From contig QQUF01000040.1 of the NCBI GenBank assembly GCA_008501735.1, positions 62,001 to 126,000 of the forward strand: a DNA stretch of 64,000 nucleotides, read 5' to 3'. Below are positions 1-64,000 of this stretch, piece after piece (positions within the stretch are counted from its first letter, which is position 1; the number at the start of each line of letters is the position of its first letter). The notes below the pieces were generated by a model. The model was not told where the DNA came from, ran no database searches, and saw only the letters and a program-made list of their open reading frames with translations. The DNA comes from Calditrichota bacterium (GTDB lineage: Bacteria; CLD3). The position numbers and the translations under genes were made by a program.

Positions 1-133
1 ATTGAATGCTAAGTCTTCAACCCCTTTTCCTACCACGAAAGACACGAAAAAAGAATTTTTTCCTCTCTCCTTTCGAGCTTTTCGTGTTTTGACTTTAGAG
101 GGCAAGAAACTTAGTATTTGTTACATTAGTGTT
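1..133. repeat. intergenic DNA with a dispersed inverted-repeat motif
   Basis: No gene is visible here. Positions 33-57 carry a CCACGAAAGACACGAAAA-type sequence. A partly inverted counterpart (TTCGAGCTTTTCGTGTTTT) lies at about 77-97. The same motif, in the opposite orientation, occurs at 47610-47633 with only a few differences, so it belongs to a dispersed intergenic repeat family rather than to a gene. It lies downstream of truA on the minus strand and may form a weak hairpin there. That it is a mobile-element remnant is inference. Confidence 0.5.
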
Positions 134-877
134 TTAGTAACGAACTTCTTCTAAAAAAAGACCTTGTGGTGGTGCAACTCTCATATGAATTGTAACTCTT
201 TCATCTGATTTTAAAATTTTTTCTAAATCTTCTGAAGAATATTTCCCTATTCCGACTTCAATTAAAAAACCTAAAATCATTCTGACTGTTGAATGTAAAA
301 ATCTATTTGCCTTGATTCTGAAATCAAATCCGTCAGCTGTTTCTAAAATTTCAATTTTTTGGATATCACAAAAGTAATTTTGGACTTCGGTTTTGGCTCT
401 GCAAAATGAAACTAAGTTTTGTCTTCCAAGAAAAACCCTAGCAACCTCATTCATTTTTTCCAAATTAACTTGAGTTTTTAAAATCCATTTGAAATTCCTT
501 TCCCACAAAATTTTCTTGGAAGCTACTTGGTAAACGTACTGTCTTGATTTTGCACTAAATCTTGAATGAAAATCAGATTCGACTTCAGAAAGGGATTTTA
601 GAAGAATGTCTTTTGGTAACATTTTGAACAAAATATGAAACATTTTTTCAGAATCCATAGAACTTGTTGTATCAAAATGTGCGACCTGGTTTTTGGCGTG
701 AACTCCTGCATCTGTTCTTCCAGAACCGTGAATTCTAATTTTTGAATTTAGAAAACTAGATAATTTTTCTTCGATTACACCTTGAACTGTACGAACTTGA
801 TTCGCTTGGACTTGCCAACCTAAAAAATCAGTTCCGTCGTAGGTTAATGTTAATTTTATTCGTCGAGAGTTTTCCAA
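134..877 (-). CDS. truA: tRNA pseudouridine synthase A (TruA)
   Basis: The enzyme converts uridines 38-40 of the tRNA anticodon stem-loop to pseudouridine in the cytoplasm. The protein is 247 aa, the usual family length. It has the N-terminal L-x-Y-D-G-T-D-F-x-G-W-Q motif at about residues 11-22 and the catalytic G-R-T-D-A-G-V-H-A motif, with the nucleophilic aspartate at D56. The start codon reads TTG, preceded at short distance by AAGG; no better in-frame start is seen and the N-terminus fits the family. It begins 6 nt after the stop of the RsbRD-like gene, so the two are probably co-transcribed. Identification is secure. Confidence 0.96.
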   Translation of the reverse strand: MENSRRIKLTLTYDGTDFLGWQVQANQVRTVQGVIEEKLSSFLNSKIRIHGSGRTDAGVHAKNQVAHFDTTSSMDSEKMFHILFKMLPKDILLKSLSEVESDFHSRFSAKSRQYVYQVASKKILWERNFKWILKTQVNLEKMNEVARVFLGRQNLVSFCRAKTEVQNYFCDIQKIEILETADGFDFRIKANRFLHSTVRMILGFLIEVGIGKYSSEDLEKILKSDERVTIHMRVAPPQGLFLEEVRY

Positions 878-883
878 TTTACC

Positions 884-1390
884 TTAGGTTTTGTTTACAA
901 TTGAACGCCAAAATGAAATGCTAATATCTTCAACTAATGATTTGTGCTCTTTATCTTTTTTATCGCTAATTTCATAACCAAGAGCTGTGAAGTACATTGC
1001 TTTTTCAAAAAAAGTTGAGATTTGATTCACGAATTCAATTTGTCTTGCCATTTCAAGCGGTGAATCAAAAATACCTTGAGTGGTAATGTAATTAATCAAA
1101 TTTTTCTTTGCCAAAATTGTTGCAAAAATTACTTCACTTAACTCAATCTTTTGACTTTTGCGTTTCAAACCCAAATTGACAAAATTTTTTGCAAATTCGC
1201 TATGGCGACTTGTGTCATTCATCCAATCTTTTAAATTGCTGTAAACAGCAATTACTTTGTCGTGCAATTCTGTTTGCCCTAACTTGTGGTAACTTTTTGT
1301 CGAAGGATTTGAAGTAATTTCAGCAATCCAATTTTCAGTTAATTTCTCGGCATTGTCTTCAAGCATTTTTGCTAATTTATTTATTAACAT
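884..1390 (-). CDS. RsbRD N-terminal-domain-like protein
   Basis: This 168-aa, apparently all-helical cytoplasmic protein resembles the N-terminal domain of RsbRD-type stressosome co-antagonists. Features are an opening L-x-x-x-A-E-x-L-x-x-x-W-I, a central Y-x-x-L-x-x-W-M segment, and a helix ending near an aromatic F-F-E-K-A-M-Y. It stops where an STAS domain would normally follow, so it is a stand-alone version. No STAS, RsbS or RsbT gene lies beside it. A good ribosome site (AAAGAGGTG) precedes the ATG. It sits 6 nt upstream of truA and probably shares a transcript. The family call is by pattern only; a sensory or regulatory role is inferred. Confidence 0.55.
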   Translation of the reverse strand: MLINKLAKMLEDNAEKLTENWIAEITSNPSTKSYHKLGQTELHDKVIAVYSNLKDWMNDTSRHSEFAKNFVNLGLKRKSQKIELSEVIFATILAKKNLINYITTQGIFDSPLEMARQIEFVNQISTFFEKAMYFTALGYEISDKKDKEHKSLVEDISISFWRSIVNKT

Positions 1391-1512
1391 TTTTTCACCT
1401 CTTTGTTAAAATTCAAAATTTTAAAACACAAAAGTGAATAACAATTTTTAGACCAACTTTAACTACTCTTTAAAGCAATTTATTTAGGGGTAAAGTCTAA
1501 AACATCTTAAAA

Positions 1513-2541
1513 TTAAGAGAAAGTGTTTTTTATGACTTCACAGGCAATTTGAATTTGCTTCTTAGAAACGTCAAGATGTGTAACAGCTCTGAGTTTTCCA
1601 ATTCCAAAAGCTACTAATAAAATTCCTTCTTTTTCAAGTGCTGCTAAAGCTTCTTCGTTTGAATTGAATTTTGTCTTTGAGATGTCTAAAATGACAATGT
1701 TTGTCTGCAAGTTTTCAAGGTCAATTTCGATTCCGCCAACTCTATTAATTTCTTCTGCTAAAAGTCTCGCATTTTCGTGGTCTTGTTCGAGCCTTTCGAT
1801 GTTGTTTTCAAGTGCAAAAATTCCTGCTGCTGCCAAAAAACCTGCTTGCCTCATTCCACCACCAAAGGATTTTCTTACTCGTCTTGCTTTGTAGAAAAAG
1901 TCGTCGCCTCCTGCGATAATTGAGCCAATTGGAGTTCCCAAACCTTTGCTAAGGCAAACCGAAACAGTATCAAAATGTTTTACAATTTCCTTAACGTCAG
2001 TTTTTGAAGCAACAACAGCATTGAAAAGTCTTGCTCCGTCAAGGTGAAGTTTGAAGTTGTTTTTTTTAGTGAAAGCAGAAATTTCTTCGATTCTTTCCAA
2101 AGGGTAAACTGTTCCGCCTGCTCTATTGTGAGTATTTTCAAGGCAGACGAGTTTTGTTCTTGCAAAATGTTCGTTGTCAGGTCGAATCGCTGAGTTGATT
2201 TGTTCAATCGAAAGAAATCCTTTTTCAGCGTTTAGTGGGTGAATTTGAACTCCTGAAAGTGTTGCGGGAGAACCTGCTTCGTAATTAAAAATGTGTGAAC
2301 CGTATTCCAAAATTACTTCATCGCCAAGAGTAGTGTTAATTCTAACGCAAATTTGGTTTCCCATTGTTCCGCTTGGAACAAAAAGGGCTTCTTTTTTGCC
2401 AAGTAATTCCGCAGCTTTTTCTTGAAGCAAGTTGATTGTTGGGTCGTCTTCAAAAACGTCGTCTCCAACTTTCGCTTTAAACATTGCTTCAAGCATTGCT
2501 TTTGAAGGCTTTGTAACCGTATCGCTTCTTAAATCAATCAT
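1513..2541 (-). CDS. ltaE: Low-specificity L-threonine aldolase
   Basis: This is a PLP-dependent fold-type I enzyme that cleaves L-threonine or L-allo-threonine to glycine and acetaldehyde in the cytosol. The 342-aa length is typical. The N-terminus M-I-D-L-R-S-D-T-V-T-K-P is the family hallmark. Visible active-site residues include H83 (stacking on PLP), the L-H-L-D-G-A-R motif with D168, and S-K-G-L-G-T-P-I-G-S with the Schiff-base lysine K199. The gene is transcribed divergently from the lipid-kinase-like gene, with only about 31 bp between start codons, so the promoters must overlap coding or leader DNA. Confidence 0.95.
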   Translation of the reverse strand: MIDLRSDTVTKPSKAMLEAMFKAKVGDDVFEDDPTINLLQEKAAELLGKKEALFVPSGTMGNQICVRINTTLGDEVILEYGSHIFNYEAGSPATLSGVQIHPLNAEKGFLSIEQINSAIRPDNEHFARTKLVCLENTHNRAGGTVYPLERIEEISAFTKKNNFKLHLDGARLFNAVVASKTDVKEIVKHFDTVSVCLSKGLGTPIGSIIAGGDDFFYKARRVRKSFGGGMRQAGFLAAAGIFALENNIERLEQDHENARLLAEEINRVGGIEIDLENLQTNIVILDISKTKFNSNEEALAALEKEGILLVAFGIGKLRAVTHLDVSKKQIQIACEVIKNTFS

Positions 2542-2572
2542 TATTTTTTCCTATTTGTTTGTAACTTTGGCT

Positions 2573-3148
2573 ATGAATTTTACCAATGAAATTTTTAGAA
2601 AGCTAATTCACTTAGCTTACATTTTAATTCCAATTTCTTACTACTTTCAAACCAAAAGTGAATTTCTAACTTGGTTTGTTCCTTTTGCATTTTTGTGCTT
2701 AGCTATTGATTTACTAAGGCTTAAAGTTAAAACAGTTCGTGAAATTTTTGATTCTCTTTTTGGAAAAATGTTGAGAGGAGCAGAACAGAAGCGACTGACA
2801 AATGCGAGCCTCTTTATTTTTGCAACTTTGATTACAATTTTAGTTTTTGAAGACAAGTTTGTTGTTGTAGCAGGAAATTCAGTTGCAGTAATTTCCGATA
2901 CTCTTTCTGCTTTGCTTGGTAGGAAGTTTGGGAAAAAGAAAATCTTCAAGCAAAAATCTTGGGTTGGTTCGATTAGCTTTTTAGTTTCCTCTTTCGTTAC
3001 AATTTACGCTTTTCCTGAATCTAATTTAACAATTGCTTTTTGTGGGGCTTTAATGGGAACTTTAACAGAAATTTTTTCAGACAAAATCCCAGATGATTTT
3101 ACTATTCCGCTTATTGTTTCAAGCGTTTTGTTTTTATTAACTCTTTGA
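2573..3148 (+). CDS. Dolichol kinase / CTP-dependent diacylglycerol kinase-like membrane protein
   Basis: A 191-aa polytopic membrane protein with several hydrophobic helices. A conserved cytoplasmic stretch, G-N-S-V-A-V-I-S-D-T-L-S-A-L-L-G-R-K-F-G, is followed by K-Q-K-S-W-V-G-S, matching the G-D/N-x-x-A-x-x-x-G-x-x-x-G ... K-S-x-x-G-S signature of the SEC59/DGK1/VTE5 group of CTP-dependent lipid or phytol kinases. The start is set at ATG 2573. A longer in-frame extension back to 2432 would run antisense through the threonine aldolase start and is not hydrophobic. The substrate (polyprenol, diacylglycerol or other) cannot be told from the sequence. Confidence 0.75.
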   Translation: MNFTNEIFRKLIHLAYILIPISYYFQTKSEFLTWFVPFAFLCLAIDLLRLKVKTVREIFDSLFGKMLRGAEQKRLTNASLFIFATLITILVFEDKFVVVAGNSVAVISDTLSALLGRKFGKKKIFKQKSWVGSISFLVSSFVTIYAFPESNLTIAFCGALMGTLTEIFSDKIPDDFTIPLIVSSVLFLLTL

Positions 3149-3212
3149 CCAATCTAAAGTAATTTGTTATTTTAGAAATTCTTTCAACCCCAAATTTTAT
3201 AGAGTACACAAG

Positions 3213-6200
3213 ATGAATTTTTTAAAGTTAAGTTTTTTCCTAATAATTTTTTCATTTGCCAATCAAGTTTTTGGATTTGACGACATCAAATTTTCGAAAT
3301 TTATTCCGGAAGCGAAACACAGAATGGCTTTGAGTGAGATTTCAGATTTTGGCGTTAGCGAAAATGGAAATTTCTACGTGCTTGATAAAAAAAGTAATTC
3401 TCTTCATTCTTTTAGCTCAGATGGAAAAATCATAAAAAGTTTAAAGTCGGGTTTAAAAAGCCCAAGTGGAATTTTCGTGTCTTCAAAAGACAAAATTTAC
3501 GTTTGTGATACTGATAATAAAAAGGTTAAAGTTTTTAGCAAAGACCTAATTTCTGAGCTTGAATTTGGTTTTGCAGGTGGAAGTTACGGCGAATTAAATT
3601 CTCCTGAAGACATTGCTGTAAATTCATTTGGGCAGATTTTTGTGCTTGACCGAGATAGAAATTCAGTTTTAATGTTCAATGAGAAAGGCTTTTTTCTAAG
3701 TGAACAATCTTTTGAAGAGCCGATTGCAATTGCAGTTGATTTTGAAGACAAACTTAATGTGCTTTACAAAGAAGGAGATAACTTTGGAATTTATGTTTTT
3801 CAAAATTACTTTGAGAAATTGAACCAATTTTATCCTCTTAACAATAACCAAATAACTTCTAAGGAATTGGTTGATTTGAAAGTCAACGGTTACGGTGAAT
3901 TTTATTTGCTTGATTCAAAGCTTGGAAATTGTTGGCATCTTGATGCAATGGCAAAGCCAATAGGAAGAAGGAAATTCGGTAACAAAAGTAAAAACTCTGG
4001 TCCGGCTGCTTTTAATGAAGCAAGTTTTCTTGCAGTAGTAACTCAGGATGAAAACTCAGATATTGTTTACATTGCAGACAAAAAATTTGGGTTAATTCAA
4101 GAAATTAACATTCAAATTAAGCAAAGCCGTTATGCTGATAAAACCGTTTTGTCAGAACCAATTCTTGTAGAGTTTTTGGGTGAAAGAAGTGTTGAATTTT
4201 CTGATTTAACTTTTACGGGCAAAGGGCTTCTTGCAACTTCAAAAGAAAATAACTCAGTAAAATATTTTGAATCTATGTCAATTCTTTCAGGTGGTCAAAC
4301 TTACACAAAAGACTCTGCAAAAAAATTGGGTTTTGAAATGGGAGAGCCGAGTGCAACTGCAACTTTTGGAGACAAAGTTTTTGTTGTGAACACCGATGAA
4401 CACCAAGTTTTGATTTTTGATGCAGAAGGAAATTATCAATTTAGTTTCTCGGAAAAGGGAAGCTCAGAAGGAAAGCTAAAATCTCCAACTGATTTGGCAA
4501 TTTCAAACGATGGTAAAATCCACGTTTGCGATACCGACAACAACAGAATTTCTGTTTTTAGCACAGATGGGATATTCCTTAGCTTTTTCCCAAAAAAATC
4601 AAACCTTTTGGAAGAACCGAAAAGTATTGCGATTGACTCAAAAGGCATTATTTACGTTTTAGACAAATCAAACACAATTTACATTTTCGATGGTTCAAAA
4701 GCTCCGAAGAAAATTATTCCCGATTCCAAAGATTTTTCTTTCTCAAGAATTGAAGTAACCGACAGTGATTTATTACTTGTTGTTGAAGAAGAAACCCAAA
4801 GAGTACAAATTTTCAAGAATTTTCGCAAGGTTGCTGAATTTGGAAGTAAAGGTGAAAAAGAGGACTCAAACCGATTTGCTGAAATCAGTGGAATTTATTT
4901 TAACGCTTCAAAAAATGAAGTTTATGTAAGTGATTCGGAAGCAAAGAGAACCAAAGTTTTCAAAGTTCTCGAAAAACCTTCTGCTCCTAAAAATTTACGA
5001 TTAGTAGTAACTGACCCTTTGCGTGCAAAACTTGTTTGGGAACACGAATTTAACAACTTGCAATTTGAAATTTACCGATTTAAAGATTATGCAGAAAAAG
5101 CTGAAAAACTCTTCGTTACTGATGCAAGATCTTTCACTATTTCTGAGTCAACGGAAGAAGTTTACGGATATTTTGTGAAATCTTACAAAGCAGGTTTGAG
5201 AAGTAATGCAAGTAATTCAATTGAAGACAAGGTTACGGCTGCGAGTCAAAACGTAAAGAAATCTAATTACTTTCAGGCAATCAAACATCTCAAGTCATCT
5301 TTGATTTTTATCGAAAACAAAGATGAAGTAACTGACAAAATTATCGAACTTTACATTCTTTCGCAAAGAGAAGAACAAGCGAATGGGAATTTCCGTTTGG
5401 CACTTTCTTACATTGATGAAGCATTGGAAATTCAGCCTAACAACCTTGACCTTTTTGAAGAAAAAGTTAAGTGTTATAAAGGACTTGGAGATTTGGATAA
5501 AGCGATTGACATTTACTCTCAAATTCAGTCAAAATTTGCGATGAACAAGCAGTTTAATGTTGCTTTTATGAAACTTTACATTTTTGCGAATAGATTTATG
5601 AAAGCAATAATTTTAGCCAATAATTACCATTCCAAAAAAGGATTTGATAAAAATATCGAATTGCTCAAAGCAAAGGCTTACGAAGGAGATGTCGAATTCA
5701 CTGAAGCACTAAAAATTTACAAAACAATTCTTTCTAAAACAGGCGACAAGAATTTACATTTAAATATTGGCGATTTATATGTTGAAATGAAACGTTATGA
5801 AGATGCGATTGCTGAATATCAAAAAGCTCAAGACATAAATTACCCACGTTCAATTGTTTACTTAAAAATTGGAATTGCAAACTACGAAAAAGGAAATTAT
5901 CCTGAGAGTTCATTCCAAATTGAAAAGGCAATTCAGATTGACCCGAAACAAGCTGAACTTCACTACAATCTTGGAAAAGCCTATTCAAAAGACAAAAAGA
6001 AACAAGAAGCCGTAAATGCTTTCAAAAGAGCAATTGATTTGAACAACAGTTACTTTGATGCTTACCTTGCTTTAGGAAATGATTATGAAGTTCTGAATCA
6101 ACTTGACGATGCACAAGTTGAGTATGAAAAAGCTGTCAAACTTTCTCCAAAAAATGTTGAAGCTCGTTTTGCTTTAGGAAAAATTTATTTGAAAGCAAAG

Positions 6201-7817
6201 AAAGCAGATGACGCAGTTGCAGAACTTACAATTGCAAATGAAGAAAATCCTTATTCAAATGAAATTTTGGCTTTCTTAAAAGAAGCTCAATCACTGCGAA
6301 GAAAAATAAATATTACAAGAGACCCAATCGAAGTTGCTGACTACGATTTAGTAAAAGTTTTCCCTTCACTTTGGGAATACTACAAAACTCACCCAATCGG
6401 AACAATTGAAGTTTTTAATACAAAAAATCGCTCTGTACTTGATGTAAAAGTTACTTTGGAAGTACCAAAAGTTTGTGATGAGCCTTTGGAGTTTATAATT
6501 CCGACTGTTCTTGAAAATCGAAAAGACGAATACTTGCTAAACGTTAAATTCAACGAAAGTCTTTTAGAAGCAACGACAAGTGCGAACTTGACTTTGGAAA
6601 CAACACTCACGATTTTTTACAGAGTTGACGGAACGCCTTACACCAAAGTCATCAAAAAAGACCTCGAAATTCAAAAACTCAACGACATCAGTTGGCGAGA
6701 TAAAAAACAAATTTCTTCATTCATAAATCCGCGAGACCAAATAATTCGTGATTTGATGACCGAAAAAATTATCTCACAATTTTCAGAAGTCGGAAGCAAC
6801 GCTCCACTTTCCAAACAAATCCGTCAAGCGATGCAGATTTTCACAGTTCTTGGAGATTTGGGAATTAGTTACGTCGCTGACCCAAACACTCCTTACGAAA
6901 CTGCTTCTTTGAGTACCGATGTGATTGATTACGTTCAATTTCCTGTCCAGACTTTGCAAAGGAAGGTCGGCGATTGCGATGACCTTGTAACTTTGCTTTC
7001 AAACTGTTACGAATCAATCGGAATTGCAACAGCTTACATTGACGTTCCGGGACACGTTTTCTTGGCTTTCTCACCTTACGATATTCAAGAAAGTAATTTG
7101 ACTGAGCAAGGCGTGAAAGAAGATATGGTTATAAAAAGATTTGGTAAAATTTGGATTCCAATTGAAACGACTTTGCTTGGAAAATCAACTTTTTACGAGG
7201 CTTGGTCAAAAGGAATTCAACGTTACAAGGAAACAATCGAAAATGGTGAAATTCCTGAAATTATCGAAATTGCAAATGCTGCAAAAATTTATCCGCCTGT
7301 GAACTACACTTATAAAAGTTCTTTGAGCGGTTTAGGTTTAGATTCAAGAGCTTTTGAAGCAAGTAAAAATAAATTTCAAAACGAAGTTCAAAACATCGCA
7401 AACATTTCAGAGAAATCAATTGAAAATCAACTTAAAGAAGCAATTTCACAATACCCCAAAAACTCCTTCTTACGTAACAGACTTGGACTTTTTTACATTC
7501 AACAGAAAAAATACGGCAAAGCAATTGAGTCTTTCAAAGCGATTTTGAATTACGATGCGACAAACGTAATTGCCATAAATAATTTAGGAAATGCTTACAT
7601 TTTCCAAAACAGACTTCCTGAAGCAGAAACTTACCTTTTGGAAGCAACTGAAAAGAAACCTGAAGATGCAGGAATTTTGGTAAATCTGTGTAAACTTTAC
7701 TTGGAGCGAGGTGAGAAAGCTAAGGCGGAAAAATTTTACCAAAAAGCTTTTATGGTCGATACAGACTTTGTTTTAGAAAATTTTGCAGACATTTCACAAG
7801 AATTTAGGAAAAACTAA
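3213..7817 (+). CDS. Secreted NHL-repeat / TPR / transglutaminase-like giant protein
   Basis: A 1534-aa exported protein with a signal peptide (about residues 1-21, ending V-F-G). NHL/beta-propeller repeats fill about 40-590, with recurring V-C-D-T-D-N-x-x-x-V blades. A fibronectin-III-like segment follows at about 590-680. A long tetratricopeptide array spans about 690-1060. A transglutaminase-like cysteine-protease domain has G-D-C-D-D with C1254, a G-H-V-F-L-A motif with H1281, and W-I-P-I-E near 1314-1318 where an aspartate is usual. A final TPR block covers about 1410-1530. The next gene starts 2 nt after its stop, so the two form an operon. A scaffold or peptide-processing role at the envelope is inferred. 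No T9SS sorting domain is present. Confidence 0.8.
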   Translation: MNFLKLSFFLIIFSFANQVFGFDDIKFSKFIPEAKHRMALSEISDFGVSENGNFYVLDKKSNSLHSFSSDGKIIKSLKSGLKSPSGIFVSSKDKIYVCDTDNKKVKVFSKDLISELEFGFAGGSYGELNSPEDIAVNSFGQIFVLDRDRNSVLMFNEKGFFLSEQSFEEPIAIAVDFEDKLNVLYKEGDNFGIYVFQNYFEKLNQFYPLNNNQITSKELVDLKVNGYGEFYLLDSKLGNCWHLDAMAKPIGRRKFGNKSKNSGPAAFNEASFLAVVTQDENSDIVYIADKKFGLIQEINIQIKQSRYADKTVLSEPILVEFLGERSVEFSDLTFTGKGLLATSKENNSVKYFESMSILSGGQTYTKDSAKKLGFEMGEPSATATFGDKVFVVNTDEHQVLIFDAEGNYQFSFSEKGSSEGKLKSPTDLAISNDGKIHVCDTDNNRISVFSTDGIFLSFFPKKSNLLEEPKSIAIDSKGIIYVLDKSNTIYIFDGSKAPKKIIPDSKDFSFSRIEVTDSDLLLVVEEETQRVQIFKNFRKVAEFGSKGEKEDSNRFAEISGIYFNASKNEVYVSDSEAKRTKVFKVLEKPSAPKNLRLVVTDPLRAKLVWEHEFNNLQFEIYRFKDYAEKAEKLFVTDARSFTISESTEEVYGYFVKSYKAGLRSNASNSIEDKVTAASQNVKKSNYFQAIKHLKSSLIFIENKDEVTDKIIELYILSQREEQANGNFRLALSYIDEALEIQPNNLDLFEEKVKCYKGLGDLDKAIDIYSQIQSKFAMNKQFNVAFMKLYIFANRFMKAIILANNYHSKKGFDKNIELLKAKAYEGDVEFTEALKIYKTILSKTGDKNLHLNIGDLYVEMKRYEDAIAEYQKAQDINYPRSIVYLKIGIANYEKGNYPESSFQIEKAIQIDPKQAELHYNLGKAYSKDKKKQEAVNAFKRAIDLNNSYFDAYLALGNDYEVLNQLDDAQVEYEKAVKLSPKNVEARFALGKIYLKAKKADDAVAELTIANEENPYSNEILAFLKEAQSLRRKINITRDPIEVADYDLVKVFPSLWEYYKTHPIGTIEVFNTKNRSVLDVKVTLEVPKVCDEPLEFIIPTVLENRKDEYLLNVKFNESLLEATTSANLTLETTLTIFYRVDGTPYTKVIKKDLEIQKLNDISWRDKKQISSFINPRDQIIRDLMTEKIISQFSEVGSNAPLSKQIRQAMQIFTVLGDLGISYVADPNTPYETASLSTDVIDYVQFPVQTLQRKVGDCDDLVTLLSNCYESIGIATAYIDVPGHVFLAFSPYDIQESNLTEQGVKEDMVIKRFGKIWIPIETTLLGKSTFYEAWSKGIQRYKETIENGEIPEIIEIANAAKIYPPVNYTYKSSLSGLGLDSRAFEASKNKFQNEVQNIANISEKSIENQLKEAISQYPKNSFLRNRLGLFYIQQKKYGKAIESFKAILNYDATNVIAINNLGNAYIFQNRLPEAETYLLEATEKKPEDAGILVNLCKLYLERGEKAKAEKFYQKAFMVDTDFVLENFADISQEFRKN

Positions 7818-7819
7818 AA

Positions 7820-8509
7820 ATGAACTTTTACAAATTAATTTCAACAATTTTAACCTTAACATTTTGTGCAAGTTTGCAAGCTGAAACAGCAACTGTTACA
7901 TTTTTGGTTGGAAAAGCCGAATACAGAGATTCAAAGACTTCTCCTTGGAATGTTTTGAGCCTAAATTCAATAGTTTCAGGGACAGGTGAACTAAAGACTT
8001 TTTCAGACACAGAACTCGAACTTACTTGGAATGAATTCGACAATGTTTCTGAAATCGGAAGTAGCGAAAATATCCAAGTTTCAAAGTTGCTCAAAAACTA
8101 CGAAGAAACGACAAGTTGGGACGACAAAGCACTAAAACGCCTGAACAAGTTAGTTCGCAAAAAATCTTCAAATCGAATCAAAGCCGTTGCGGGAATCCGT
8201 AGAACAGAAGTCGAAGCAACAGGCAACAAAGATTTTTACTGGATGGAAGAAAAGGAAGTTGATTTTGATGCCGCTTACCAAGATTTTCTTGACGGAAATT
8301 TGGCGAAAGCAGCCGAGCAATTCGAGAAACTTTTGCACCAAAACCCAATCAGTGAAAATGCAGAATTTGCGAGAGTTTACGCAGGAGTTACTTACGCAAA
8401 ACTCAAAAAGTCAAAAGAAGCAAAAGAACACTTCACAATCTTTCTAAGAGATTTTCCCGAAAGCACTTTTAAATCTTACGTTGAGGAAGGTTTGCAATCG
8501 ATAAAGTAG
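7820..8509 (+). CDS. FecR-like / TPR periplasmic protein
   Basis: A 229-aa protein with a signal peptide (cleavage near C-A-S-L-Q-A, about residue 21). The first half has the shape of a FecR-type domain: T-V-T-F-L-V-G-K-A-E-Y-R, then a tryptophan-containing strand, then T-F-S-D-T-E-L-E-L. The second half (about 150-229) holds TPR-like helices, with Y-Q-D-F-L-D-G-N-L-A-K-A-A-E-Q-F-E-K and a partner repeat, as in outer-membrane lipoprotein/YbgF-like scaffolds. It directly follows the giant NHL/TPR gene and is probably its functional partner at the envelope. No sigma/anti-sigma pair lies nearby, so a signalling role is not supported. Confidence 0.65.
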   Translation: MNFYKLISTILTLTFCASLQAETATVTFLVGKAEYRDSKTSPWNVLSLNSIVSGTGELKTFSDTELELTWNEFDNVSEIGSSENIQVSKLLKNYEETTSWDDKALKRLNKLVRKKSSNRIKAVAGIRRTEVEATGNKDFYWMEEKEVDFDAAYQDFLDGNLAKAAEQFEKLLHQNPISENAEFARVYAGVTYAKLKKSKEAKEHFTIFLRDFPESTFKSYVEEGLQSIK

Positions 8510-8522
8510 TTTTTTTATTCGA

Positions 8523-8528
8523 TATAAT
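8523..8528 (+). promoter_or_regulatory. candidate -10 box of the STAND gene
   Basis: A perfect TATAAT lies 38 bp upstream of the ATG at 8566, in a short intergenic stretch that also has an AGGAGA ribosome site. A good -35 box at 17 bp spacing is not evident (only GATAAA at about 8500). The box suggests the STAND gene has its own promoter separate from the upstream operon. Confidence 0.35.
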
Positions 8529-8565
8529 GAATTTCAACTAATGATAGATAATAGGAGAAAATAAA

Positions 8566-10836
8566 ATGCCCTTTAGAGACTCAGATATTGCAAAAGCAAT
8601 ATATAATAGAAATGTTCAAAGTATAGTTTCGTTATTCTTTAAAAACGAAAATAATATACCAAAAATAAAACATGGATTTAATACTGAAACTGAGCTTTGG
8701 GATTATAAAAGCAATTCTCCAAAAATAGCAAGAAACGATAAAATAGCTTTAGAAGATTGGGCAGAGATGTGTAAAGATATTTTAGCTTTTCATAATCAAA
8801 AAGGAGGAATAATTTTTTTTGGTATTGATGATGATTTTAAATTTCTTGGGGCAAATACTACATTAGATAGTAAAAAAGTTAATGATAAAATTAAGAAATA
8901 TTTACCTGATACAATTTGGGTTGAATACCATAGAGAATTTATACAATCAGATCAAAGGTATTTAGGTATTGCTATAATTCAACCTAGAGGACCTGTTTTT
9001 GAAAGATTTACTTACACATCTCCTAAAAAATATAACGGAAAGCTCATTTTTAAAAAAGGGGACTCAGCGATAAGACAAGGTGATTCTTCCATAATTATAA
9101 AACAAAATGAAGTGAATAAATTTCATAGTAATAAATTAAGCCCAATCCTAAATAAAATTTATACAGTTGATGAAAGTTATTTTAGAATACTACAACCAGA
9201 TTACAATAAATTTGTAGAAAGAAAAGAACTGTGTAAAGAAGTGTTAAACTCAATAAACGATCCAAGAGTCTCAGTAACATCTTTAATTGGAATTGGAGGA
9301 GTTGGTAAAACAGCAACAGCAACTTGGGCAGTTTTAGAAGCCTATAAGAAAAGTCTATTTCGTTTTATTGTTTCAATTACTGCAAAAGACAGAGAACTTA
9401 CAGCATTTGGTATAAAAGCTTTAGAACCTAAACTTACTAGCTTTGAGTCTTTGTTGAATGCAATTTTTGATGTACTAGGGTTTCCAGAATTAAAAACTAA
9501 TAGTATTTTAGAAAAAGAAAAAGAGGCAAAGGAACTTCTTAAAAACTCTGACGGATTACTTTATGTTGATAATTTGGAAACAGTTGATGACTTAAGGATA
9601 ATTATGTTTTTAGATTCATTACCTGTTGGAGTTCACGCGATTGTAACTTCAAGAAGGTCACGTGTTAGAGTTGCAACAAGACCAATTGAGGTAAAACAAT
9701 TAAATGAGAAAGAGGCCATAAGTTTTATCAAAACCTTATCAGAAGAATCAGGGTTAAAATATTGTAGTTCATTTTCAAAAAATGAATATTTTAGAATAAG
9801 AAACTCATGTGATGGAATCCCATTGGCTATGAGATGGACATTAACTAAATCTAAAACACCTCAAGATGCCTTAAGACTTGCTGAAAATATTACACATAGA
9901 AGTTTACAAGGGGAAGAGCTATTAGAGTTTTGTTTTAGGAGAGTTTTCCAAGAAATGGATTCCATTGAAAAAGAAATTTTACAGATTTTGTCAATTTTTA
10001 ATCACCCAATACAATATGAAGCTATAATTGTTGGAATGAACATGGATGGGTTACATGAAAGAGTTTCTGATGTAATTGAAGGATTGATTGAAGATGCTTT
10101 AGTAAATAGGATTTTTGATACAGAAACGAACGACTATAATTTTTTCTTGTCGCCAATTACAAAGTCTTTTATTTATGCTGATGTTAGAAAAGATAAACAA
10201 TTTGAGAAAAATATTCGAAAGAAACTTACTCGGTATTTTGAAGCGAATGATATTCAGGGAGAAGAAAAAAGAAAAATTATTAGAGGTATTCGCCAAGGAG
10301 AAAGTAATAATGAATCCGCACTCATTGATTTAGCAATTTCTGCAAAGAGAAAGCATGATATAGATGGAGCCGAAATATTATTGAATCAAGCTCTAAATAG
10401 AAACCCGAGAAGTTGGAAAGCTTCGAGAGAACTTGCAGAACTTTATAGAAAAAAAGAAAACCTTTCGGAGGCTCTAAAGTTATATGAGCAAGCAGCTATA
10501 AATTCTCCTAGAAGAGGCAATGATAAAGCTTTAATTTATAGAGAATGGGGAATGTTATTAAGACAATCAGGTTTACCTAAAGCAACTGACTACGCCATTG
10601 ATAAATTTGAAGTCTCATTACTAGAGGCTCCAAATGATGAAATTACTCTTACGGCAGTTTCTCAACTTTATTATAAAAAAGGAATGAATAAAAAAGTTAT
10701 AGAATATCTAGAACCATTGATAAATCATCCTAATCAAAGAACAAGAACCTTTGTTTTGCCTTTGCTTTTAAAAGCTTATAAAAACACAAACGATATTTTA
10801 AAAATTGCTCAGGTCAAAAAATTAATGGAAAATTAG
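8566..10836 (+). CDS. AlbA_2 (Schlafen-like)-NB-ARC STAND NTPase with TPR sensor; candidate antiviral protein
   Basis: A 756-aa cytoplasmic protein. Residues about 41-185 form an AlbA_2/Schlafen-type nucleic-acid-binding domain: E-T-E-L-W-D-Y-K, then I-L-A-F-H-N-Q-K-G-G and F-F-G-I-D-D-D. An NB-ARC NTPase follows, with Walker A G-I-G-G-V-G-K-T (242-249), Walker B L-L-Y-V-D-N-L-E (331-338), an arginine-rich T-S-R-R-S-R (361-366) and the G-I-P-L-A motif (417-421). A winged-helix region comes next, then TPR-like helices from about 595. The order effector/NTPase/superhelical sensor matches antiviral STAND (Avs) logic, but the effector here is not a usual nuclease. The gene stands alone, is AT-rich with many ATA and AGA codons, and has its own ribosome site (AGGAGA). 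A regulatory role is the main alternative to defence. Confidence 0.8.
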   Translation: MPFRDSDIAKAIYNRNVQSIVSLFFKNENNIPKIKHGFNTETELWDYKSNSPKIARNDKIALEDWAEMCKDILAFHNQKGGIIFFGIDDDFKFLGANTTLDSKKVNDKIKKYLPDTIWVEYHREFIQSDQRYLGIAIIQPRGPVFERFTYTSPKKYNGKLIFKKGDSAIRQGDSSIIIKQNEVNKFHSNKLSPILNKIYTVDESYFRILQPDYNKFVERKELCKEVLNSINDPRVSVTSLIGIGGVGKTATATWAVLEAYKKSLFRFIVSITAKDRELTAFGIKALEPKLTSFESLLNAIFDVLGFPELKTNSILEKEKEAKELLKNSDGLLYVDNLETVDDLRIIMFLDSLPVGVHAIVTSRRSRVRVATRPIEVKQLNEKEAISFIKTLSEESGLKYCSSFSKNEYFRIRNSCDGIPLAMRWTLTKSKTPQDALRLAENITHRSLQGEELLEFCFRRVFQEMDSIEKEILQILSIFNHPIQYEAIIVGMNMDGLHERVSDVIEGLIEDALVNRIFDTETNDYNFFLSPITKSFIYADVRKDKQFEKNIRKKLTRYFEANDIQGEEKRKIIRGIRQGESNNESALIDLAISAKRKHDIDGAEILLNQALNRNPRSWKASRELAELYRKKENLSEALKLYEQAAINSPRRGNDKALIYREWGMLLRQSGLPKATDYAIDKFEVSLLEAPNDEITLTAVSQLYYKKGMNKKVIEYLEPLINHPNQRTRTFVLPLLLKAYKNTNDILKIAQVKKLMEN

Positions 10837-10869
10837 TAACTTAATTAAATTCAATTCTCCATTTTAGTA

Positions 10870-11796
10870 CTAAGTATATTTTTCGTCACTCCAAGCAACA
10901 GAAGAAATTTTCCACTTCTGACTAACTTTGACAAACTGAATTGTTTTTATTCCTCTTGAGGTGAAAAGCTCGTTATTTAGGATTCCTGATTTCTCATAAA
11001 AACTAAATCTTTGTGCAATGTTTCCGAAAATTTTTGTCTCACCTGTGATTTCAAATTCACTGAAATTCGTGAGCGTTCCATCTATCAGCATCTTTTCTCT
11101 TGGAGCAATAAAATCTTGCAAATTAGAAACAACAGGTTTTCCGTTTGTATTACTGATTAACATTCCTTCGGGAATGCACAAATCGAAAATTTTTTTAAAG
11201 TTTGGAACTTTTCCGTCAGTGTTTGTGAACAAATCAAAAAATCTTGCAGTTAGTTCGTCAATTTTCTTTTTGTCTTCATTTTGGTTTGGCGGTGCAAAAA
11301 CCAAAGTATCTCTTTCTTGTGAGTCTTTAATACTTTTTTCAAATTGAAGACCAATTTTGTTCAAAAGTTTAATTGAAGTAACATTATTAGGTGCAGTGAT
11401 TCCGAGAACCTTCTCTAAGTTTAAAGTGGTCTTTGCGTAAGTCATTGTTGCATTTGCACTCTCAAAACCAAACCCTAAACCTTCGTATTCAGGAAGCATT
11501 GCAAAACCAATGTCAACGTCTTCCAAATAACCTCGATTGACCAAACCGCACATTCCAATTGGAATTTTTGAGTCTTTTAATTCAACTAACCAAAGTCCGT
11601 AACCAAATTTTTTATAACTGCTAATTATCACTTTTTCTAAGTAGGTTTTTGCAGCTTCGACAGTTTTTGGTCCGTTTGTGCCAATGAATTTCCGCCAACC
11701 TTCCGAATTAACCAATTCAACAGTAAACTCAGCGTCATCAAAATTAAATTCACGAACTCCTAATCTTGCTGTCTCAAAAATCATTTTTGCATCCAT
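10870..11796 (-). CDS. GNAT acetyltransferase (RimJ/RimL type) fused to an NTF2-like domain
   Basis: The protein is 308 aa. Residues about 1-170 form a GNAT domain of the RimJ/RimL family: I-F-E-T-A-R-L-x-V-R-E at the N-terminus, E-Y-E-G-L-G-F-G-F-E for acetyl-CoA binding, and N-x-x-S-I-K-L-L-N-K-I-G-L-x-F near the end. After a short charged linker (N-E-D-K-K-K), residues about 180-308 resemble a SnoaL/NTF2-like small-molecule domain with W-K-I-S-S-V-A-W at the end. The two domains are usually separate proteins. The next GNAT gene upstream ends 13 nt away, so they are likely co-transcribed. The substrate is unknown. Confidence 0.78.
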   Translation of the reverse strand: MDAKMIFETARLGVREFNFDDAEFTVELVNSEGWRKFIGTNGPKTVEAAKTYLEKVIISSYKKFGYGLWLVELKDSKIPIGMCGLVNRGYLEDVDIGFAMLPEYEGLGFGFESANATMTYAKTTLNLEKVLGITAPNNVTSIKLLNKIGLQFEKSIKDSQERDTLVFAPPNQNEDKKKIDELTARFFDLFTNTDGKVPNFKKIFDLCIPEGMLISNTNGKPVVSNLQDFIAPREKMLIDGTLTNFSEFEITGETKIFGNIAQRFSFYEKSGILNNELFTSRGIKTIQFVKVSQKWKISSVAWSDEKYT

Positions 11797-11809
11797 TTAG
11801 TTTTTTAGG

Positions 11810-12292
11810 TTAAATTTTTAATGTTAATTCTGGAAAAAAAGGTTCTTCAAATCCTATGTTTTTGTAAACTCCAATTCCATCTTTTGTAGCGTGTAAATGC
11901 ACAAACTCTAATTCCATTCCTTTTGCTTCTTCTTTTAACTTTTCTAATAAAATTGATGCTACACCTTTTTTTCTGAATTCTTTCAGAGTAAACATATTCA
12001 AAATGTATCCGCGTTTTCCTGATTTACCAATTCCGGAATAACTTGGTGGAGCTTTCCAAATTACGAGACAACTTGTACCAATTACTTGATTTTTGTATTC
12101 TGCGAACCAAGCAATTAATGTTTTATCTGACAATGCTTTGCTAAAATACTCGTTTAAGCAATTTCTAAGTTTTTCCGATTCTAATTCTGTCTTATTTGGA
12201 AATATTTCATTTAAAAATTCAATTCTGTAATTTGTTAAAACAGAAATATCTTTTTCTTCTGCTTTTCTATAAGAAATCTTTTTTGAGTCCAT
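11810..12292 (-). CDS. GNAT family N-acetyltransferase
   Basis: A 160-aa single-domain GNAT. The acetyl-CoA loop reads L-x-x-F-R-K-K-G-V-A-S-I-L-L-E-K-L, preceded by the beta-strand G-Y-I-L-N-M-F-T-L. The C-terminus L-H-A-T-K-D-G-I-G-V-Y-K-N-I-G-F is characteristic of the YjcF/antibiotic-type branch. It lies just upstream of the fused GNAT/NTF2 gene on the same strand (13-nt gap). The acceptor substrate cannot be predicted. Confidence 0.85.
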   Translation of the reverse strand: MDSKKISYRKAEEKDISVLTNYRIEFLNEIFPNKTELESEKLRNCLNEYFSKALSDKTLIAWFAEYKNQVIGTSCLVIWKAPPSYSGIGKSGKRGYILNMFTLKEFRKKGVASILLEKLKEEAKGMELEFVHLHATKDGIGVYKNIGFEEPFFPELTLKI

Positions 12293-12319
12293 AAACTTAC
12301 CTAAAACAAAATCAGTTAC

Positions 12320-15157
12320 TTATTTTAATAATGTCATTCTTTTTCTAACGGAATAATTTCCTGCTTTGAGTCTGTAAAAATAAACTCCACTTCCAACTTG
12401 TTTTCCAAGCTCGTCAGTTCCGTTCCAAACAACAGAACCTTTTGCTTTGTCCAAGACAAACTCTTTCACCTTTTTACCCAAAATATCAAAAATTACCAAT
12501 TTACCTTTCTCGTAATTCGTAATTCGTAATTCGTAATTTATAGAAGTTGAAGGGTTGAATGGGTTTGGGTAGTTTTGACTTAAGTAAAAATCCTCTGGAG
12601 TAGAGTTCAGATTTTCCTCTAAAGAAACACCTGTGTCCACCAGAAAGCACTGAAAGTTTTCATTTGTAGTTTGTGAAGTTCCTTGTTCCTTGAAAAATTC
12701 TTCATTTTCAGCTTTGACACTAAAACAGTAATTTCCAGTTGGCAAAGTTCCTGCCTGAATTGTTGCAAATGTGTCAGTTGTCGTAATTACTAAAAGTGAA
12801 TCGGCAAAGTTAGAGGTTGAATCAATAACAACGGTGTAAGTAACAACGCTTCCATTTGGCGAAGAAGTTGATTCCCAAGTCAAGTTGAAATCTGAATCAG
12901 TAAAAACGGTGTCGTTTTCGGAAGGCGTTAAAAGGCTAAAATCTTCTAAGAACAATTCATTCACATCAAGTGTAAACATTGACCTTCCGTAAGTTCCGAC
13001 AAGTAAAGTTCGAGTTGGATTGTGAATTTTAATTTCGTTAATCGGAACAGTCGGAATTTGTTCTCCAAGAAAGTGCCAATCTTCACCCAAATTAGTTGTG
13101 TAAAACGGTCCAACGTCAGTTCCGATGTAAAGAACTTCGTTGTCAACAGAGTCAACAATTACAGAATTTATCGGAGCATCAGGCAAATTTGAAGCGATTG
13201 AAGTCCAAGTCTGACCGAAGTCTTCTGTTCTAAAAATGTGTGGAAGGTTTTCGTCAATTCTGAAACCTGAAAGCGTAACGTAAGCAACTGAATCGGCGTA
13301 AAGGTCAGTCATTACTCTTGTAATCCAACGAGTCGGAAGTTGGGCAGAAATTTCAGTCCAAGAAGTTCCGCCGTTTGTCGTTACTTGAACTGTTCCGTCG
13401 TCGCAACCAACATAAATTATGTCAGAGTTTACAGGCGAAACGGCAATTGTAGTGATTGTTCCAAAAGTGTAACTTCCACTTCCCGGACCTTGTGTCAAGT
13501 CAGGTGAAATAGGACTCCAAGAAATTGCGGAATTTGTACTTTTGTAAAGTTTGTTGCTTCCATAAAAAAGTGTGTTCGGGTCAAAAGGATCGAAAACAAC
13601 AGGAGTTTGCCAATTTTTTCTGTCTGAATTACTAATTCCTTGAGTTGCACTTTGAAAACTAAAACCGCCGTCAGTTGAACGCTGTAAATTTCCGTACTGA
13701 TATTCGCAATAAATTTTGTTTGAATTAGTTCTGTCCACTAAAACATAAAATCCGTCTCCGCCAAAAATATTCTGAAAATTCGTTCCGTTGACTTGTTGTA
13801 AAGTTCCGTTGTCTTGAGCTCCACCATAAATTTTTGTTGGATTCAAGTAGTCAAATTCCACGTTGTAAAATTGGTTGTTGGGTAAGCCGTTTAGTTTGAA
13901 CCAAGTGTTTCCGCCGTTGCTTGAAGTGTAAAGTCCTCCGTCGTTACCACAGAAAATTTTGTTCGGATTATTTGGGAAAATGTAAATTGCGTGATGGTCA
14001 ACGTGCATTGAACTTCCTGTAATATTCCACGAATTTCCGCCGTCAGTTGAATTGTAAAGATTCAAACCTGAAAGAAAAAGATTGTCGGGATTTGTTGGGT
14101 CAACCCAAAGTCTGTTGAACCACCAACCAAAAGATGAAAGTGCGTTGTTAAGGTCAGTTGTTGGACTTTGTGTCCACGAATTTCCACCATCAGTAGTTTT
14201 GTAAAATCCGTCAAAGTAACCGATTTGGTCAATGTAACTTGCGTAAAGAATGTTTGGACTTGAATTTGAAATTGCGAGACCGATTCTTCCACTGTTTGCA
14301 CTTGCTTGTGGCAAGCCGTTTATTAGCAAATTCCAAGTTGTTCCGCCGTCAGTTGAACGGTAAATTCCACTTCCTTCGCCTCCGTAAACTCTGTTCTCAG
14401 GAGTTCGGATTCGTTGCCACATTGCTGCATAAATTGTATTTGGATTGTTAGGGTTTATCGCTAAATCAATTGCTCCTGTCGAATCGTTGACTGCCAAAAC
14501 TTGTTGCCAAGTTTGACCTGCGTCTGTCGAGCGGTAAACTCCTCTTTCAGAATTTGTAGAAAAAAGTGAACCCATTGCCGCAACAAAAATGTTATTCGAG
14601 TTTTGCGGGTCAATTACGATTTTGCTAATGTAGTAAGAATCGGGCAAACCAATATTTGTCCAAGAATTTCCGCCGTCAGTTGACTTTGAAACTCCAAAAC
14701 CTGCGTAACAAACACTTCCTCCTCCGGCATTTGGCTCACCTTGTCCGACGTAAATTGTATTTTCGTCATTCGGGTCAATTGCAATGTCGCCGATTGAAAG
14801 CGAAAGCTCGGAATCAAAAATCGGAGTAAAACTTGTGGCATTGTTTGTAGTCTTGAAAACTCCACCACTTGCACTTCCGATGTAAACTGTGCCTGGAGTA
14901 TTTGGGTGAGCTTCAATGTCTGTAATTCTTCCGCCAATGTTTGTCGGGCCAACTTGAATCCAATCAGGTTGATTCTGAGTTTGAGCGATTTGCTGCATTC
15001 CCTTGGTTTTGAGAAGAGCTTCTTTGTAAGCACGTTGGTTTATGTCTTTTGCAGGATAAGATTTTTCAATAAAAAACCAATCGTTTGGTGCTTTAGGTGG
15101 CTTTTGTTCCGCACAAGAAATTGTGAAGATTAGCGTTAAAAGTAAAAGTATTTTCAT
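12320..15157 (-). CDS. BNR/sortilin-like propeller protein with lipobox and T9SS sorting domain
   Basis: A 945-aa exported protein. The start is placed at ATG 15157, which gives M-K-I-L-L-L-L-T-L-I-F-T-I-S-C as signal peptide with a probable lipidated cysteine. Most of the protein is VPS10/sortilin-type propeller, with repeated S/T-x-D-G-G-x-x-W blades, followed by an Ig-like segment and a C-terminal T9SS sorting domain (N-Y-P-N-P-F-N-P ... V-R-K-R-M-T-L-L-K). A 4x7-bp tandem repeat encodes part of the sorting domain at 12510-12537. Carrying both a lipobox and a T9SS domain is unusual. Function is probably surface carbohydrate or protein binding. Confidence 0.85.
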   Translation of the reverse strand: MKILLLLTLIFTISCAEQKPPKAPNDWFFIEKSYPAKDINQRAYKEALLKTKGMQQIAQTQNQPDWIQVGPTNIGGRITDIEAHPNTPGTVYIGSASGGVFKTTNNATSFTPIFDSELSLSIGDIAIDPNDENTIYVGQGEPNAGGGSVCYAGFGVSKSTDGGNSWTNIGLPDSYYISKIVIDPQNSNNIFVAAMGSLFSTNSERGVYRSTDAGQTWQQVLAVNDSTGAIDLAINPNNPNTIYAAMWQRIRTPENRVYGGEGSGIYRSTDGGTTWNLLINGLPQASANSGRIGLAISNSSPNILYASYIDQIGYFDGFYKTTDGGNSWTQSPTTDLNNALSSFGWWFNRLWVDPTNPDNLFLSGLNLYNSTDGGNSWNITGSSMHVDHHAIYIFPNNPNKIFCGNDGGLYTSSNGGNTWFKLNGLPNNQFYNVEFDYLNPTKIYGGAQDNGTLQQVNGTNFQNIFGGDGFYVLVDRTNSNKIYCEYQYGNLQRSTDGGFSFQSATQGISNSDRKNWQTPVVFDPFDPNTLFYGSNKLYKSTNSAISWSPISPDLTQGPGSGSYTFGTITTIAVSPVNSDIIYVGCDDGTVQVTTNGGTSWTEISAQLPTRWITRVMTDLYADSVAYVTLSGFRIDENLPHIFRTEDFGQTWTSIASNLPDAPINSVIVDSVDNEVLYIGTDVGPFYTTNLGEDWHFLGEQIPTVPINEIKIHNPTRTLLVGTYGRSMFTLDVNELFLEDFSLLTPSENDTVFTDSDFNLTWESTSSPNGSVVTYTVVIDSTSNFADSLLVITTTDTFATIQAGTLPTGNYCFSVKAENEEFFKEQGTSQTTNENFQCFLVDTGVSLEENLNSTPEDFYLSQNYPNPFNPSTSINYELRITNYEKGKLVIFDILGKKVKEFVLDKAKGSVVWNGTDELGKQVGSGVYFYRLKAGNYSVRKRMTLLK
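12510..12537. repeat. 4 x 7-bp tandem repeat (TCGTAAT) inside a T9SS sorting domain
   Basis: Four perfect copies of TCGTAAT (ATTACGA on the coding strand) lie in the linker-proximal part of the sorting domain and encode the I-N-Y-E-L-R-I-T-N-Y-E stretch. Because 7 is not a multiple of 3, gain or loss of one unit would shift the frame and remove the C-terminal sorting signal. Degenerate versions occur at the equivalent place in the genes at 49073 and 51245. Confidence 0.85.
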
Positions 15158-15307
15158 TTTAAACTCTCTGTTTTGAATAGTTTCAATAAAATTTAAGCAA
15201 GAAACCCAAAAAATCACAACATTCAAATTTTTCACCAATCATTATCATTGCATTTTAGAGTCTTAGAAATTACATTTTCCACTTAATCAAAACAGCAAGG
15301 AAAACCA

Positions 15308-16651
15308 ATGCTAACTAAAGACCAATTTGCCGACCTTTCGGAAAAAATTATAAAATTATCTCCTGCAAATGAGACAGAAGTAAGTTATGCAGGAAGTGAA
15401 AATTCCCTGACAAGATTTTCGAATAATATCATTACTCAAAATGTTATCAAAAAGGACGAATCAATTTCAATTTTATTAGTAAAAGAAGGTAAAACAAGTC
15501 GTGTGAGAATTCACGAATTTGACGACGAGTCAATTAATAAAGCCTTCAAAAATGGAATGGAAATTATGAGCCTTTCCAAAGAACACGATAAATTCCTTCC
15601 GTTGCCTGAAGCACAAAAATATCAAGAAATCAGAAATTGCTTTTTTGAAGACACAGCCAATTTTTCACCGATTGAAAGAGCAGAGCAGATTTCATTCGCA
15701 GTGAAAGAAGCGGAAGCTAAAAAATTATCAATGGCAGGAATTTATACTTCAGGTGAAACTCGTTCTGCAATGGCAAATTCAAATGGTTTAATAGCATTTG
15801 ACAAAAGAACAAATGCACAAGTTTCATTAACTGCACAATCTGAGACAAGTTATGGTTGGGCAGAAGACGGAAACAGAGACGTTGCCAAAATTGACATCGA
15901 AAAAGCAACTCAAACGGCAATCGAAAAATGCCTTACAAGCCAAAACCCAACCGAAATTGAACCCGGAAAATACGATGTAGTTTTGGAAGCTCCTTGTGTA
16001 ACTGACTTTCTTTCTTACTTGAATTGGAAAGCATTCGGTGGACTTGCTTACTTGGAAAATAGAAGTTTTATGGCAGGTAAACTCGGTCAAAAAATCTTTG
16101 GTGAAAACATCACAATCAAAGAAAATGCTTTCAACGAAATGAATCCGGGAAAACCTTACGATGGAGAAGGAATGCCAAAGAAACCTGTAACTCTCATCGA
16201 AAACGGTGTTTTAAAAGAAATCGTTCACGACCGATACACAGCTCAAAAAGTTGGGACTGAATCAACAGGTCACGGTTTTGGATTTCCAAATTCAATTGGA
16301 CCTTACCCTTCAAATCTCGAACTTTCAGCAGGAAACTCAAGCCTTGAAGAAATGATTGCTTCAACAGAAAGAGGACTTTTGGTAACTCATTTTCACTACA
16401 CGAACACACTTGACCATTTTAATTTAATTTTGACAGGAATGACTCGCGACGGACTTTGGTTAATCGAAAATGGTAAAATTTCAAGACCAGTGATGAATCT
16501 TCGTTTCACCGACAGTATTCCACGAGTTATGAACAACATCGAATTGATTTCAAAAGAATTGCAATTCAAACACACATTTTGGGGAAGCGGATTCGTTGTT
16601 CCTTCAATCAAAGTAAAAGACTTCAACTTCTCAAGCAAAACGGAAAGGTAG
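15308..16651 (+). CDS. tldE: TldE/PmbA-family metalloprotease subunit
   Basis: A 447-aa member of the TldD/PmbA (peptidase U62) family, corresponding to the catalytically inactive TldE/PmbA partner. The TldD/TldE heterodimer degrades unfolded peptides and matures some ribosomally made peptides. Visible features are the N-terminal R-F-S-N-N-I-I-T-Q segment, G-E-T-R-S-A-M-A-N-S-N-G mid-protein, and the C-terminal R-G-L-L-V-T-H-F-H-Y-T-N motif. The H-E-x-x-x-H motif of TldD is absent. Its partner tldD begins 2.07 kb downstream; the intervening DNA is filled by an ATPase gene and a TOPRIM-like gene. An AAGGA site lies just before the ATG. Confidence 0.9.
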   Translation: MLTKDQFADLSEKIIKLSPANETEVSYAGSENSLTRFSNNIITQNVIKKDESISILLVKEGKTSRVRIHEFDDESINKAFKNGMEIMSLSKEHDKFLPLPEAQKYQEIRNCFFEDTANFSPIERAEQISFAVKEAEAKKLSMAGIYTSGETRSAMANSNGLIAFDKRTNAQVSLTAQSETSYGWAEDGNRDVAKIDIEKATQTAIEKCLTSQNPTEIEPGKYDVVLEAPCVTDFLSYLNWKAFGGLAYLENRSFMAGKLGQKIFGENITIKENAFNEMNPGKPYDGEGMPKKPVTLIENGVLKEIVHDRYTAQKVGTESTGHGFGFPNSIGPYPSNLELSAGNSSLEEMIASTERGLLVTHFHYTNTLDHFNLILTGMTRDGLWLIENGKISRPVMNLRFTDSIPRVMNNIELISKELQFKHTFWGSGFVVPSIKVKDFNFSSKTER

Positions 16652-16659
16652 GAATTCCG

Positions 16660-17997
16660 ATGCTAATTTTAGAAGAACTCGAAATTGTAAAATTTAAAAA
16701 CGATTACGGCGACGAACTCATCACAAACCAAAAGATGAAATTCGGCAAAAGTTTAAATTTACTCATCGGTCCAAATGGTGGTGGGAAAACTACTTTATTA
16801 AAAATTTTACAGGCTTGTGTTTCATTTGATTTTGAGGAACTGAAAGAGAATGAATTTGAGATAAAAGTAAAAGGTGAAGTCTATTTTTTGGGTATTAAGC
16901 GAGCAAAAATCCAAGCAGAATTTGATTCAATAAAGAAGAAAACAAAGATAGAAGAAAAGGTTGAGCTTCAAGCAATCAAGAAAAATACCGATAGAACTAG
17001 GCAAAAAAATATTTTAAACTTCAAAATCAATTATAGCTTTGATGATGGAAATCCTAACTTCACTATTAATAAGAGAAGTAATGAAATTAATATTTACGAA
17101 AATGAAGCTCTTAAAAAAAATAAAGATTTTTATAGTGATAATTGGAACTTTGGTGATTTCTTTTCTGACTTAAAAGTAGAAACGCAAAATGATAAAAAGT
17201 TTTTAAACCATAGTAAGTTGTCTTTTCTCCAAACTCCTTCAATGTACCGTAGAGGAGTTGAAGATATTTCCGAATTAGAAGCTATCTTAAGAAAGACAAT
17301 AAAAACTTATATTTTAGGAAAACCTAAATTTAATCCTTTTCCTTCTTACCTTTTCAGTGAACCAGAATATGGTGAGTTAAATAACATTATTTTTTGGGAA
17401 CTTGGTAAGTTTTTAGAAAACCATAAAGATTATAAAAAAATAATTGAAATTGATAATTTAGACTTAGAATTCAAAAGTGATTTTTTGCAAAGAATTAAGC
17501 AAAAATATACTTTTTTTGATTCTTTTATAATCAGATTCAGTGATAAAATTACTTCCAAAGAGGAAATTGAATACCGAGATGGAAAAATTATTTTCTTTAA
17601 AAATAAAAGAGAAATGGATTTTAATAAAGCCACAACTTGGGGGCAAAAAAGATTCATTTATTTATTAAGTAAAATTGAGGCTCAAGATACACCTCTAATT
17701 GATGAAATAGAAAATGGCTTTCACCCGAAAATGGTGAGGGATTTGATAAATAGTATTTATGAACAAAAGCCACAAAAACAAGCTTTTGTTACTACTCACA
17801 GTCATCACATTATCAACAGTCTAAATTACGACTCAATGGAAGAACTTGGTAAGTCAATTGTGCTTTGTAAAATTAGCAAGGAAGAAAAGCTTACTTTCGC
17901 AAACTTGAAAGGTAAAAATCTAGAAGTTAATTTTAATAAAGTCAGAACTGGGTTAGTAGATTTACCAGAATCTTTACTTTTTGAGGGAATTTGGTAG
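16660..17997 (+). CDS. AAA15/AAA21-type ATPase (OLD/AriA-like); candidate defence sensor
   Basis: The start at ATG 16660 (ribosome site GGAAAGG, 8 nt after the tldE stop) gives 445 aa. The N-terminal strand E-E-L-E-I-V-K-F-K-N-D-Y-G is typical of OLD/RecF-like ATPases. Walker A is G-P-N-G-G-G-K-T-T (37-45), Walker B is L-I-D-E-I-E-N-G-F-H-P (D348, E349), and the switch histidine is in T-T-H-S-H-H (H380). A T-T-W-G-Q-K-R-F segment replaces the canonical ABC signature. A charged insertion (about 70-330) fills the middle. Unlike full OLD proteins there is no C-terminal TOPRIM; a TOPRIM-like product is encoded by the next gene. The arrangement resembles PARIS-type AriA/AriB and other split OLD systems. 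The defence role is inferred. Confidence 0.82.
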   Translation: MLILEELEIVKFKNDYGDELITNQKMKFGKSLNLLIGPNGGGKTTLLKILQACVSFDFEELKENEFEIKVKGEVYFLGIKRAKIQAEFDSIKKKTKIEEKVELQAIKKNTDRTRQKNILNFKINYSFDDGNPNFTINKRSNEINIYENEALKKNKDFYSDNWNFGDFFSDLKVETQNDKKFLNHSKLSFLQTPSMYRRGVEDISELEAILRKTIKTYILGKPKFNPFPSYLFSEPEYGELNNIIFWELGKFLENHKDYKKIIEIDNLDLEFKSDFLQRIKQKYTFFDSFIIRFSDKITSKEEIEYRDGKIIFFKNKREMDFNKATTWGQKRFIYLLSKIEAQDTPLIDEIENGFHPKMVRDLINSIYEQKPQKQAFVTTHSHHIINSLNYDSMEELGKSIVLCKISKEEKLTFANLKGKNLEVNFNKVRTGLVDLPESLLFEGIW

Positions 17998-18696
17998 GTG
18001 AAGATTTTTTATTTTACAGAAGATGTAGCTTCACCTGAAGTTAACGAGAAGATTATCCAGTCAAGTTTAAACTTTTTAGGGTTCAGAGATGCAGTAGTTT
18101 TTCAGCAAGAAGGAATTAAAATACTTGGTGCAGATATAAATAATTTGAAAAATTTTCAGACTCTTATAAGTAATATTTTAGCAAAAGCAATTCTTGAAGA
18201 GGAGAAAGTTATATTCTGTTTTCATATAGATACCGAAGTAAGTTTTGATATTTTTCAGCGTTCTTTGAACGGTGAAATTGATTTACTAGAAAATGGTACT
18301 ATTTTGAAGAAATATTTAAGAGACTACCAAGAAATAATTAAGACCCTTTTTAAAGCTGCTATGCAAATTTCTGAAAATTTGAAATCTGATAGTTTTGTAG
18401 AAATGTTCCCTTGTCGCGCAATAGAAAGTTGGTGTGCGGCAAATCAACCTGAACTTATCATTCAGAATAGGCAAGTAAGAAAAGAACTAGCACAAATTAT
18501 TAACTTACCGTTTTTAGATTACCTTCAAAAACTTGATGAAATTGAAAAGTTTAAATTTGGAAAAACTGGAAGACAAGGGAAAGGTTTAGGTACGATGTTG
18601 AAACTTGTAAACAACAATTTCCCAACTAAAGAATTTTACGGAATTGAAAAGTCTTTTCACAGATTTGTGGAAAATTTAAGGTTAGCGATAAATTAG
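17998..18696 (+). CDS. Putative TOPRIM-like partner of the OLD-type ATPase
   Basis: A 232-aa cytoplasmic protein starting at GTG directly after the stop codon of the ATPase gene, so translation is probably coupled. TOPRIM-like features are a first strand K-I-F-Y-F-T-E-D (E8) followed by a helix, a hydrophobic strand V-I-F-C-F-H-I-D-T-E (D78, E80), and a late M-F-P-C-R-A-I-E-S-W-C-A-A-N motif (136-149), recalling the I-E-x-W-x-x-A segment of DUF4276/DUF4435 effectors. A basic, glycine-rich G-K-T-G-R-Q-G-K-G-L-G follows near 193-203. The assignment rests on motif layout, not overall similarity. A nuclease or tRNA/DNA-cleaving effector released by the ATPase is the working hypothesis. Confidence 0.5.
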   Translation: MKIFYFTEDVASPEVNEKIIQSSLNFLGFRDAVVFQQEGIKILGADINNLKNFQTLISNILAKAILEEEKVIFCFHIDTEVSFDIFQRSLNGEIDLLENGTILKKYLRDYQEIIKTLFKAAMQISENLKSDSFVEMFPCRAIESWCAANQPELIIQNRQVRKELAQIINLPFLDYLQKLDEIEKFKFGKTGRQGKGLGTMLKLVNNNFPTKEFYGIEKSFHRFVENLRLAIN

Positions 18697-18720
18697 AAAA
18701 TTAAAATGAAAGATAAATAA

Positions 18721-20178
18721 ATGAAAAGATTAGCCGAATTAGCGATTGACACAGCGGTTTTGAATGGAGCTTCTTATGCAGACATTAGAATAATTTACAC
18801 TAAAAGAGAAAAGTTAGAAGTTACAACCGGTCACGTTACAGAAATGGATATTTCTGAAAATGTTGGCTTCGGAGTTAGAGTAATTGCAAATGGAGCTTGG
18901 GGGTTTGCAAGTTCAAACAATCTTAAAGTTGAAGAAATTCAAAAGACAGCAAAACTCGCAGTCCAAATTGCAAAAGCAAGTGCAATGCTCAAAAAACAAG
19001 ATGTAAAACTTGCCAAAGAACCTGTTCACAACGAGAGATGGCAAACACCTTACTTGATTGACCCATTTCAAGTTCCGATGCACGAAAAACTGGGTTTAAT
19101 GCACCAAATTGATGACATTCTCAGAAGAGACAGTCAAATTAAACGAACTTCCGTTTCAATGGATTTCTTGATGGAACACCAATGGCTTGCAACTTCAGAA
19201 GGAACTTTTATTGACCAAAAATTAATGAGAAGTGGAGTAGGTTACAGTGCAACAGCAGTCGGAAATAACGATATGCAAATTCGTTCTTACCCAAATTCTT
19301 TTAGAGGGCAGTATATGACAATGGGTTATGAATTGATTCACGGAATTCCACTTGTCGAAAATGCTGAAAGAGTCAGAGAGGAAGCGATTGCACTTTTGAC
19401 AGCAAAAGAATGCCCTGAAGGCACAAAAGATATAATTTTAGACGGAACTCAAATGGCTTTGCAAATCCACGAGTCAGTTGGACACGCAACAGAACTCGAC
19501 AGAGTTTTGGGAATGGAAGCAAATTACGCAGGAATGAGTTTTGCGACATTAGAAAAGCTCAACAACTTTCGTTACGGTTCTGACGTTGTGAATTTAGTTT
19601 GTGATTCAACGGTTCCAAACGGACTTGCAACAATCGGTTACGATGACGACGGAGTTCGTGCAAAACGTTATCATTTGGTGAAAGATGGTGATTTTGTCGG
19701 CTACCAATTTAACAGAGAACTTGCTCACACAATCGAAGCAGAAGAGTCGAGCGGAAACAATAGAGCTCACGGTTGGAGCAATATTCCGATTGTAAGAATT
19801 ACAAACCTGAGTTTAATGCCTGGTGAATGGGAATTTGATGATTTGGTTTCTGACACTGAAGATGGAATTTATATGGAAACCAACAAATGTTGGAGCATTG
19901 ACCAATGGCGATTAAATTTTGAATTTGGAACTGAAATCGGTTGGGAAATTAAAAACGGTAAAAAAGGTGAAATGCTCAAAAATTGCTCTTACCAAAGCAT
20001 CACACCGAAATTCTGGGGTTCTTGCGACGCAATTTGTAACGACAATTATTGGACACTTTGGGGAGTAAGTAATTGCGGAAAAGGCCAACCTGGACAAACC
20101 GCCGAAATGTCTCACGGTGCTTCTCCAACAAGATTCAGAAACATAAATGTCGGAATTGGAAATTCAACTTTGAAATGA
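18721..20178 (+). CDS. tldD: TldD-family metalloprotease, catalytic subunit
   Basis: The protein is 485 aa. The TldD signature H-E-S-V-G-H-A-T-E-L-D is present, with zinc ligands H250 and H255 and catalytic E251, followed by G-M-E-A-N-Y-A-G. A C-terminal G-S-C-D-A-I-C cysteine region and the ending M-S-H-G-A-S-P-T-R-F are as expected. The N-terminal T-K-R-E-K-L-E-V-T-T-G-H segment forms the substrate clamp. Together with TldE (15308-16651) it should form the heterodimeric protease. Its start lies 24 nt after the TOPRIM-like gene, so all four genes could share one transcript. No clear RiPP biosynthetic genes accompany it. Confidence 0.95.
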   Translation: MKRLAELAIDTAVLNGASYADIRIIYTKREKLEVTTGHVTEMDISENVGFGVRVIANGAWGFASSNNLKVEEIQKTAKLAVQIAKASAMLKKQDVKLAKEPVHNERWQTPYLIDPFQVPMHEKLGLMHQIDDILRRDSQIKRTSVSMDFLMEHQWLATSEGTFIDQKLMRSGVGYSATAVGNNDMQIRSYPNSFRGQYMTMGYELIHGIPLVENAERVREEAIALLTAKECPEGTKDIILDGTQMALQIHESVGHATELDRVLGMEANYAGMSFATLEKLNNFRYGSDVVNLVCDSTVPNGLATIGYDDDGVRAKRYHLVKDGDFVGYQFNRELAHTIEAEESSGNNRAHGWSNIPIVRITNLSLMPGEWEFDDLVSDTEDGIYMETNKCWSIDQWRLNFEFGTEIGWEIKNGKKGEMLKNCSYQSITPKFWGSCDAICNDNYWTLWGVSNCGKGQPGQTAEMSHGASPTRFRNINVGIGNSTLK

Positions 20179-20267
20179 TTAACGACTAATAGAATTTAAA
20201 ATTCATCGGATGGACTGAAAGTTATTTGATGAAAAAATTACATTGTATTTGTTAGCAAAAATTTTGG

Positions 20268-20300
20268 TTTAGTGGTAGTTTTTTAAAAACTACCACTAAA
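20268..20300. terminator. perfect 16-bp hairpin between tldD and the downstream convergent gene
   Basis: Left arm 20268-20283 (TTTAGTGGTAGTTTTT), centre base 20284, right arm 20285-20300. A perfect palindrome with an A/T-rich core, placed between genes that converge on it, so it probably terminates transcription from both sides. Confidence 0.65.
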
Positions 20301-20312
20301 CTTCAAAAATTT

Positions 20313-20570
20313 TTAACTCTTAATTTTCAATTCTTCAATAGAAGAGCCGTTTTTTAATTTATTGTAAGCCATAACAAGTTCGCGATTGTCAAAATCTGAA
20401 AGTCTTAAACCTTCTTTTCCGTAACCTTCGAGTAATTTTTCAAAAAATATTCCGTCTTCGTATTTTGTGAGTTGGTAGCGATTCCGAAGCCGAAGTTTGT
20501 ATTCTTTCAATTTGTCTAAAAGTTCACCTTGTCGTTCGATTTTAACTCTTGTCGGATTTAACTCAGACAC
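20313..20570 (-). CDS. Small conserved-looking protein of unknown function downstream of nfnB
   Basis: The GTG at 20570 is preferred as start because a perfect AGGAGG lies 6 nt upstream; a longer TTG start at 20588 would bury that site. The product is 85 aa, highly charged and mostly helical, with a L-K-E-Y-K-L-R-L-R-N-R-Y region and a C-terminal D-N-R-E-L-V-M-A-Y-N-K-L-K-N-G. Its start overlaps the nfnB stop by 8 nt, indicating translational coupling as the last gene of the nfnAB operon. No family is recognised. Confidence 0.6.
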   Translation of the reverse strand: MSELNPTRVKIERQGELLDKLKEYKLRLRNRYQLTKYEDGIFFEKLLEGYGKEGLRLSDFDNRELVMAYNKLKNGSSIEELKIKS

Positions 20571-22029
20571 TTTCGACCTCCTTAGCAAAGTAAGTGTGTT
20601 TCGCAGTTTTCTCTGTCAAGTAATGGTGAATTGAACGAGCGGCAATTTTTGCTTGTCCCATTGCAGTAATCACTTTTGCTCCGCCTGTGATAATGTCACC
20701 TCCTGCAAAAACGCCTTTTTTTGAAGTTTCCAAAGTTTCTTCGTTCACCAAAACGACGCCCCATTTGTTTGTAACAATTTCCGGTGTTGAGTCAGGAATT
20801 AGAGGGTTTACGTTACAACCAAGCGAGAAAATCACTGTATCAACTTCGTCAACAAATTGTTTGCCTGTTGGAGTTGGTCTTCTTCTACCTGAGTCGTCAG
20901 GTTCGCCAAGTTTCATTTCGTCACAAACGATTTTTTTAACAAAATAATCTTCGTCCCCAACAAATTCTACAGGGTTTGACAAAAATTTAAAATTGATAAA
21001 TTCTTCCATTGCGTGGCGAAGTTCTTCAGTTCTCGCTGGAGCTTCTTCTTTTGAGCGTCTGTAGTAAACTGTAACTTCTGCTCCAAGACGTTTTGCAGTT
21101 CTTGCAACGTCCATTGCAGTGTTTCCTGCTCCGATTACTCCGACTTTTTTGCCTTGGTTCAAAGGAGTTACGTTGTCTGGAAATCTGTCTGCTCCCATCA
21201 AATAAATTCTTGTCAAATACTCGTTTGCCGAATAAATTCCGTTTAAATTTTCACCTTTAATATTGAGCATTTTCGGTAAACCCGCTCCTGTTCCAATGAA
21301 AATTGCATCGAATCCAAATTCTTTACTGAGCATTTCATCTAAAGTCATTGATTTTCCAATGATTGTGTTGAATTCAAAATTTACTCCCATTTCTTCAAGA
21401 GCTTTTACATCTTCATCAATGATGTCAAGTGGAAGTCTGAATCTTGGAATTCCGTAAACCAAAACTCCACCTGCTCTGTGGAATGCTTCGTAAACTGTAA
21501 CTTCGTGTCCACGTTTTCGGAGTTCGTAAGCTGCAGTAAGCCCTGCAGGTCCACTTCCGACAACTGCGACACTAAAACCTGTTGGAGCTTCGATTTCAGG
21601 TGTAACTCTAAGTCCGTGTTCTCTTTCGTAGTCAGCAACAAAACGTTCAAGATTCCCGATTGAAAGCGGTTTATTTTTCTTTCCAACGATGCAAGTAAGT
21701 TCGCATTGTTGGTCTTGTGGACAAACTCTTCCGCAAATTGCAGGCAAAAAATTTGTCTCACGAATTTTTGCAATCGCTCCCGCAAAATCGCCGTCTTCAA
21801 CTTTTTTAAGAAATGCAGGAATGTCAATTCCAACGGGACAACCAACCATACATTTTGGGTCTTTGCAATCCAAACAACGAAGTGCTTCGATTTCCGCAAG
21901 GTCTTCTGAAAAACCAAGTGGAACTTCTCCGAATCCAAGAACTCTTTCTTCTGCCGTTCTTTCGGGCATCTCAGTTCTTTGGATTTTCATTTTTTCTTTT
22001 GGTTTTAATTTTGGCTTTTGGTCTTTCAT
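20563..22029 (-). CDS. nfnB: NfnB / GltD-like large subunit of the electron-bifurcating transhydrogenase
   Basis: A 488-aa iron-sulfur flavoprotein. Two 4Fe-4S clusters are coordinated by the N-terminal cysteines C52, C55, C60, C64 and C99, C103, C109, C113. A FAD-binding Rossmann motif V-V-G-S-G-P-A-G-L-T-A-A-Y lies near 155, and an NADP-type G-V-I-G-A-G-N-T-A-M-D-V-A near 300, ending with G-V-F-A-G-G-D. Alone it would be called glutamate synthase small subunit (gltA/gltD). Its 4-nt ATGA overlap with an NfnA-type subunit, and no large GltB gene, support NfnB: NADPH oxidation coupled to reduction of NAD+ and ferredoxin. Confidence 0.88.
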   Translation of the reverse strand: MKDQKPKLKPKEKMKIQRTEMPERTAEERVLGFGEVPLGFSEDLAEIEALRCLDCKDPKCMVGCPVGIDIPAFLKKVEDGDFAGAIAKIRETNFLPAICGRVCPQDQQCELTCIVGKKNKPLSIGNLERFVADYEREHGLRVTPEIEAPTGFSVAVVGSGPAGLTAAYELRKRGHEVTVYEAFHRAGGVLVYGIPRFRLPLDIIDEDVKALEEMGVNFEFNTIIGKSMTLDEMLSKEFGFDAIFIGTGAGLPKMLNIKGENLNGIYSANEYLTRIYLMGADRFPDNVTPLNQGKKVGVIGAGNTAMDVARTAKRLGAEVTVYYRRSKEEAPARTEELRHAMEEFINFKFLSNPVEFVGDEDYFVKKIVCDEMKLGEPDDSGRRRPTPTGKQFVDEVDTVIFSLGCNVNPLIPDSTPEIVTNKWGVVLVNEETLETSKKGVFAGGDIITGGAKVITAMGQAKIAARSIHHYLTEKTAKHTYFAKEVESV

Positions 22030-22865
22030 ACTAACACCTCGTTAAGTTGCTCAAGAGCAATTTTTTCTTGAACTTGAAACATTTTTTGTCTTGCTTGTAA
22101 TTCTTCAAAATTAACTTCGTGTCCGTTAAAATCTGGACCGTGGAAACAAGCGAATTGAGTTTTTCCGCCAACAGTGCAACGACAAGCTCCACACATTCCT
22201 GTTCCGTCAACCATAATTGCATTGAGCGAAACCCAAGTTTGAATTCCGTTAGGTCTTGTCATTTCGGAAACTGCTTTCATCATCGGAACAGGTCCGACAG
22301 CCAAAACGTAAGAAACTTTTTCTCTTTCAATGACTTTCGCCAAACCGTGAGTTACAAAACCTTCGATTCCCATTGAACCGTCGTTTGTTGTGGGAATTAC
22401 TTCGTCACAAACTTCATTCATTTCATCTTGAAGCAAAAGTAAATCTTTGTTTCTTGCACCGACAATTCCGATGACTTTGTTTCCGAGAGCTTTCAAATCT
22501 CTTGCAGTTGGAATAATTGCTCCGGTTCCATAACCGCCTCCAATCAAAACAGCTGTTCCGTCAAGTTCTTCAACATGAGAACGTTTACCAAGAGGTCCAA
22601 CGATGTCTTGGAAACAATCACCAACTTTGAGCATTATTGCTTCAGCAGAAGTTCTTCCCGCTGCCATAATAATTATGCGAATTGAACCCTCATTTCGATT
22701 CCAACCTGAAATTGAAATAGGGATTCTTTCGCCATTTGCTGAAACTCGTAAAATTATAAATTGACCGCCTTGAATAGCTCTTGCTACTGTGGGTGCAAAA
22801 ATGTTAAACATAATTGTTTTCGGGGCAAGTTCTTCACGAGTAAGAATTTCAAATAATTTGGGCAT
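22026..22865 (-). CDS. nfnA: NfnA-type sulfide/dihydroorotate dehydrogenase-like FAD/2Fe-2S subunit
   Basis: A 279-aa protein of the ferredoxin-NADP reductase-like family. An FAD-binding barrel holds R-I-P-I-S-I-S-G (48-54). The NAD-binding half has G-G-G-Y-G-T-G (109-115) and L-A-V-G-P-V-P-M-M. A C-terminal 2Fe-2S site is formed by C225, C228 and C240 (motif M-C-G-A-C-R-C-T-V). Such subunits pair with a GltD-like partner in Nfn (also called SudB/SudA). It is the first gene of the operon with nfnB. The complex balances NADH, NADPH and reduced ferredoxin, which points to an anaerobic or fermentative part of metabolism. Confidence 0.88.
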   Translation of the reverse strand: MPKLFEILTREELAPKTIMFNIFAPTVARAIQGGQFIILRVSANGERIPISISGWNRNEGSIRIIIMAAGRTSAEAIMLKVGDCFQDIVGPLGKRSHVEELDGTAVLIGGGYGTGAIIPTARDLKALGNKVIGIVGARNKDLLLLQDEMNEVCDEVIPTTNDGSMGIEGFVTHGLAKVIEREKVSYVLAVGPVPMMKAVSEMTRPNGIQTWVSLNAIMVDGTGMCGACRCTVGGKTQFACFHGPDFNGHEVNFEELQARQKMFQVQEKIALEQLNEVLV

Positions 22866-23015
22866 TTTCGTCTCCGTTTGAATTTAATTTTCAAAACACA
22901 GACTTTACAAAAGACATACCGAAAAAAATAGGTCTTTCAAGGCTTTACGAAAGGAGTCACAAATCTAAAAAAAGGATTTTTGAGAATTGTATTGCAAAAC
23001 TAAGAGGAAGTGAAA

Positions 23016-24278
23016 TTATTTAATTAGGAAAAGGCTTAACTCAGGAATGTAAGTTATTAAAAGTAAAGCAACTAAAAGCAGTAGGATAAAAGGAATCGAA
23101 GCTGAGTAAAGGCTGAGAATTGGCTTTTTAAACCTGAAACTTGAAATGAAAAGATTGAGCCCAACAGGTGGAGTTAAGTAACCTATTTCGAGATTTGTCA
23201 GAAAAATAATTCCAAGATGCACGGGGTCAATTCCAAATTCATTTGCAATCGGAACAATCAAAGGCACAACAACAACAATTGCCGAAAAAATATCCATCAG
23301 AGCACCAACAAGCAAAAGAAAAACATTCAGCAGAAGTAAAAATGCCCATTTGTTTGTAATGAATTCACGAATCAAGTCAAGCATTTGCATTGGAATTTGT
23401 TCGTCAATTAAGAAATTTGTTAAACCTAAAGCACAGCCTAAAATTATTATAATTCCGCCAACTAAAGTCATACTTTCCTGCATAATTCTTGGAACGTCTT
23501 TGGTCAGGCTTAGGTCTTTGTAAATAAAAACTTCGACGACAAAAATGTAAAAAGCAGTAACTGCCGCAGCTTCTGTTGCTGTAAAGAATCCACCGTAAAT
23601 TCCAATCAAAACAATGAAAGGCAAAGGAATTTCCCAAGCTACTTCTTTTGCCGTCCTAAGAACTTCTGACATCGAAAATTCTGTTTTCTCAACTTCACCA
23701 AAATTTGCGTTTTTTACACTGTAAGCACCAAGAACAGCAATTAAAACAAAGCCCGGAACTATTCCAGCAACAAACAAATCGTCAATGCTAACTTGAGCGA
23801 CAAGTCCGTAAAGAATTATCGGTAAACTCGGCGGAAAAAGTAAACCTAAACTTCCAGAAGCAGTGAGAAGTCCAAGTGTGAATTTTTCGCTATATTTTTC
23901 TTTTAACAAAATCGGGTAAAGAAGTCCGCCAAGAGCAATAATTGTTACTCCCGAAGCTCCTGTGAAAGCGGTAAAAAATGCACAAGAAACAAGTGAAACA
24001 ATCGCAATTCCTCCAGGAATCCAACCGATTGTCGCACGAGCAAAATTCACAAGTCTTTTCGGCGAATTCGATTCCGCCATTAAATAACCTGCGAAAGTGA
24101 AAAGTGGAATTGCGAGTAAAGTTGGGATTGAGGAGATTCGGTAAAACTCTATGAAAATTCCCCAAGTTTCTAGGTCAAAAGTGTTGTAACAAAGTAAGGC
24201 AGCTGCTCCAAGAACGATAAAAAGAGGAGTTCCAAGTAGTGCAAGAATTACAATTAATATCGCAAAAACAAAAGTCAT
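23016..24278 (-). CDS. dctM: TRAP transporter large permease subunit (DctM)
   Basis: A 420-aa integral membrane protein with about twelve hydrophobic helices. It has the family patterns L-L-A-I-P-L-F-T-F-A-G-Y-L-M-A near the first third and L-T-P-P-V-G-L-N-L-F near the end. It is the ion-coupled channel component of a tripartite ATP-independent periplasmic transporter for carboxylates or similar solutes. It overlaps the dctQ gene by 4 nt (ATGA). The periplasmic binding protein DctP, which sets specificity, is not encoded beside it. Confidence 0.93.
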   Translation of the reverse strand: MTFVFAILIVILALLGTPLFIVLGAAALLCYNTFDLETWGIFIEFYRISSIPTLLAIPLFTFAGYLMAESNSPKRLVNFARATIGWIPGGIAIVSLVSCAFFTAFTGASGVTIIALGGLLYPILLKEKYSEKFTLGLLTASGSLGLLFPPSLPIILYGLVAQVSIDDLFVAGIVPGFVLIAVLGAYSVKNANFGEVEKTEFSMSEVLRTAKEVAWEIPLPFIVLIGIYGGFFTATEAAAVTAFYIFVVEVFIYKDLSLTKDVPRIMQESMTLVGGIIIILGCALGLTNFLIDEQIPMQMLDLIREFITNKWAFLLLLNVFLLLVGALMDIFSAIVVVVPLIVPIANEFGIDPVHLGIIFLTNLEIGYLTPPVGLNLFISSFRFKKPILSLYSASIPFILLLLVALLLITYIPELSLFLIK

Positions 24279-24814
24279 TCAGTAACCTCAAGCTCTTCTT
24301 CTTGTGTAAAGAATGTGATTCCAGCTTCAATACCGTTTATCAAAAACCTTGCTGAAATTATTACAAACGCAACTGGTAAAATTGAAGCAAAAACCCAAGT
24401 GTGCACTTCTTCAAAATTCACAAATCCAAGTGAGATTTCTTGAAAGAGCACAGAACCAAATTCTTTCTCATCAAGAATAAAAGTATAAGCGGCTTGAGAA
24501 AGCAAGTAAGCGATGTAAACTGAAAAAAAGTTGGTAATGACTTTTGAAAGCATTTTGTATTTGAAAGGCAAAAATCTTGAAGCCGCGTCAATTGCAATAT
24601 TTTTATCACTTTTGACGGAAAGAGAAGCACCAATTAGCCCAACCCACAAAACCATTTGACGCAAAAAAATGTCTGCCCAGTCGATTCCTGTTCCCGCAAA
24701 GTTTCGCAAACAAACCTGCGTGAAAGAAAGCAAAACCATCGAAGTAAGCACCAGAACCAACAACCAACCTTCAAATTTTGCAACAATGGAATTAAGTTTT
24801 TGAATAAATTTCAT
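24275..24814 (-). CDS. dctQ: TRAP transporter small permease subunit (DctQ)
   Basis: A 179-aa protein with four predicted membrane helices. The second contains R-Q-M-V-L-W-V-G-L-I-G-A-S, matching the DctQ family. It is followed by S-D-K-N-I-A-I-D-A-A-S-R-F-L-P. It forms the membrane complex with DctM. It is the first gene of a two-gene operon starting opposite the pyrimidine phosphorylase gene. The solute is unknown because no DctP is present in the window. Confidence 0.9.
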   Translation of the reverse strand: MKFIQKLNSIVAKFEGWLLVLVLTSMVLLSFTQVCLRNFAGTGIDWADIFLRQMVLWVGLIGASLSVKSDKNIAIDAASRFLPFKYKMLSKVITNFFSVYIAYLLSQAAYTFILDEKEFGSVLFQEISLGFVNFEEVHTWVFASILPVAFVIISARFLINGIEAGITFFTQEEELEVTE

Positions 24815-24898
24815 TACGACTTCTCTTAGTGAAAAATTGAACTCGGAATTTAGTTAAGGAGGTTTTTAATAGCAATTTGAAAATAAAAGAATGAAAAT

Positions 24899-24950
24899 AC
24901 GTCAAAAGCAACGTGCGTCGTTTTTGACGTGCGTTAATTCTGACGGATTA
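24899..24950. repeat. short inverted and direct repeats upstream of the phosphorylase gene
   Basis: ACGTCAAAA (24899-24907) is inverted at 24922-24930, and the word CGTGCGT occurs twice (about 24912 and 24928). This sits in the 206-bp divergent spacer between dctQ and the phosphorylase gene. It could be an operator or a degraded palindromic repeat; the sequence does not decide. Confidence 0.35.
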
Positions 24951-25020
24951 AAACAAAAATGTTGAAAAAGGCTAATCATTAAGCTATAATTTTGAAATTT
25001 TAAAAAATTAGAGATAAAAA

Positions 25021-26364
25021 ATGAACCCTGTTGAAATAATTGTAAAAAAACGTGATGGCAAAAAATTAACAAAAGAAGAAATTAGTTTTCTCATAAAATC
25101 TTACGTTGACGGCTCGCTTGCGGATTACCAAATGTCAGCTTTTGCGATGGCAGTTTACTTTAACGGATTGACTGATGAAGAAACTTCAATTTTGACTTTT
25201 GAGATGATTAATTCGGGCGAAACAATCGACCTTTCGCAAATTTCAGGTTTAAAAATTGACAAACACAGTACCGGAGGAGTTGGCGACAAAACTTCGATGA
25301 TTCTCGCACCGCTTGTCGCAAGTTTTGGAATTCCTGTTCCAATGATGTCAGGAAGAGGACTTGGTCACACAGGCGGAACTTTGGACAAACTTGAATCCAT
25401 TCCAGGGTTTCGTGTTGATTTGGAAGTTAATGAGTTTAAAAAAATCCTGAGTGAAGTCGGTTTTGCGATGATGGGACAAACAAAAGACATTTGTCCCGCA
25501 GACAAAAAACTCTACTCACTTCGAGACGTTACGGGAACTGTTGCTTCGATTCCTTTAATTTGTGCAAGTATTATGGGCAAAAAAATTGCGGAAGGAATTG
25601 ACGGGCTTGTGCTTGACGTGAAAACAGGAAGCGGAGCTTTCATTCCTGAAAAATCAGAAACAATCAAACTTGCTCAAGGTTTAGTCAGAATCGGCGAACT
25701 TGCTGGTAAAAAAACAATTGCACTATTGACAGATATGAGTCAGCCACTCGGAAATTACGTCGGGAATTGGCTTGAAATTAAAGAGTGCATCGAAATTCTA
25801 CAAGATGGGAAAGGTGCAAAAGATTTGGTAGATTTGACTTTGGCACTTTCAGGAGCAATGCTTTTACTTGGTAAGAAAACTGATTCGATTTCAGAAGGAA
25901 TTGAACTTTGCCGAAAAAAACTTGAGTCAGGTGAGCCTTTTGAACTTTTCAAAAAATCTGTTGTTGCTCAAGGTGGAGATTTGAGTGTAATTGAAAAGCC
26001 TGATTCTTACCCAAAATCTAAATTTGAATTTGATTTCGTAGCAGAGAAAGACGGTTTCATTTCTGAATTCAACAACTACGAAATCGGAATGACTGCTGTA
26101 AACCTTGGAGCAGGAAGAATGAAAGTTACTGACAAAATTGAGCCAAAAGCTGGAATGATTTTTCAAAAACGAGTCGGCAGCAAAGTTAAAAAAGGTGAGG
26201 GCATAGCAAAAGTTTTTACTGAGTTAGAGAATTCGATTGAGCCTGCAAAATTAAGACTTGCAAATTCAGTAGTGATTTCTGAAAAACAGTCTCAAAAAAG
26301 CGACCTGATTCAAAATCTAATCGATTCTGAAGGCATTCACGAGTGGAATGATTTTTGTAAGTAA
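25021..26364 (+). CDS. deoA: Pyrimidine-nucleoside / thymidine phosphorylase
   Basis: A 447-aa cytosolic enzyme of nucleoside salvage that splits (deoxy)thymidine or uridine with phosphate to the base and (deoxy)ribose 1-phosphate. The family signature is clear: K-H-S-T-G-G-V-G-D-K (81-90) for phosphate binding, then M-M-S-G-R-G-L-G-H-T-G-G-T-L-D-K-L-E (108-125). The all-helical N-terminal and C-terminal barrel domains have normal length. Whether it is thymidine-specific (deoA) or broad (pdp) cannot be told. No other deo genes lie adjacent. Confidence 0.93.
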   Translation: MNPVEIIVKKRDGKKLTKEEISFLIKSYVDGSLADYQMSAFAMAVYFNGLTDEETSILTFEMINSGETIDLSQISGLKIDKHSTGGVGDKTSMILAPLVASFGIPVPMMSGRGLGHTGGTLDKLESIPGFRVDLEVNEFKKILSEVGFAMMGQTKDICPADKKLYSLRDVTGTVASIPLICASIMGKKIAEGIDGLVLDVKTGSGAFIPEKSETIKLAQGLVRIGELAGKKTIALLTDMSQPLGNYVGNWLEIKECIEILQDGKGAKDLVDLTLALSGAMLLLGKKTDSISEGIELCRKKLESGEPFELFKKSVVAQGGDLSVIEKPDSYPKSKFEFDFVAEKDGFISEFNNYEIGMTAVNLGAGRMKVTDKIEPKAGMIFQKRVGSKVKKGEGIAKVFTELENSIEPAKLRLANSVVISEKQSQKSDLIQNLIDSEGIHEWNDFCK

Positions 26365-26444
26365 AATTAGCTTTTGTAAAATTAGTAAAAAGTTTGTTTT
26401 TCAAATACTCAAAACTATTTTAAAAAATATCATAGGAGAACTAA

Positions 26445-27299
26445 ATGTCTAATAAATCAAATCTTCAAAATCGAAGAGAAGCCTTAAAAAGAATGGGACT
26501 TGCTGTCGCAGGAATTGCAGCAGCACCAGTTGTTACAAAGCTAACAGGAACTGATGAATTTTTCAGTTTCAGTGCTTTTGCAGGACCAAAAACAAAATAC
26601 AAAGGTAAAGCTGGTTTTAAAGGCGTCACTTTAAGTGGAAGAATTACATTTTCTGGAACTGTGCCAAAACCAATTATGAAAGATATTACAGCAGATTTTG
26701 ATGTTGCAGGAAAAGCACCAAGAGTTTGGGAAGCACTTAACGTTGGGACAGGAAATGGTGTTAAAGACCTTGTAGTTTTCATTGAAGAAGCGAAAACAGG
26801 AAAGAAATTTTCAGGAAAAGAAACAATTCTTGACCACAAAGGTGCAGTTATGATTCCAAGAGTTGATGTGATTGAACTTGCAAAAGTTTCTGGTGGGAAA
26901 ATGATGGTTTACAACAATGACCCAGTTTTACACCAGGTTAGAGCAGTGAATGAGAAAGGTAAACAAATCAAAAACTTGGCACTCCCAACAAAGGGAATGA
27001 AACTCCCTTTCAAAACTAAAAAGCCAGGAACTTTGGAATGCACTTGCGACCCACATCCTTGGGAACGTTCATTCAGACTTGCTGCACAAAACCCTTACTA
27101 TGCAATTACAAGTGAAGATGGAAGTTTTGAAATTTATGACTTAGCTGACGGAACTTATACTCTCAAAGTTTGGGGAGAAGGAATTAAAGAAGCAAGTGGA
27201 AAAGTTGTCAAACAAATCACAGTTGCAGGTGGAGCAGTAACGGCTAATCTTGAACTTACAAAGGCAGACTTAACTGATGCATTACAAAAGAATGCTTAA
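26445..27299 (+). CDS. Tat-exported cupredoxin-like protein
   Basis: A 284-aa protein with a twin-arginine leader (N-R-R-E-A-L-K-R-M-G then a hydrophobic run). The core resembles cupredoxin-fold proteins annotated as methylamine-utilization-like: strands leading to N-N-D-P-V-L-H-Q-V (H163) and T-L-E-C-T-C-D-P-H-P-W (C199, C201, H204). A C-terminal carboxypeptidase-regulatory-like beta-sandwich follows (D-L-A-D-G-T-Y-T-L-K-V-W). The usual methionine ligand is not apparent. Tat export suggests folding with metal in the cytoplasm. An AGGAGA ribosome site precedes the ATG, and a strong terminator follows. Electron transfer or copper binding is inferred. Confidence 0.72.
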   Translation: MSNKSNLQNRREALKRMGLAVAGIAAAPVVTKLTGTDEFFSFSAFAGPKTKYKGKAGFKGVTLSGRITFSGTVPKPIMKDITADFDVAGKAPRVWEALNVGTGNGVKDLVVFIEEAKTGKKFSGKETILDHKGAVMIPRVDVIELAKVSGGKMMVYNNDPVLHQVRAVNEKGKQIKNLALPTKGMKLPFKTKKPGTLECTCDPHPWERSFRLAAQNPYYAITSEDGSFEIYDLADGTYTLKVWGEGIKEASGKVVKQITVAGGAVTANLELTKADLTDALQKNA

Positions 27300-27320
27300 A
27301 TAATTTTCTTTCTGAAAACA

Positions 27321-27354
27321 AAAAAGCCACACTAAATATTTAGTGTGGCTTTTT
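27321..27354. terminator. bidirectional rho-independent terminator
   Basis: Left arm 27321-27336 ends in GCCACACTAAA, loop TA, right arm 27339-27354. The 16-bp perfect stem is flanked by A-runs on one side and T-runs on the other, so it works on both strands. It separates the convergent cupredoxin gene (+) and T9SS cargo gene (-). Confidence 0.9.
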
Positions 27355-27375
27355 TTATCTAAAAAAAATTTCAGA

Positions 27376-29454
27376 CTATTTCAAGAAAGTCATTTTTTTA
27401 GTTTCATTAAAGTTAGGACCAGTAATTGAGTAGAAGTAAGTTCCACTTGAAACTACGTTTCCACTTAAGTCAGTAGCATCCCATTGAACTGATTTAGAAC
27501 CTGAAACAGTTCCTTCAAACAATGTTTTAACTAATTGACCTTTAATGTTGAAAATTTCAACTTTAACATTATTAATTCCTTCAACAGAAAACTCAATGTT
27601 AGTAGTTGGGTTGAATGGATTAGGGAAGTTTTGAGCTAATTCGTAACCTTTAGCAACTTCATTAGAATTTTCTTCTGAAGAAGTTACAAGAGCGATGTCA
27701 TAAACTGTACCTGTTCCATTGTCGTGTTCGTAGAACATATAATCTGTTCCGTCCCCAGGAACTGCAGAAAGAGCACCTGTTCCATTGTAAGAATAAGAAC
27801 CTGCAACGTCATCAGTTTGGAAAGAAACTGCAACTTTACCAGCAGTCATTCCCATTGGAGGACACATTGGGTATCTTTCATCTGTTCCAAGAGAGTTAGT
27901 TATGTTTTCGATTTGAGTTAAAGAACCAGCGATTTCAGAACCAAAACCCCAGCTTGAACCACCATCAGTTGACATTGTGTGCCAAACATCTCCGTGAGTC
28001 ATTGCACTTGCAGAATCACCATTTGGCATATTTGCCCAATCAACATCTCCTAAAGGAAAACCTTCAAAGATTACGTGCATATCGCCATTTGTGTCGAATC
28101 CGAGCATTGGAGTTCCAACGATTTGTTGGAAAGCACCACCAAGATCAGCACCACTTGGAGCGATTGTTGGGTTATTCCAAGAAGTTCCATCTTCAAAAAC
28201 ACTTCCAACTAACTCATTACCAGATTCGTGGTCATTGTAAGCGAAAATTTGAGTTTCTGTTCCAGTAGTGTTTTTATACATAAGTCTAAATGCATTTGGG
28301 AAGTAAGAGCCAGAAGAAGTTGATTTATGTTCAGTGTAAACATAGTGAAGGTCACCTTGAGCATCAAAAGAAGCATCAAAATGCTGCCAAGATCTCCATT
28401 CAAAATCTTCTACATTTGTACTTGGGTTGAAGTTAAGAGGTGTGTCTTCAGTTACGTTATCAAAAGCCCAAGTTGCTCCATTATCCATAGATTCAAATTT
28501 ATAAAGAGCGTTTGAACCAACAGTAGTATCTTGGAAAGCACTTCCAGAAGCATTGAAGAATAATAATAAGATATGATCAGCACCATCAGAAACGAAAGCT
28601 TTTGCTCCGCCGTCAGGAACGATATAAACTCCTGGGAAGTTAGCCATTGCTTGCATTGGAGAGAATTGTTGTGCAAATGGGTTTGAAAGAGAAGCATAAT
28701 AAGCTGCTAATGGAGAAGTTGCTTGGTCAGCAGGAGCAACAGAACCAACAGCGTGAACTACATCATTGTTTCCAACTGTACAAACTGGCCAAATTGGTTG
28801 ATCATCTCCAGCAGGAAGTCCTGGAACGAGTGGGAACTCAGGATGTTCCCAAAGTCCTTGACCAGGGAAAAGGTCAATACTACCAACTGAGTGAACAGCA
28901 CCATTCAAACTTGGGTCATTGTAGTGACTTACTAAAGCTGCAGCTCCACCAACACCGTTGATAGAAGTATTTCTGAAATAATCGATAGCAGGAAAACCGC
29001 CACGAGCATTTTCAATTCTTGTCCAAGTTGGGCTAATTGTTCCTGTTCCTGTTCCGTCGTCAAGTCCCCAGTTAACTCCGTCATTTGAGAAAGAGTAAAA
29101 AGAACCACGAGTTGTGTTTGTTCCAGGATCAGAAGTGTAGATATTTGCACTGATAAATGTTAAGTGGTAATTTCCACTATCATCTATTACCATTCTTTTA
29201 CCAATTGCTCCATTTGCTTGATAATCATAAAAGCCGTTACCAATAACAACACCAGGAGAATTATAATTTACTTGGAAAGGACCTGAGTTGTTTTGAGTTA
29301 CTTGATTAGTATTACCTGTAGTCATAACAACTGCATTTTCAGGCATTACTGGTTGTTTTGTAGCTTGTTTTGAAAGAAGCTCGCTTTGTCCGCCCATTGC
29401 TAAACCAACTGCTGTGAGTGTTAGCAATGAACAAGTAGTAATTTGTTTATTCAT
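27376..29454 (-). CDS. Secreted BNR/Asp-box protein with T9SS sorting domain
   Basis: A 692-aa exported protein with signal peptide (about residues 1-22). The body holds sialidase-like Asp-boxes, S-N-D-G-V-N-W, S-M-D-N-G-A-T-W and S-T-D-G-G-S-S-W, indicating a beta-propeller. The T9SS sorting domain begins at N-F-P-N-P-F-N-P and ends T-K-K-M-T-F-L-K. A very strong ribosome site (GGAGGG) precedes the ATG, consistent with high expression. No catalytic sialidase residues could be confirmed, so an enzyme call is not made. It lies upstream of a convergent terminator and downstream of another T9SS gene. Confidence 0.85.
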   Translation of the reverse strand: MNKQITTCSLLTLTAVGLAMGGQSELLSKQATKQPVMPENAVVMTTGNTNQVTQNNSGPFQVNYNSPGVVIGNGFYDYQANGAIGKRMVIDDSGNYHLTFISANIYTSDPGTNTTRGSFYSFSNDGVNWGLDDGTGTGTISPTWTRIENARGGFPAIDYFRNTSINGVGGAAALVSHYNDPSLNGAVHSVGSIDLFPGQGLWEHPEFPLVPGLPAGDDQPIWPVCTVGNNDVVHAVGSVAPADQATSPLAAYYASLSNPFAQQFSPMQAMANFPGVYIVPDGGAKAFVSDGADHILLLFFNASGSAFQDTTVGSNALYKFESMDNGATWAFDNVTEDTPLNFNPSTNVEDFEWRSWQHFDASFDAQGDLHYVYTEHKSTSSGSYFPNAFRLMYKNTTGTETQIFAYNDHESGNELVGSVFEDGTSWNNPTIAPSGADLGGAFQQIVGTPMLGFDTNGDMHVIFEGFPLGDVDWANMPNGDSASAMTHGDVWHTMSTDGGSSWGFGSEIAGSLTQIENITNSLGTDERYPMCPPMGMTAGKVAVSFQTDDVAGSYSYNGTGALSAVPGDGTDYMFYEHDNGTGTVYDIALVTSSEENSNEVAKGYELAQNFPNPFNPTTNIEFSVEGINNVKVEIFNIKGQLVKTLFEGTVSGSKSVQWDATDLSGNVVSSGTYFYSITGPNFNETKKMTFLK

Positions 29455-29499
29455 TTTAATCCCTCCACGGATTAAATTAAGGTTAATAGTCTTGTTAAA

Positions 29500-30330
29500 T
29501 TACTTTAAATATACTGCTTTTTTTATACTTACAAATGAACCCGCTTCGATTTTGTAGAGGTAAACTCCACTTGAAACAGGATTGTTGTTTTTATCTAAAC
29601 CATTCCATTTAACATTGTGAAAACCTGCGTTGAAATTTTCATCTACGAGTTGATTGACCTCTTGTCCCAATAAATTATAAATTTTGAGGCTGACAAATTC
29701 AGAAACAGGAAGTGCAAATTGAATTGTTGTTGAAGGGTTAAATGGGTTTGGGAAGTTTTGGTTCAAAGAAAAACTTGTCGGTAAAGAATTATTCTCATCT
29801 TCAATGCCTACAAGTGTAACATCAATTGTTCCATTTACTAAAGTCGTTGGGACAGAACCAGAGTTAAAAACAAAACCGTTTGGCGTTGTGTTTGCATTGA
29901 ACTCTGTAAATTCGATTTGTCCATTGGTAACACTACTGTTTACTTTAAAAATTAAGTTTGCCAAAATTCCTGAAGTTTGACCTTGTGGCAAAGTGATTTG
30001 GTTTTGTCCACCAGCAGCGGCAAATCTAACTTGTTGAGCAAAAGTTTTGTTCAAAGCTGTTTGATAAGAATTTGCTCCTGTTGAAGGAGTAATTGTGTTA
30101 GTAACTTCGACATTTTCTAATTGTAATCCATTTGGATAAGAGATGTCAAAACTGTAACCTGTTATCAAATCTTGAGAAGTAATTCCTGTAACCTCAATTG
30201 GCACAGTGAATGAAAACCCTACGCTGTCAGCATTGAAATTTCCACCAAGGATTGTTACAGTACCTTGAGCATTGGCAAACCCAAAACTCAAAAAGACATA
30301 AGAAATGATTAAAAGTAATGATTTTCGCAT
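29500..30330 (-). CDS. Cohesin-like domain protein with T9SS sorting domain
   Basis: The start is set at ATG 30330 (M-R-K-S-L-L-L-I-I-S-Y-V-F), which has GGAATTTAC upstream; an in-frame ATG 15 nt earlier lacks a ribosome site. The product is 276 aa, with signal peptide to about A-N-A-Q. Residues about 25-165 form a cohesin-like beta-sandwich: G-Y-S-F-D-I-S-Y-P-N-G-L and G-I-L-A-N-L-I-F-K-V, the pattern that binds dockerins. A T9SS domain follows (N-F-P-N-P-F-N-P to S-I-K-K-A-V-Y-L-K). It may anchor partners on the cell surface; no dockerin protein was noticed in the window. Confidence 0.8.
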   Translation of the reverse strand: MRKSLLLIISYVFLSFGFANAQGTVTILGGNFNADSVGFSFTVPIEVTGITSQDLITGYSFDISYPNGLQLENVEVTNTITPSTGANSYQTALNKTFAQQVRFAAAGGQNQITLPQGQTSGILANLIFKVNSSVTNGQIEFTEFNANTTPNGFVFNSGSVPTTLVNGTIDVTLVGIEDENNSLPTSFSLNQNFPNPFNPSTTIQFALPVSEFVSLKIYNLLGQEVNQLVDENFNAGFHNVKWNGLDKNNNPVSSGVYLYKIEAGSFVSIKKAVYLK

Positions 30331-30470
30331 TTTTGTAAATTCCATTAAAATTAATGGTTAAGTAGTATTTTATCTAACTAATGAAAAGGAATTCCCGTAA
30401 AAAAATCTGTAAGTTACAAGATAGTTACAATTTTTTTAGATGTAAACCCAAAATTTGTAACCTTTTGAAT

Positions 30471-32129
30471 TTAATGTGTTTCCTTTTCACCAATAATCGC
30501 TGTCGTAAACAGTTTCTCTTGGTATTTAGAATTGTTTACAAGCAATTTCTTTGCCAACTTGATTTCCGAATCAACCTTGACTGAATACTCAAGTTTAGAG
30601 GCAAAATTCAAGGTTGTTCCTAAAAATTCAATTTGAAGTGAGTCATTAATCTTCTGTTTGTTAAGTTCCATCTCATTTTGTTTTAGTGAAGCCAAAACAT
30701 TTTTTAATTCTTGAACTTTAGAAGAGACATTAAGAGAATCCATTTTTGGTAAATTCATTTCAGTCAGAATTTCGTCTAAGTTTTTCTCCCAACGATTTGT
30801 GTAGTTAAAAGAATTTTCCTCTAAGAAATTTACAAATTCAGCAAAAGAACTTTCAGGTAAAACTTTTGCCTCAGGATTTTCACTTAAATATTTTGTGATA
30901 AATTTTGAATACATTCCTTTGCGTTTAAGTTCCGAAAGAAGTTTAGGTTCTTTTTCTTCTTTAAAAATAACATCTGGTGAAACACCTTGACCTCCAAAAA
31001 CAGTTCTTCCATTAAGTGTAGTGAAAGAATTGTTTTCTTTAATTTTGAACCCTTCTTCAAAAATATCATTTTTTGAGTAATCAATTTTCTGTACACAACG
31101 ACCACTTGGAACGTAATATTTTGCAGTTGTAATCTTTAAAACGTCTCCACTTTTCAAAGAAATTTCTGATTGAACAAGTCCTTTGCCATAAGTTGTTGTC
31201 CCAATAACAATTCCTCTGTCTAAGTCTTGTATTGCTCCTGCAACAATTTCAGAAGCACTTGCACTTCCTTCGTCAACAAGAATTGCCAATGGTTTGTCTA
31301 AGAAAACAGGTTTCCCAGATGTAAAGTAATCTCGTTTTCCTGTCGCAGATTTTGGTTTGGTGTAAACTACGAGTTCATTGGGTGGTAAAAAGCAACTTAG
31401 AATTTTTACTGCAACGTCAAGTAATCCACCTGGATTGCCTCTTAAATCTAAAATTAATCCGTTTAACTCGCCTTCTTCTTTGAGTTTTAAAATTGCTTCA
31501 CGAACCTCGTAATCAGAACTTCTCGAAAATTTTGTCAATTTTACGTAACCAATTCCCTCTTCTACAAAACCAGAGTAAGGAACGTTGTGAATGGTAATTT
31601 CTTCTGTTTTAAGAACGTAATCCAGAGATTCGTCTTCTGTGAAACGTTTTATTTTTAAACTGATTTCACTTCCCAAAGGAACTCGAAGTAGTTTTTGACC
31701 TTGTTTCAAAGTTTTGTTTTTCATTGAAACGCCGTTAATTTCGAGTAAAATGTCTCCGATTTGAATTCCTTTTCTGTGTGCAGGAGCATCTTCAATTAAT
31801 GAAATTACTGTAATTACTTCATCTTCCATAGAAACTTGAACGCCAATTCCTGTGTATTTTCCATACTTCAAAATGTCAAGTTCTCTTGTGTCTTCTTTTT
31901 CAAAAAGAACAGTGTAAGGGTCAAGAGTTTTGAGCATTCCGTTAATCCCGCTTTTCAAGAATTTTCCAGTGTCAATCTCATCAACGTAATTTGCATTTAC
32001 TTGCTTGTAAACCTCGTAGAAATTTTGAAGGTTTTTTTGGACTTCTCGGTATTTATCTTGCCCAAAACCAATGTTTGCAAGGCATAGAAAAATCAAAAAG
32101 AACAATGTTTTTTGGTATTTTTGAAACAT
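30471..32129 (-). CDS. ctpA: C-terminal processing protease (S41, CtpA/Prc)
   Basis: A 552-aa periplasmic serine protease that trims C-termini of envelope proteins. A signal peptide is followed by a PDZ domain (about 88-165, G-I-G-V-Q-V and G-D-I-L-L-E-I-N-G). The S41 core has L-R-G-N-P-G-G-L-L (229-237), G-S-A-S-A-S-E-I with catalytic S291, and Y-G-K-G with general-base K316, spaced 25 residues as in CtpB. About 200 extra C-terminal residues are helical. It ends 1 nt before tmk and is probably co-transcribed with it. Confidence 0.95.
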   Translation of the reverse strand: MFQKYQKTLFFLIFLCLANIGFGQDKYREVQKNLQNFYEVYKQVNANYVDEIDTGKFLKSGINGMLKTLDPYTVLFEKEDTRELDILKYGKYTGIGVQVSMEDEVITVISLIEDAPAHRKGIQIGDILLEINGVSMKNKTLKQGQKLLRVPLGSEISLKIKRFTEDESLDYVLKTEEITIHNVPYSGFVEEGIGYVKLTKFSRSSDYEVREAILKLKEEGELNGLILDLRGNPGGLLDVAVKILSCFLPPNELVVYTKPKSATGKRDYFTSGKPVFLDKPLAILVDEGSASASEIVAGAIQDLDRGIVIGTTTYGKGLVQSEISLKSGDVLKITTAKYYVPSGRCVQKIDYSKNDIFEEGFKIKENNSFTTLNGRTVFGGQGVSPDVIFKEEKEPKLLSELKRKGMYSKFITKYLSENPEAKVLPESSFAEFVNFLEENSFNYTNRWEKNLDEILTEMNLPKMDSLNVSSKVQELKNVLASLKQNEMELNKQKINDSLQIEFLGTTLNFASKLEYSVKVDSEIKLAKKLLVNNSKYQEKLFTTAIIGEKETH

Positions 32130-32130
32130 T

Positions 32131-32757
32131 TTAAAGTCCTTTGAGTCTCGTGGATAAAATTTTACAAATTTCTAAATGAATCTTTTCAATAACTCCGTTA
32201 GAGTCAACAACGCAAAAATTTTCAAATTCATTCACTAAATTTAAGTAGGCTTTGCGAACTTCTGTAAAAAATGAAGCGTTTTCTTGTTCAATTCGGTCAA
32301 GATTTTTGCGAGACCAATTTTTTCTTTGTGCGTAAGTCTCAAAAGAAATGTCTGTGAAAAATGTAAAGTCAGGCAACAAATCTCCTGTTGCAAAGCTGCA
32401 AAGACTTTTCAAAGAGTCTTTTGAAATTAGTCTTCCGCCACCTTGATAAGCTAAACTTGAAAAGATATAACGATCTGCGATGACAACTTTTCCTTCTTTA
32501 AGAGCAGGTAGAATTTTTTCGTTAACAAGTTGAGCTCTACTTGCTTGAAAGAGAAGAGCTTCTGTTTTTTCGTGCATTTCTATATTTTTGTTGTCAAGAA
32601 TGATTTTTCTAATTTTTTCAGAAATATTTGTTCCGCCCGGTTCTCTGACATTGAGAACTTCATAACCCTTTTCAATTAATTTTTTACTAAGGAGTCTAAC
32701 TTGAGTTGATTTTCCTGAGTGGTCAATTCCTTCAAAGACAATAAAAGTACCGTTCAA
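32131..32757 (-). CDS. tmk: Thymidylate kinase
   Basis: A 208-aa cytosolic kinase that phosphorylates dTMP to dTDP for DNA synthesis. The P-loop G-I-D-H-S-G-K-S-T (10-18) follows the N-terminal F-I-V-F-E. The D-R-Y motif (V-I-A-D-R-Y-I-F-S-S-L-A-Y-Q-G) for dTMP binding is present, then the lid. Length is normal. It lies immediately upstream of ctpA on the same strand, a pairing consistent with one transcript. The identification is secure. Confidence 0.95.
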   Translation of the reverse strand: MNGTFIVFEGIDHSGKSTQVRLLSKKLIEKGYEVLNVREPGGTNISEKIRKIILDNKNIEMHEKTEALLFQASRAQLVNEKILPALKEGKVVIADRYIFSSLAYQGGGRLISKDSLKSLCSFATGDLLPDFTFFTDISFETYAQRKNWSRKNLDRIEQENASFFTEVRKAYLNLVNEFENFCVVDSNGVIEKIHLEICKILSTRLKGL

Positions 32758-32849
32758 AATTTCCTCTAACTTAAAAATGAATTGTTACGTTGCGAGGTCA
32801 AAGTAATTAAAATCTCTTGAAATTTCTAATTTTTTTGTAACTTCAAAAA

Positions 32850-33227
32850 ATGGAAAATTATGTCGGAAAACATTGGCTCGTTGATTTAATCACTTTGGAT
32901 AAGTTCTTACTCGAAAAAGTAGATTTAGTTCAGGAGAAAATCTTGGAGGTTGCAAAAAAATCTTCATTAAATATTTTAAAAACAGCTTTTCACCAATTTG
33001 AACCAGAAGGTGTAACAGGGATTTTACTTCTTACAGAATCTCACCTTTCGATTCATACTTGGCCCGAAAAAAATCTTGTAACTTTAGATTTGTTTAGCTG
33101 CAACGATGATTTTGATTTTGAAAGTTTCCTTGAACTTCTTAAAGATACTTTCAAAGCTAATGAAATTAATTTTTCTGAAACCAAACGCGGATTTACAAAA
33201 AAAACGGAGACAAATTTTGTCAGATAA
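32850..33227 (+). CDS. speH: S-adenosylmethionine decarboxylase proenzyme (pyruvoyl type)
   Basis: A 125-aa short-form AdoMet decarboxylase that makes the aminopropyl donor for spermidine. The self-cleavage site is visible in [13 protein letters not shown], with cleavage between E63 and S64 to generate the pyruvoyl group. The proton-donor cysteine is in L-F-S-C (C84). The stop overlaps the accA start by 11 nt, indicating translational coupling. No spermidine synthase gene is adjacent. Confidence 0.92.
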
Positions 33228-34029
33228 AAATACTAATTCAAGATGGGAAAAAGTACAGTTAGCACGAAATCCCAAAAGACCTTTCTCGTTAGACTACATA
33301 GAAAGAATCGTAACTGATTTTAAAGAACTTCACGGAGACAGATATTTCGGCGATGACAAAGCGATGATTTCAGGTTTCGGTAAGATTGACGGCGAAACTT
33401 TTGCAATTATAGGACAGCAAAAAGGTCGTTCGACAAAAGAAAATATTGAGCGAAATTTTGGAATGGCAAATCCAGAAGGCTACCGAAAAGCACTTCGAGT
33501 GATGAAGTTAGCTGTAAAATTTAACAAACCGATTTTGACTTTAATTGACACACCAGGAGCTTATCCAGGAATCGGAGCGGAAGAAAGAGGACAAGCCGAA
33601 GCCATTGCAAAAAACCTTTTTGAAATGGCAATTATGCCTGTTCCGATAATTTGTGTAATTATTGGAGAAGGTGCAAGTGGTGGAGCTTTGGGAATCGGAG
33701 TTGGTGACAAACTTTTGATGATGGAAAATTCTTGGTTTTCAGTAATTGCACCTGAATCTTGTTCAAGCATTCTTTGGAGAACTTGGGAGAAAAAAGAAGT
33801 TGCTGCCGATGCTCTTAAGCTCACAGTTGACGATTTGATTGAGCAAGGAATTATCGATGAAAAAATTGAAGAGCCAAAAGGCGGAGCTCACGAGGATTAC
33901 GACAAAGCTGCTGATTTTGTAAAAGACAGCATTCTTAAAAATTACAAAGCTCTCAAAAAACTCTCAGCAAAAAAGTTAGTTGACCAAAGAATCGAAAAGT
34001 ATTCTCAAATTGGCTTTTACGAAGAATAA
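33217..34029 (+). CDS. accA: Acetyl-CoA carboxylase carboxyltransferase subunit alpha
   Basis: The alpha carboxyltransferase subunit that, with AccD, transfers CO2 from carboxybiotin to acetyl-CoA. The best start is TTG 33217, which has GGAG about 8 nt upstream and yields [17 protein letters not shown], 270 aa; the open frame extends further 5' but through speH. Core motifs are [32 protein letters not shown] and G-E-G-A-S-G-G-A-L. About 40-50 N-terminal residues present in the E. coli protein are missing, as in some other lineages. accD is not in the window. Confidence 0.92.
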
Positions 34030-34040
34030 AACTTAATTTC

Positions 34041-34068
34041 TTAGAGACGCACAGCCGTGCGTCTCTAA
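34041..34068. repeat. palindromic repeat, TTAGAGACGCAC family (copy A)
   Basis: Arms 34041-34052 and 34057-34068 form a 12-bp perfect stem with loop AGCC. The palindrome overlaps the stop codon of the converging minus-strand gene, so it may also serve as terminator for accA and that gene. Related copies lie at 55260 and 57789, and a degenerate one at 35149. Confidence 0.8.
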
Positions 34069-35129
34069 TTAAAAACTTCGCTTAACATTTTTTCAACTAA
34101 TTCAGGCTTTAATGAACTTTGAGTTGGTTTTGATTCTGAATTTAAAAACGAAAGAATCACAGGGAATCCTCTACCTTTAATACTTGAAAAAGGCGTTAAT
34201 TCTTTTGCCAAAACCCAAATTCCAAAATTAGTTTCTAACTCTCGAAGTTCAGAAACAACTTTTTCAAGTTTGGGAAAACCATAAAAATAACCGTTTGTGC
34301 TTCCGCTAAACTCAAAACCCTCAGCTCTCCAAACATTCACCGTTTCTGCCCACATAAAACCTGGATAATGAAGGTCGTAAAACCAACCATTCTCATTTTC
34401 GGCACAAACCAGTTGGACTTTTTCTTTGTCGAATTTGTTTCGGGCTTGAGGCAAAAGCAAAGTCTCTTCCGAAAGCAAAGAATTGAATTTGGGAACATTC
34501 AAAGCCGAATTTAAATTCTTTTTTGCCAAATTTTGGGGGATTGAGTAACTGACAAATCTTTGATTAAAAACTTTTCTTTCGATTTCTGATTTTTCGATTT
34601 TTGAGACGGATTTTTTCAAAGCGGAAATTCCTTCTTCAATTTCAGAAGTTATTTTTCCGTCGAGTAAAAGAAAAACTTCCTCAAGGCATTTTTTGTAATT
34701 TTTAAAAACATCTAAATTTTTAGATTTCCCTTCGAGCATTTTTAAAGTCAAACCTTGAAAAAGAATTTGTGCTTCGGTTTTTCCATAGCTTGAGAAATCG
34801 CCCATTTCGGCAGCTTGAACCAAAATTTCACGATTTTGTAAAGCAGTTTCGTTGTGCAGAATTGTAAAGACAGAAAGAATTCCGTCAACGTCAATGTGAT
34901 TGTTTACAACCAAATCCCAATTTCCTGACAAAGGGTTTGAAGCAAAATTCAAACAAATTTCGGTTGAAGTGTCAGCTTTGAATTTCTTCGGAGTTCGGTT
35001 AGGAAGCCAATGACTAAGCTCAATGTCTTTTCCTTCGCGAAAAACTTCAGGAGAACCGTCAACAAAAATCGTTTGCTTACTTTTAGGTTGTTCAAATTTT
35101 GAACCGAGAATGTAGAATTTGTCTAACAA
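34065..35129 (-). CDS. Protein of unknown function with a DHH-like H-x-D-x-D-G motif
   Basis: A 354-aa cytoplasmic protein. The N-terminal region contains V-V-N-N-H-I-D-V-D-G-I (H78, D80, D82), which looks like metal-binding motif I of DHH/RecJ-type phosphoesterases. A later G-D-F-S-S-Y-G and the C-terminal K-G-R-G-F-P-V-I segment are not diagnostic. The remainder is helical and unrecognised. A metal-dependent phosphoesterase or hydrolase fold is inferred. The gene is flanked by copies A and D of the AGAGACGCA palindromic family, one at each end. Confidence 0.5.
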   Translation of the reverse strand: MLDKFYILGSKFEQPKSKQTIFVDGSPEVFREGKDIELSHWLPNRTPKKFKADTSTEICLNFASNPLSGNWDLVVNNHIDVDGILSVFTILHNETALQNREILVQAAEMGDFSSYGKTEAQILFQGLTLKMLEGKSKNLDVFKNYKKCLEEVFLLLDGKITSEIEEGISALKKSVSKIEKSEIERKVFNQRFVSYSIPQNLAKKNLNSALNVPKFNSLLSEETLLLPQARNKFDKEKVQLVCAENENGWFYDLHYPGFMWAETVNVWRAEGFEFSGSTNGYFYGFPKLEKVVSELRELETNFGIWVLAKELTPFSSIKGRGFPVILSFLNSESKPTQSSLKPELVEKMLSEVFN

Positions 35130-35148
35130 TTTTACGCCTTTTGGGTTG

Positions 35149-35174
35149 TTAAAGAGACAAACCTTGCGTCTTTA
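35149..35174. repeat. degenerate copy of the AGAGACGCA palindromic repeat (copy D)
   Basis: TTAAAGAGACAA on the left and TTGCGTCTTTAC on the right form an imperfect inverted repeat, with about two mismatches. It sits just upstream of the DHH-like gene, opposite copy A at its far end. Confidence 0.45.
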
Positions 35175-35185
35175 CGTTTTAGAAT

Positions 35186-35596
35186 TTAACTTTGATTTTC
35201 GTAATTTCTTTTGACCATTCCGACACACTTTGCAAGGTTGTGCTTTTCGTAAAAAGGCACAACGGATTCGTCGCAAACAACGTCAATTGCATACATTCCT
35301 TTTAAACTTTCAAGCATTTTTTTTACTAACTCTGAGCCGATTCCTTGACCTTTAAAATCAGGTAAAACTTCCAACAACGGAATGAAAGAGTAGTAAACTC
35401 CATCTGAAATTGCATTGATAAAACCGACACATTTTTCACCTTCAAAAGCAAGCCAAATTTTGTAACTATTTTGCAAAATTTCTAAATGCTTTTTTGAATT
35501 TGGGTGATTAGGCCAACCGACAAAAAAGCCATTGAGTTGTTTGTGAGAAATGTTTTTCAAACTGTCAGTGTAAGTAATTTCCATTTTTAGAAACAT
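35186..35596 (-). CDS. GNAT family N-acetyltransferase
   Basis: A 136-aa single-domain GNAT. The acetyl-CoA loop is F-K-G-Q-G-I-G-S-E-L-V-K-K-M-L, and the ending V-V-P-F-Y-E-K-H-N-L is typical. The N-terminal segment resembles small acetyltransferases with a G-F-F-V-G-W-P opening. The start may instead be the internal ATG at 35584, as the two ATGs are 12 nt apart and neither has a strong ribosome site. The first start overlaps the DUF1272 gene by 10 nt, so the pair is co-translated. Confidence 0.88.
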   Translation of the reverse strand: MFLKMEITYTDSLKNISHKQLNGFFVGWPNHPNSKKHLEILQNSYKIWLAFEGEKCVGFINAISDGVYYSFIPLLEVLPDFKGQGIGSELVKKMLESLKGMYAIDVVCDESVVPFYEKHNLAKCVGMVKRNYENQS

Positions 35597-35823
35597 TCTT
35601 TCTTTGGTAAAACTCTTTTGGTGGAAGCAGGATATTTTTGCAAAAGTGTTGTTGGGCGAATTGGTCTTCTGACAAGTTCACCACCACAGTTTGGGCAAAC
35701 TAAACTCATCTTTTCAGAACAGTCTTTGCAAAAAGTGCATTCGAAAGTACAAATCATAACTTCATTAGAATTTGGTTCTAAGTCTTTGTTGCAACATTCG
35801 CAGTTCGGTCTAATTTCTAACAT
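35587..35823 (-). CDS. DUF1272 family zinc-binding protein
   Basis: A 78-aa cysteine-rich protein: C8, C10, C11, C25, C29, C32, C35, C43 and C46 form at least two metal-binding clusters (R-P-N-C-E-C-C, F-E-C-T-F-C-K-D-C, L-V-C-P-N-C-G-G-E-L). The tail R-R-P-I-R-P is typical of DUF1272. Members bind zinc, but their function is unknown. It overlaps the following GNAT gene. Confidence 0.85.
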   Translation of the reverse strand: MLEIRPNCECCNKDLEPNSNEVMICTFECTFCKDCSEKMSLVCPNCGGELVRRPIRPTTLLQKYPASTKRVLPKKECF

Positions 35824-35907
35824 TTAAACTTCCTTTGTTTTTGATAAATTTAATTAGTTAAGTTTCAATTTAAATCAAATTCTTTGACAAAAAAATTTGG
35901 AGACAAA

Positions 35908-36480
35908 ATGAAAATTTTCCTTGAAACTGAAAGAATGATTCTTCGCCAATTCACAGAAAAAGATGCACAAAATATTTTTGAATTAGACGGCGACCCAGAA
36001 GTGATGAGATTTCTGACCAATGGAAGAGGAACTTCGATGGACACAATCAAAGATAAAATTTTACCGCACACTTTTGAGTTTTATGAAAATCACGACCACT
36101 TTGGTTATTGGGCAGTTGACGAAAAATTGAGTGGGAAGTTCATTGGCTGGTTTCTTTTTCGCCCCGATAAAGAAGAACCGAATAATTTTGATAAAATTGA
36201 GCTTGGTTATCGTCTAAAAAAATCTGCTTGGGGAAAAGGTTTTGCCACCGAAGGTTCTAAGGTTTTCCTTGAAAAAGGATTTAGGAATTGGAAAGTAAAT
36301 TACATTTTTGCTGTTACTTTACTTGAAAATATCGGTTCTCAAAGAGTGATGCAGAAAATAGGTTTGAATCTCGAAAAGGAATTTATCGAACCCTTAGAAC
36401 TACTACCTGATTTTCCGAGTGAGGAAGAAAGAAAAGCAGTTTGGTATTCTCAGACGAGAGATGAGTATTTGAAATTGTGA
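35908..36480 (+). CDS. GNAT acetyltransferase, RimJ/RimL family
   Basis: A 190-aa acetyltransferase. The start at ATG 35908 is preferred, since GGAG lies 6 nt upstream; an earlier TTG at 35884 lies upstream of that site. Motifs include F-L-E-T-E-R-M-I-L-R-Q-F, G-D-P-E-V-M-R-F-L, the acetyl-CoA loop A-W-G-K-G-F-A-T-E-G, and the terminal N-I-G-S-Q-R-V-M-Q-K-I-G. Targets may be the N-terminus of a ribosomal protein or a small amine. It ends 6 nt before the convergent hybrid-kinase gene. Confidence 0.9.
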   Translation: MKIFLETERMILRQFTEKDAQNIFELDGDPEVMRFLTNGRGTSMDTIKDKILPHTFEFYENHDHFGYWAVDEKLSGKFIGWFLFRPDKEEPNNFDKIELGYRLKKSAWGKGFATEGSKVFLEKGFRNWKVNYIFAVTLLENIGSQRVMQKIGLNLEKEFIEPLELLPDFPSEEERKAVWYSQTRDEYLKL

Positions 36481-36486
36481 AAATGT

Positions 36487-41124
<4,638 letters not shown>

Positions 41125-41237
41125 TCAAAAAATCTGGCTTTTTATAATTGAGGCGAAAATGCTAAAAGTAAACTTCCAAAAAGGAAAACAAATTTTTGGA
41201 AAATTAAATTTCTACGAAATTTGTTTTGTTTTGAGTT

Positions 41238-41336
41238 TTAATAAATTCTTCCTTCGACGAACCAAAAAAGAATTATGTAAAGAACTATTGTAGTAACGAA
41301 AATTAATGCGAGTTTTTTTATTTTTGAAGACATCAT
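41238..41336 (-). CDS. Small single-pass membrane protein, 32 aa
   Basis: The ORF encodes M-M-S-S-K-I-K-K followed by a hydrophobic helix (L-A-L-I-F-V-T-T-I-V-L-Y-I-I-L-F-W-F) and a short V-E-G-R-I-Y tail. The positive-inside N-terminus fits a type II single-pass membrane protein. Its ribosome site, AGAGG, lies at the very end of the upstream small ORF, 4 nt away, so translation is coupled. It is too short for ordinary gene callers. The function is unknown; it may be an accessory to the adjacent sensor kinase. Confidence 0.55.
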   Translation of the reverse strand: MMSSKIKKLALIFVTTIVLYIILFWFVEGRIY

Positions 41337-41340
41337 ATTT

Positions 41341-41436
41341 TTACCTCTGAAAGAACCAAAGAAGGATTCCTATAATCATTACAAGAATTGGGAAAGCAAT
41401 AAATGCCATAGCTAAAATGTGTTTTACTTTTTCCAT
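41341..41436 (-). CDS. Small single-pass membrane protein, 31 aa
   Basis: The ORF encodes M-E-K-V-K-H then one long hydrophobic helix (I-L-A-M-A-F-I-A-F-P-I-L-V-M-I-I-G-I-L-L-W-F-F) ending Q-R. Coding potential is supported by the tandem arrangement with the 41238-41336 ORF, whose ribosome site overlaps the stop codon of this one. Its own ribosome site is weak. The function is unknown. Confidence 0.5.
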   Translation of the reverse strand: MEKVKHILAMAFIAFPILVMIIGILLWFFQR

Positions 41437-41491
41437 AACTGCAAATTTAAGAATAAAAAGGAGACTTTTGGAAAAAACTTGAATGAAAATG

Positions 41492-41526
41492 AGAAGCCCT
41501 CAAATTTCTTAAATTTGAGGGCTTCT
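41492..41526 (-). terminator. 16-bp hairpin downstream of the single-receiver gene
   Basis: Arms 41492-41507 (AGAAGCCCTCAAATTT) and 41511-41526 with loop CTT. On the minus strand it is followed by CATTTTCATTC rather than a clean U-tract, so it may be a weak terminator or a processing signal for the lone receiver transcript. Confidence 0.6.
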
Positions 41527-41565
41527 GAGCGAGAAAGGGGTAAGAAATGAACTGTATTCTAATTT

Positions 41566-42027
41566 CTAAATAAATCTTGCAGTTAAAGCTATTCTAAAAT
41601 TGCGTGAGATTTTTCTAAAGGTTTTAATTTGTTTAATCTGTGTTTGTTCTTTTTTTACATTACTTTTTTCTAACTGGTTTGTAATTGAGAAAAGGATTTC
41701 ATTGGTTTGAATTGGTTTTAGTAAGTAATCGTCAGCACCCAAAAGCATTCCTTTTCTAAGGTTTTCATAGGAAACATCTGAACTGTAAAAGATGAATGGA
41801 ATTGATTTTGTTCGAGTAGAATTCTTTAACTTTTTTAAAACATCGTAACCGTTTAAAATTGGCATATTTACATCACAAATTATTAAGTCAGGTAAAAGTT
41901 TGTGAGCCATTTGAAGACCAATTTTACCATTTTCAGCTACATTTACCTCAAAGCCATTGTCTTTGAGAAGTTTTTTGGTTTGCATTCTGATTAATGCGTC
42001 GTCGTCAATGATTAATATTTTTGCCAT
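41566..42027 (-). CDS. Single-domain response regulator (receiver only)
   Basis: The start at ATG 42027 (ribosome site GGAAATAAAG) gives M-A-K-I-L-I-I-D-D-D, a canonical REC beginning; upstream in-frame residues are not domain-like. The 153-aa product has acidic D8-D10, phospho-acceptor D52 (I-C-D-V-N-M-P) and the conserved K in L-L-K-P-I-Q. About 30 C-terminal residues are basic. Without an output domain it could serve as a phosphate shuttle or sink in the phosphorelay. Confidence 0.88.
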   Translation of the reverse strand: MAKILIIDDDALIRMQTKKLLKDNGFEVNVAENGKIGLQMAHKLLPDLIICDVNMPILNGYDVLKKLKNSTRTKSIPFIFYSSDVSYENLRKGMLLGADDYLLKPIQTNEILFSITNQLEKSNVKKEQTQIKQIKTFRKISRNFRIALTARFI

Positions 42028-42205
42028 TTCTTTATTTCCAATATTTTGATTAACAATAGTTGTTTTAACTTTTGACAAGGTATTGGGTTCATGGCTTTTG
42101 AAAAATGGCTACTCGTTAGAATGAATTTTTTACTCGTTGAAAAGAAAGAAAAACTCGTTACTTTTAGAATCAGTTTTAAGGTATAAATTTTATTAAGGCA
42201 AAAAA

Positions 42206-42895
42206 ATGAAGTGTGTCGTTGTTGACGATGAAAAAATGTCAAGGCAAGTCATTAAACATTGTATTGAGAAAACGGAATCACTCAGTTTAGTGAAAGAATT
42301 TGGTAACTCAGTTGAAGCATTTGAATTCCTAAACGGCAATGAGATTGATTTACTTTTTTTAGACGTTGAAATGCCAGATTTGAATGGAATTGAGCTTCTG
42401 CAAAATTTGGAAAATAAACCACTTGTTATCTTGATTACCTCAAAAGAAGAATTTGCACTTGACGCTTACCGAAATGATGTTGTCGATTACCTTGTAAAAC
42501 CTGTAACTCTTCCACGTTTTTTAAAAGCAGTTGTGAAAACACAAAGGCTTTTTCATAACGTTGAAACTATTGAGGACTCTTCTAAAGATTTCATTTTTAT
42601 CCGCGAAAATCAAAAATTAGTCAAAATTTATGTAACTGATATTTATTGGATTGAGTCGCTTGGCGATTACGTTGTGATTCACACCGAAAGTAAAAAACAC
42701 ACGATTTATACAACTTTGACAAATATTTTAAGTAAGTTGCCGAAAGACCAATTTGTGAGAGTTCACCGCTCGTTTATTGTTAGAATTGATAAAATTTCTC
42801 TAATCGAAGGCAACTCAATAATTATTAAAAAAGAATTAATTCCAATTAGCAAATCCTACAAAAATATTTTGATTGAAAAGCTAAATTTGATTTAG
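42206..42895 (+). CDS. LytTR-family response regulator
   Basis: A 229-aa DNA-binding regulator. The N-terminal receiver has acidic D7, D8 and phospho-acceptor D53 (F-L-D-V-E-M-P-D-L-N-G), with K-P near the end of the domain. A C-terminal LytTR domain (about 130-228) holds I-Y-W-I-E-S-L-G-D-Y-V-V-I-H and F-V-R-V-H-R-S-F-I-V, the beta-rich DNA-binding module. The Hpt gene follows 16 nt downstream, which suggests the regulator and Hpt cooperate with the large hybrid kinase. Confidence 0.93.
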   Translation: MKCVVVDDEKMSRQVIKHCIEKTESLSLVKEFGNSVEAFEFLNGNEIDLLFLDVEMPDLNGIELLQNLENKPLVILITSKEEFALDAYRNDVVDYLVKPVTLPRFLKAVVKTQRLFHNVETIEDSSKDFIFIRENQKLVKIYVTDIYWIESLGDYVVIHTESKKHTIYTTLTNILSKLPKDQFVRVHRSFIVRIDKISLIEGNSIIIKKELIPISKSYKNILIEKLNLI

Positions 42896-42911
42896 CGAAT
42901 ATGAGATTTTT

Positions 42912-43271
42912 ATGAATTCAATTATTGATTTAGATTACCTAGAAAGTTTAATCGAAGGCTACGAAGAAGACAGAGCAGAATTTCTTGAAATGATGATTGA
43001 AACTTTTCTTGAAGAAATGCCAAAGGAACTCAAGAATTTAGAACTTCATTACAAAAATGGTGATTGGGATTCTGTTCAAAAAAATGCACACAAAATCAAG
43101 TCAATGATTGCTTCAATGGGAATGAAAGAGACCTTAGAAATTATCAATAAAATCGAACTTTGTGCTGAGACAGAAGAATTAGATTTGATTAAAGAAATGA
43201 TTTTGGAAGTTAAAATAAGATGTGAAATCGCTTTTGAAGAATCGAACCAAATTCTCAAAGAGCTAAAATAA
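42912..43271 (+). CDS. Hpt (histidine phosphotransfer) domain protein
   Basis: A 119-aa helical bundle. The phospho-accepting histidine is H60 in A-H-K-I-K-S-M-I-A-S-M-G, equivalent to the usual A-H-x-L-K-G-S. It is probably the missing link of the phosphorelay: the hybrid kinase at 36487 has three receivers but no Hpt of its own. It is co-transcribed with the LytTR regulator. The partner assignment is inferred. Confidence 0.88.
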   Translation: MNSIIDLDYLESLIEGYEEDRAEFLEMMIETFLEEMPKELKNLELHYKNGDWDSVQKNAHKIKSMIASMGMKETLEIINKIELCAETEELDLIKEMILEVKIRCEIAFEESNQILKELK

Positions 43272-43274
43272 AAA

Positions 43275-43302
43275 AAGCCTGTCAAATAAATTCGACAGGC
43301 TT
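43275..43302 (-). terminator. rho-independent terminator of the 43366 gene
   Basis: Stem AAGCCTGTC / GACAGGCTT (43275-43283 and 43294-43302), followed on the minus strand by a run of T. It lies between the Hpt gene (+) and the outer-membrane protein gene (-), and is oriented for the latter. Confidence 0.75.
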
Positions 43303-43319
43303 GGGAGAAAAGAGGAGTT

Positions 43320-43346
43320 TAATTCAGTGTAAATAACACTGAATTA
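43320..43346. repeat. 11-bp hairpin next to the terminator
   Basis: Left arm TAATTCAGTGT (43320-43330), loop AAATA, right arm ACACTGAATTA (43336-43346). It has no U-tract. It may stabilise the 3' end of the outer-membrane protein mRNA. Confidence 0.5.
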
Positions 43347-43365
43347 GGTTTTGCAAAAGAATTTG

Positions 43366-43887
43366 CTAAAAATTGTAACCAACATTGATTCCAAGATAAG
43401 TTAAGTTTGAACCATCAATGAGGTGGTATTCAGCATTGAAATCTAAATTTCCCATTTCCATTCCAACACCCGGAGCGAAGCCAATTTCGCCTGAGCTTGA
43501 ACTCGCACTACCAACGTCAACAGAAACAAAGTAGTAACCAGCACTTAAACTACCGTAAAATCTCATACTTTCGCTACCACCAAAGTAGTAATTAGTTTTT
43601 GCAACGACAGGAATCATTGAGTAAGAGTATTCTGTAGAACCTCCAAAAGCATCTACATCTTTGCCACCAAAAGTCAAGTAGCTAACTTTTGCTGCGTAAG
43701 TCATATTTTCGTTAAGTTCTCTTGTCCAACTAACTCCACCACCAAATCCAAGTCCAGCAAAGTCACTAAAATCGCCCATTGGTAAACCAAGTGTTCCGTG
43801 AACTCCAAGTCCTTCTGCATTTGCTTCATTAATGCTTAAAGTTGCTACTAAAGGTAATGCTAATGCTAATAATGTTAATTTTTTCAT
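43366..43887 (-). CDS. Outer-membrane beta-barrel protein
   Basis: A 173-aa exported protein with signal peptide M-K-K-L-T-L-L-A-L-A-L-P (cleavage near A-N-A-E). The mature part shows alternating amphipathic strands, aromatic girdles (Y-F-G-G, Y-Y-F-V) and a C-terminal aromatic residue (N-V-G-Y-N-F), typical of an 8-stranded OmpW/OmpA-like barrel. Function is unknown. It is followed by a clear terminator and preceded by a lipoprotein gene in the same orientation. Confidence 0.78.
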   Translation of the reverse strand: MKKLTLLALALPLVATLSINEANAEGLGVHGTLGLPMGDFSDFAGLGFGGGVSWTRELNENMTYAAKVSYLTFGGKDVDAFGGSTEYSYSMIPVVAKTNYYFGGSESMRFYGSLSAGYYFVSVDVGSASSSSGEIGFAPGVGMEMGNLDFNAEYHLIDGSNLTYLGINVGYNF

Positions 43888-43953
43888 TTTATTAATTCCT
43901 AATTTTAAAATTTGTAAAAAATACGGAGGAAAATTATTTGTTAAGTTTTTTGA

Positions 43954-44763
43954 CTAACAGTCGCTTGTTGCACCGTTAGAGTTCCATTCTACACAGTAAG
44001 AACCATTTTGGGTTTGTCCTGCACTTGTAACTTTGTAAGTAGTTTCGGCTTTTCCTGATCTGTCAGCATTAACAGTAAGTGTTCCGCCATAAACAGTTTC
44101 AGATTCAAAGCTAATTCCTTGAACTACACCAGATGAAGAGATGTCATAACTGTAAACAACAGTAAGTTTTCCATCTTCAACAATTGTGTAGTTTGCTTCG
44201 TAAAAGCCGTCATAAGTGTAACCTGCTTGCTCAGTGTTAATTTCTGAGAAAAGCCCAAAATCATACTTCATATATCCACCACGTCTGTTTTTAAGAACAG
44301 TTGCTTCGTAAAAAGTTCCGTCAACAGAGTTACCAGTAATTTCAGATGTTCCTTTTGCATCGTAAGTAATTTTATACTTATTTCCGTCATCAATCATTGT
44401 GTAAGTGTAAGTAATTCCATTACTTGTGCTTGACCAAGTTGTGTCAGAAAGTTGTGCAACACCTTTAGAAATTATTGGTGCAGAAGGCATTCCTGCGATA
44501 ATTCCTGAAAACTGTGCAGTCACCGACTTTGCTTGAGCAATTGCTGCTGAACCATTTGGATCAGAAACATTTGGAACCTCGCTTAAAGCTAATTTTGTGT
44601 TCACTTCTGAGCTTGAAAGTTCTGGACCCGAAACATCTTCTACAGTAGAAGAAACTTCAGTTGATGAAGACGAACCTTTGTCGTCGTCGTCACTTCCGCA
44701 AGAGTAAAGTGCGAGTGATGTTGACATCAAACTGAACATTAAAAATTTGTTGAAAGTTTTCAT
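43954..44763 (-). CDS. Lipoprotein of unknown function
   Basis: A 269-aa protein with a lipoprotein signal ending S-L-A-L-Y-S-C (lipidated cysteine at about residue 22), followed directly by an acidic G-S-D-D-D-D run and a serine-rich linker. The rest is beta-rich with many threonines and tyrosines. The acidic stretch after the cysteine matches the surface-lipoprotein export signal known in Bacteroidota. No enzyme motif is recognised. Confidence 0.65.
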   Translation of the reverse strand: MKTFNKFLMFSLMSTSLALYSCGSDDDDKGSSSSTEVSSTVEDVSGPELSSSEVNTKLALSEVPNVSDPNGSAAIAQAKSVTAQFSGIIAGMPSAPIISKGVAQLSDTTWSSTSNGITYTYTMIDDGNKYKITYDAKGTSEITGNSVDGTFYEATVLKNRRGGYMKYDFGLFSEINTEQAGYTYDGFYEANYTIVEDGKLTVVYSYDISSSGVVQGISFESETVYGGTLTVNADRSGKAETTYKVTSAGQTQNGSYCVEWNSNGATSDC

Positions 44764-44792
44764 TTTGCAAAACCTTTCGATTAGTTAATTAA

Positions 44793-45158
44793 TTATTTAA
44801 GAGAATAAAGTTTCTCTGTGAATTGTGGTTTTTCAGTGTTCACTTGAACAATGAATTTTTCATTTTCATTGACTGATTTGTTATCGCTATTTTTTGAATC
44901 CCATTTGATTGAGTAATTTCCCGAAGGCAAAAATCCTGAAAACAAACTTCTTACTAAATTTCCGTTTCGGCTAAGAATGAGAAGTTCAACTTGTTGTAAG
45001 CCTCTTTTGAGATTCGGAACAGAAAACTCAATATTGACGTTTTTTGATTCACCTAATGTAAGCTCAAATTCATTGTGTGAATTTGCTTGAGCAAAACTGT
45101 TTTGAACTGTAAGTGTTACCAAAGTGATTAAGATTAGAATTAAAACTGAACGTCGCAT
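44793..45158 (-). CDS. Secreted stand-alone FlgD/T9SS-sorting-domain-like protein
   Basis: A 121-aa exported protein with signal peptide (about 1-24, S-F-A-Q). Its single Ig-like domain resembles the T9SS C-terminal sorting domain (L-L-I-L-S-R-N-G-N-L-V-R-S-L-F-S-G then G-N-Y-S-I-K-W-D), but it lacks the N-Y-P-N-P-F-N-P entry and the K-K-M-x-x-L-K tail and has no upstream cargo. It could be an adaptor or chaperone, or a decayed remnant of a larger T9SS protein. The signal peptide and intact frame favour a functional product. Confidence 0.6.
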   Translation of the reverse strand: MRRSVLILILITLVTLTVQNSFAQANSHNEFELTLGESKNVNIEFSVPNLKRGLQQVELLILSRNGNLVRSLFSGFLPSGNYSIKWDSKNSDNKSVNENEKFIVQVNTEKPQFTEKLYSLK

Positions 45159-45479
45159 TTTTTTTGCCTTAGAGTTTATTGTTACGTTTTCAGTTATTCT
45201 CCTATCAAGTCGTGTGCCAAAAACAATTTAAAATATGTAAGTTACTATAAAACAAATATTTGGGTTGGACTCCGTTGCTGGGGAGAAATAAAAAGTATTT
45301 TGTCTCGCTATAGAGCAAAATAAGAATTTTTATTAGGTAGGTTGTTTTAAAATAGTGTTTCTGAGAATTGTATCGAACCAGAGCAAAATAAATTTTGTAA
45401 CGCTGTGGAGCAAAGGAGTTTTGAAAGCAAAACCCATCTGATGGCTCAAAGCCATCAGATGGGTGAAATTCGCAAAAAT
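45159..45479. other. 321-bp spacer with short degenerate repeats
   Basis: No credible gene is seen. GAGCAAAATAA occurs twice (about 45313 and 45381), and CGCTATAGAGCAAA / CGCTGTGGAGCAAA at about 45306 and 45401, suggesting a degenerate dispersed repeat. A strong hairpin lies at 45432-45464 near the 3' end of the dehydrogenase gene. Confidence 0.4.
45432..45464 (-). terminator. 14-bp hairpin downstream of the dehydrogenase gene
   Basis: Arms ACCCATCTGATGGC (45432-45445) and its complement at 45451-45464, loop TCAAA. On the minus strand it is followed by TTTTGCTTTC, a plausible terminator for the zinc alcohol dehydrogenase. It may instead be a REP-like palindrome. Confidence 0.6.
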
Positions 45480-46433
45480 CTAAAAATTCAAAATTACTTT
45501 GAGGGTATTTCTTTGAGCAGAATTTTCAAATGCTTCTAAGGCTTTTGAAAATTCAAATTCGGAGTGAATCATTTTTTCGAGTGTTGGTTTGTGGTTTTGC
45601 AAAAATTTTACAGCGTCTTCAAATCTGCCACAACGTGAACCAATCATTGTAATTTCATTTACAACAACCAAAGCAGGGTTGAAATTGATTCCGCCTGCGT
45701 AAGTACTTTTGAGAACAAAAGTTCCTCTTGGCTTTGTGCAGCTAAGTCCAAGTTCAAAAGCAGTTGAATTTCCTGAAGCCTCAACCACAACGTCAAAAGT
45801 CTTAGGAGTAAAGTTTTCCAAAAGCACTGTTGAAATTCCGACTTCCCCTAAAGTCTCCAACTTGTCTTGGTGCTTTCCCAAAACTTTAAGTTTGCAACCT
45901 GTTGAGTGTAAAACCCTTGCAATCAGCAAAGCCAATTTTCCATCGCCAATTAGTAAAACTTCGTGATTTGGAAGAATCTTTACTTGCTCTAAAATCTCAC
46001 AAGCAGCTGCTAAAGGTTCAATGAAAACAGCTCTTTCGTCAGGAATTTCACTTGGAATTTCGATTACATTTTCTTTGGGCAAAGTTACGTATTCTGAAAA
46101 AGCTCCGTTTCTGTTAATGATTCCAAAAACACTTCGGTTTGGGCAGTGTCTTCCAAGCCCTTTTTCACAAAATTCACAAGTTCCACAAGCAAGATTAATT
46201 TCTCCGCTGACTCGTTTGCCAATGAGATTTTTGTCTTGAGCTTCTTTGACGTAACCGAAAAATTCGTGTCCCAAAATTCCATTGAAGTTTGGAATGTAAC
46301 CTTTTATAATTTCGTGGTCAGTGTTACAAATTCCTGCTTTGGCGACTTTAATCAAAACTTCGTTTTCAGTTGGAACAGGTTTTGGAATTTCAGTGAGTTT
46401 TAGTTCTTTACCGTCAAAAGTTAATGCTTTCAT
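45480..46433 (-). CDS. Zinc-dependent alcohol dehydrogenase (MDR family)
   Basis: The start at ATG 46433 has GGGGA upstream and is preferred over an in-frame extension to 46460. The product is 317 aa. Catalytic zinc ligands are C36 and G-H-E (H56, E57). Structural zinc cysteines C83, C86, C89 and C97 form the C-G-T-C-E-F-C-x7-C pattern. A Rossmann segment with V-L-L-I-G-D-G-K-L-A-L-L follows. Length and motifs fit the medium-chain dehydrogenase family, sorbitol or alcohol branch. Its ribosome site overlaps the end of the upstream endonuclease gene. Confidence 0.88.
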   Translation of the reverse strand: MKALTFDGKELKLTEIPKPVPTENEVLIKVAKAGICNTDHEIIKGYIPNFNGILGHEFFGYVKEAQDKNLIGKRVSGEINLACGTCEFCEKGLGRHCPNRSVFGIINRNGAFSEYVTLPKENVIEIPSEIPDERAVFIEPLAAACEILEQVKILPNHEVLLIGDGKLALLIARVLHSTGCKLKVLGKHQDKLETLGEVGISTVLLENFTPKTFDVVVEASGNSTAFELGLSCTKPRGTFVLKSTYAGGINFNPALVVVNEITMIGSRCGRFEDAVKFLQNHKPTLEKMIHSEFEFSKALEAFENSAQRNTLKVILNF

Positions 46434-46434
46434 T

Positions 46435-47253
46435 TTAAAATCCCCAAAGTTCTCTGTCAAACCAAGACTCTAGTTTTTCCTCTTCCGAATCGGGTAGAGC
46501 AGGGAAAAAGTCAATTCCTGTCAAGGTTTCGAGTGAGTCAATGTTTACAAAATAATTTCTAAGTTTTGCACGTTTCGGTGGTTTGCGATTTGGCATTACA
46601 AAGGCGATTGCTTTTCTTTCTGGCAAAGTGTAGTCGAGAATTGCTTTGTAGTAAAATGGTGGAACTGCGACATCGTTTTCGCCGATTCTTTTATTCCTTT
46701 TTCCAAAAATCGGACCTGTAACAACGTAAAGTTCATTTTCAATTTCAACCCAATCCCTGACTTGTTCTTCTAGTTTTTTCCAAATTCCTCTGTTCAAATC
46801 TTTGTGTTGTGGGCTCATATTACTCATAAAAAATGTTTCTGACATCGCTTCTTTGGAAAATTTCATATCAGCAGCAGGGAGCAAATGACCTCTGTCGTAA
46901 CCTGATTTTTTGTAATCTTTTAGAGAAGCCGAACCTGTTTTGACTTTTTTGTCTTCGCGAAAATTATCTTTTCTTTTCACATCACCTTCAGTCATTTTTT
47001 TAGTCAATTTGTGAGCGACCCAATTTGCTTGTTCATATTCTTCGTTGTAAGAAAGTGTGTAGTAAGTATGTTTTATGATTTGGTCTTTTTCTGTAATTTT
47101 CGGAAGTTCCAAATCTGGAATTACAACTTCTTGAGGTTTCTTAACTTCTTCTGTTTGAGTAGTTTGTGGGTCAATTGTTTTTTGTTGTGTTTCTTTTTTG
47201 TCGCCACAAGCTACAAAAGTTAGCGATAAGAAAAGAATTAGTAAAAATTGCAT
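46435..47253 (-). CDS. DNA/RNA non-specific endonuclease, lipoprotein
   Basis: A 272-aa protein. A lipobox, L-T-F-V-A-C (C16), suggests anchoring in the envelope. The beta-beta-alpha-metal nuclease motif is clear: Y-D-R-G-H-L-L-P-A-A-D-M with catalytic H123, and N-M-S-P-Q-H-K-D-L-N-R-G with metal-binding N155. This is the NUC1/EndA type that cuts both DNA and RNA. Export suggests nutrient acquisition or degradation of foreign nucleic acid outside the cytoplasm. It lies 1 nt upstream of the dehydrogenase gene. Confidence 0.92.
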   Translation of the reverse strand: MQFLLILFLSLTFVACGDKKETQQKTIDPQTTQTEEVKKPQEVVIPDLELPKITEKDQIIKHTYYTLSYNEEYEQANWVAHKLTKKMTEGDVKRKDNFREDKKVKTGSASLKDYKKSGYDRGHLLPAADMKFSKEAMSETFFMSNMSPQHKDLNRGIWKKLEEQVRDWVEIENELYVVTGPIFGKRNKRIGENDVAVPPFYYKAILDYTLPERKAIAFVMPNRKPPKRAKLRNYFVNIDSLETLTGIDFFPALPDSEEEKLESWFDRELWGF

Positions 47254-47340
47254 TGATTGTAAACCTTACTTTAATAAATTTGCCTTGAAGTTAATTTTTT
47301 AGTAATTAAAAACAAATTCTCATTACTAAAATTTTTCTGT

Positions 47341-47633
47341 CCACGCAATGCACGCAAAAGAATTGAAAATAGGTGTTAGGTAAAATGAAAAGTTGATTAC
47401 GAAACTTTGAGTTGTTTTAACCACCCCGATTTTTTCATTTTCAAAAACCTTTGGTTTTAAAACGAAAAAATTCCCCTCCTTGAAAATGAGGGGAGAAAAG
47501 CATTTGTGCTTTGCACTGCCCAAAATCCTCGCCTTTTCAAGGAGAGGGCAAAATAAAATTCAAGCAAAGCGTTAGAAATTTTATTCAGGTGTGGTTAAAC
47601 AAATGTCAAAATTCTTTTTCGTGTGTTTCGTGG
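47341..47633. mobile_element. possible MITE-like element with 24-bp terminal inverted repeats
   Basis: CCACGCAATGCACGCAAAAG (47341 on) and the inverse of 47610-47633 match at about 20 of 24 positions. The 293-bp interval holds short GC-richer hairpins (TCCCCTC...GAGGGGA near 47472) and no gene. Similar terminal sequence occurs at the left end of the window. Flanks share a rough AATTTTCT-like sequence, not an exact target duplication. It fills most of the 421-bp gap between 47254 and 47674. Confidence 0.4.
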
Positions 47634-47674
47634 GCAATTTTCTTTTTTTGAAATTTATACAGTAGGCAAAAATT

Positions 47675-48175
47675 ATGGAAAAAATTTGGGCTCCTTGGCG
47701 AATCGAATACATTGAAACTTTAAGCGAAGAAAAAAGTGAAGGTTGTATTTTTTGCGACAAGCCAAAGGAAAATAAGGATTTTGAAAATAAAATCTTAATT
47801 CAAGGCAAACTTTGTTTTGTGATAATGAATATTTTCCCTTACACAAACGGTCATTTGATGGTGATTCCTTACAGACACATTTCCAAACTTTCGGAAATGA
47901 CACCTGAAGAGCATTTGGAATCAATGAAACTGACTTCAATTTCGTGTGAAGTTTTGGCGGAAAGTTTTAAGGCTCAAGGTTTTAATGTTGGACTTAATCT
48001 TGGTTCTGCTGCTGGAGCGGGAATTGACGCTCACATTCATTTTCACGTTGTTCCTCGTTGGAATGGCGACACAAATTTTATGCCTGTTGTTGGAAATATA
48101 AAAGTAATTTCGGAAGGTCTCGAAAGAAGTTACCACAAACTAAAATCAAAATTTGACGAACTTTGCAAGGAGTAA
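47675..48175 (+). CDS. HIT-family nucleotide hydrolase
   Basis: A 166-aa histidine-triad protein. The catalytic motif A-H-I-H-F-H-V-V-P-R-W places H120, H122 and H124 in the H-x-H-x-H pattern. C-I-F-C near residues 24-27 may bind zinc, and P-Y-T-N-G-H-L-M-V-I-P-Y-R-H-I matches the Fhit/PKCI branch. Members hydrolyse AMP-linked nucleotides such as Ap4A or adenylylated lysine. The ATG at 47675 is followed by a typical opening E-K-I-W-A-P-W-R-I-E-Y-I. It lies 3 nt upstream of the exonuclease gene. Confidence 0.95.
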   Translation: MEKIWAPWRIEYIETLSEEKSEGCIFCDKPKENKDFENKILIQGKLCFVIMNIFPYTNGHLMVIPYRHISKLSEMTPEEHLESMKLTSISCEVLAESFKAQGFNVGLNLGSAAGAGIDAHIHFHVVPRWNGDTNFMPVVGNIKVISEGLERSYHKLKSKFDELCKE

Positions 48176-48178
48176 AAG

Positions 48179-49036
48179 ATGTTTAGAAGTATAAAAAATG
48201 AAACTTGGGTTTTCGATTGTGAATGGGTTCCTGACCCACTTGTTGGAAGAGTTCTTTACAAATTAGATGAAAGTCTTTCCGATGCAGAAGTAATTAAAGT
48301 AATGCGGGAAAAAGGCGGAGCAACAAAAGAAAATCCAAAACCTTTTTTGAAATTGGTTTTGTGTAGGATTGTTTCAATTTCGGCAGTTATCCGCAAAGTC
48401 AAAAGCAATGGTGAAACAACTCTTCATCTTTTGTCACTTCCGAAAGACGTTGACGACCCGAACCAAGTAAGCGAAAAAAATATCATCGAAACATTTTTGA
48501 ATGCAATCGGAGACAAGAAGCCTCAACTTGTTGGTTACAATTCAATCGGCTCAGATTTGAAAATCCTTTTGCAAAGAGCTTTGGTTCACGGTTTACAGAT
48601 TCCGAGCTTTTTTGAAAGACCTGACAAACCTTGGATTGATGAACCTGGTTACATTGAAAATGCCTCTACGGATTGGAATGTTGATTTAATGAAAATCATT
48701 GGTGGTGGAAAAAGCTCTTTTCCTTCTTTAGATGAGCTTGCAGTTGCTTGTGGAATTCCAGGAAAATTTCACACTGATGGAATGGAAGTTGCAGAAATTT
48801 GGCTTGACGGAAGATTACAGGAAATTGTGAATTACAGCGAACACGATGTTTTGACAACGTATTTAATTTGGTTAAGACTTGCTCACTTGGCTGGACTTTT
48901 TGATTCCGAAAAATACAAATCCGAACAAAAATCGGTTGCAGAGTTAATCAAAGACTTAGGAGAAAAACCTGAAAACAGTCACTTGAAAAAATACTTAAAA
49001 GTGTGGCTCCAATTAAGAAAATCAATGCAAAGTTAG
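48179..49036 (+). CDS. Predicted 3'-5' exonuclease, PolB-like
   Basis: A 285-aa DEDDy-type exonuclease resembling the exonuclease domain of family-B DNA polymerases (DNA_pol_B_exo2). Visible metal ligands are D13 and E15 in V-F-D-C-E-W-V-P-D, an N-S-I-G-S-D-L-K-I-L segment with the third aspartate, and Y-S-E-H-D-V-L-T-T-Y with the tyrosine and final aspartate. No polymerase domain is present. It is co-transcribed with the HIT gene and ends before a strong hairpin at 49040-49067. Confidence 0.88.
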   Translation: MFRSIKNETWVFDCEWVPDPLVGRVLYKLDESLSDAEVIKVMREKGGATKENPKPFLKLVLCRIVSISAVIRKVKSNGETTLHLLSLPKDVDDPNQVSEKNIIETFLNAIGDKKPQLVGYNSIGSDLKILLQRALVHGLQIPSFFERPDKPWIDEPGYIENASTDWNVDLMKIIGGGKSSFPSLDELAVACGIPGKFHTDGMEVAEIWLDGRLQEIVNYSEHDVLTTYLIWLRLAHLAGLFDSEKYKSEQKSVAELIKDLGEKPENSHLKKYLKVWLQLRKSMQS

Positions 49037-49039
49037 AAA

Positions 49040-49067
49040 GTAGGGAACAAAAATCTTTGTTCCCTAC
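49040..49067. terminator. 12-bp hairpin between convergent genes
   Basis: GTAGGGAACAAA (49040-49051), loop AATC, and its complement at 49056-49067. It sits between the converging exonuclease (+) and T9SS (-) genes and probably terminates transcription from both sides; it may also be a dispersed palindrome. Confidence 0.65.
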
Positions 49068-49072
49068 AAGTC

Positions 49073-51226
49073 TTATTTTAACAATAACATCTTTTTAGTT
49101 CTACTTTCGTTGCCAACTTTCAAATTGTAGAGATAAACTCCTGAACTGACGCTTTTGCCAAAGTTGTCTGTTCCGTCCCAAGTGACAGAGTTCTTACCAG
49201 AATTGCTTGGCAAAGTCCATTCCCGAACCAGTTGCCCGAGAACATTAAAAATTGATAATTTCGCCAATTCGTAATTCGTATTTTTCAATTCGTAATTAAT
49301 TGTCGTTGTAGGGTTGAACGGATTTGGATAATTTTCGAGAAGTTGGATTGTGCTTGGCAGTTGCGGGATTTCAGAGTTTGTTTCTTCGGAAATTGAGACG
49401 ACTTCACCACCAGTTGTAGTTTTAAGGATTGTTCCTCCAGCACCAACAATAAATCCAGTGTTTGAATCAATAAATTTTATAGATTGAAGCGAGTTATTTG
49501 TACCTGAATTCGATTGAATCCAAGTGTCTCCTTCATCTGTAGTTTGCAACAAAATACCATCTTGCCCAACAATGAAACCTGTATAAGAATTTGCGAAATG
49601 AATTGAGTTTAAAGTTTTGGTTGTTCCTGAATTTTTAAGAAACCAATTATCTCCACCATTAGAAGTTTTTAAAATAATTCCATTTGCTCCAACTATAAAA
49701 CCAGTATTAGAATCTGAAAAATAAACTGATTTTAATAAATGTGGAGTCGGCGAAACTTTAGGAATCCAAGTATTGCCTTGATCAATTGTTTTTAAAAGTG
49801 TGCCGTATTCACCAACAGTAAATCCGGTATTAGAATCAGTAAAACAAACCGAGAAGAGAGACCAAGTAGTTCCAGAACTAAGAGAGTTCCAAGTATTGCC
49901 TTGGTCATTTGTTCTCAAAATTTTTCCATTGGTTCCAACTGCAAATCCGACTGTTTCATTTGAAAACACAATAGAATTAAGGTCTTCTATGGTTGGCGAA
50001 CTAACATAATTCCAAGAATTGCCTTGGTTATTTGTTTTTAAAATATTCCCATTACTTCCAACAATAAAACCGGTTGTAGAATTCAAGAATTGAATAGAGA
50101 AAAATTGAGCAATAAAGTTACCATAATTTATTAATTGGTTAGTTAATCCACCATTTGTAGTCTTGTAAAGAGTACCATTTTGTCCAACCGCAAATCCCTT
50201 TAACTCATCAAAGAAAAAAGAGGAATAAAGTATATTTGTCGTTCCATAATTCAACGAACCCCAAGAGTATCCTCCATTAGTTGTCTTAAGAATTATGCCT
50301 TTTCTACCAATGATTAATCCATTATTTATGTCATAAAATTTCATTTTAATTAGCTGGTCACTGACCCCAATATCATCAATTTTAAACCAATTTAATCCTC
50401 CGTCATTGCTTCGATAAATTTTTCCGGAATTGCTCAATGAAAATCCAGTGTAAGAATTAGGAAAATCTATGGATAATAATTCATCGGAAGATATTTGATT
50501 AAAAGAAAACCAATTATTCCCTCCATCAAGAGATTTTAACATTTTACTTTCAGGAAAATAACCGTTGAATCCTCCACCAACAGCATAGCCAATATTTGAA
50601 TCAGTAAAAAAAATAGAATTTAAAGAAACTCCGCCAAAAGATGCTTTGTTATCCCAATTTATTCCACCATCAGAAGTTTTAAAGATATTTCCATTGTTAC
50701 CGATAATAAATCCGGTAGTATCATCTACAAAATAAACAGATTTTAGGTTGACTGAATTTCCAACTGTTGAAGTACTCCAATTTGTTCCTCCATCTAAGGT
50801 TTTAAGAATTGTACCATTTGCTCCGACAATAAATCCTGTATTTGTATTAATGATATTAATGGAGTTAAAATCTTCAATAATTCCAGAGTTTAAAATATTC
50901 CACGTAATTCCACCATCATCGGTTTTTAAAATAATTCCTTGATTACCAACAATAAACCCAATATTTGGATCTATAAAACTAATAGAGTTAAGATCTTCAG
51001 CAGTTTCTGAAGAAATGGGATTCCAAGTGTTGCCCATATTATTAGAGAGAAGAATAGAACCTTTTTTCCCAACCGCTACTATGTTATTTGTATTTAAAAT
51101 CTGAGCAATATCGTTCAATGTATTCCCTTGAGGTCTTGGATTTACCCATTCCCAAGCGGCTTGTTGTGCATTTACTTTGAAAATAAAAACAAAGATTAAA
51201 AGAAGTGCTAAGGTTAAGACTTTCAT
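49073..51226 (-). CDS. Ycf48-like repeat protein with T9SS sorting domain (paralogue 1)
   Basis: A 717-aa exported protein. A signal peptide ends V-N-A-Q. About fourteen consecutive Ycf48/BNR-like repeats of around 42 residues follow, each with a G-F-I-V-G-x-x-G-x-I-L-K-T core and an N-G-G-x-x-W-type ending; the family is best known in photosystem assembly factors but is widespread. A T9SS domain begins N-Y-P-N-P-F-N-P and ends R-T-K-K-M-L-L-L-K. Its signal peptide and last 100 residues are nearly identical to those of the neighbour at 51245, while the middle differs. Probably a surface propeller protein of unknown ligand. Confidence 0.88.
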   Translation of the reverse strand: MKVLTLALLLIFVFIFKVNAQQAAWEWVNPRPQGNTLNDIAQILNTNNIVAVGKKGSILLSNNMGNTWNPISSETAEDLNSISFIDPNIGFIVGNQGIILKTDDGGITWNILNSGIIEDFNSINIINTNTGFIVGANGTILKTLDGGTNWSTSTVGNSVNLKSVYFVDDTTGFIIGNNGNIFKTSDGGINWDNKASFGGVSLNSIFFTDSNIGYAVGGGFNGYFPESKMLKSLDGGNNWFSFNQISSDELLSIDFPNSYTGFSLSNSGKIYRSNDGGLNWFKIDDIGVSDQLIKMKFYDINNGLIIGRKGIILKTTNGGYSWGSLNYGTTNILYSSFFFDELKGFAVGQNGTLYKTTNGGLTNQLINYGNFIAQFFSIQFLNSTTGFIVGSNGNILKTNNQGNSWNYVSSPTIEDLNSIVFSNETVGFAVGTNGKILRTNDQGNTWNSLSSGTTWSLFSVCFTDSNTGFTVGEYGTLLKTIDQGNTWIPKVSPTPHLLKSVYFSDSNTGFIVGANGIILKTSNGGDNWFLKNSGTTKTLNSIHFANSYTGFIVGQDGILLQTTDEGDTWIQSNSGTNNSLQSIKFIDSNTGFIVGAGGTILKTTTGGEVVSISEETNSEIPQLPSTIQLLENYPNPFNPTTTINYELKNTNYELAKLSIFNVLGQLVREWTLPSNSGKNSVTWDGTDNFGKSVSSGVYLYNLKVGNESRTKKMLLLK
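49266..49300. repeat. heptamer repeats in the T9SS sorting domain of paralogue 1
   Basis: Units ATTCGTA, ATTCGTA, TTTTTCA, ATTCGTA and ATTAATT lie end to end, a partly degenerate 7-bp array in the same place of the sorting domain as the perfect array at 12510. Confidence 0.65.
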
Positions 51227-51244
51227 TTTCGAGACTCCAATTTT

Positions 51245-52588
51245 TTATTTTAAAAGCAACATTTTCTTAGTTTGACTTTCATTACCGATTTTCAATCTGT
51301 AGAGATAAACTCCTGAACTGACGCTTTTGCCAAAGTTGTCTGTTCCGTCCCAAATTACAGAGTTTTTACCTGAATTGCTTGGCAAAATCCATTCTCTCAC
51401 CTTTTGTCCAAGAACATTAAAAATTGATAATTTCGCCAATTCATAATTCGTATTTTTCAACTCGTAATTGATTGTCGTGGAAGGGTTGAACGGATTCGGA
51501 TAATTTTCGAGAAGTTGGATTGTGTTTGGCAGTTGTGGAATTTCCGAGTTTGTTTCTTCGGAGATTGAGACGACTCCTCCATTAAGAGTTCTAATTATTG
51601 TTCCGTCATTTCCAACAGCAAAACCAATATCTTGATTTATAAAATGAAAATTATTCATTCTTTTATTCGTTGGAATTGAATTTAAATCCCAGGTGTATCC
51701 TCCATTTAATGTTTTTTTAAAGTAAGAAATTGTAGAATCTGGGTATTGAAACGAATTCCACTGACGACAAATTATGTATCCAATATTATCATTTAGAAAA
51801 TAGATTTTATCTATACCAAAAGCGTCATCGTAATGTATTTCAGACCAATTGTTTCCGCCATCAATTGTTTTTTGAATTTTTCCAACTAAAAATAATTCCA
51901 ACCAACCCACAATATTCTTAACTTTAACTCCACTTGTTATAACATACCCATTATTATTTCTAAAAAAAATATCTTGGTACTCTATAGAAAAATTAACTTG
52001 TTGAAAAAAAATAGAGTTCCAATTTAATCCATAGTCAAAAGTTCGTTCTAACCATGCTCCTATTAATTGAAACGCTGTTGAATCATTTTTAAAATGAAAT
52101 TTATGACTCAAAGAACTTGGTAAAGCTGAAAATGGAAACCAATTAATTCCTCCGTCAATAGTTTTATATAAATTTTGTTGTTCTATTACGAACCCTATAT
52201 CTTCTGTTACAAATTGAATATCATAAATAATTTGTCCTAAAAAATTATTTATTTCAAACCAAGAATAACCTGCATCTTCAGTTTTGAGAATTTTAGCTCC
52301 TGTACCAAGTATAAAACCGTCACTTGGACTAACAAAAATTATTTTTTTAAAGTCAATATTTGGTAAAGTAAATTCTGGAAGTTTTTGCCAAGTAATGCCT
52401 AAATCATTTGAAGATAAGATGGTTGCTGAGTCACCAACAGCAAAGAGTTTATTGCTGTCAAATAAACTTGTAATGGAATTCAAATTATTATTTTGAATTT
52501 TTGGTAATAACTCCCAAATTGTTTGCTGTGCTTTCACTTTAAAATTCAAAGCAAATATCAAAAGAAGTGAAAAGGTTAAGACTTTCAT
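51245..52588 (-). CDS. Ycf48-like repeat protein with T9SS sorting domain (paralogue 2)
   Basis: The start at ATG 52588 gives a signal peptide (M-K-V-L-T-F-S-L-L-L-I-F-A-L) nearly matching paralogue 1; an upstream TTG at 52666 is less likely. The product is 447 aa with fewer, more divergent Ycf48-like repeats and the same T9SS C-terminus (N-Y-P-N-P-F-N-P to Q-T-K-K-M-L-L-L-K). It lies 18 nt upstream of paralogue 1 on the same strand. The ligand is unknown. Confidence 0.85.
   Translation of the reverse strand: MKVLTFSLLLIFALNFKVKAQQTIWELLPKIQNNNLNSITSLFDSNKLFAVGDSATILSSNDLGITWQKLPEFTLPNIDFKKIIFVSPSDGFILGTGAKILKTEDAGYSWFEINNFLGQIIYDIQFVTEDIGFVIEQQNLYKTIDGGINWFPFSALPSSLSHKFHFKNDSTAFQLIGAWLERTFDYGLNWNSIFFQQVNFSIEYQDIFFRNNNGYVITSGVKVKNIVGWLELFLVGKIQKTIDGGNNWSEIHYDDAFGIDKIYFLNDNIGYIICRQWNSFQYPDSTISYFKKTLNGGYTWDLNSIPTNKRMNNFHFINQDIGFAVGNDGTIIRTLNGGVVSISEETNSEIPQLPNTIQLLENYPNPFNPSTTINYELKNTNYELAKLSIFNVLGQKVREWILPSNSGKNSVIWDGTDNFGKSVSSGVYLYRLKIGNESQTKKMLLLK
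51439..51473. repeat. heptamer repeats in the T9SS sorting domain of paralogue 2
   Basis: Five 7-bp units (ATTCATA, ATTCGTA, TTTTTCA, ACTCGTA, ATTGATT) in register with those of paralogue 1, differing by a few bases. Confidence 0.6.
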
Positions 52589-52674
52589 TTCGAGACTCCA
52601 AATTTTTAATGTTACAATCTTAAATGCTTTTCGAGGTAAAAAAGTTCCCAACTTTTTTAAAATCAATGAAATAA

Positions 52675-52705
52675 AAAAGCCCCGACAAAATTTGTCGGGG
52701 CTTTT
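52675..52705. terminator. bidirectional rho-independent terminator of the sigma-factor gene
   Basis: AAAAGCCCCGACAAA (52675-52689) pairs with TTTGTCGGGGCTTTT (52691-52705), giving a 15-bp GC-rich stem. On the minus strand it is followed by TTTTTTATTTC, an excellent terminator for the sigma-factor gene. Confidence 0.92.
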
Positions 52706-52712
52706 AAAAGTT

Positions 52713-53570
52713 TTAACCTAAGTAGCTTCTTAAAGGTCTGCTTCTTGACTTGTGTCTAAGTCTGCGAATTGCCTTTTTCTTGATTTGTCGCACGCGTTCA
52801 CGAGTGAGGTTGAATTGCTCGCCGATTTCTTCAAGTGTAAGAGGTTTTTCTCTGTCAATTCCGAAGTAAAGCTGAATGACTTTTTTCTCTCTTTCTGTAA
52901 GAGTGTCTAAAACTCTTTCGATTTCGATTTTGAGAGATTCTGTCAATAAAGCTGTGTCAGGAGAAGGTTTTTGGTCACTTGGAATTACGTCCAAAAGACT
53001 GTTCTTTTCACCTGCTTGGAAAGGTTCGTCAAGTGAAGAATGTCTGCTTGAAATCTTCAAAGTATTAGAAACTTCGTAAGGATTCAAGTTAAGTTCTTCA
53101 GCAATTTCTGTTGTTGTTGGTTCACGTTCACTGATTTGCTCAAGTTCGCTTGCAACTTTGCTGATTTTGTTGAGAGTTCCAACTCTGTTCAGCGGAAGTC
53201 TTACCACTCTTGAGTGTTCTGCCAAAGCCTGTAAAATCGATTGGCGAATCCACCAAACAGCGTAAGAAATAAATTTGAATCCTCTAGTTTCATCAAATCT
53301 TTTCGCAGCTTTAATCAATCCCAAATTACCTTCGTTAATAAGGTCACCAAGGGAAAGACCTTGATTTTGATATTCTTTTGCCACACTAACAACGAATCTC
53401 AAGTTAGAGATTGTCATTTTTTCAAGAGCCCAAGAATCACCTTCACGAATTTTCTTTGCAAGGTCAATCTCTTCCTGAGGTGTCAAAAGATTGACATCGC
53501 TGATTTCTTGCAAATATCTTTCTAAGGATTGATTCTCTCTTGTTTTATTCTTTGTGGTAATTACCGACAT
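52713..53570 (-). CDS. rpoD: RNA polymerase primary sigma factor (short SigA/RpoD)
   Basis: A 285-aa sigma-70 factor without region 1.1, the size and layout of Bacteroidota primary sigma factors. Region 1.2 starts R-Y-L-Q-E-I-S-D. Region 2 holds [27 protein letters not shown] and [13 protein letters not shown]. Region 3 has [15 protein letters not shown], and region 4 ends [19 protein letters not shown]. Such factors recognise atypical promoters in relatives, so E. coli-style promoter searches may mislead here. It is monocistronic with a strong terminator. Confidence 0.94.
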
Positions 53571-53756
53571 CTATAATCCTGTTCTTTTAATAAGTTAATT
53601 TCTTCAAAATGTGATAGACCTCACAAAAAAGGTCGGGACTTAAACAAAGCAAACTCCAAATAGTTCCCAAAAATTTTCATTTTTTTCATTTTTTTATAAA
53701 ATCACTCTTGTAAATTACGCAATCGTGAATTTTAAATCAAAACGCGGAGTTAAAAA

Positions 53757-55247
53757 GTGCGAAAAATAAAAAAAGTATTAATAGCAAACAGAGGCGAAAT
53801 CGCTGTCAGAGTGATTCGGGCTTGTCACGAACTCGGAATCGAAACAGTTGCAGTTTTCAGTGATGCAGACAGACTTGCAAAACACGTAAAATTAGCAGAT
53901 TACGCTTACTACATTGGCGAAAGCCCTTCCTCAAAAAGTTATTTGGTTGCAGATAAAATCTTAAAAGTTGCTCAAGAATCCAAAGCTGATGCAATTCATC
54001 CGGGTTATGGATTTATGTCGGAAAACGGAGAATTTGCAGATTTGGTCAGAAGTCTTGGAATTGCTTTCATAGGACCTTCTTCCTATGCAATGAAAGCTAT
54101 GGGAAATAAAACTTCTGCTCGTGAATTAATGATCAAAGCAGGAGTTCCTGTTGTTCCCGGAACAGAATCAGGAATCACTGACATCGAAGAAGCAAAAGTT
54201 GTTGCTGACGAAATCGGTTATCCAATTTTAATCAAAGCGGCTTCTGGTGGTGGTGGAAAGGGAATGCGAGTTGTTGAGCAAAAAGAAGATTTTGAAAAAA
54301 TGATGAGAATGGCTCAAAGTGAAGCAGGTTCTTCGTTTGGTGACTCAACAGTTTACATCGAAAAGTATTTGGAAAAACCAAGACACATCGAATTTCAAAT
54401 TCTTGGAGACCAACAAGGAAACGTTGTTTACTTAGGAGAAAGAGAATGTTCAATCCAAAGACGACACCAAAAAGTTGTTGAAGAGGCTCTTTCGGCTGTT
54501 TTGACTCCTGAACTTCGTAAAAAAATGGGTGAAATGGCTGTTAAGAGTGCAAAAGCAGTTGGTTACTACAATGCTGGAACAATCGAATGTTTGATTGACA
54601 AAGATTTGAATTACTACTTTTTGGAAATGAACACTCGTTTACAAGTAGAACATCCTGTTACAGAAATGGTTACAGGAATTGACCTTGTGAAAGAACAAAT
54701 CAATATCGCAGAAGGTGGCGAATTACCTTTCACTCAAGAAGACATTAAGTTCAACGGACACGCAATTGAATGCAGAATTTACGCTGAAGATTGTGTGAAT
54801 AATTTTGCTCCTTCTATCGGAAAAATCACGAGTTTAATTCCCGCCGATGGCTTTGGAATTCGTGAAGACAGTGGAATTTATCAAGGACAGGAAGTTAGTG
54901 TTTATTACGATCCAATGCTTTCAAAGCTTTGTGCTTGGGGACGAGATAGAAACGAAGCAATTGCGAGAATGAAACGTGCTTTGGACGAATACGAAATCAG
55001 AGGAGTGAACACAACAATTCCATTTTGCCGATTTGTTTTGAACCACGAAGCATTTGTTTCAGGAGATTTTGACACTCATTTTGTAAAAAATTATTTTGAC
55101 CCGAAATATTTAACGGAAATTGGCGAAGAGGAAGAAAATGCTTTGATTGCGGGAGCGGCAGCTTTTTCTGAACTCAAAACTAAGAAAATTGTAAACATTC
55201 CAAACAACGGTCAAAGTAACTGGAAACTTAAGAGAATTAAGAATTAA
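53757..55247 (+). CDS. accC: Biotin carboxylase subunit of acetyl-CoA/acyl-CoA carboxylase
   Basis: A 496-aa ATP-grasp enzyme starting at GTG 53757 with GCGGAG upstream. The opening V-L-I-A-N-R-G-E-I-A-V-R-V-I-R-A is diagnostic. ATP-binding A-A-S-G-G-G-G-K-G-M-R, the E-R-E-C-S-I-Q-R-R-H-Q-K active site and E-M-N-T-R-L-Q-V-E-H motif are intact. It carries about 45 residues beyond E. coli AccC, as in propionyl-CoA-carboxylase-type subunits, so it may serve an acyl-CoA carboxylase as well. Neither the biotin carrier protein nor AccD is adjacent. A 7-bp array (GAATTAA) covers its stop codon. Confidence 0.93.
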   Translation: MRKIKKVLIANRGEIAVRVIRACHELGIETVAVFSDADRLAKHVKLADYAYYIGESPSSKSYLVADKILKVAQESKADAIHPGYGFMSENGEFADLVRSLGIAFIGPSSYAMKAMGNKTSARELMIKAGVPVVPGTESGITDIEEAKVVADEIGYPILIKAASGGGGKGMRVVEQKEDFEKMMRMAQSEAGSSFGDSTVYIEKYLEKPRHIEFQILGDQQGNVVYLGERECSIQRRHQKVVEEALSAVLTPELRKKMGEMAVKSAKAVGYYNAGTIECLIDKDLNYYFLEMNTRLQVEHPVTEMVTGIDLVKEQINIAEGGELPFTQEDIKFNGHAIECRIYAEDCVNNFAPSIGKITSLIPADGFGIREDSGIYQGQEVSVYYDPMLSKLCAWGRDRNEAIARMKRALDEYEIRGVNTTIPFCRFVLNHEAFVSGDFDTHFVKNYFDPKYLTEIGEEEENALIAGAAAFSELKTKKIVNIPNNGQSNWKLKRIKN

Positions 55248-55254
55248 GAATTTA
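55234..55254. repeat. three 7-bp units at the accC stop codon
   Basis: GAATTAA, GAATTAA, GAATTTA. The TAA stop (55245-55247) is inside the second unit. Loss or gain of a unit would change the C-terminus of AccC by a few residues. Confidence 0.7.
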
Positions 55255-55259
55255 TTTTT

Positions 55260-55287
55260 GTAGAGACGTAATGCATTGCGTCTCTAC
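55260..55287. repeat. palindromic repeat, GTAGAGACG family (copy B)
   Basis: GTAGAGACGTAAT (55260-55272) and its complement (55275-55287, one G-T pair) with a GC loop. Same family as copies A (34041) and C (57789). Confidence 0.8.
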
Positions 55288-55300
55288 AAGCAAAATTTTG

Positions 55301-55333
55301 GGTAGTAGTGCTTTTGGTGTTACTACCTTTTTT
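55301..55333 (+). terminator. rho-independent terminator of accC
   Basis: GGTAGTA (55301-55307) pairs with TACTACC (55321-55327) across a 13-nt loop, followed by TTTTTTG on the plus strand. The stem is short, so strength is uncertain. Confidence 0.55.
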
Positions 55334-55477
55334 GTTTTCAAGAGTTTGTTTCAGAACTTTAATTAATGATTTGGAGGTTTGGGAAATCTTTTTTTCAAAT
55401 TGGTGCAACTTTTTGAGGACTCGGATTGTTCAAGTTTAAACTAAGTCCCCAAAAAATTCTAAAAAGTGGAGAATCTT

Positions 55478-56662
55478 ATGCATCTGATTCAACAAATCCA
55501 AAATGAACTTTCTTCCAAAAGTCTTGACGGTTGGTTGTTTTATGATTTTCGAGGAACAAATATTTTAATGAGAAGGATTCTGAAACTTCCTGAAAATCAA
55601 GTTCTTACGAGACGTTACCTGTATTACGTTCCTGCAATCGGTGAGCCTGTTAAAATTGTTCACAAAATTGAAGCTGGAAATCTTGACACACTTCCCGGAG
55701 ACAAAAGAACTTACAGCAGTTGGCAAGATTACGAAATGGCAATTCACCACACTTTACCAAGAGGTTCAAGAGTCGCAATGGAATTTTCGCCGAAAAATGC
55801 AATTCCTTACGTCTCGAGAGTTGATGCAGGAACTGTTGATATGATTAGAGAATTTGGAGTCGAAGTTGTTTCTTCAGCGGATTTGGTTCAACTTTTTGAA
55901 GCTGTTTGGGACGATTACAAATGGGAAACTCACCAAAGAGCCGCAAAACTTGTGATTGAAACAAAAGACGAAGCATTTAATTTTATCCGAGAGAAAATTA
56001 CAGCAAAAGAACAACTTACAGAATACGATGTTCAGCAATTTATTTTACAAAAATTTGAAGAAAAAGATTTGTACACCGACCACTCACCGATTGTTGCAGT
56101 GAATGGAAACAGTGGAAATCCTCATTACGAACCGCAAATTGACAAACACGATGAAATTAAAGAAAACGATTTTGTTCTGATTGACCTTTGGGCAAAAACT
56201 AAAGAGAAAGGTTCTGTTTTTGCAGACTACACTTGGACAGGTTTTGTCGGTACAGAAGTCCCTGAAGAACATTCAAAGATTTTTGAAATTGTTGCAGGGG
56301 CAAGAGATACAGCAGTTGAGTTTTTGAAAAGTCAATTTTCAAAAGGGCAATTTGTCGCTGGCTGGGAAGTTGACAGAATTACAAGAAAATATATAATTGA
56401 GCACGGTTACGGAGATAAATTTATTCACAGAACAGGACATTCTATTGGTGAAGAGGACCACGGAAATGGTGCGAATATTGACGACTTAGAAAACCACGAC
56501 ACAAGGCAAATTTTACCTCAAACTTGTTTTTCGATTGAACCCGGGATTTATTTGGATAAATTTGGAGTTAGGAGTGAAATCAATGTTTTTATTACCAAAG
56601 ATAGAGAAGTAATTGAAACAGGAACTCCAAAACAAATTGAAGTTTTAAAAATTTTAAGTTGA
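55478..56662 (+). CDS. M24-family metallopeptidase (Xaa-Pro dipeptidase-like)
   Basis: The ATG at 55478 has GGAG 6 nt upstream and is preferred over a GTG at 55466. The 394-aa product has an N-terminal creatinase-like domain and a C-terminal pita-bread domain. All five metal ligands are visible: D236 (L-I-D-L-W), D250 (V-F-A-D-Y-T-W), H321 (R-T-G-H-S-I-G), E354 (S-I-E-P-G-I-Y) and E367 (R-S-E-I-N-V-F-I). It removes N-terminal residues from peptides, probably before proline. The Uma2 gene begins 2 nt downstream of its stop. Confidence 0.92.
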   Translation: MHLIQQIQNELSSKSLDGWLFYDFRGTNILMRRILKLPENQVLTRRYLYYVPAIGEPVKIVHKIEAGNLDTLPGDKRTYSSWQDYEMAIHHTLPRGSRVAMEFSPKNAIPYVSRVDAGTVDMIREFGVEVVSSADLVQLFEAVWDDYKWETHQRAAKLVIETKDEAFNFIREKITAKEQLTEYDVQQFILQKFEEKDLYTDHSPIVAVNGNSGNPHYEPQIDKHDEIKENDFVLIDLWAKTKEKGSVFADYTWTGFVGTEVPEEHSKIFEIVAGARDTAVEFLKSQFSKGQFVAGWEVDRITRKYIIEHGYGDKFIHRTGHSIGEEDHGNGANIDDLENHDTRQILPQTCFSIEPGIYLDKFGVRSEINVFITKDREVIETGTPKQIEVLKILS

Positions 56663-56664
56663 AA

Positions 56665-57249
56665 ATGACACAAGTTCAAGAAAAAAAATACTACACTTTA
56701 GAAGAATACTTTGAATTAGAAAGTAAATCTGATGAAAAGCACGAGTTTTACAAAGGTGAGATTTTTGCAATGTCGGGTGGTTCTTTCAATCACAATTTGA
56801 TTGCTTCGAATATTTTAGGTGAGTTTAGGAATTTGCTTAAAGGTAAGCCTTGCATAGTGCTTGGAAGTGACTTAAAAGTTCAAGTTAAAGAAAATGGGCT
56901 TTACACTTATCCTGACGTAAGTGTAATTTGTGGTGAACCTGAATTTGTTGAGGAAAGAAATGACACTGTTAAGAATCCACTTTTGATTGTTGAAGTTCTT
57001 TCGGAATCAACGGCAGATTATGACAAAGGTGGGAAATTCACGCTTTACAGAGACATTGATTCGCTAAGGCACTATATTTTGGTTGAGCAAAAAGAAGCTC
57101 GTGTGGAGTATTTTTACAAAAATGAAAAAGAGCATTGGGAGTTGGTAGAGTTTAGAAATGTTAGCGAAACTTTGAAAATTGAGAATCTGAATATCGAAAT
57201 CCCTTTAGATGAAATTTATCAGAAAATTACTTTTGAAGAAAAGAACTGA
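56665..57249 (+). CDS. Uma2-family (DUF820) PD-(D/E)XK endonuclease-like protein
   Basis: A 194-aa protein of the widespread Uma2/DUF820 family of predicted restriction-endonuclease-like nucleases. Hallmarks are the opening Y-T-L-E-E-Y-F-E-L-E, K-H-E-F-Y-K-G-E-I-F-A-M-S, Y-P-D-V-S-V-I-C-G (catalytic aspartate) and L-I-V-E-V-L-S-E-S-T-A-D-Y-D (catalytic glutamate). Many copies are common in cyanobacteria and FCB bacteria; function is unclear. It is probably co-transcribed with the M24 peptidase, and the stop codon lies inside a terminator stem. Confidence 0.9.
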   Translation: MTQVQEKKYYTLEEYFELESKSDEKHEFYKGEIFAMSGGSFNHNLIASNILGEFRNLLKGKPCIVLGSDLKVQVKENGLYTYPDVSVICGEPEFVEERNDTVKNPLLIVEVLSESTADYDKGGKFTLYRDIDSLRHYILVEQKEARVEYFYKNEKEHWELVEFRNVSETLKIENLNIEIPLDEIYQKITFEEKN

Positions 57250-57272
57250 CAGGTTTTTGAACCTGTCAGTTC
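57243..57272. terminator. 13-bp terminator hairpin between convergent genes
   Basis: GAACTGACAGGTT (57243-57255), loop TTTG, complement at 57260-57272. It contains the Uma2 stop codon and is followed by TGGTTTGTTT on the plus strand, between converging genes. Confidence 0.75.
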
Positions 57273-57280
57273 TGGTTTGT

Positions 57281-57745
57281 TTAATCAATAAAAGTGTGAA
57301 GCGTCTTTTGACTTTTTGGGTCTAAGGAATCCATCGTAGTTACGACGAACAAATCGCCTGCAATATCTTCAATCAAAACACTTCCATCTTCACGAAGTTT
57401 GGGCCAAGCGTCAAGTTTTGTGTGAAAAACTCTTTGACCTTGTTTAGTCATTACTTCCCAAACTCGAAGCTCAATTTCGTCCTCAACACGTAAAATGCTT
57501 GTAATTTCCATCACGAATGAAATCCGTTCAAGATAAGTTTGAATGACTGACTTTGTTTCTTTGTCCAAAGTATTTACGTCTTCAATCAAAAATACTTCAT
57601 TTTCATCGTCGTTTCTAAGAGAAAGAAATTTTGTTGGGTCTGACCAAGGGAAGCATTGTTTTACACTAACTTCCATTTCCCCTTTACCATTTTTGAAGTA
57701 AAGGAGATTGTTTTCTTTAAGATAAATTTTATAATTTTTGCTCAT
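57281..57745 (-). CDS. DUF1854 protein associated with the ABC transporter
   Basis: The start at ATG 57745 (GGA upstream) gives 154 aa beginning M-S-K-N-Y-K-I-Y. The protein matches the layout of the DUF1854 family, annotated as cyanophycin-metabolism-associated: W-S-D-P-T-K-F-L-S-L-R, then E-L-R-V-W-E-V-M-T-K-Q-G, and a terminal I-A-G-D-L-F-V-V-T-T-M-D-S-L. These proteins are encoded next to ABC exporters of the type seen here. No cyanophycin synthetase or cyanophycinase is in the window, so the cyanophycin link is by family only. Confidence 0.78.
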   Translation of the reverse strand: MSKNYKIYLKENNLLYFKNGKGEMEVSVKQCFPWSDPTKFLSLRNDDENEVFLIEDVNTLDKETKSVIQTYLERISFVMEITSILRVEDEIELRVWEVMTKQGQRVFHTKLDAWPKLREDGSVLIEDIAGDLFVVTTMDSLDPKSQKTLHTFID

Positions 57746-57788
57746 TATTTTTTCCGTTTTTTGATACATCAAATTTAAAAAATTTGAT

Positions 57789-57816
57789 GTAGAGACGCAC
57801 GGCGGTGCGTCTCTAC
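57789..57816. repeat. palindromic repeat, GTAGAGACGCAC family (copy C)
   Basis: GTAGAGACGCAC (57789-57800), loop GGCG, complement 57805-57816; a perfect 12-bp stem. It sits between the ABC transporter gene and the DUF1854 gene, which are on the same strand. Confidence 0.82.
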
Positions 57817-57936
57817 TAAAAGATAAACTGAAATTCTATTTTCCAGATTCTAAAAACAATTTTATTTCTACTTGTGGAGATGAAAAGCCATTCGTCTCCA
57901 CCGACTAATTTTTCAGAATACTCGTTAATCTCCACT

Positions 57937-60225
57937 TTAAACTGGGAAGAGTTCGTGCATCTGATGCTGTAATTCGTGTAATTTGCGATAAACTCCATTT
58001 TCGATTTCCAGTAATTCTAAATGGTTTCCACGTTCAACTATTTTACCGTCTTCGATTACGAAAATTCTGTTTGTCTTTCGTAAAGTAGAGAGTCGGTGAG
58101 CAATTGCAAACACTGTTCGACCTTCAATTAGTCTGTCGAGTGCTTCTTGAATTTTAAATTCTGTTTCGGTATCAACAGCACTTGTTGCTTCGTCCAAAAT
58201 CAAGATTTTCGGATTGTGCAAAATCGCACGTGCAATCGAAATTCTTTGTCTTTCGCCACCTGAAAGAGTATGACCTCTTTCTCCAACAACTGTGTCGTAG
58301 CCGTAAGGAAGTTTCAAGATAAATTCGTGAGCATTCGAGATTTTTGCAGCTTCGATAATTTGCATCATTGTTGGGTTCTCAATTCCGTAACCGATATTCT
58401 CGGAAATTGTTCCGTGAAAAAGGTAAGGGTCTTGCAAAACCATTCCAACTTGTTGCCTGTAAGAACCGATTTCAATGTCTTTGATGTTGTGTCCGTCAAT
58501 CAAGATTTCTCCGCCAACTGCATCGTAAAAACGTGCAATTAGTTTTGTGATTGTTGTTTTTCCTCCTCCAGAAGGACCAACCAAACCAATCATTTCACCT
58601 TCTTTGACAGAAAAATTCATATCCTTGATGATTTTACGAACACCATCGTAACTGAAAGCAACATTTTTGAAATCAACGTTTCCTTTGAGGTCTTCAATTT
58701 TAACCGCACTTTCTTTTTCGGTTACAGTCGGATTTGTGTCGAGAATCTCGAAAATCCTGTAAGCCGAACTTGTCGCCCTATTTAACATTCTTGCCATTTG
58801 ACCGATTACTTCAATTGGTTGAGTAAACATCGTCATATAAAGCAAAAATGACACGAAAGTTCCCGCAGTTAAGTGCGAAGCAGAAGTTTCAGGACTGATT
58901 AATCTTGGAACAGCAAAAACCCAAACACCAAGAATTAACATCTGAATTCCAAGCATTAAAAAGGGCCAAAACTTTGTCCAAGATTCGTGAATCACAAAGA
59001 ATTCCTCCGTTACAGTTTCGTTCCTTTGGCTGAATCTTTCAGTTTCGTGTTGTTCCTGATTAAAAGCCTTTACTACTTGCATCCCTGGAATTGTGTCTGA
59101 AAGAACGTCAGTCAAGTTTGACCATTTTCGCCAAGCCTTCAAAAACATCTTCTTCATTCGTTCTCCGTGAAGGAAAATCGAATAGAGTAGAAAAGGAACA
59201 GGCAAAGTGATAAAAAGACCGAGTTTCCAATCCATCGAAATCAAGACTGTACTAAGCCCAATCAAAGTAATGATTGAAATCGAGACTTCAACAACTCCAA
59301 ATGCAACAAAATCCCAAATCCTATCAGTGTCAGAACTAACACGACTGATTATGCTTCCTGTTTGCTTTTTAGAGTAAAAGTCAAGACTCAAAGTTTGCAA
59401 ATGTCGATAAAGTTCGTCACGTAAATCTCGTGCAACTTTTTCACCCATAATTGACATTTTATTCAAACGAATCCAAATGAAAAATTCTCTCAAAACGTAG
59501 ATTAAAGCGATTGTTGCCACTAAAGTCCAAGCAATTTCACTTGCTTCGTCTGAGGTGAGATTTCCATCTTGAAAAGGTTGAATTACCGAGTCAATTAAGT
59601 AACCTGAAATGTATGCAGGAACCAAAGAAACAATTGTTGTCAAAACTGCACCAATCATTCCGATTGTCAGTTCTTTTTTGTAAGGAAGCAAGTAGCTTAA
59701 AAGCCTCCATAAAACTGAATTTTTATCCTTCGAGAAACTGTTTTGAGCTTCGGTTACGGGTTTTAAAATTGCGTTTACGTACTCTGTGTCTGCATCAAAA
59801 GAAGAATTTCCGAAAACACCGTCTTCAATTTTCTCTTCAACTACGTACTTCAAATGACCCATAATTATTTTTTGTCTATGAGTGTATGAAACTGAAATTA
59901 GTGGTTGAACGTCATCGCTTGCCAAAAAGAGTAGAGTTGTGCAACTTACCGACTCAACTTCTTTGACGCTTTTGATTTCAGCAATTTTAATTTTTGATTT
60001 TAATTTGTACTCTCTGTTTTCTTCTAAAATTAAGTAGAGAAATTCAGGAGTAAGGACTAACCAAGAGCCTCTAAACATTAAGTTTTCGTCAAGGTCAGAA
60101 AATGCATAAAGTTTGATTTCGTTGTTCTTTTCTTGTTTAAGAACTAGCTCTCGGACTTCCTTAGGAAGTTTACTTTTTTGTTTTAAATATTTTTCAATGT
60201 ATTCAAATTTTAGATTTGTTTCCAT
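57937..60225 (-). CDS. ABC exporter (permease + ATPase) with N-terminal extension
   Basis: A 762-aa half-transporter. Residues about 1-165 form an extra soluble domain (L-K-F-E-Y-I-E-K-Y-L ...) of the kind found in cyanophycin-associated ABC transporters. Six membrane helices span about 185-480. The nucleotide-binding domain has Walker A G-P-S-G-G-G-K-T-T (about 544-552), signature L-S-G-G-E-R-Q-R, Walker B I-L-I-L-D-E-A-T-S-A and an H-loop A-I-A-H-R-L-S. It lies upstream of the DUF1854 gene, with palindromic copy C between them. The substrate is unknown. Confidence 0.92.
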   Translation of the reverse strand: METNLKFEYIEKYLKQKSKLPKEVRELVLKQEKNNEIKLYAFSDLDENLMFRGSWLVLTPEFLYLILEENREYKLKSKIKIAEIKSVKEVESVSCTTLLFLASDDVQPLISVSYTHRQKIIMGHLKYVVEEKIEDGVFGNSSFDADTEYVNAILKPVTEAQNSFSKDKNSVLWRLLSYLLPYKKELTIGMIGAVLTTIVSLVPAYISGYLIDSVIQPFQDGNLTSDEASEIAWTLVATIALIYVLREFFIWIRLNKMSIMGEKVARDLRDELYRHLQTLSLDFYSKKQTGSIISRVSSDTDRIWDFVAFGVVEVSISIITLIGLSTVLISMDWKLGLFITLPVPFLLYSIFLHGERMKKMFLKAWRKWSNLTDVLSDTIPGMQVVKAFNQEQHETERFSQRNETVTEEFFVIHESWTKFWPFLMLGIQMLILGVWVFAVPRLISPETSASHLTAGTFVSFLLYMTMFTQPIEVIGQMARMLNRATSSAYRIFEILDTNPTVTEKESAVKIEDLKGNVDFKNVAFSYDGVRKIIKDMNFSVKEGEMIGLVGPSGGGKTTITKLIARFYDAVGGEILIDGHNIKDIEIGSYRQQVGMVLQDPYLFHGTISENIGYGIENPTMMQIIEAAKISNAHEFILKLPYGYDTVVGERGHTLSGGERQRISIARAILHNPKILILDEATSAVDTETEFKIQEALDRLIEGRTVFAIAHRLSTLRKTNRIFVIEDGKIVERGNHLELLEIENGVYRKLHELQHQMHELFPV

Positions 60226-60437
60226 CTTTGTAGCCTATGATTTAAAAGTTTCAAACTTGGTGGATGTTTTAGTTGCGATAGTTTATGTGACAAAATCAGT
60301 CTTAGTTTATCAAATCTATTGGGAACAAATTCGAAATTAGCGACTCTAAATTTCCAAACATCAACAGCAATATTTTGATTGCCAGAATTAAAAACAGCAC
60401 TTAAGGCTGTCATTGCGTAAGTTTTTGTGTTAAACAT
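60210..60437 (-). CDS. Small protein overlapping the ABC transporter start (75 aa)
   Basis: The ATG at 60437 has GGAG about 9 nt upstream, supporting translation; the 3' end overlaps the ABC transporter start by 16 nt, suggesting coupling. The product has a segment G-N-Q-N-I-A-V-D-V-W and a basic C-terminal half. The 60589-60711 ORF carries a similar G-N-P-N-A-L-A-N-H-W, the shared pattern being G-N-x-N-x-x-x-(D/N)-x-W. No family is recognised. It could be a leader, a regulatory peptide or substrate, or a spurious frame. Confidence 0.4.
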   Translation of the reverse strand: MFNTKTYAMTALSAVFNSGNQNIAVDVWKFRVANFEFVPNRFDKLRLILSHKLSQLKHPPSLKLLNHRLQRWKQI

Positions 60438-60588
60438 TTCTGTTTACTCCATAATTTTATTAAACAAAGTGAATCAAAGGCACAAAATTAGCCAATAATT
60501 CGACAATTATCGAAATCCAAAAAAGAGGACTTCCAGTGTATTAAAAAGTTAAAAAAGTGATTTTAAAGAGAGAGAAAAGAGGTTGCTT
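60438..60588. other. spacer between the two small ORFs
   Basis: No gene is seen. A possible FCB-type -7 box (TAATTTTG) occurs on the minus strand near 60488, without a matching -33 motif at the usual spacing. Confidence 0.3.
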
Positions 60589-60711
60589 TTAGCAATCGGT
60601 TTTGGGGTTAAACCAATGATTGGCTAAAGCGTTTGGATTGCCAAAATCTCTCGAAGCTACCACTCTAACTGCACTGACTTTTGGTCCGTAAAATCTTTGT
60701 AGGATTTGCAT
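60589..60711 (-). CDS. Small 40-aa ORF upstream of the ABC exporter
   Basis: The ORF begins M-Q-I-L-Q-R-F-Y-G-P-K-V-S-A-V and ends W-F-N-P-K-T-D-C, with GGAG 7 nt before the ATG. It shares G-N-x-N-x-x-x-(D/N)-x-W with the 75-aa ORF downstream. The single C-terminal cysteine is noteworthy. Coding status is supported only by its ribosome site and this weak resemblance. The remaining DNA to 60895 (upstream of the CAP gene) shows no further gene. Confidence 0.4.
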   Translation of the reverse strand: MQILQRFYGPKVSAVRVVASRDFGNPNALANHWFNPKTDC

Positions 60712-60895
60712 TAGTAATCTCCGAGTTTTTGGAAGTTGAATTATTTGTAAAAAATAAGTTCGGCTATTTTAAGGCTTTTTGACAAATTTTGCAAGAAATA
60801 ATTTTCCATTATAAAAATTTTATTGGAAATTTTCTCAAATTTTTACGTTCTTAGTTTCTTCACAGGGTAAAAATATTCTATAAAAATCAAATTTT

Positions 60896-61669
60896 ATGAC
60901 AAAAGTAACAATAATTTTTTTACTAATTTTTGTGGTGAATTTGCAAGGGCAGAGTAATTCTATTTCTGAAATCGAAAAAGCAATTTTCAGATTCACAAAC
61001 AAAGAACGAACAGAGCGTGGACTTAAATCACTAAAGTTCAACCAAGAACTTCAAGAACTTGCAAAAATTCACAATAAAAATATGAATGACTACGATTTCT
61101 TCGACCACGAAGACCAAAATGGAATGAAAATTGGCGAAAGAAGGAAAGCATTTTTTCCTGAAATTCTCGGAGGTATTGGAGAAAATATTGCTTTTAACAA
61201 AGGTTACGAAATCGAAGGGACTGCTAAAAGATTAGTCAAACAATGGATGAATTCTCCCGGTCATCGAGAAAATATTTTACGTAAAGAATTTACACAACTT
61301 GGAGTTGGAATTTTGGTTGAAGGAAACAAAATTTACGGAACTCAAGTGTTCGGAAGTTTAGTTGCGAAAATTCTGACTCCGATTCCCCAAAAATTAGATT
61401 TTGGGGCAGAAAAAGAATTTACGTTTGAATTCCTTGGTGATTTTGAGAAAAAGGACATCACAATTTTTGTTAATTTTCCTGATGAAAACGCAAAATTTTA
61501 TGTGAGTAAAACTCAATACTACACAGGAGTTGGGAGCTATAAAGCAGAGTGGAATGGAAATAATTTTAAGTTCAAAGTTCGCTTCGACAAAGGAAAAGGG
61601 ATTTACAAAATTCAAATTGGAAGCAAAGGAGAAGTCTTTCAAGAAGGAATTGAAATTTTAGTTGAGTAA
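60896..61669 (+). CDS. Secreted CAP-domain (SCP-like) protein
   Basis: A 257-aa exported protein. A signal peptide (about 1-19) is followed by a CAP domain with metal-site residues H59 (I-H-N-K-N-M), E96 (I-G-E-N-I-A-F) and H123 (S-P-G-H-R-E-N-I-L), all present. About 90 C-terminal residues form a separate beta-rich domain (F-D-K-G-K-G-I-Y-K-I-Q-I) that resembles domains appended to bacterial transglutaminase or CAP proteins. Bacterial CAP proteins have been linked to envelope and secretion functions. The gene converges on the membrane-protein gene at 61685, 15 nt away. Confidence 0.88.
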   Translation: MTKVTIIFLLIFVVNLQGQSNSISEIEKAIFRFTNKERTERGLKSLKFNQELQELAKIHNKNMNDYDFFDHEDQNGMKIGERRKAFFPEILGGIGENIAFNKGYEIEGTAKRLVKQWMNSPGHRENILRKEFTQLGVGILVEGNKIYGTQVFGSLVAKILTPIPQKLDFGAEKEFTFEFLGDFEKKDITIFVNFPDENAKFYVSKTQYYTGVGSYKAEWNGNNFKFKVRFDKGKGIYKIQIGSKGEVFQEGIEILVE

Positions 61670-61684
61670 GGAAAAAAAGTTTTT

Positions 61685-62182
61685 TTATTTCTTGAATCTC
61701 AACTCGTAAATCAAGATTCCAACCACAACAAAGTAAGAAGTGTACATCAAAATTCCTGAAATCATTGTTACGTAAACAAAACTTGGATGTAGAAATCTCA
61801 TTCCCCAAATTGAGCCGAAAGTTAAGACAACTGAAATCATTGGTTCAAAAAGTAAAAATCCTTTCCAAAATCCACTAACAACTGTGTTAAAGTAAAAAAT
61901 CATTCCAATCGCTAAGAAAATCAAAGACATTGATATTATGTGGTTGTGAGTTGTAATTAAAAGTTCAGAGATTGGTTTTGGATAGTGCTCAGGAATTTCA
62001 AACTCGTCTTCTGATTCACTGGCTTGAGAACCGTTGTAGCGAGTTACTGTTCCACTTGAGCTCATTCCTGTTGTTGTGTAAAGAAAAACCAAACCTGTTC
62101 CAACTCCTGTTGTCATCACAAGAACAAAAATTAGGAGAAAATTTTTAAGTTGTCGGTCAAGCTTGTAAAGTTCAATTTTCAT
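61685..62182 (-). CDS. Membrane protein of unknown function (about four helices)
   Basis: A 165-aa protein with four hydrophobic segments and a loop (S-S-S-G-T-V-T-R-Y-N-G) between the first two that likely faces the periplasm. A histidine-containing T-T-H-N-H-I-I-S-M-S-L-I-F-L segment leads the second helix; histidines of this kind bind haem or metal in some electron-transfer membrane proteins. It directly follows the FMN-binding gene (1-nt gap), so both probably act together. No named family is recognised. Confidence 0.6.
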   Translation of the reverse strand: MKIELYKLDRQLKNFLLIFVLVMTTGVGTGLVFLYTTTGMSSSGTVTRYNGSQASESEDEFEIPEHYPKPISELLITTHNHIISMSLIFLAIGMIFYFNTVVSGFWKGFLLFEPMISVVLTFGSIWGMRFLHPSFVYVTMISGILMYTSYFVVVGILIYELRFKK

Positions 62183-62183
62183 T

Positions 62184-62723
62184 TTATGGTTTTTCCTTAA
62201 TGGCTTTTGCCAAAATACACAATTTTTGGATCCCTTTTGAAACTGAATTTACAGAAATTGTTGCTCCACTAATTCCATCAACGTCTTTTCCAACTGTGAA
62301 GGAAGATTCAGCATTTCTGCCAATGAATTGTTCATTCCAATTTCTATTCCCGACTTGACCGCCGTAAGCTTCACGGTATTTTATAATTTCAGAAGAAAGA
62401 ATTTTAGCTTCTTTGTCAAAGATTATAAGAAAAGTTATTGGCATTGCCTTACCAAGAACGTTGTCAAGAATTGCAAAACCTAAACTTGAATCGTTTTTTG
62501 TTATTTTCCAAAGATAAACCTCATCACGGAAAAATTTTTGCTTAGCCTCTTTTTCAATGGAGTTTTTCAATTCATTCTGAAGTTTGAATTTTTCAAAAGT
62601 AAGAGTTGATTCTTCACCGAAAATATTTTTAATCGAAGTTTCTGCATCATTCTTAATTGAGGAAAAAACATTCCCTGTCAAAGTGAAAAGCAAAAGTAAA
62701 ATGTAAAAATTAGAAAATTTCAT
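62184..62723 (-). CDS. FMN-binding domain protein (RnfG/NqrC-like)
   Basis: A 179-aa exported protein with signal peptide (to about N-V-F-S-S). The FMN-binding domain has G-G-Q-V-G-N-R-N-W and D-G-I-S-G-A-T-I-S, where T155 is the residue that covalently carries FMN through phosphothreonine, attached by ApbE in relatives. No apbE is in the window. It is probably an extracytoplasmic electron carrier. It shares an operon with the downstream membrane protein and lies after a porin gene. Confidence 0.85.
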   Translation of the reverse strand: MKFSNFYILLLLFTLTGNVFSSIKNDAETSIKNIFGEESTLTFEKFKLQNELKNSIEKEAKQKFFRDEVYLWKITKNDSSLGFAILDNVLGKAMPITFLIIFDKEAKILSSEIIKYREAYGGQVGNRNWNEQFIGRNAESSFTVGKDVDGISGATISVNSVSKGIQKLCILAKAIKEKP

Positions 62724-62753
62724 TAACGTAAAATTTAAGTTTGTTGAAAAGAA

Positions 62754-62781
62754 AAGCCTAACAACTAAAATTGTTAGGCTT
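62754..62781 (-). terminator. rho-independent terminator of the porin gene
   Basis: AAGCCTAACAA (62754-62764), loop CTAAAA, TTGTTAGGCTT (62771-62781); followed on the minus strand by TTCTTTTC. It lies between the porin gene and the FMN-binding gene, so the latter is expected to be transcribed partly independently or by read-through. Confidence 0.8.
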
Positions 62782-62816
62782 ATTCTTAATTTTTAAAGGA
62801 GGCAAATTTATAAAAT

Positions 62817-63902
62817 TTAGAACATATAACCAGCACCAAAATTAAACATTTTGGTTTTAGCATCCGAAAGCTCGTTTTTTGAAACTCCGTAATCAACTTT
62901 GAAAACTACTTGGTCAATTGGTTTGACTGAAAGCCCAACCATCCAAGTTGTAAGATGATTTGCTTTTTCAGAATCTCCACCAGCTTCTGTTTTTGCTGCT
63001 GTGTTGTAGTCTTCCCAACGGAAAAATGGAATTATTTTTGTGTCGCAATTCATAAAACTTCCGACATTGTAACCTAAATCTAAGTAGTAACCAAAAGACG
63101 ATTCAACACCACCGATTAAATCAGGTTCTCCATAAGTAATGTTTCCAAGTTCAAAAACACCAACGAAGTTATTAGCATCGTATTTTGCGTGAAACTCAAA
63201 AAGTGAAACAGAGTTGTTGCTACTCGAATCAACGTGAGTTGCATTATTATAAGAAAAAGAAGTTCCAACAAGCAAACCGTTTACGCCAGTGTAGTTTAAT
63301 CTAAAATTGTAAAGTAAATCTTCTGCGTTTGATTCAAATCCTTTTTGCCTTCCGCTACGGATTCCAGAAGAAGAAAATCCAGTTGCATCTAAACCTTCCA
63401 TAACTGTGAACTTGTAATCGAACCCTTTGACATTTCCATAAATTGCGGCTCCGTTTCCGAACCAAGTTGTTGGAATAATATTTTTGCTGTAAGAAGGTCT
63501 TTCAACACTTAAAAATAATGGTGGCTCGTGCCATTCGTTAATTAAACCGACTGAAGGCAAAACAACTCCAACTTGAAATCCAAATTCATCAGAATGATGG
63601 TAATCAATGTAAGCTTGTTCGAGTTCAAGTTCTCCTTGACCTTCTTTAACAAAGTTGTGTTCGAGTTCTACTTCAGATTTGAAAGACCATTTTGGCGTCC
63701 AAGCGTGAGAATAAAAAAGAACGAATCTGTGAAAGTCTAATATCTTTTCAGCATCAGAACCGTCAGCTTTTGAGTGATTGTAGTGAAGTTCACCATAACC
63801 ACCAATTGTTGATTTTGGTGTGAAAAATTCATCATCTTCTGCGAATAAAATCGCAGGAATTGTTAAGGTTGCAAGTGCAGTAATTTTTAAAAAGTTATTC
63901 AT
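62817..63902 (-). CDS. Outer-membrane porin-like beta-barrel protein
   Basis: A 361-aa exported protein with signal peptide (to about L-F-A-E). The mature chain is dominated by amphipathic strands with alternating aromatic residues and ends G-A-G-Y-M-F. It resembles large phosphate-selective/OprP-like porins in overall layout, with an early G-G-Y-G-E-L-H-Y segment. It precedes the FMN-binding/membrane-protein genes. GGAG lies upstream of the ATG. The transported solute is unknown. Confidence 0.8.
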   Translation of the reverse strand: MNNFLKITALATLTIPAILFAEDDEFFTPKSTIGGYGELHYNHSKADGSDAEKILDFHRFVLFYSHAWTPKWSFKSEVELEHNFVKEGQGELELEQAYIDYHHSDEFGFQVGVVLPSVGLINEWHEPPLFLSVERPSYSKNIIPTTWFGNGAAIYGNVKGFDYKFTVMEGLDATGFSSSGIRSGRQKGFESNAEDLLYNFRLNYTGVNGLLVGTSFSYNNATHVDSSSNNSVSLFEFHAKYDANNFVGVFELGNITYGEPDLIGGVESSFGYYLDLGYNVGSFMNCDTKIIPFFRWEDYNTAAKTEAGGDSEKANHLTTWMVGLSVKPIDQVVFKVDYGVSKNELSDAKTKMFNFGAGYMF

Positions 63903-64000
63903 TTTAGAGAATACTCCGATTTTTAATTTTGTGAAAATTGTGAAAGTTTTACTATTTGTTTAATTTTTAAAGAAAGTTCAGCTCTGTTTAGTAGTGATTT

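Follow-up and report, generated by a model that had tools for sequence, protein, structure and literature searches.

An ATPase gene and a putative, divergent DUF4276-like gene between tldE and tldD in two genera

The TldD/E protease breaks down unfolded peptides, one of them the antitoxin fragment CcdA41, and its physiological role has been described as elusive (PMC5810440). In the DNA analysed here, a window of 64,000 nucleotides from an assembly of 4.14 Mb (G000), the tldE and tldD genes are separated by a gene for an ATPase and a gene for a 232-aa protein, referred to below as the effector. This arrangement raises the question of what the two inserted genes encode, how long they have resided in the junction and whether their position is related to the protease encoded on both sides. 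The family comparison was made with one other genome, which belongs to another genus (G001).

Anatomy of the tldE-ATPase-effector-tldD locus

The four genes lie on the + strand of the window with an intact ATPase frame (Table 1). The placement of the pair between tldE and tldD, reported in an earlier note on this DNA, is borne out, both Tld proteins being identified by their Pfam PmbA_TldD domains and TldD carrying the HExxxH motif as HESVGH. The ATPase start was taken as the ATG at 16660, the longest frame opening at 16579. The spacers measure 8 bp between tldE and the ATPase gene, 0 bp between the ATPase and effector genes and 24 bp between the effector gene and tldD, and the effector GTG abuts the TAG stop of the ATPase gene, which supports the translational coupling of the two genes proposed earlier. 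Terminator-like sites were sought on the + strand within the four genes and none was found, predicted promoters within the quartet are fewer than in shuffled sequences, and the hairpin 3' of tldD, predicted on the - strand, reads on the + strand as a palindrome and then TTCAAAAATTTTT. A gene for a small peptide is not apparent among the four. The GC content of the ATPase and effector genes is 0.28-0.30 versus 0.37-0.39 for tldE and tldD, and a search for direct repeats at the pair boundaries returned AT-rich 9-mers only, with no convincing target duplication.

Elsewhere in the window, a gene for a Schlafen AlbA_2, NB-ARC and TPR protein of STAND-type architecture, a possible defence gene, has a very low GC3 (0.17) and is unmatched by PADLOC models.

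Table 1. Coordinates and contents of the loci discussed; positions without a locus name refer to the window.
Feature	Position	Strand	Remarks
tldE (pmbA-like)	15308-16651	+	447 aa; first gene of the quartet; Pfam PmbA_TldD_3rd E 1.2e-57
AAA_21/OLD-type ABC ATPase	16660-17997	+	445 aa; Pfam AAA_21, AAA_15
Walker A GPNGGGKTTL of the ATPase	16768-16796	+	pattern search
Putative effector, divergent DUF4276-like	17998-18696	+	232 aa; GTG start
tldD	18721-20178	+	485 aa; Pfam PmbA_TldD_3rd E 1.5e-30; HESVGH metal site intact
Hairpin, 16-bp stem, A/T flanks on both sides	20267-20301	+	3' of tldD; likely (bidirectional) terminator
Schlafen AlbA_2 + NB-ARC + TPR protein	8566-10836	+	756 aa
Canonical ATPase + DUF4276 pair, own genome (C31)	L074 1489-3213		
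Second, remote TldD/TldE-like pair, own genome (L037)	G000:C52 ~151601-154088		29% identity
f225 cargo loci in the tldE-tldD gap	L150 4264-8718; L175 1639-4065; L151 6210-8469; L152 5164-6710		
f225, G388 gap			Macro (PF01661); CAP12/Pycsar TIR (PF10137, E 5e-37); 446-aa uncharacterised protein; ParE toxin (PF05016)
f225, G390 gap			protein kinase + RhuM protein
f225, G392 gap			278-aa protein + 441-aa protein resembling the G388 446-aa protein (weak HEPN)
f225, G386 gap			153-aa protein + zinc-ribbon protein
441-446-aa family	L151 7144-8469; L150 6563-7903		
f225, G387, tldD region	L153 1543-5776		

Affinities of the two inserted genes

The OLD-type ATPase with Walker motifs that had been recognized previously is supported as a protein of OLD/AriA/PtuA type by Pfam, PADLOC and PDB sequence matches. 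Pfam AAA_21 is matched at E 1e-15 (59 bits, above the cut-off) and AAA_15 at E 1e-10; the exact P-loop pattern GPNGGGKTT occurs once in the window and in none of 100 shuffles, the Walker B/D-loop reads PLIDEIENGFHP, of the DEIExGFHP kind, and the H-loop TTHSHHIIN. Since the PADLOC models PtuA (4e-17, the best single model), AriA (6e-16), AbiLi (4e-15), GajA and HEC match at about 1e-17 to 1e-10 and none of them clearly stands out, the ATPase is, judged by these matches, not assignable to one named system. Among PDB sequences the best match is PtuA (8ee4, 1e-5), AriA also being matched, and a profile of the ATPases that partner DUF4276 proteins gave 44.0 and 37.6 bits.

Searches of Pfam, NCBIfam, PADLOC and PHROGs gave no curated match for the window effector. 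The DUF4276 and HEC-01B models of Pfam and PADLOC leave it unmatched up to E 10, and the DUF4435 and AriB models miss both effector copies (window and G001) at the same limit. The comparison with DUF4276 and DUF4435 models that had been suggested was in this way negative for curated models and suggestive, by way of the G001 orthologue, for a profile of ATPase-linked DUF4276 proteins. DUF4276 proteins were gathered from 117 genomes, most of them encoded directly behind an AAA ATPase gene, and 16 of the shorter ATPase-linked ones, all 16 matching PADLOC HEC-01B and Pfam DUF4276, formed the test profile (A4). Against this profile the G001 effector reaches 19.7 bits (maximum of its own 2000 shuffles, 9.3; maximum of the non-DUF4276 ORFs in a set of 716, 5.7), within the 8-21 bits spanned by true DUF4276 proteins that are not profile members, and 9.7-22.6 bits in a jackknife leaving out one member each time. 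The window effector scores 1.4 bits only, with 52 of 2000 shuffles equal or better, and is assigned as DUF4276-like because it is 38-44% identical to the G001 orthologue. With hhalign, the two-row effector alignment scored higher than each of 100 column-shuffled versions, both locally and globally, at a probability of only 15-30%, and a profile built from five long canonical DUF4276 proteins gave no signal with the effector.

The residues E8, D78 and E80 and the IESWCAAN motif are all found in the 232-aa protein as claimed. In a joint alignment with A4, E8, D78-x-E80, E143-x-W145 and S219-F220 fall on conserved columns and in order, D78-x-E80 corresponding to DxD in the G001 effector. The ExExW motif, invariant in the 16 aligned members, is AxExW in both effectors (A141, E143, W145), the first Glu being replaced by Ala. 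The adjacent AAA_21 ATPase gene is also present, as in DUF4276-ATPase pairs.

With regard to the fold, the effector is called a TOPRIM-superfamily protein because RloB, DUF3226 and OLD-like TOPRIM models are weakly matched by part of the A4 set; the TOPRIM fold is putative, motifs and profiles being the evidence for it. AlphaFold models from two-sequence alignments in both row orders are of low confidence (pLDDT 48.7 and 47.7); in the first of them E8, D78 and E143 come after strands, an arrangement compatible with the TOPRIM order but no proof of it. The low-confidence model retrieved nothing with Foldseek at E<=0.001, and its best VIA-align match was an unrelated alpha/beta protein (Z 5.9, rmsd 3.4, 88 residues). 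TOPRIM entries are absent from the Foldseek and VIA-align listings, which, given models of low confidence, excludes nothing. Of the earlier TOPRIM-like reading, a DUF4276-type affinity is supported by the G001 profile score and the motifs.

Several known systems share features with the pair. PARIS follows a plan of separate ATPase and Toprim genes (PMC10568477), and its effector AriB, which belongs to the DUF4435 models, cleaves tRNA-Lys as a two-metal Toprim ribonuclease (PMC12409363). The likeness to AriA/AriB proposed previously holds for the split two-gene plan and the AriA match; PARIS membership is not supported, since the AriB and DUF4435 models miss the second protein and the ATPase matches are not AriA-specific, PtuA and AbiLi scoring equal or better. 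HEC-01, a PADLOC candidate system composed of the AAA ATPase HEC-01A and the DUF4276 protein HEC-01B, has the same split into adjacent genes, and the window effector aligns to this group with the E, DxD, ExW and SF motifs in order. However, the effector has no direct HEC-01B/DUF4276 model match and carries Ala at the first Glu of ExExW, the ATPase scores higher with PtuA, AriA, AbiLi and PDC-M25A than with HEC-01A, and the genomic location differs. AbiL (AbiLi ATPase and AbiLii) is matched by the ATPase and, through AbiLii, by one member of the DUF4276-like set (3e-4), whereas the window effector itself is unmatched by AbiLii. Septu and retrons provide the best ATPase model, PtuA, but the partner is unmatched by PtuB models and no retron parts were seen. 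A literature search on DUF4276 in defence found no report among the papers accessible. Taken by these comparisons, the two genes probably form a divergent ATPase and DUF4276/TOPRIM-superfamily pair that would work like PARIS without belonging to it.

Separate canonical ATPase and DUF4276 pairs occur in the same genomes, one in G000 (Table 1) and three more in G001 (C99, C130, C143).

Age and distribution of the insertion

The G001 genome (contig JADZEA010000103.1, isolate SJ803) has all four genes in unchanged order, again with tight spacing of tldE and the ATPase gene and with an effector start that overlaps the ATPase stop. As this order recurs in a second genus, the arrangement is not due to chance. 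Identity between the window and G001 is 62% for tldE and 82% for tldD, and, depending on the method, 46-52% for the ATPase and 38-44% for the effector; the G001 pair shows the same compositional contrast (GC 0.27-0.28 versus 0.37-0.41 for its Tld genes). The flanks differ, the only window-G001 matches beyond the quartet being repeated C-terminal sorting-type domains of secreted proteins, and no defence island was found in the 18 kb examined near the G001 copy. The shared quartet implies that the pair predates the split of the genera, and a recent insertion is not supported by the sequence comparison, which describes the pair as an old resident; its AT richness may date from long ago or just be usual for genes of this kind.

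In 18 other genomes (G015, G059, G389, G302, G396-G399, G407-G409, G320, G185, G159, G332, G263, G111, G201) tldE and tldD are adjacent with a gap of 10-176 bp, and in about 20 further genomes tldD comes before tldE, the two genes being at most 586 bp apart. The survey of junctions with and without the pair that had been proposed thus found 18 genomes with a tldE-tldD junction lacking it, which indicates that the pair is a derived insert and not ancestral. Of the foreign AT-rich cassette of the earlier note, the low GC is borne out and a fresh insertion is not supported, the quartet being common to two genera; the stable four-gene operon weighed there as the opposite outcome is seen in one family, through G001, the outgroups lacking the pair. 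The TldD proteins closest to those of the G000/G001 family belong to G015, G407 and several genera of family f225, of a different phylum (67-71% identity), and searches of other families of its own class gave only remote TldD homologues (25-28%); acquisition of the tldED operon in the G000 lineage from outside is possible. The G000 genome also harbors a second, remote TldD/TldE-like pair (Table 1).

Relatives of the effector in genome contigs, viral contigs, plasmids and phages are limited to the G001 copy, and those of the ATPase in plasmids, phages, viral contigs, 386 relatives and the phylum of G015 to G000 and G001, so that the pair has a narrow distribution (2/386 genomes). The lack of phage or plasmid relatives counts against a defence module. 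A housekeeping function of the OLD-like ATPase in DNA repair or the cell cycle, with a partner of unrelated fold, would agree with the effector having no curated family and with the cell-cycle role reported for an archaeal OLD-family ATPase (PMC12796447); it is nevertheless unlikely, as the fast divergence (effector 38-44% versus TldD 82%), the low GC and the presence in 2 of 386 genomes suit accessory immune genes better.

Possible function and relation to TldD/E

We lean towards the explanation that the pair is an abortive-infection or toxin-type module, in which the OLD-like ATPase would act as sensor or scaffold and the DUF4276-like protein as a small metal-dependent nuclease effector, inserted once in the family ancestor and now held in the tldE-tldD operon; the nuclease activity, the defence role and the single insertion are what we infer. 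Following one insertion between tldE and tldD in that ancestor, the pair would be expressed within the tldE-ATPase-effector-tldD operon. By analogy with PARIS and HEC-01-type systems, the ATPase would assemble and keep the effector inactive until an infection-related trigger frees or activates it, and the acidic residues E8, D78/E80 and E143 of the effector may then bind metal, host or phage nucleic acid being cut.

Regarding the protease, the flanking genes are intact TldD/TldE orthologues, differing from those of the 18 other genomes in being split by the module. TldD/E might belong to the module, trimming or degrading a peptide, or else an unfolded stretch of the ATPase or effector, in the manner of an antitoxin and thereby setting the activity of the pair. 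Turnover of a pair component is conceivable given that TldD/E degrades unfolded peptides including CcdA41, and Escherichia coli tldD/tldE mutants resist CcdB (PMC5810440); the quartet is moreover kept in two genera despite different flanking genes, and ParE and TIR genes occupy the same gap in another lineage. We regard this participation as improbable, however, because TldD/E is widespread without the pair and broad in its specificity for unfolded peptides, the quartet has no detected small peptide gene, and two genomes are too few to tell co-selection from inertia.

The other lineage is f225, in which four genera hold four different, mostly low-GC cargoes in the tldE-tldD gap (Table 1; GC 0.32-0.44, RhuM 0.52, versus 0.50-0.61 for the Tld genes). 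Gene content suggests that this junction is a permissive site with some immune or toxin-type cargo, a view drawn from four genera only and partly unclassified content. That the junction is a recurrent home of toxin or immune modules because TldD/E processes an unstable component, with the ATPase-DUF4276-like pair, the TIR/Macro/ParE cargo and the kinase/RhuM cargo as independent cases, is very doubtful. A nearly even chance is given to a neutral passenger, functionally unrelated to TldD/E, in a junction that tolerates inserts as both Tld genes stay transcribed. The four f225 cargoes, some without obvious defence content, agree with it, whereas the persistence of an intact pair in two genera despite strong divergence indicates selection for something. 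This alternative concerns the relation to TldD/E and not the function of the pair, and is compatible with the defence-module explanation.

Two further observations were made in f225. The 441-446-aa family occurs in two genera at low GC, with a weak Apea-HEPN match in one, and in G387 tldD is found without tldE in the 8 kb upstream, where lipoprotein-like and release-factor-like genes are located.

If the defence-module explanation is right, the pair would add to the split ATPase/TOPRIM-like systems a divergent branch missed by current defence models, and the tldE-tldD junction would be a place to seek further immune genes. With a widespread protease that degrades an antitoxin fragment and a toxin-type module together in one stable operon, a specific link between the two becomes testable.
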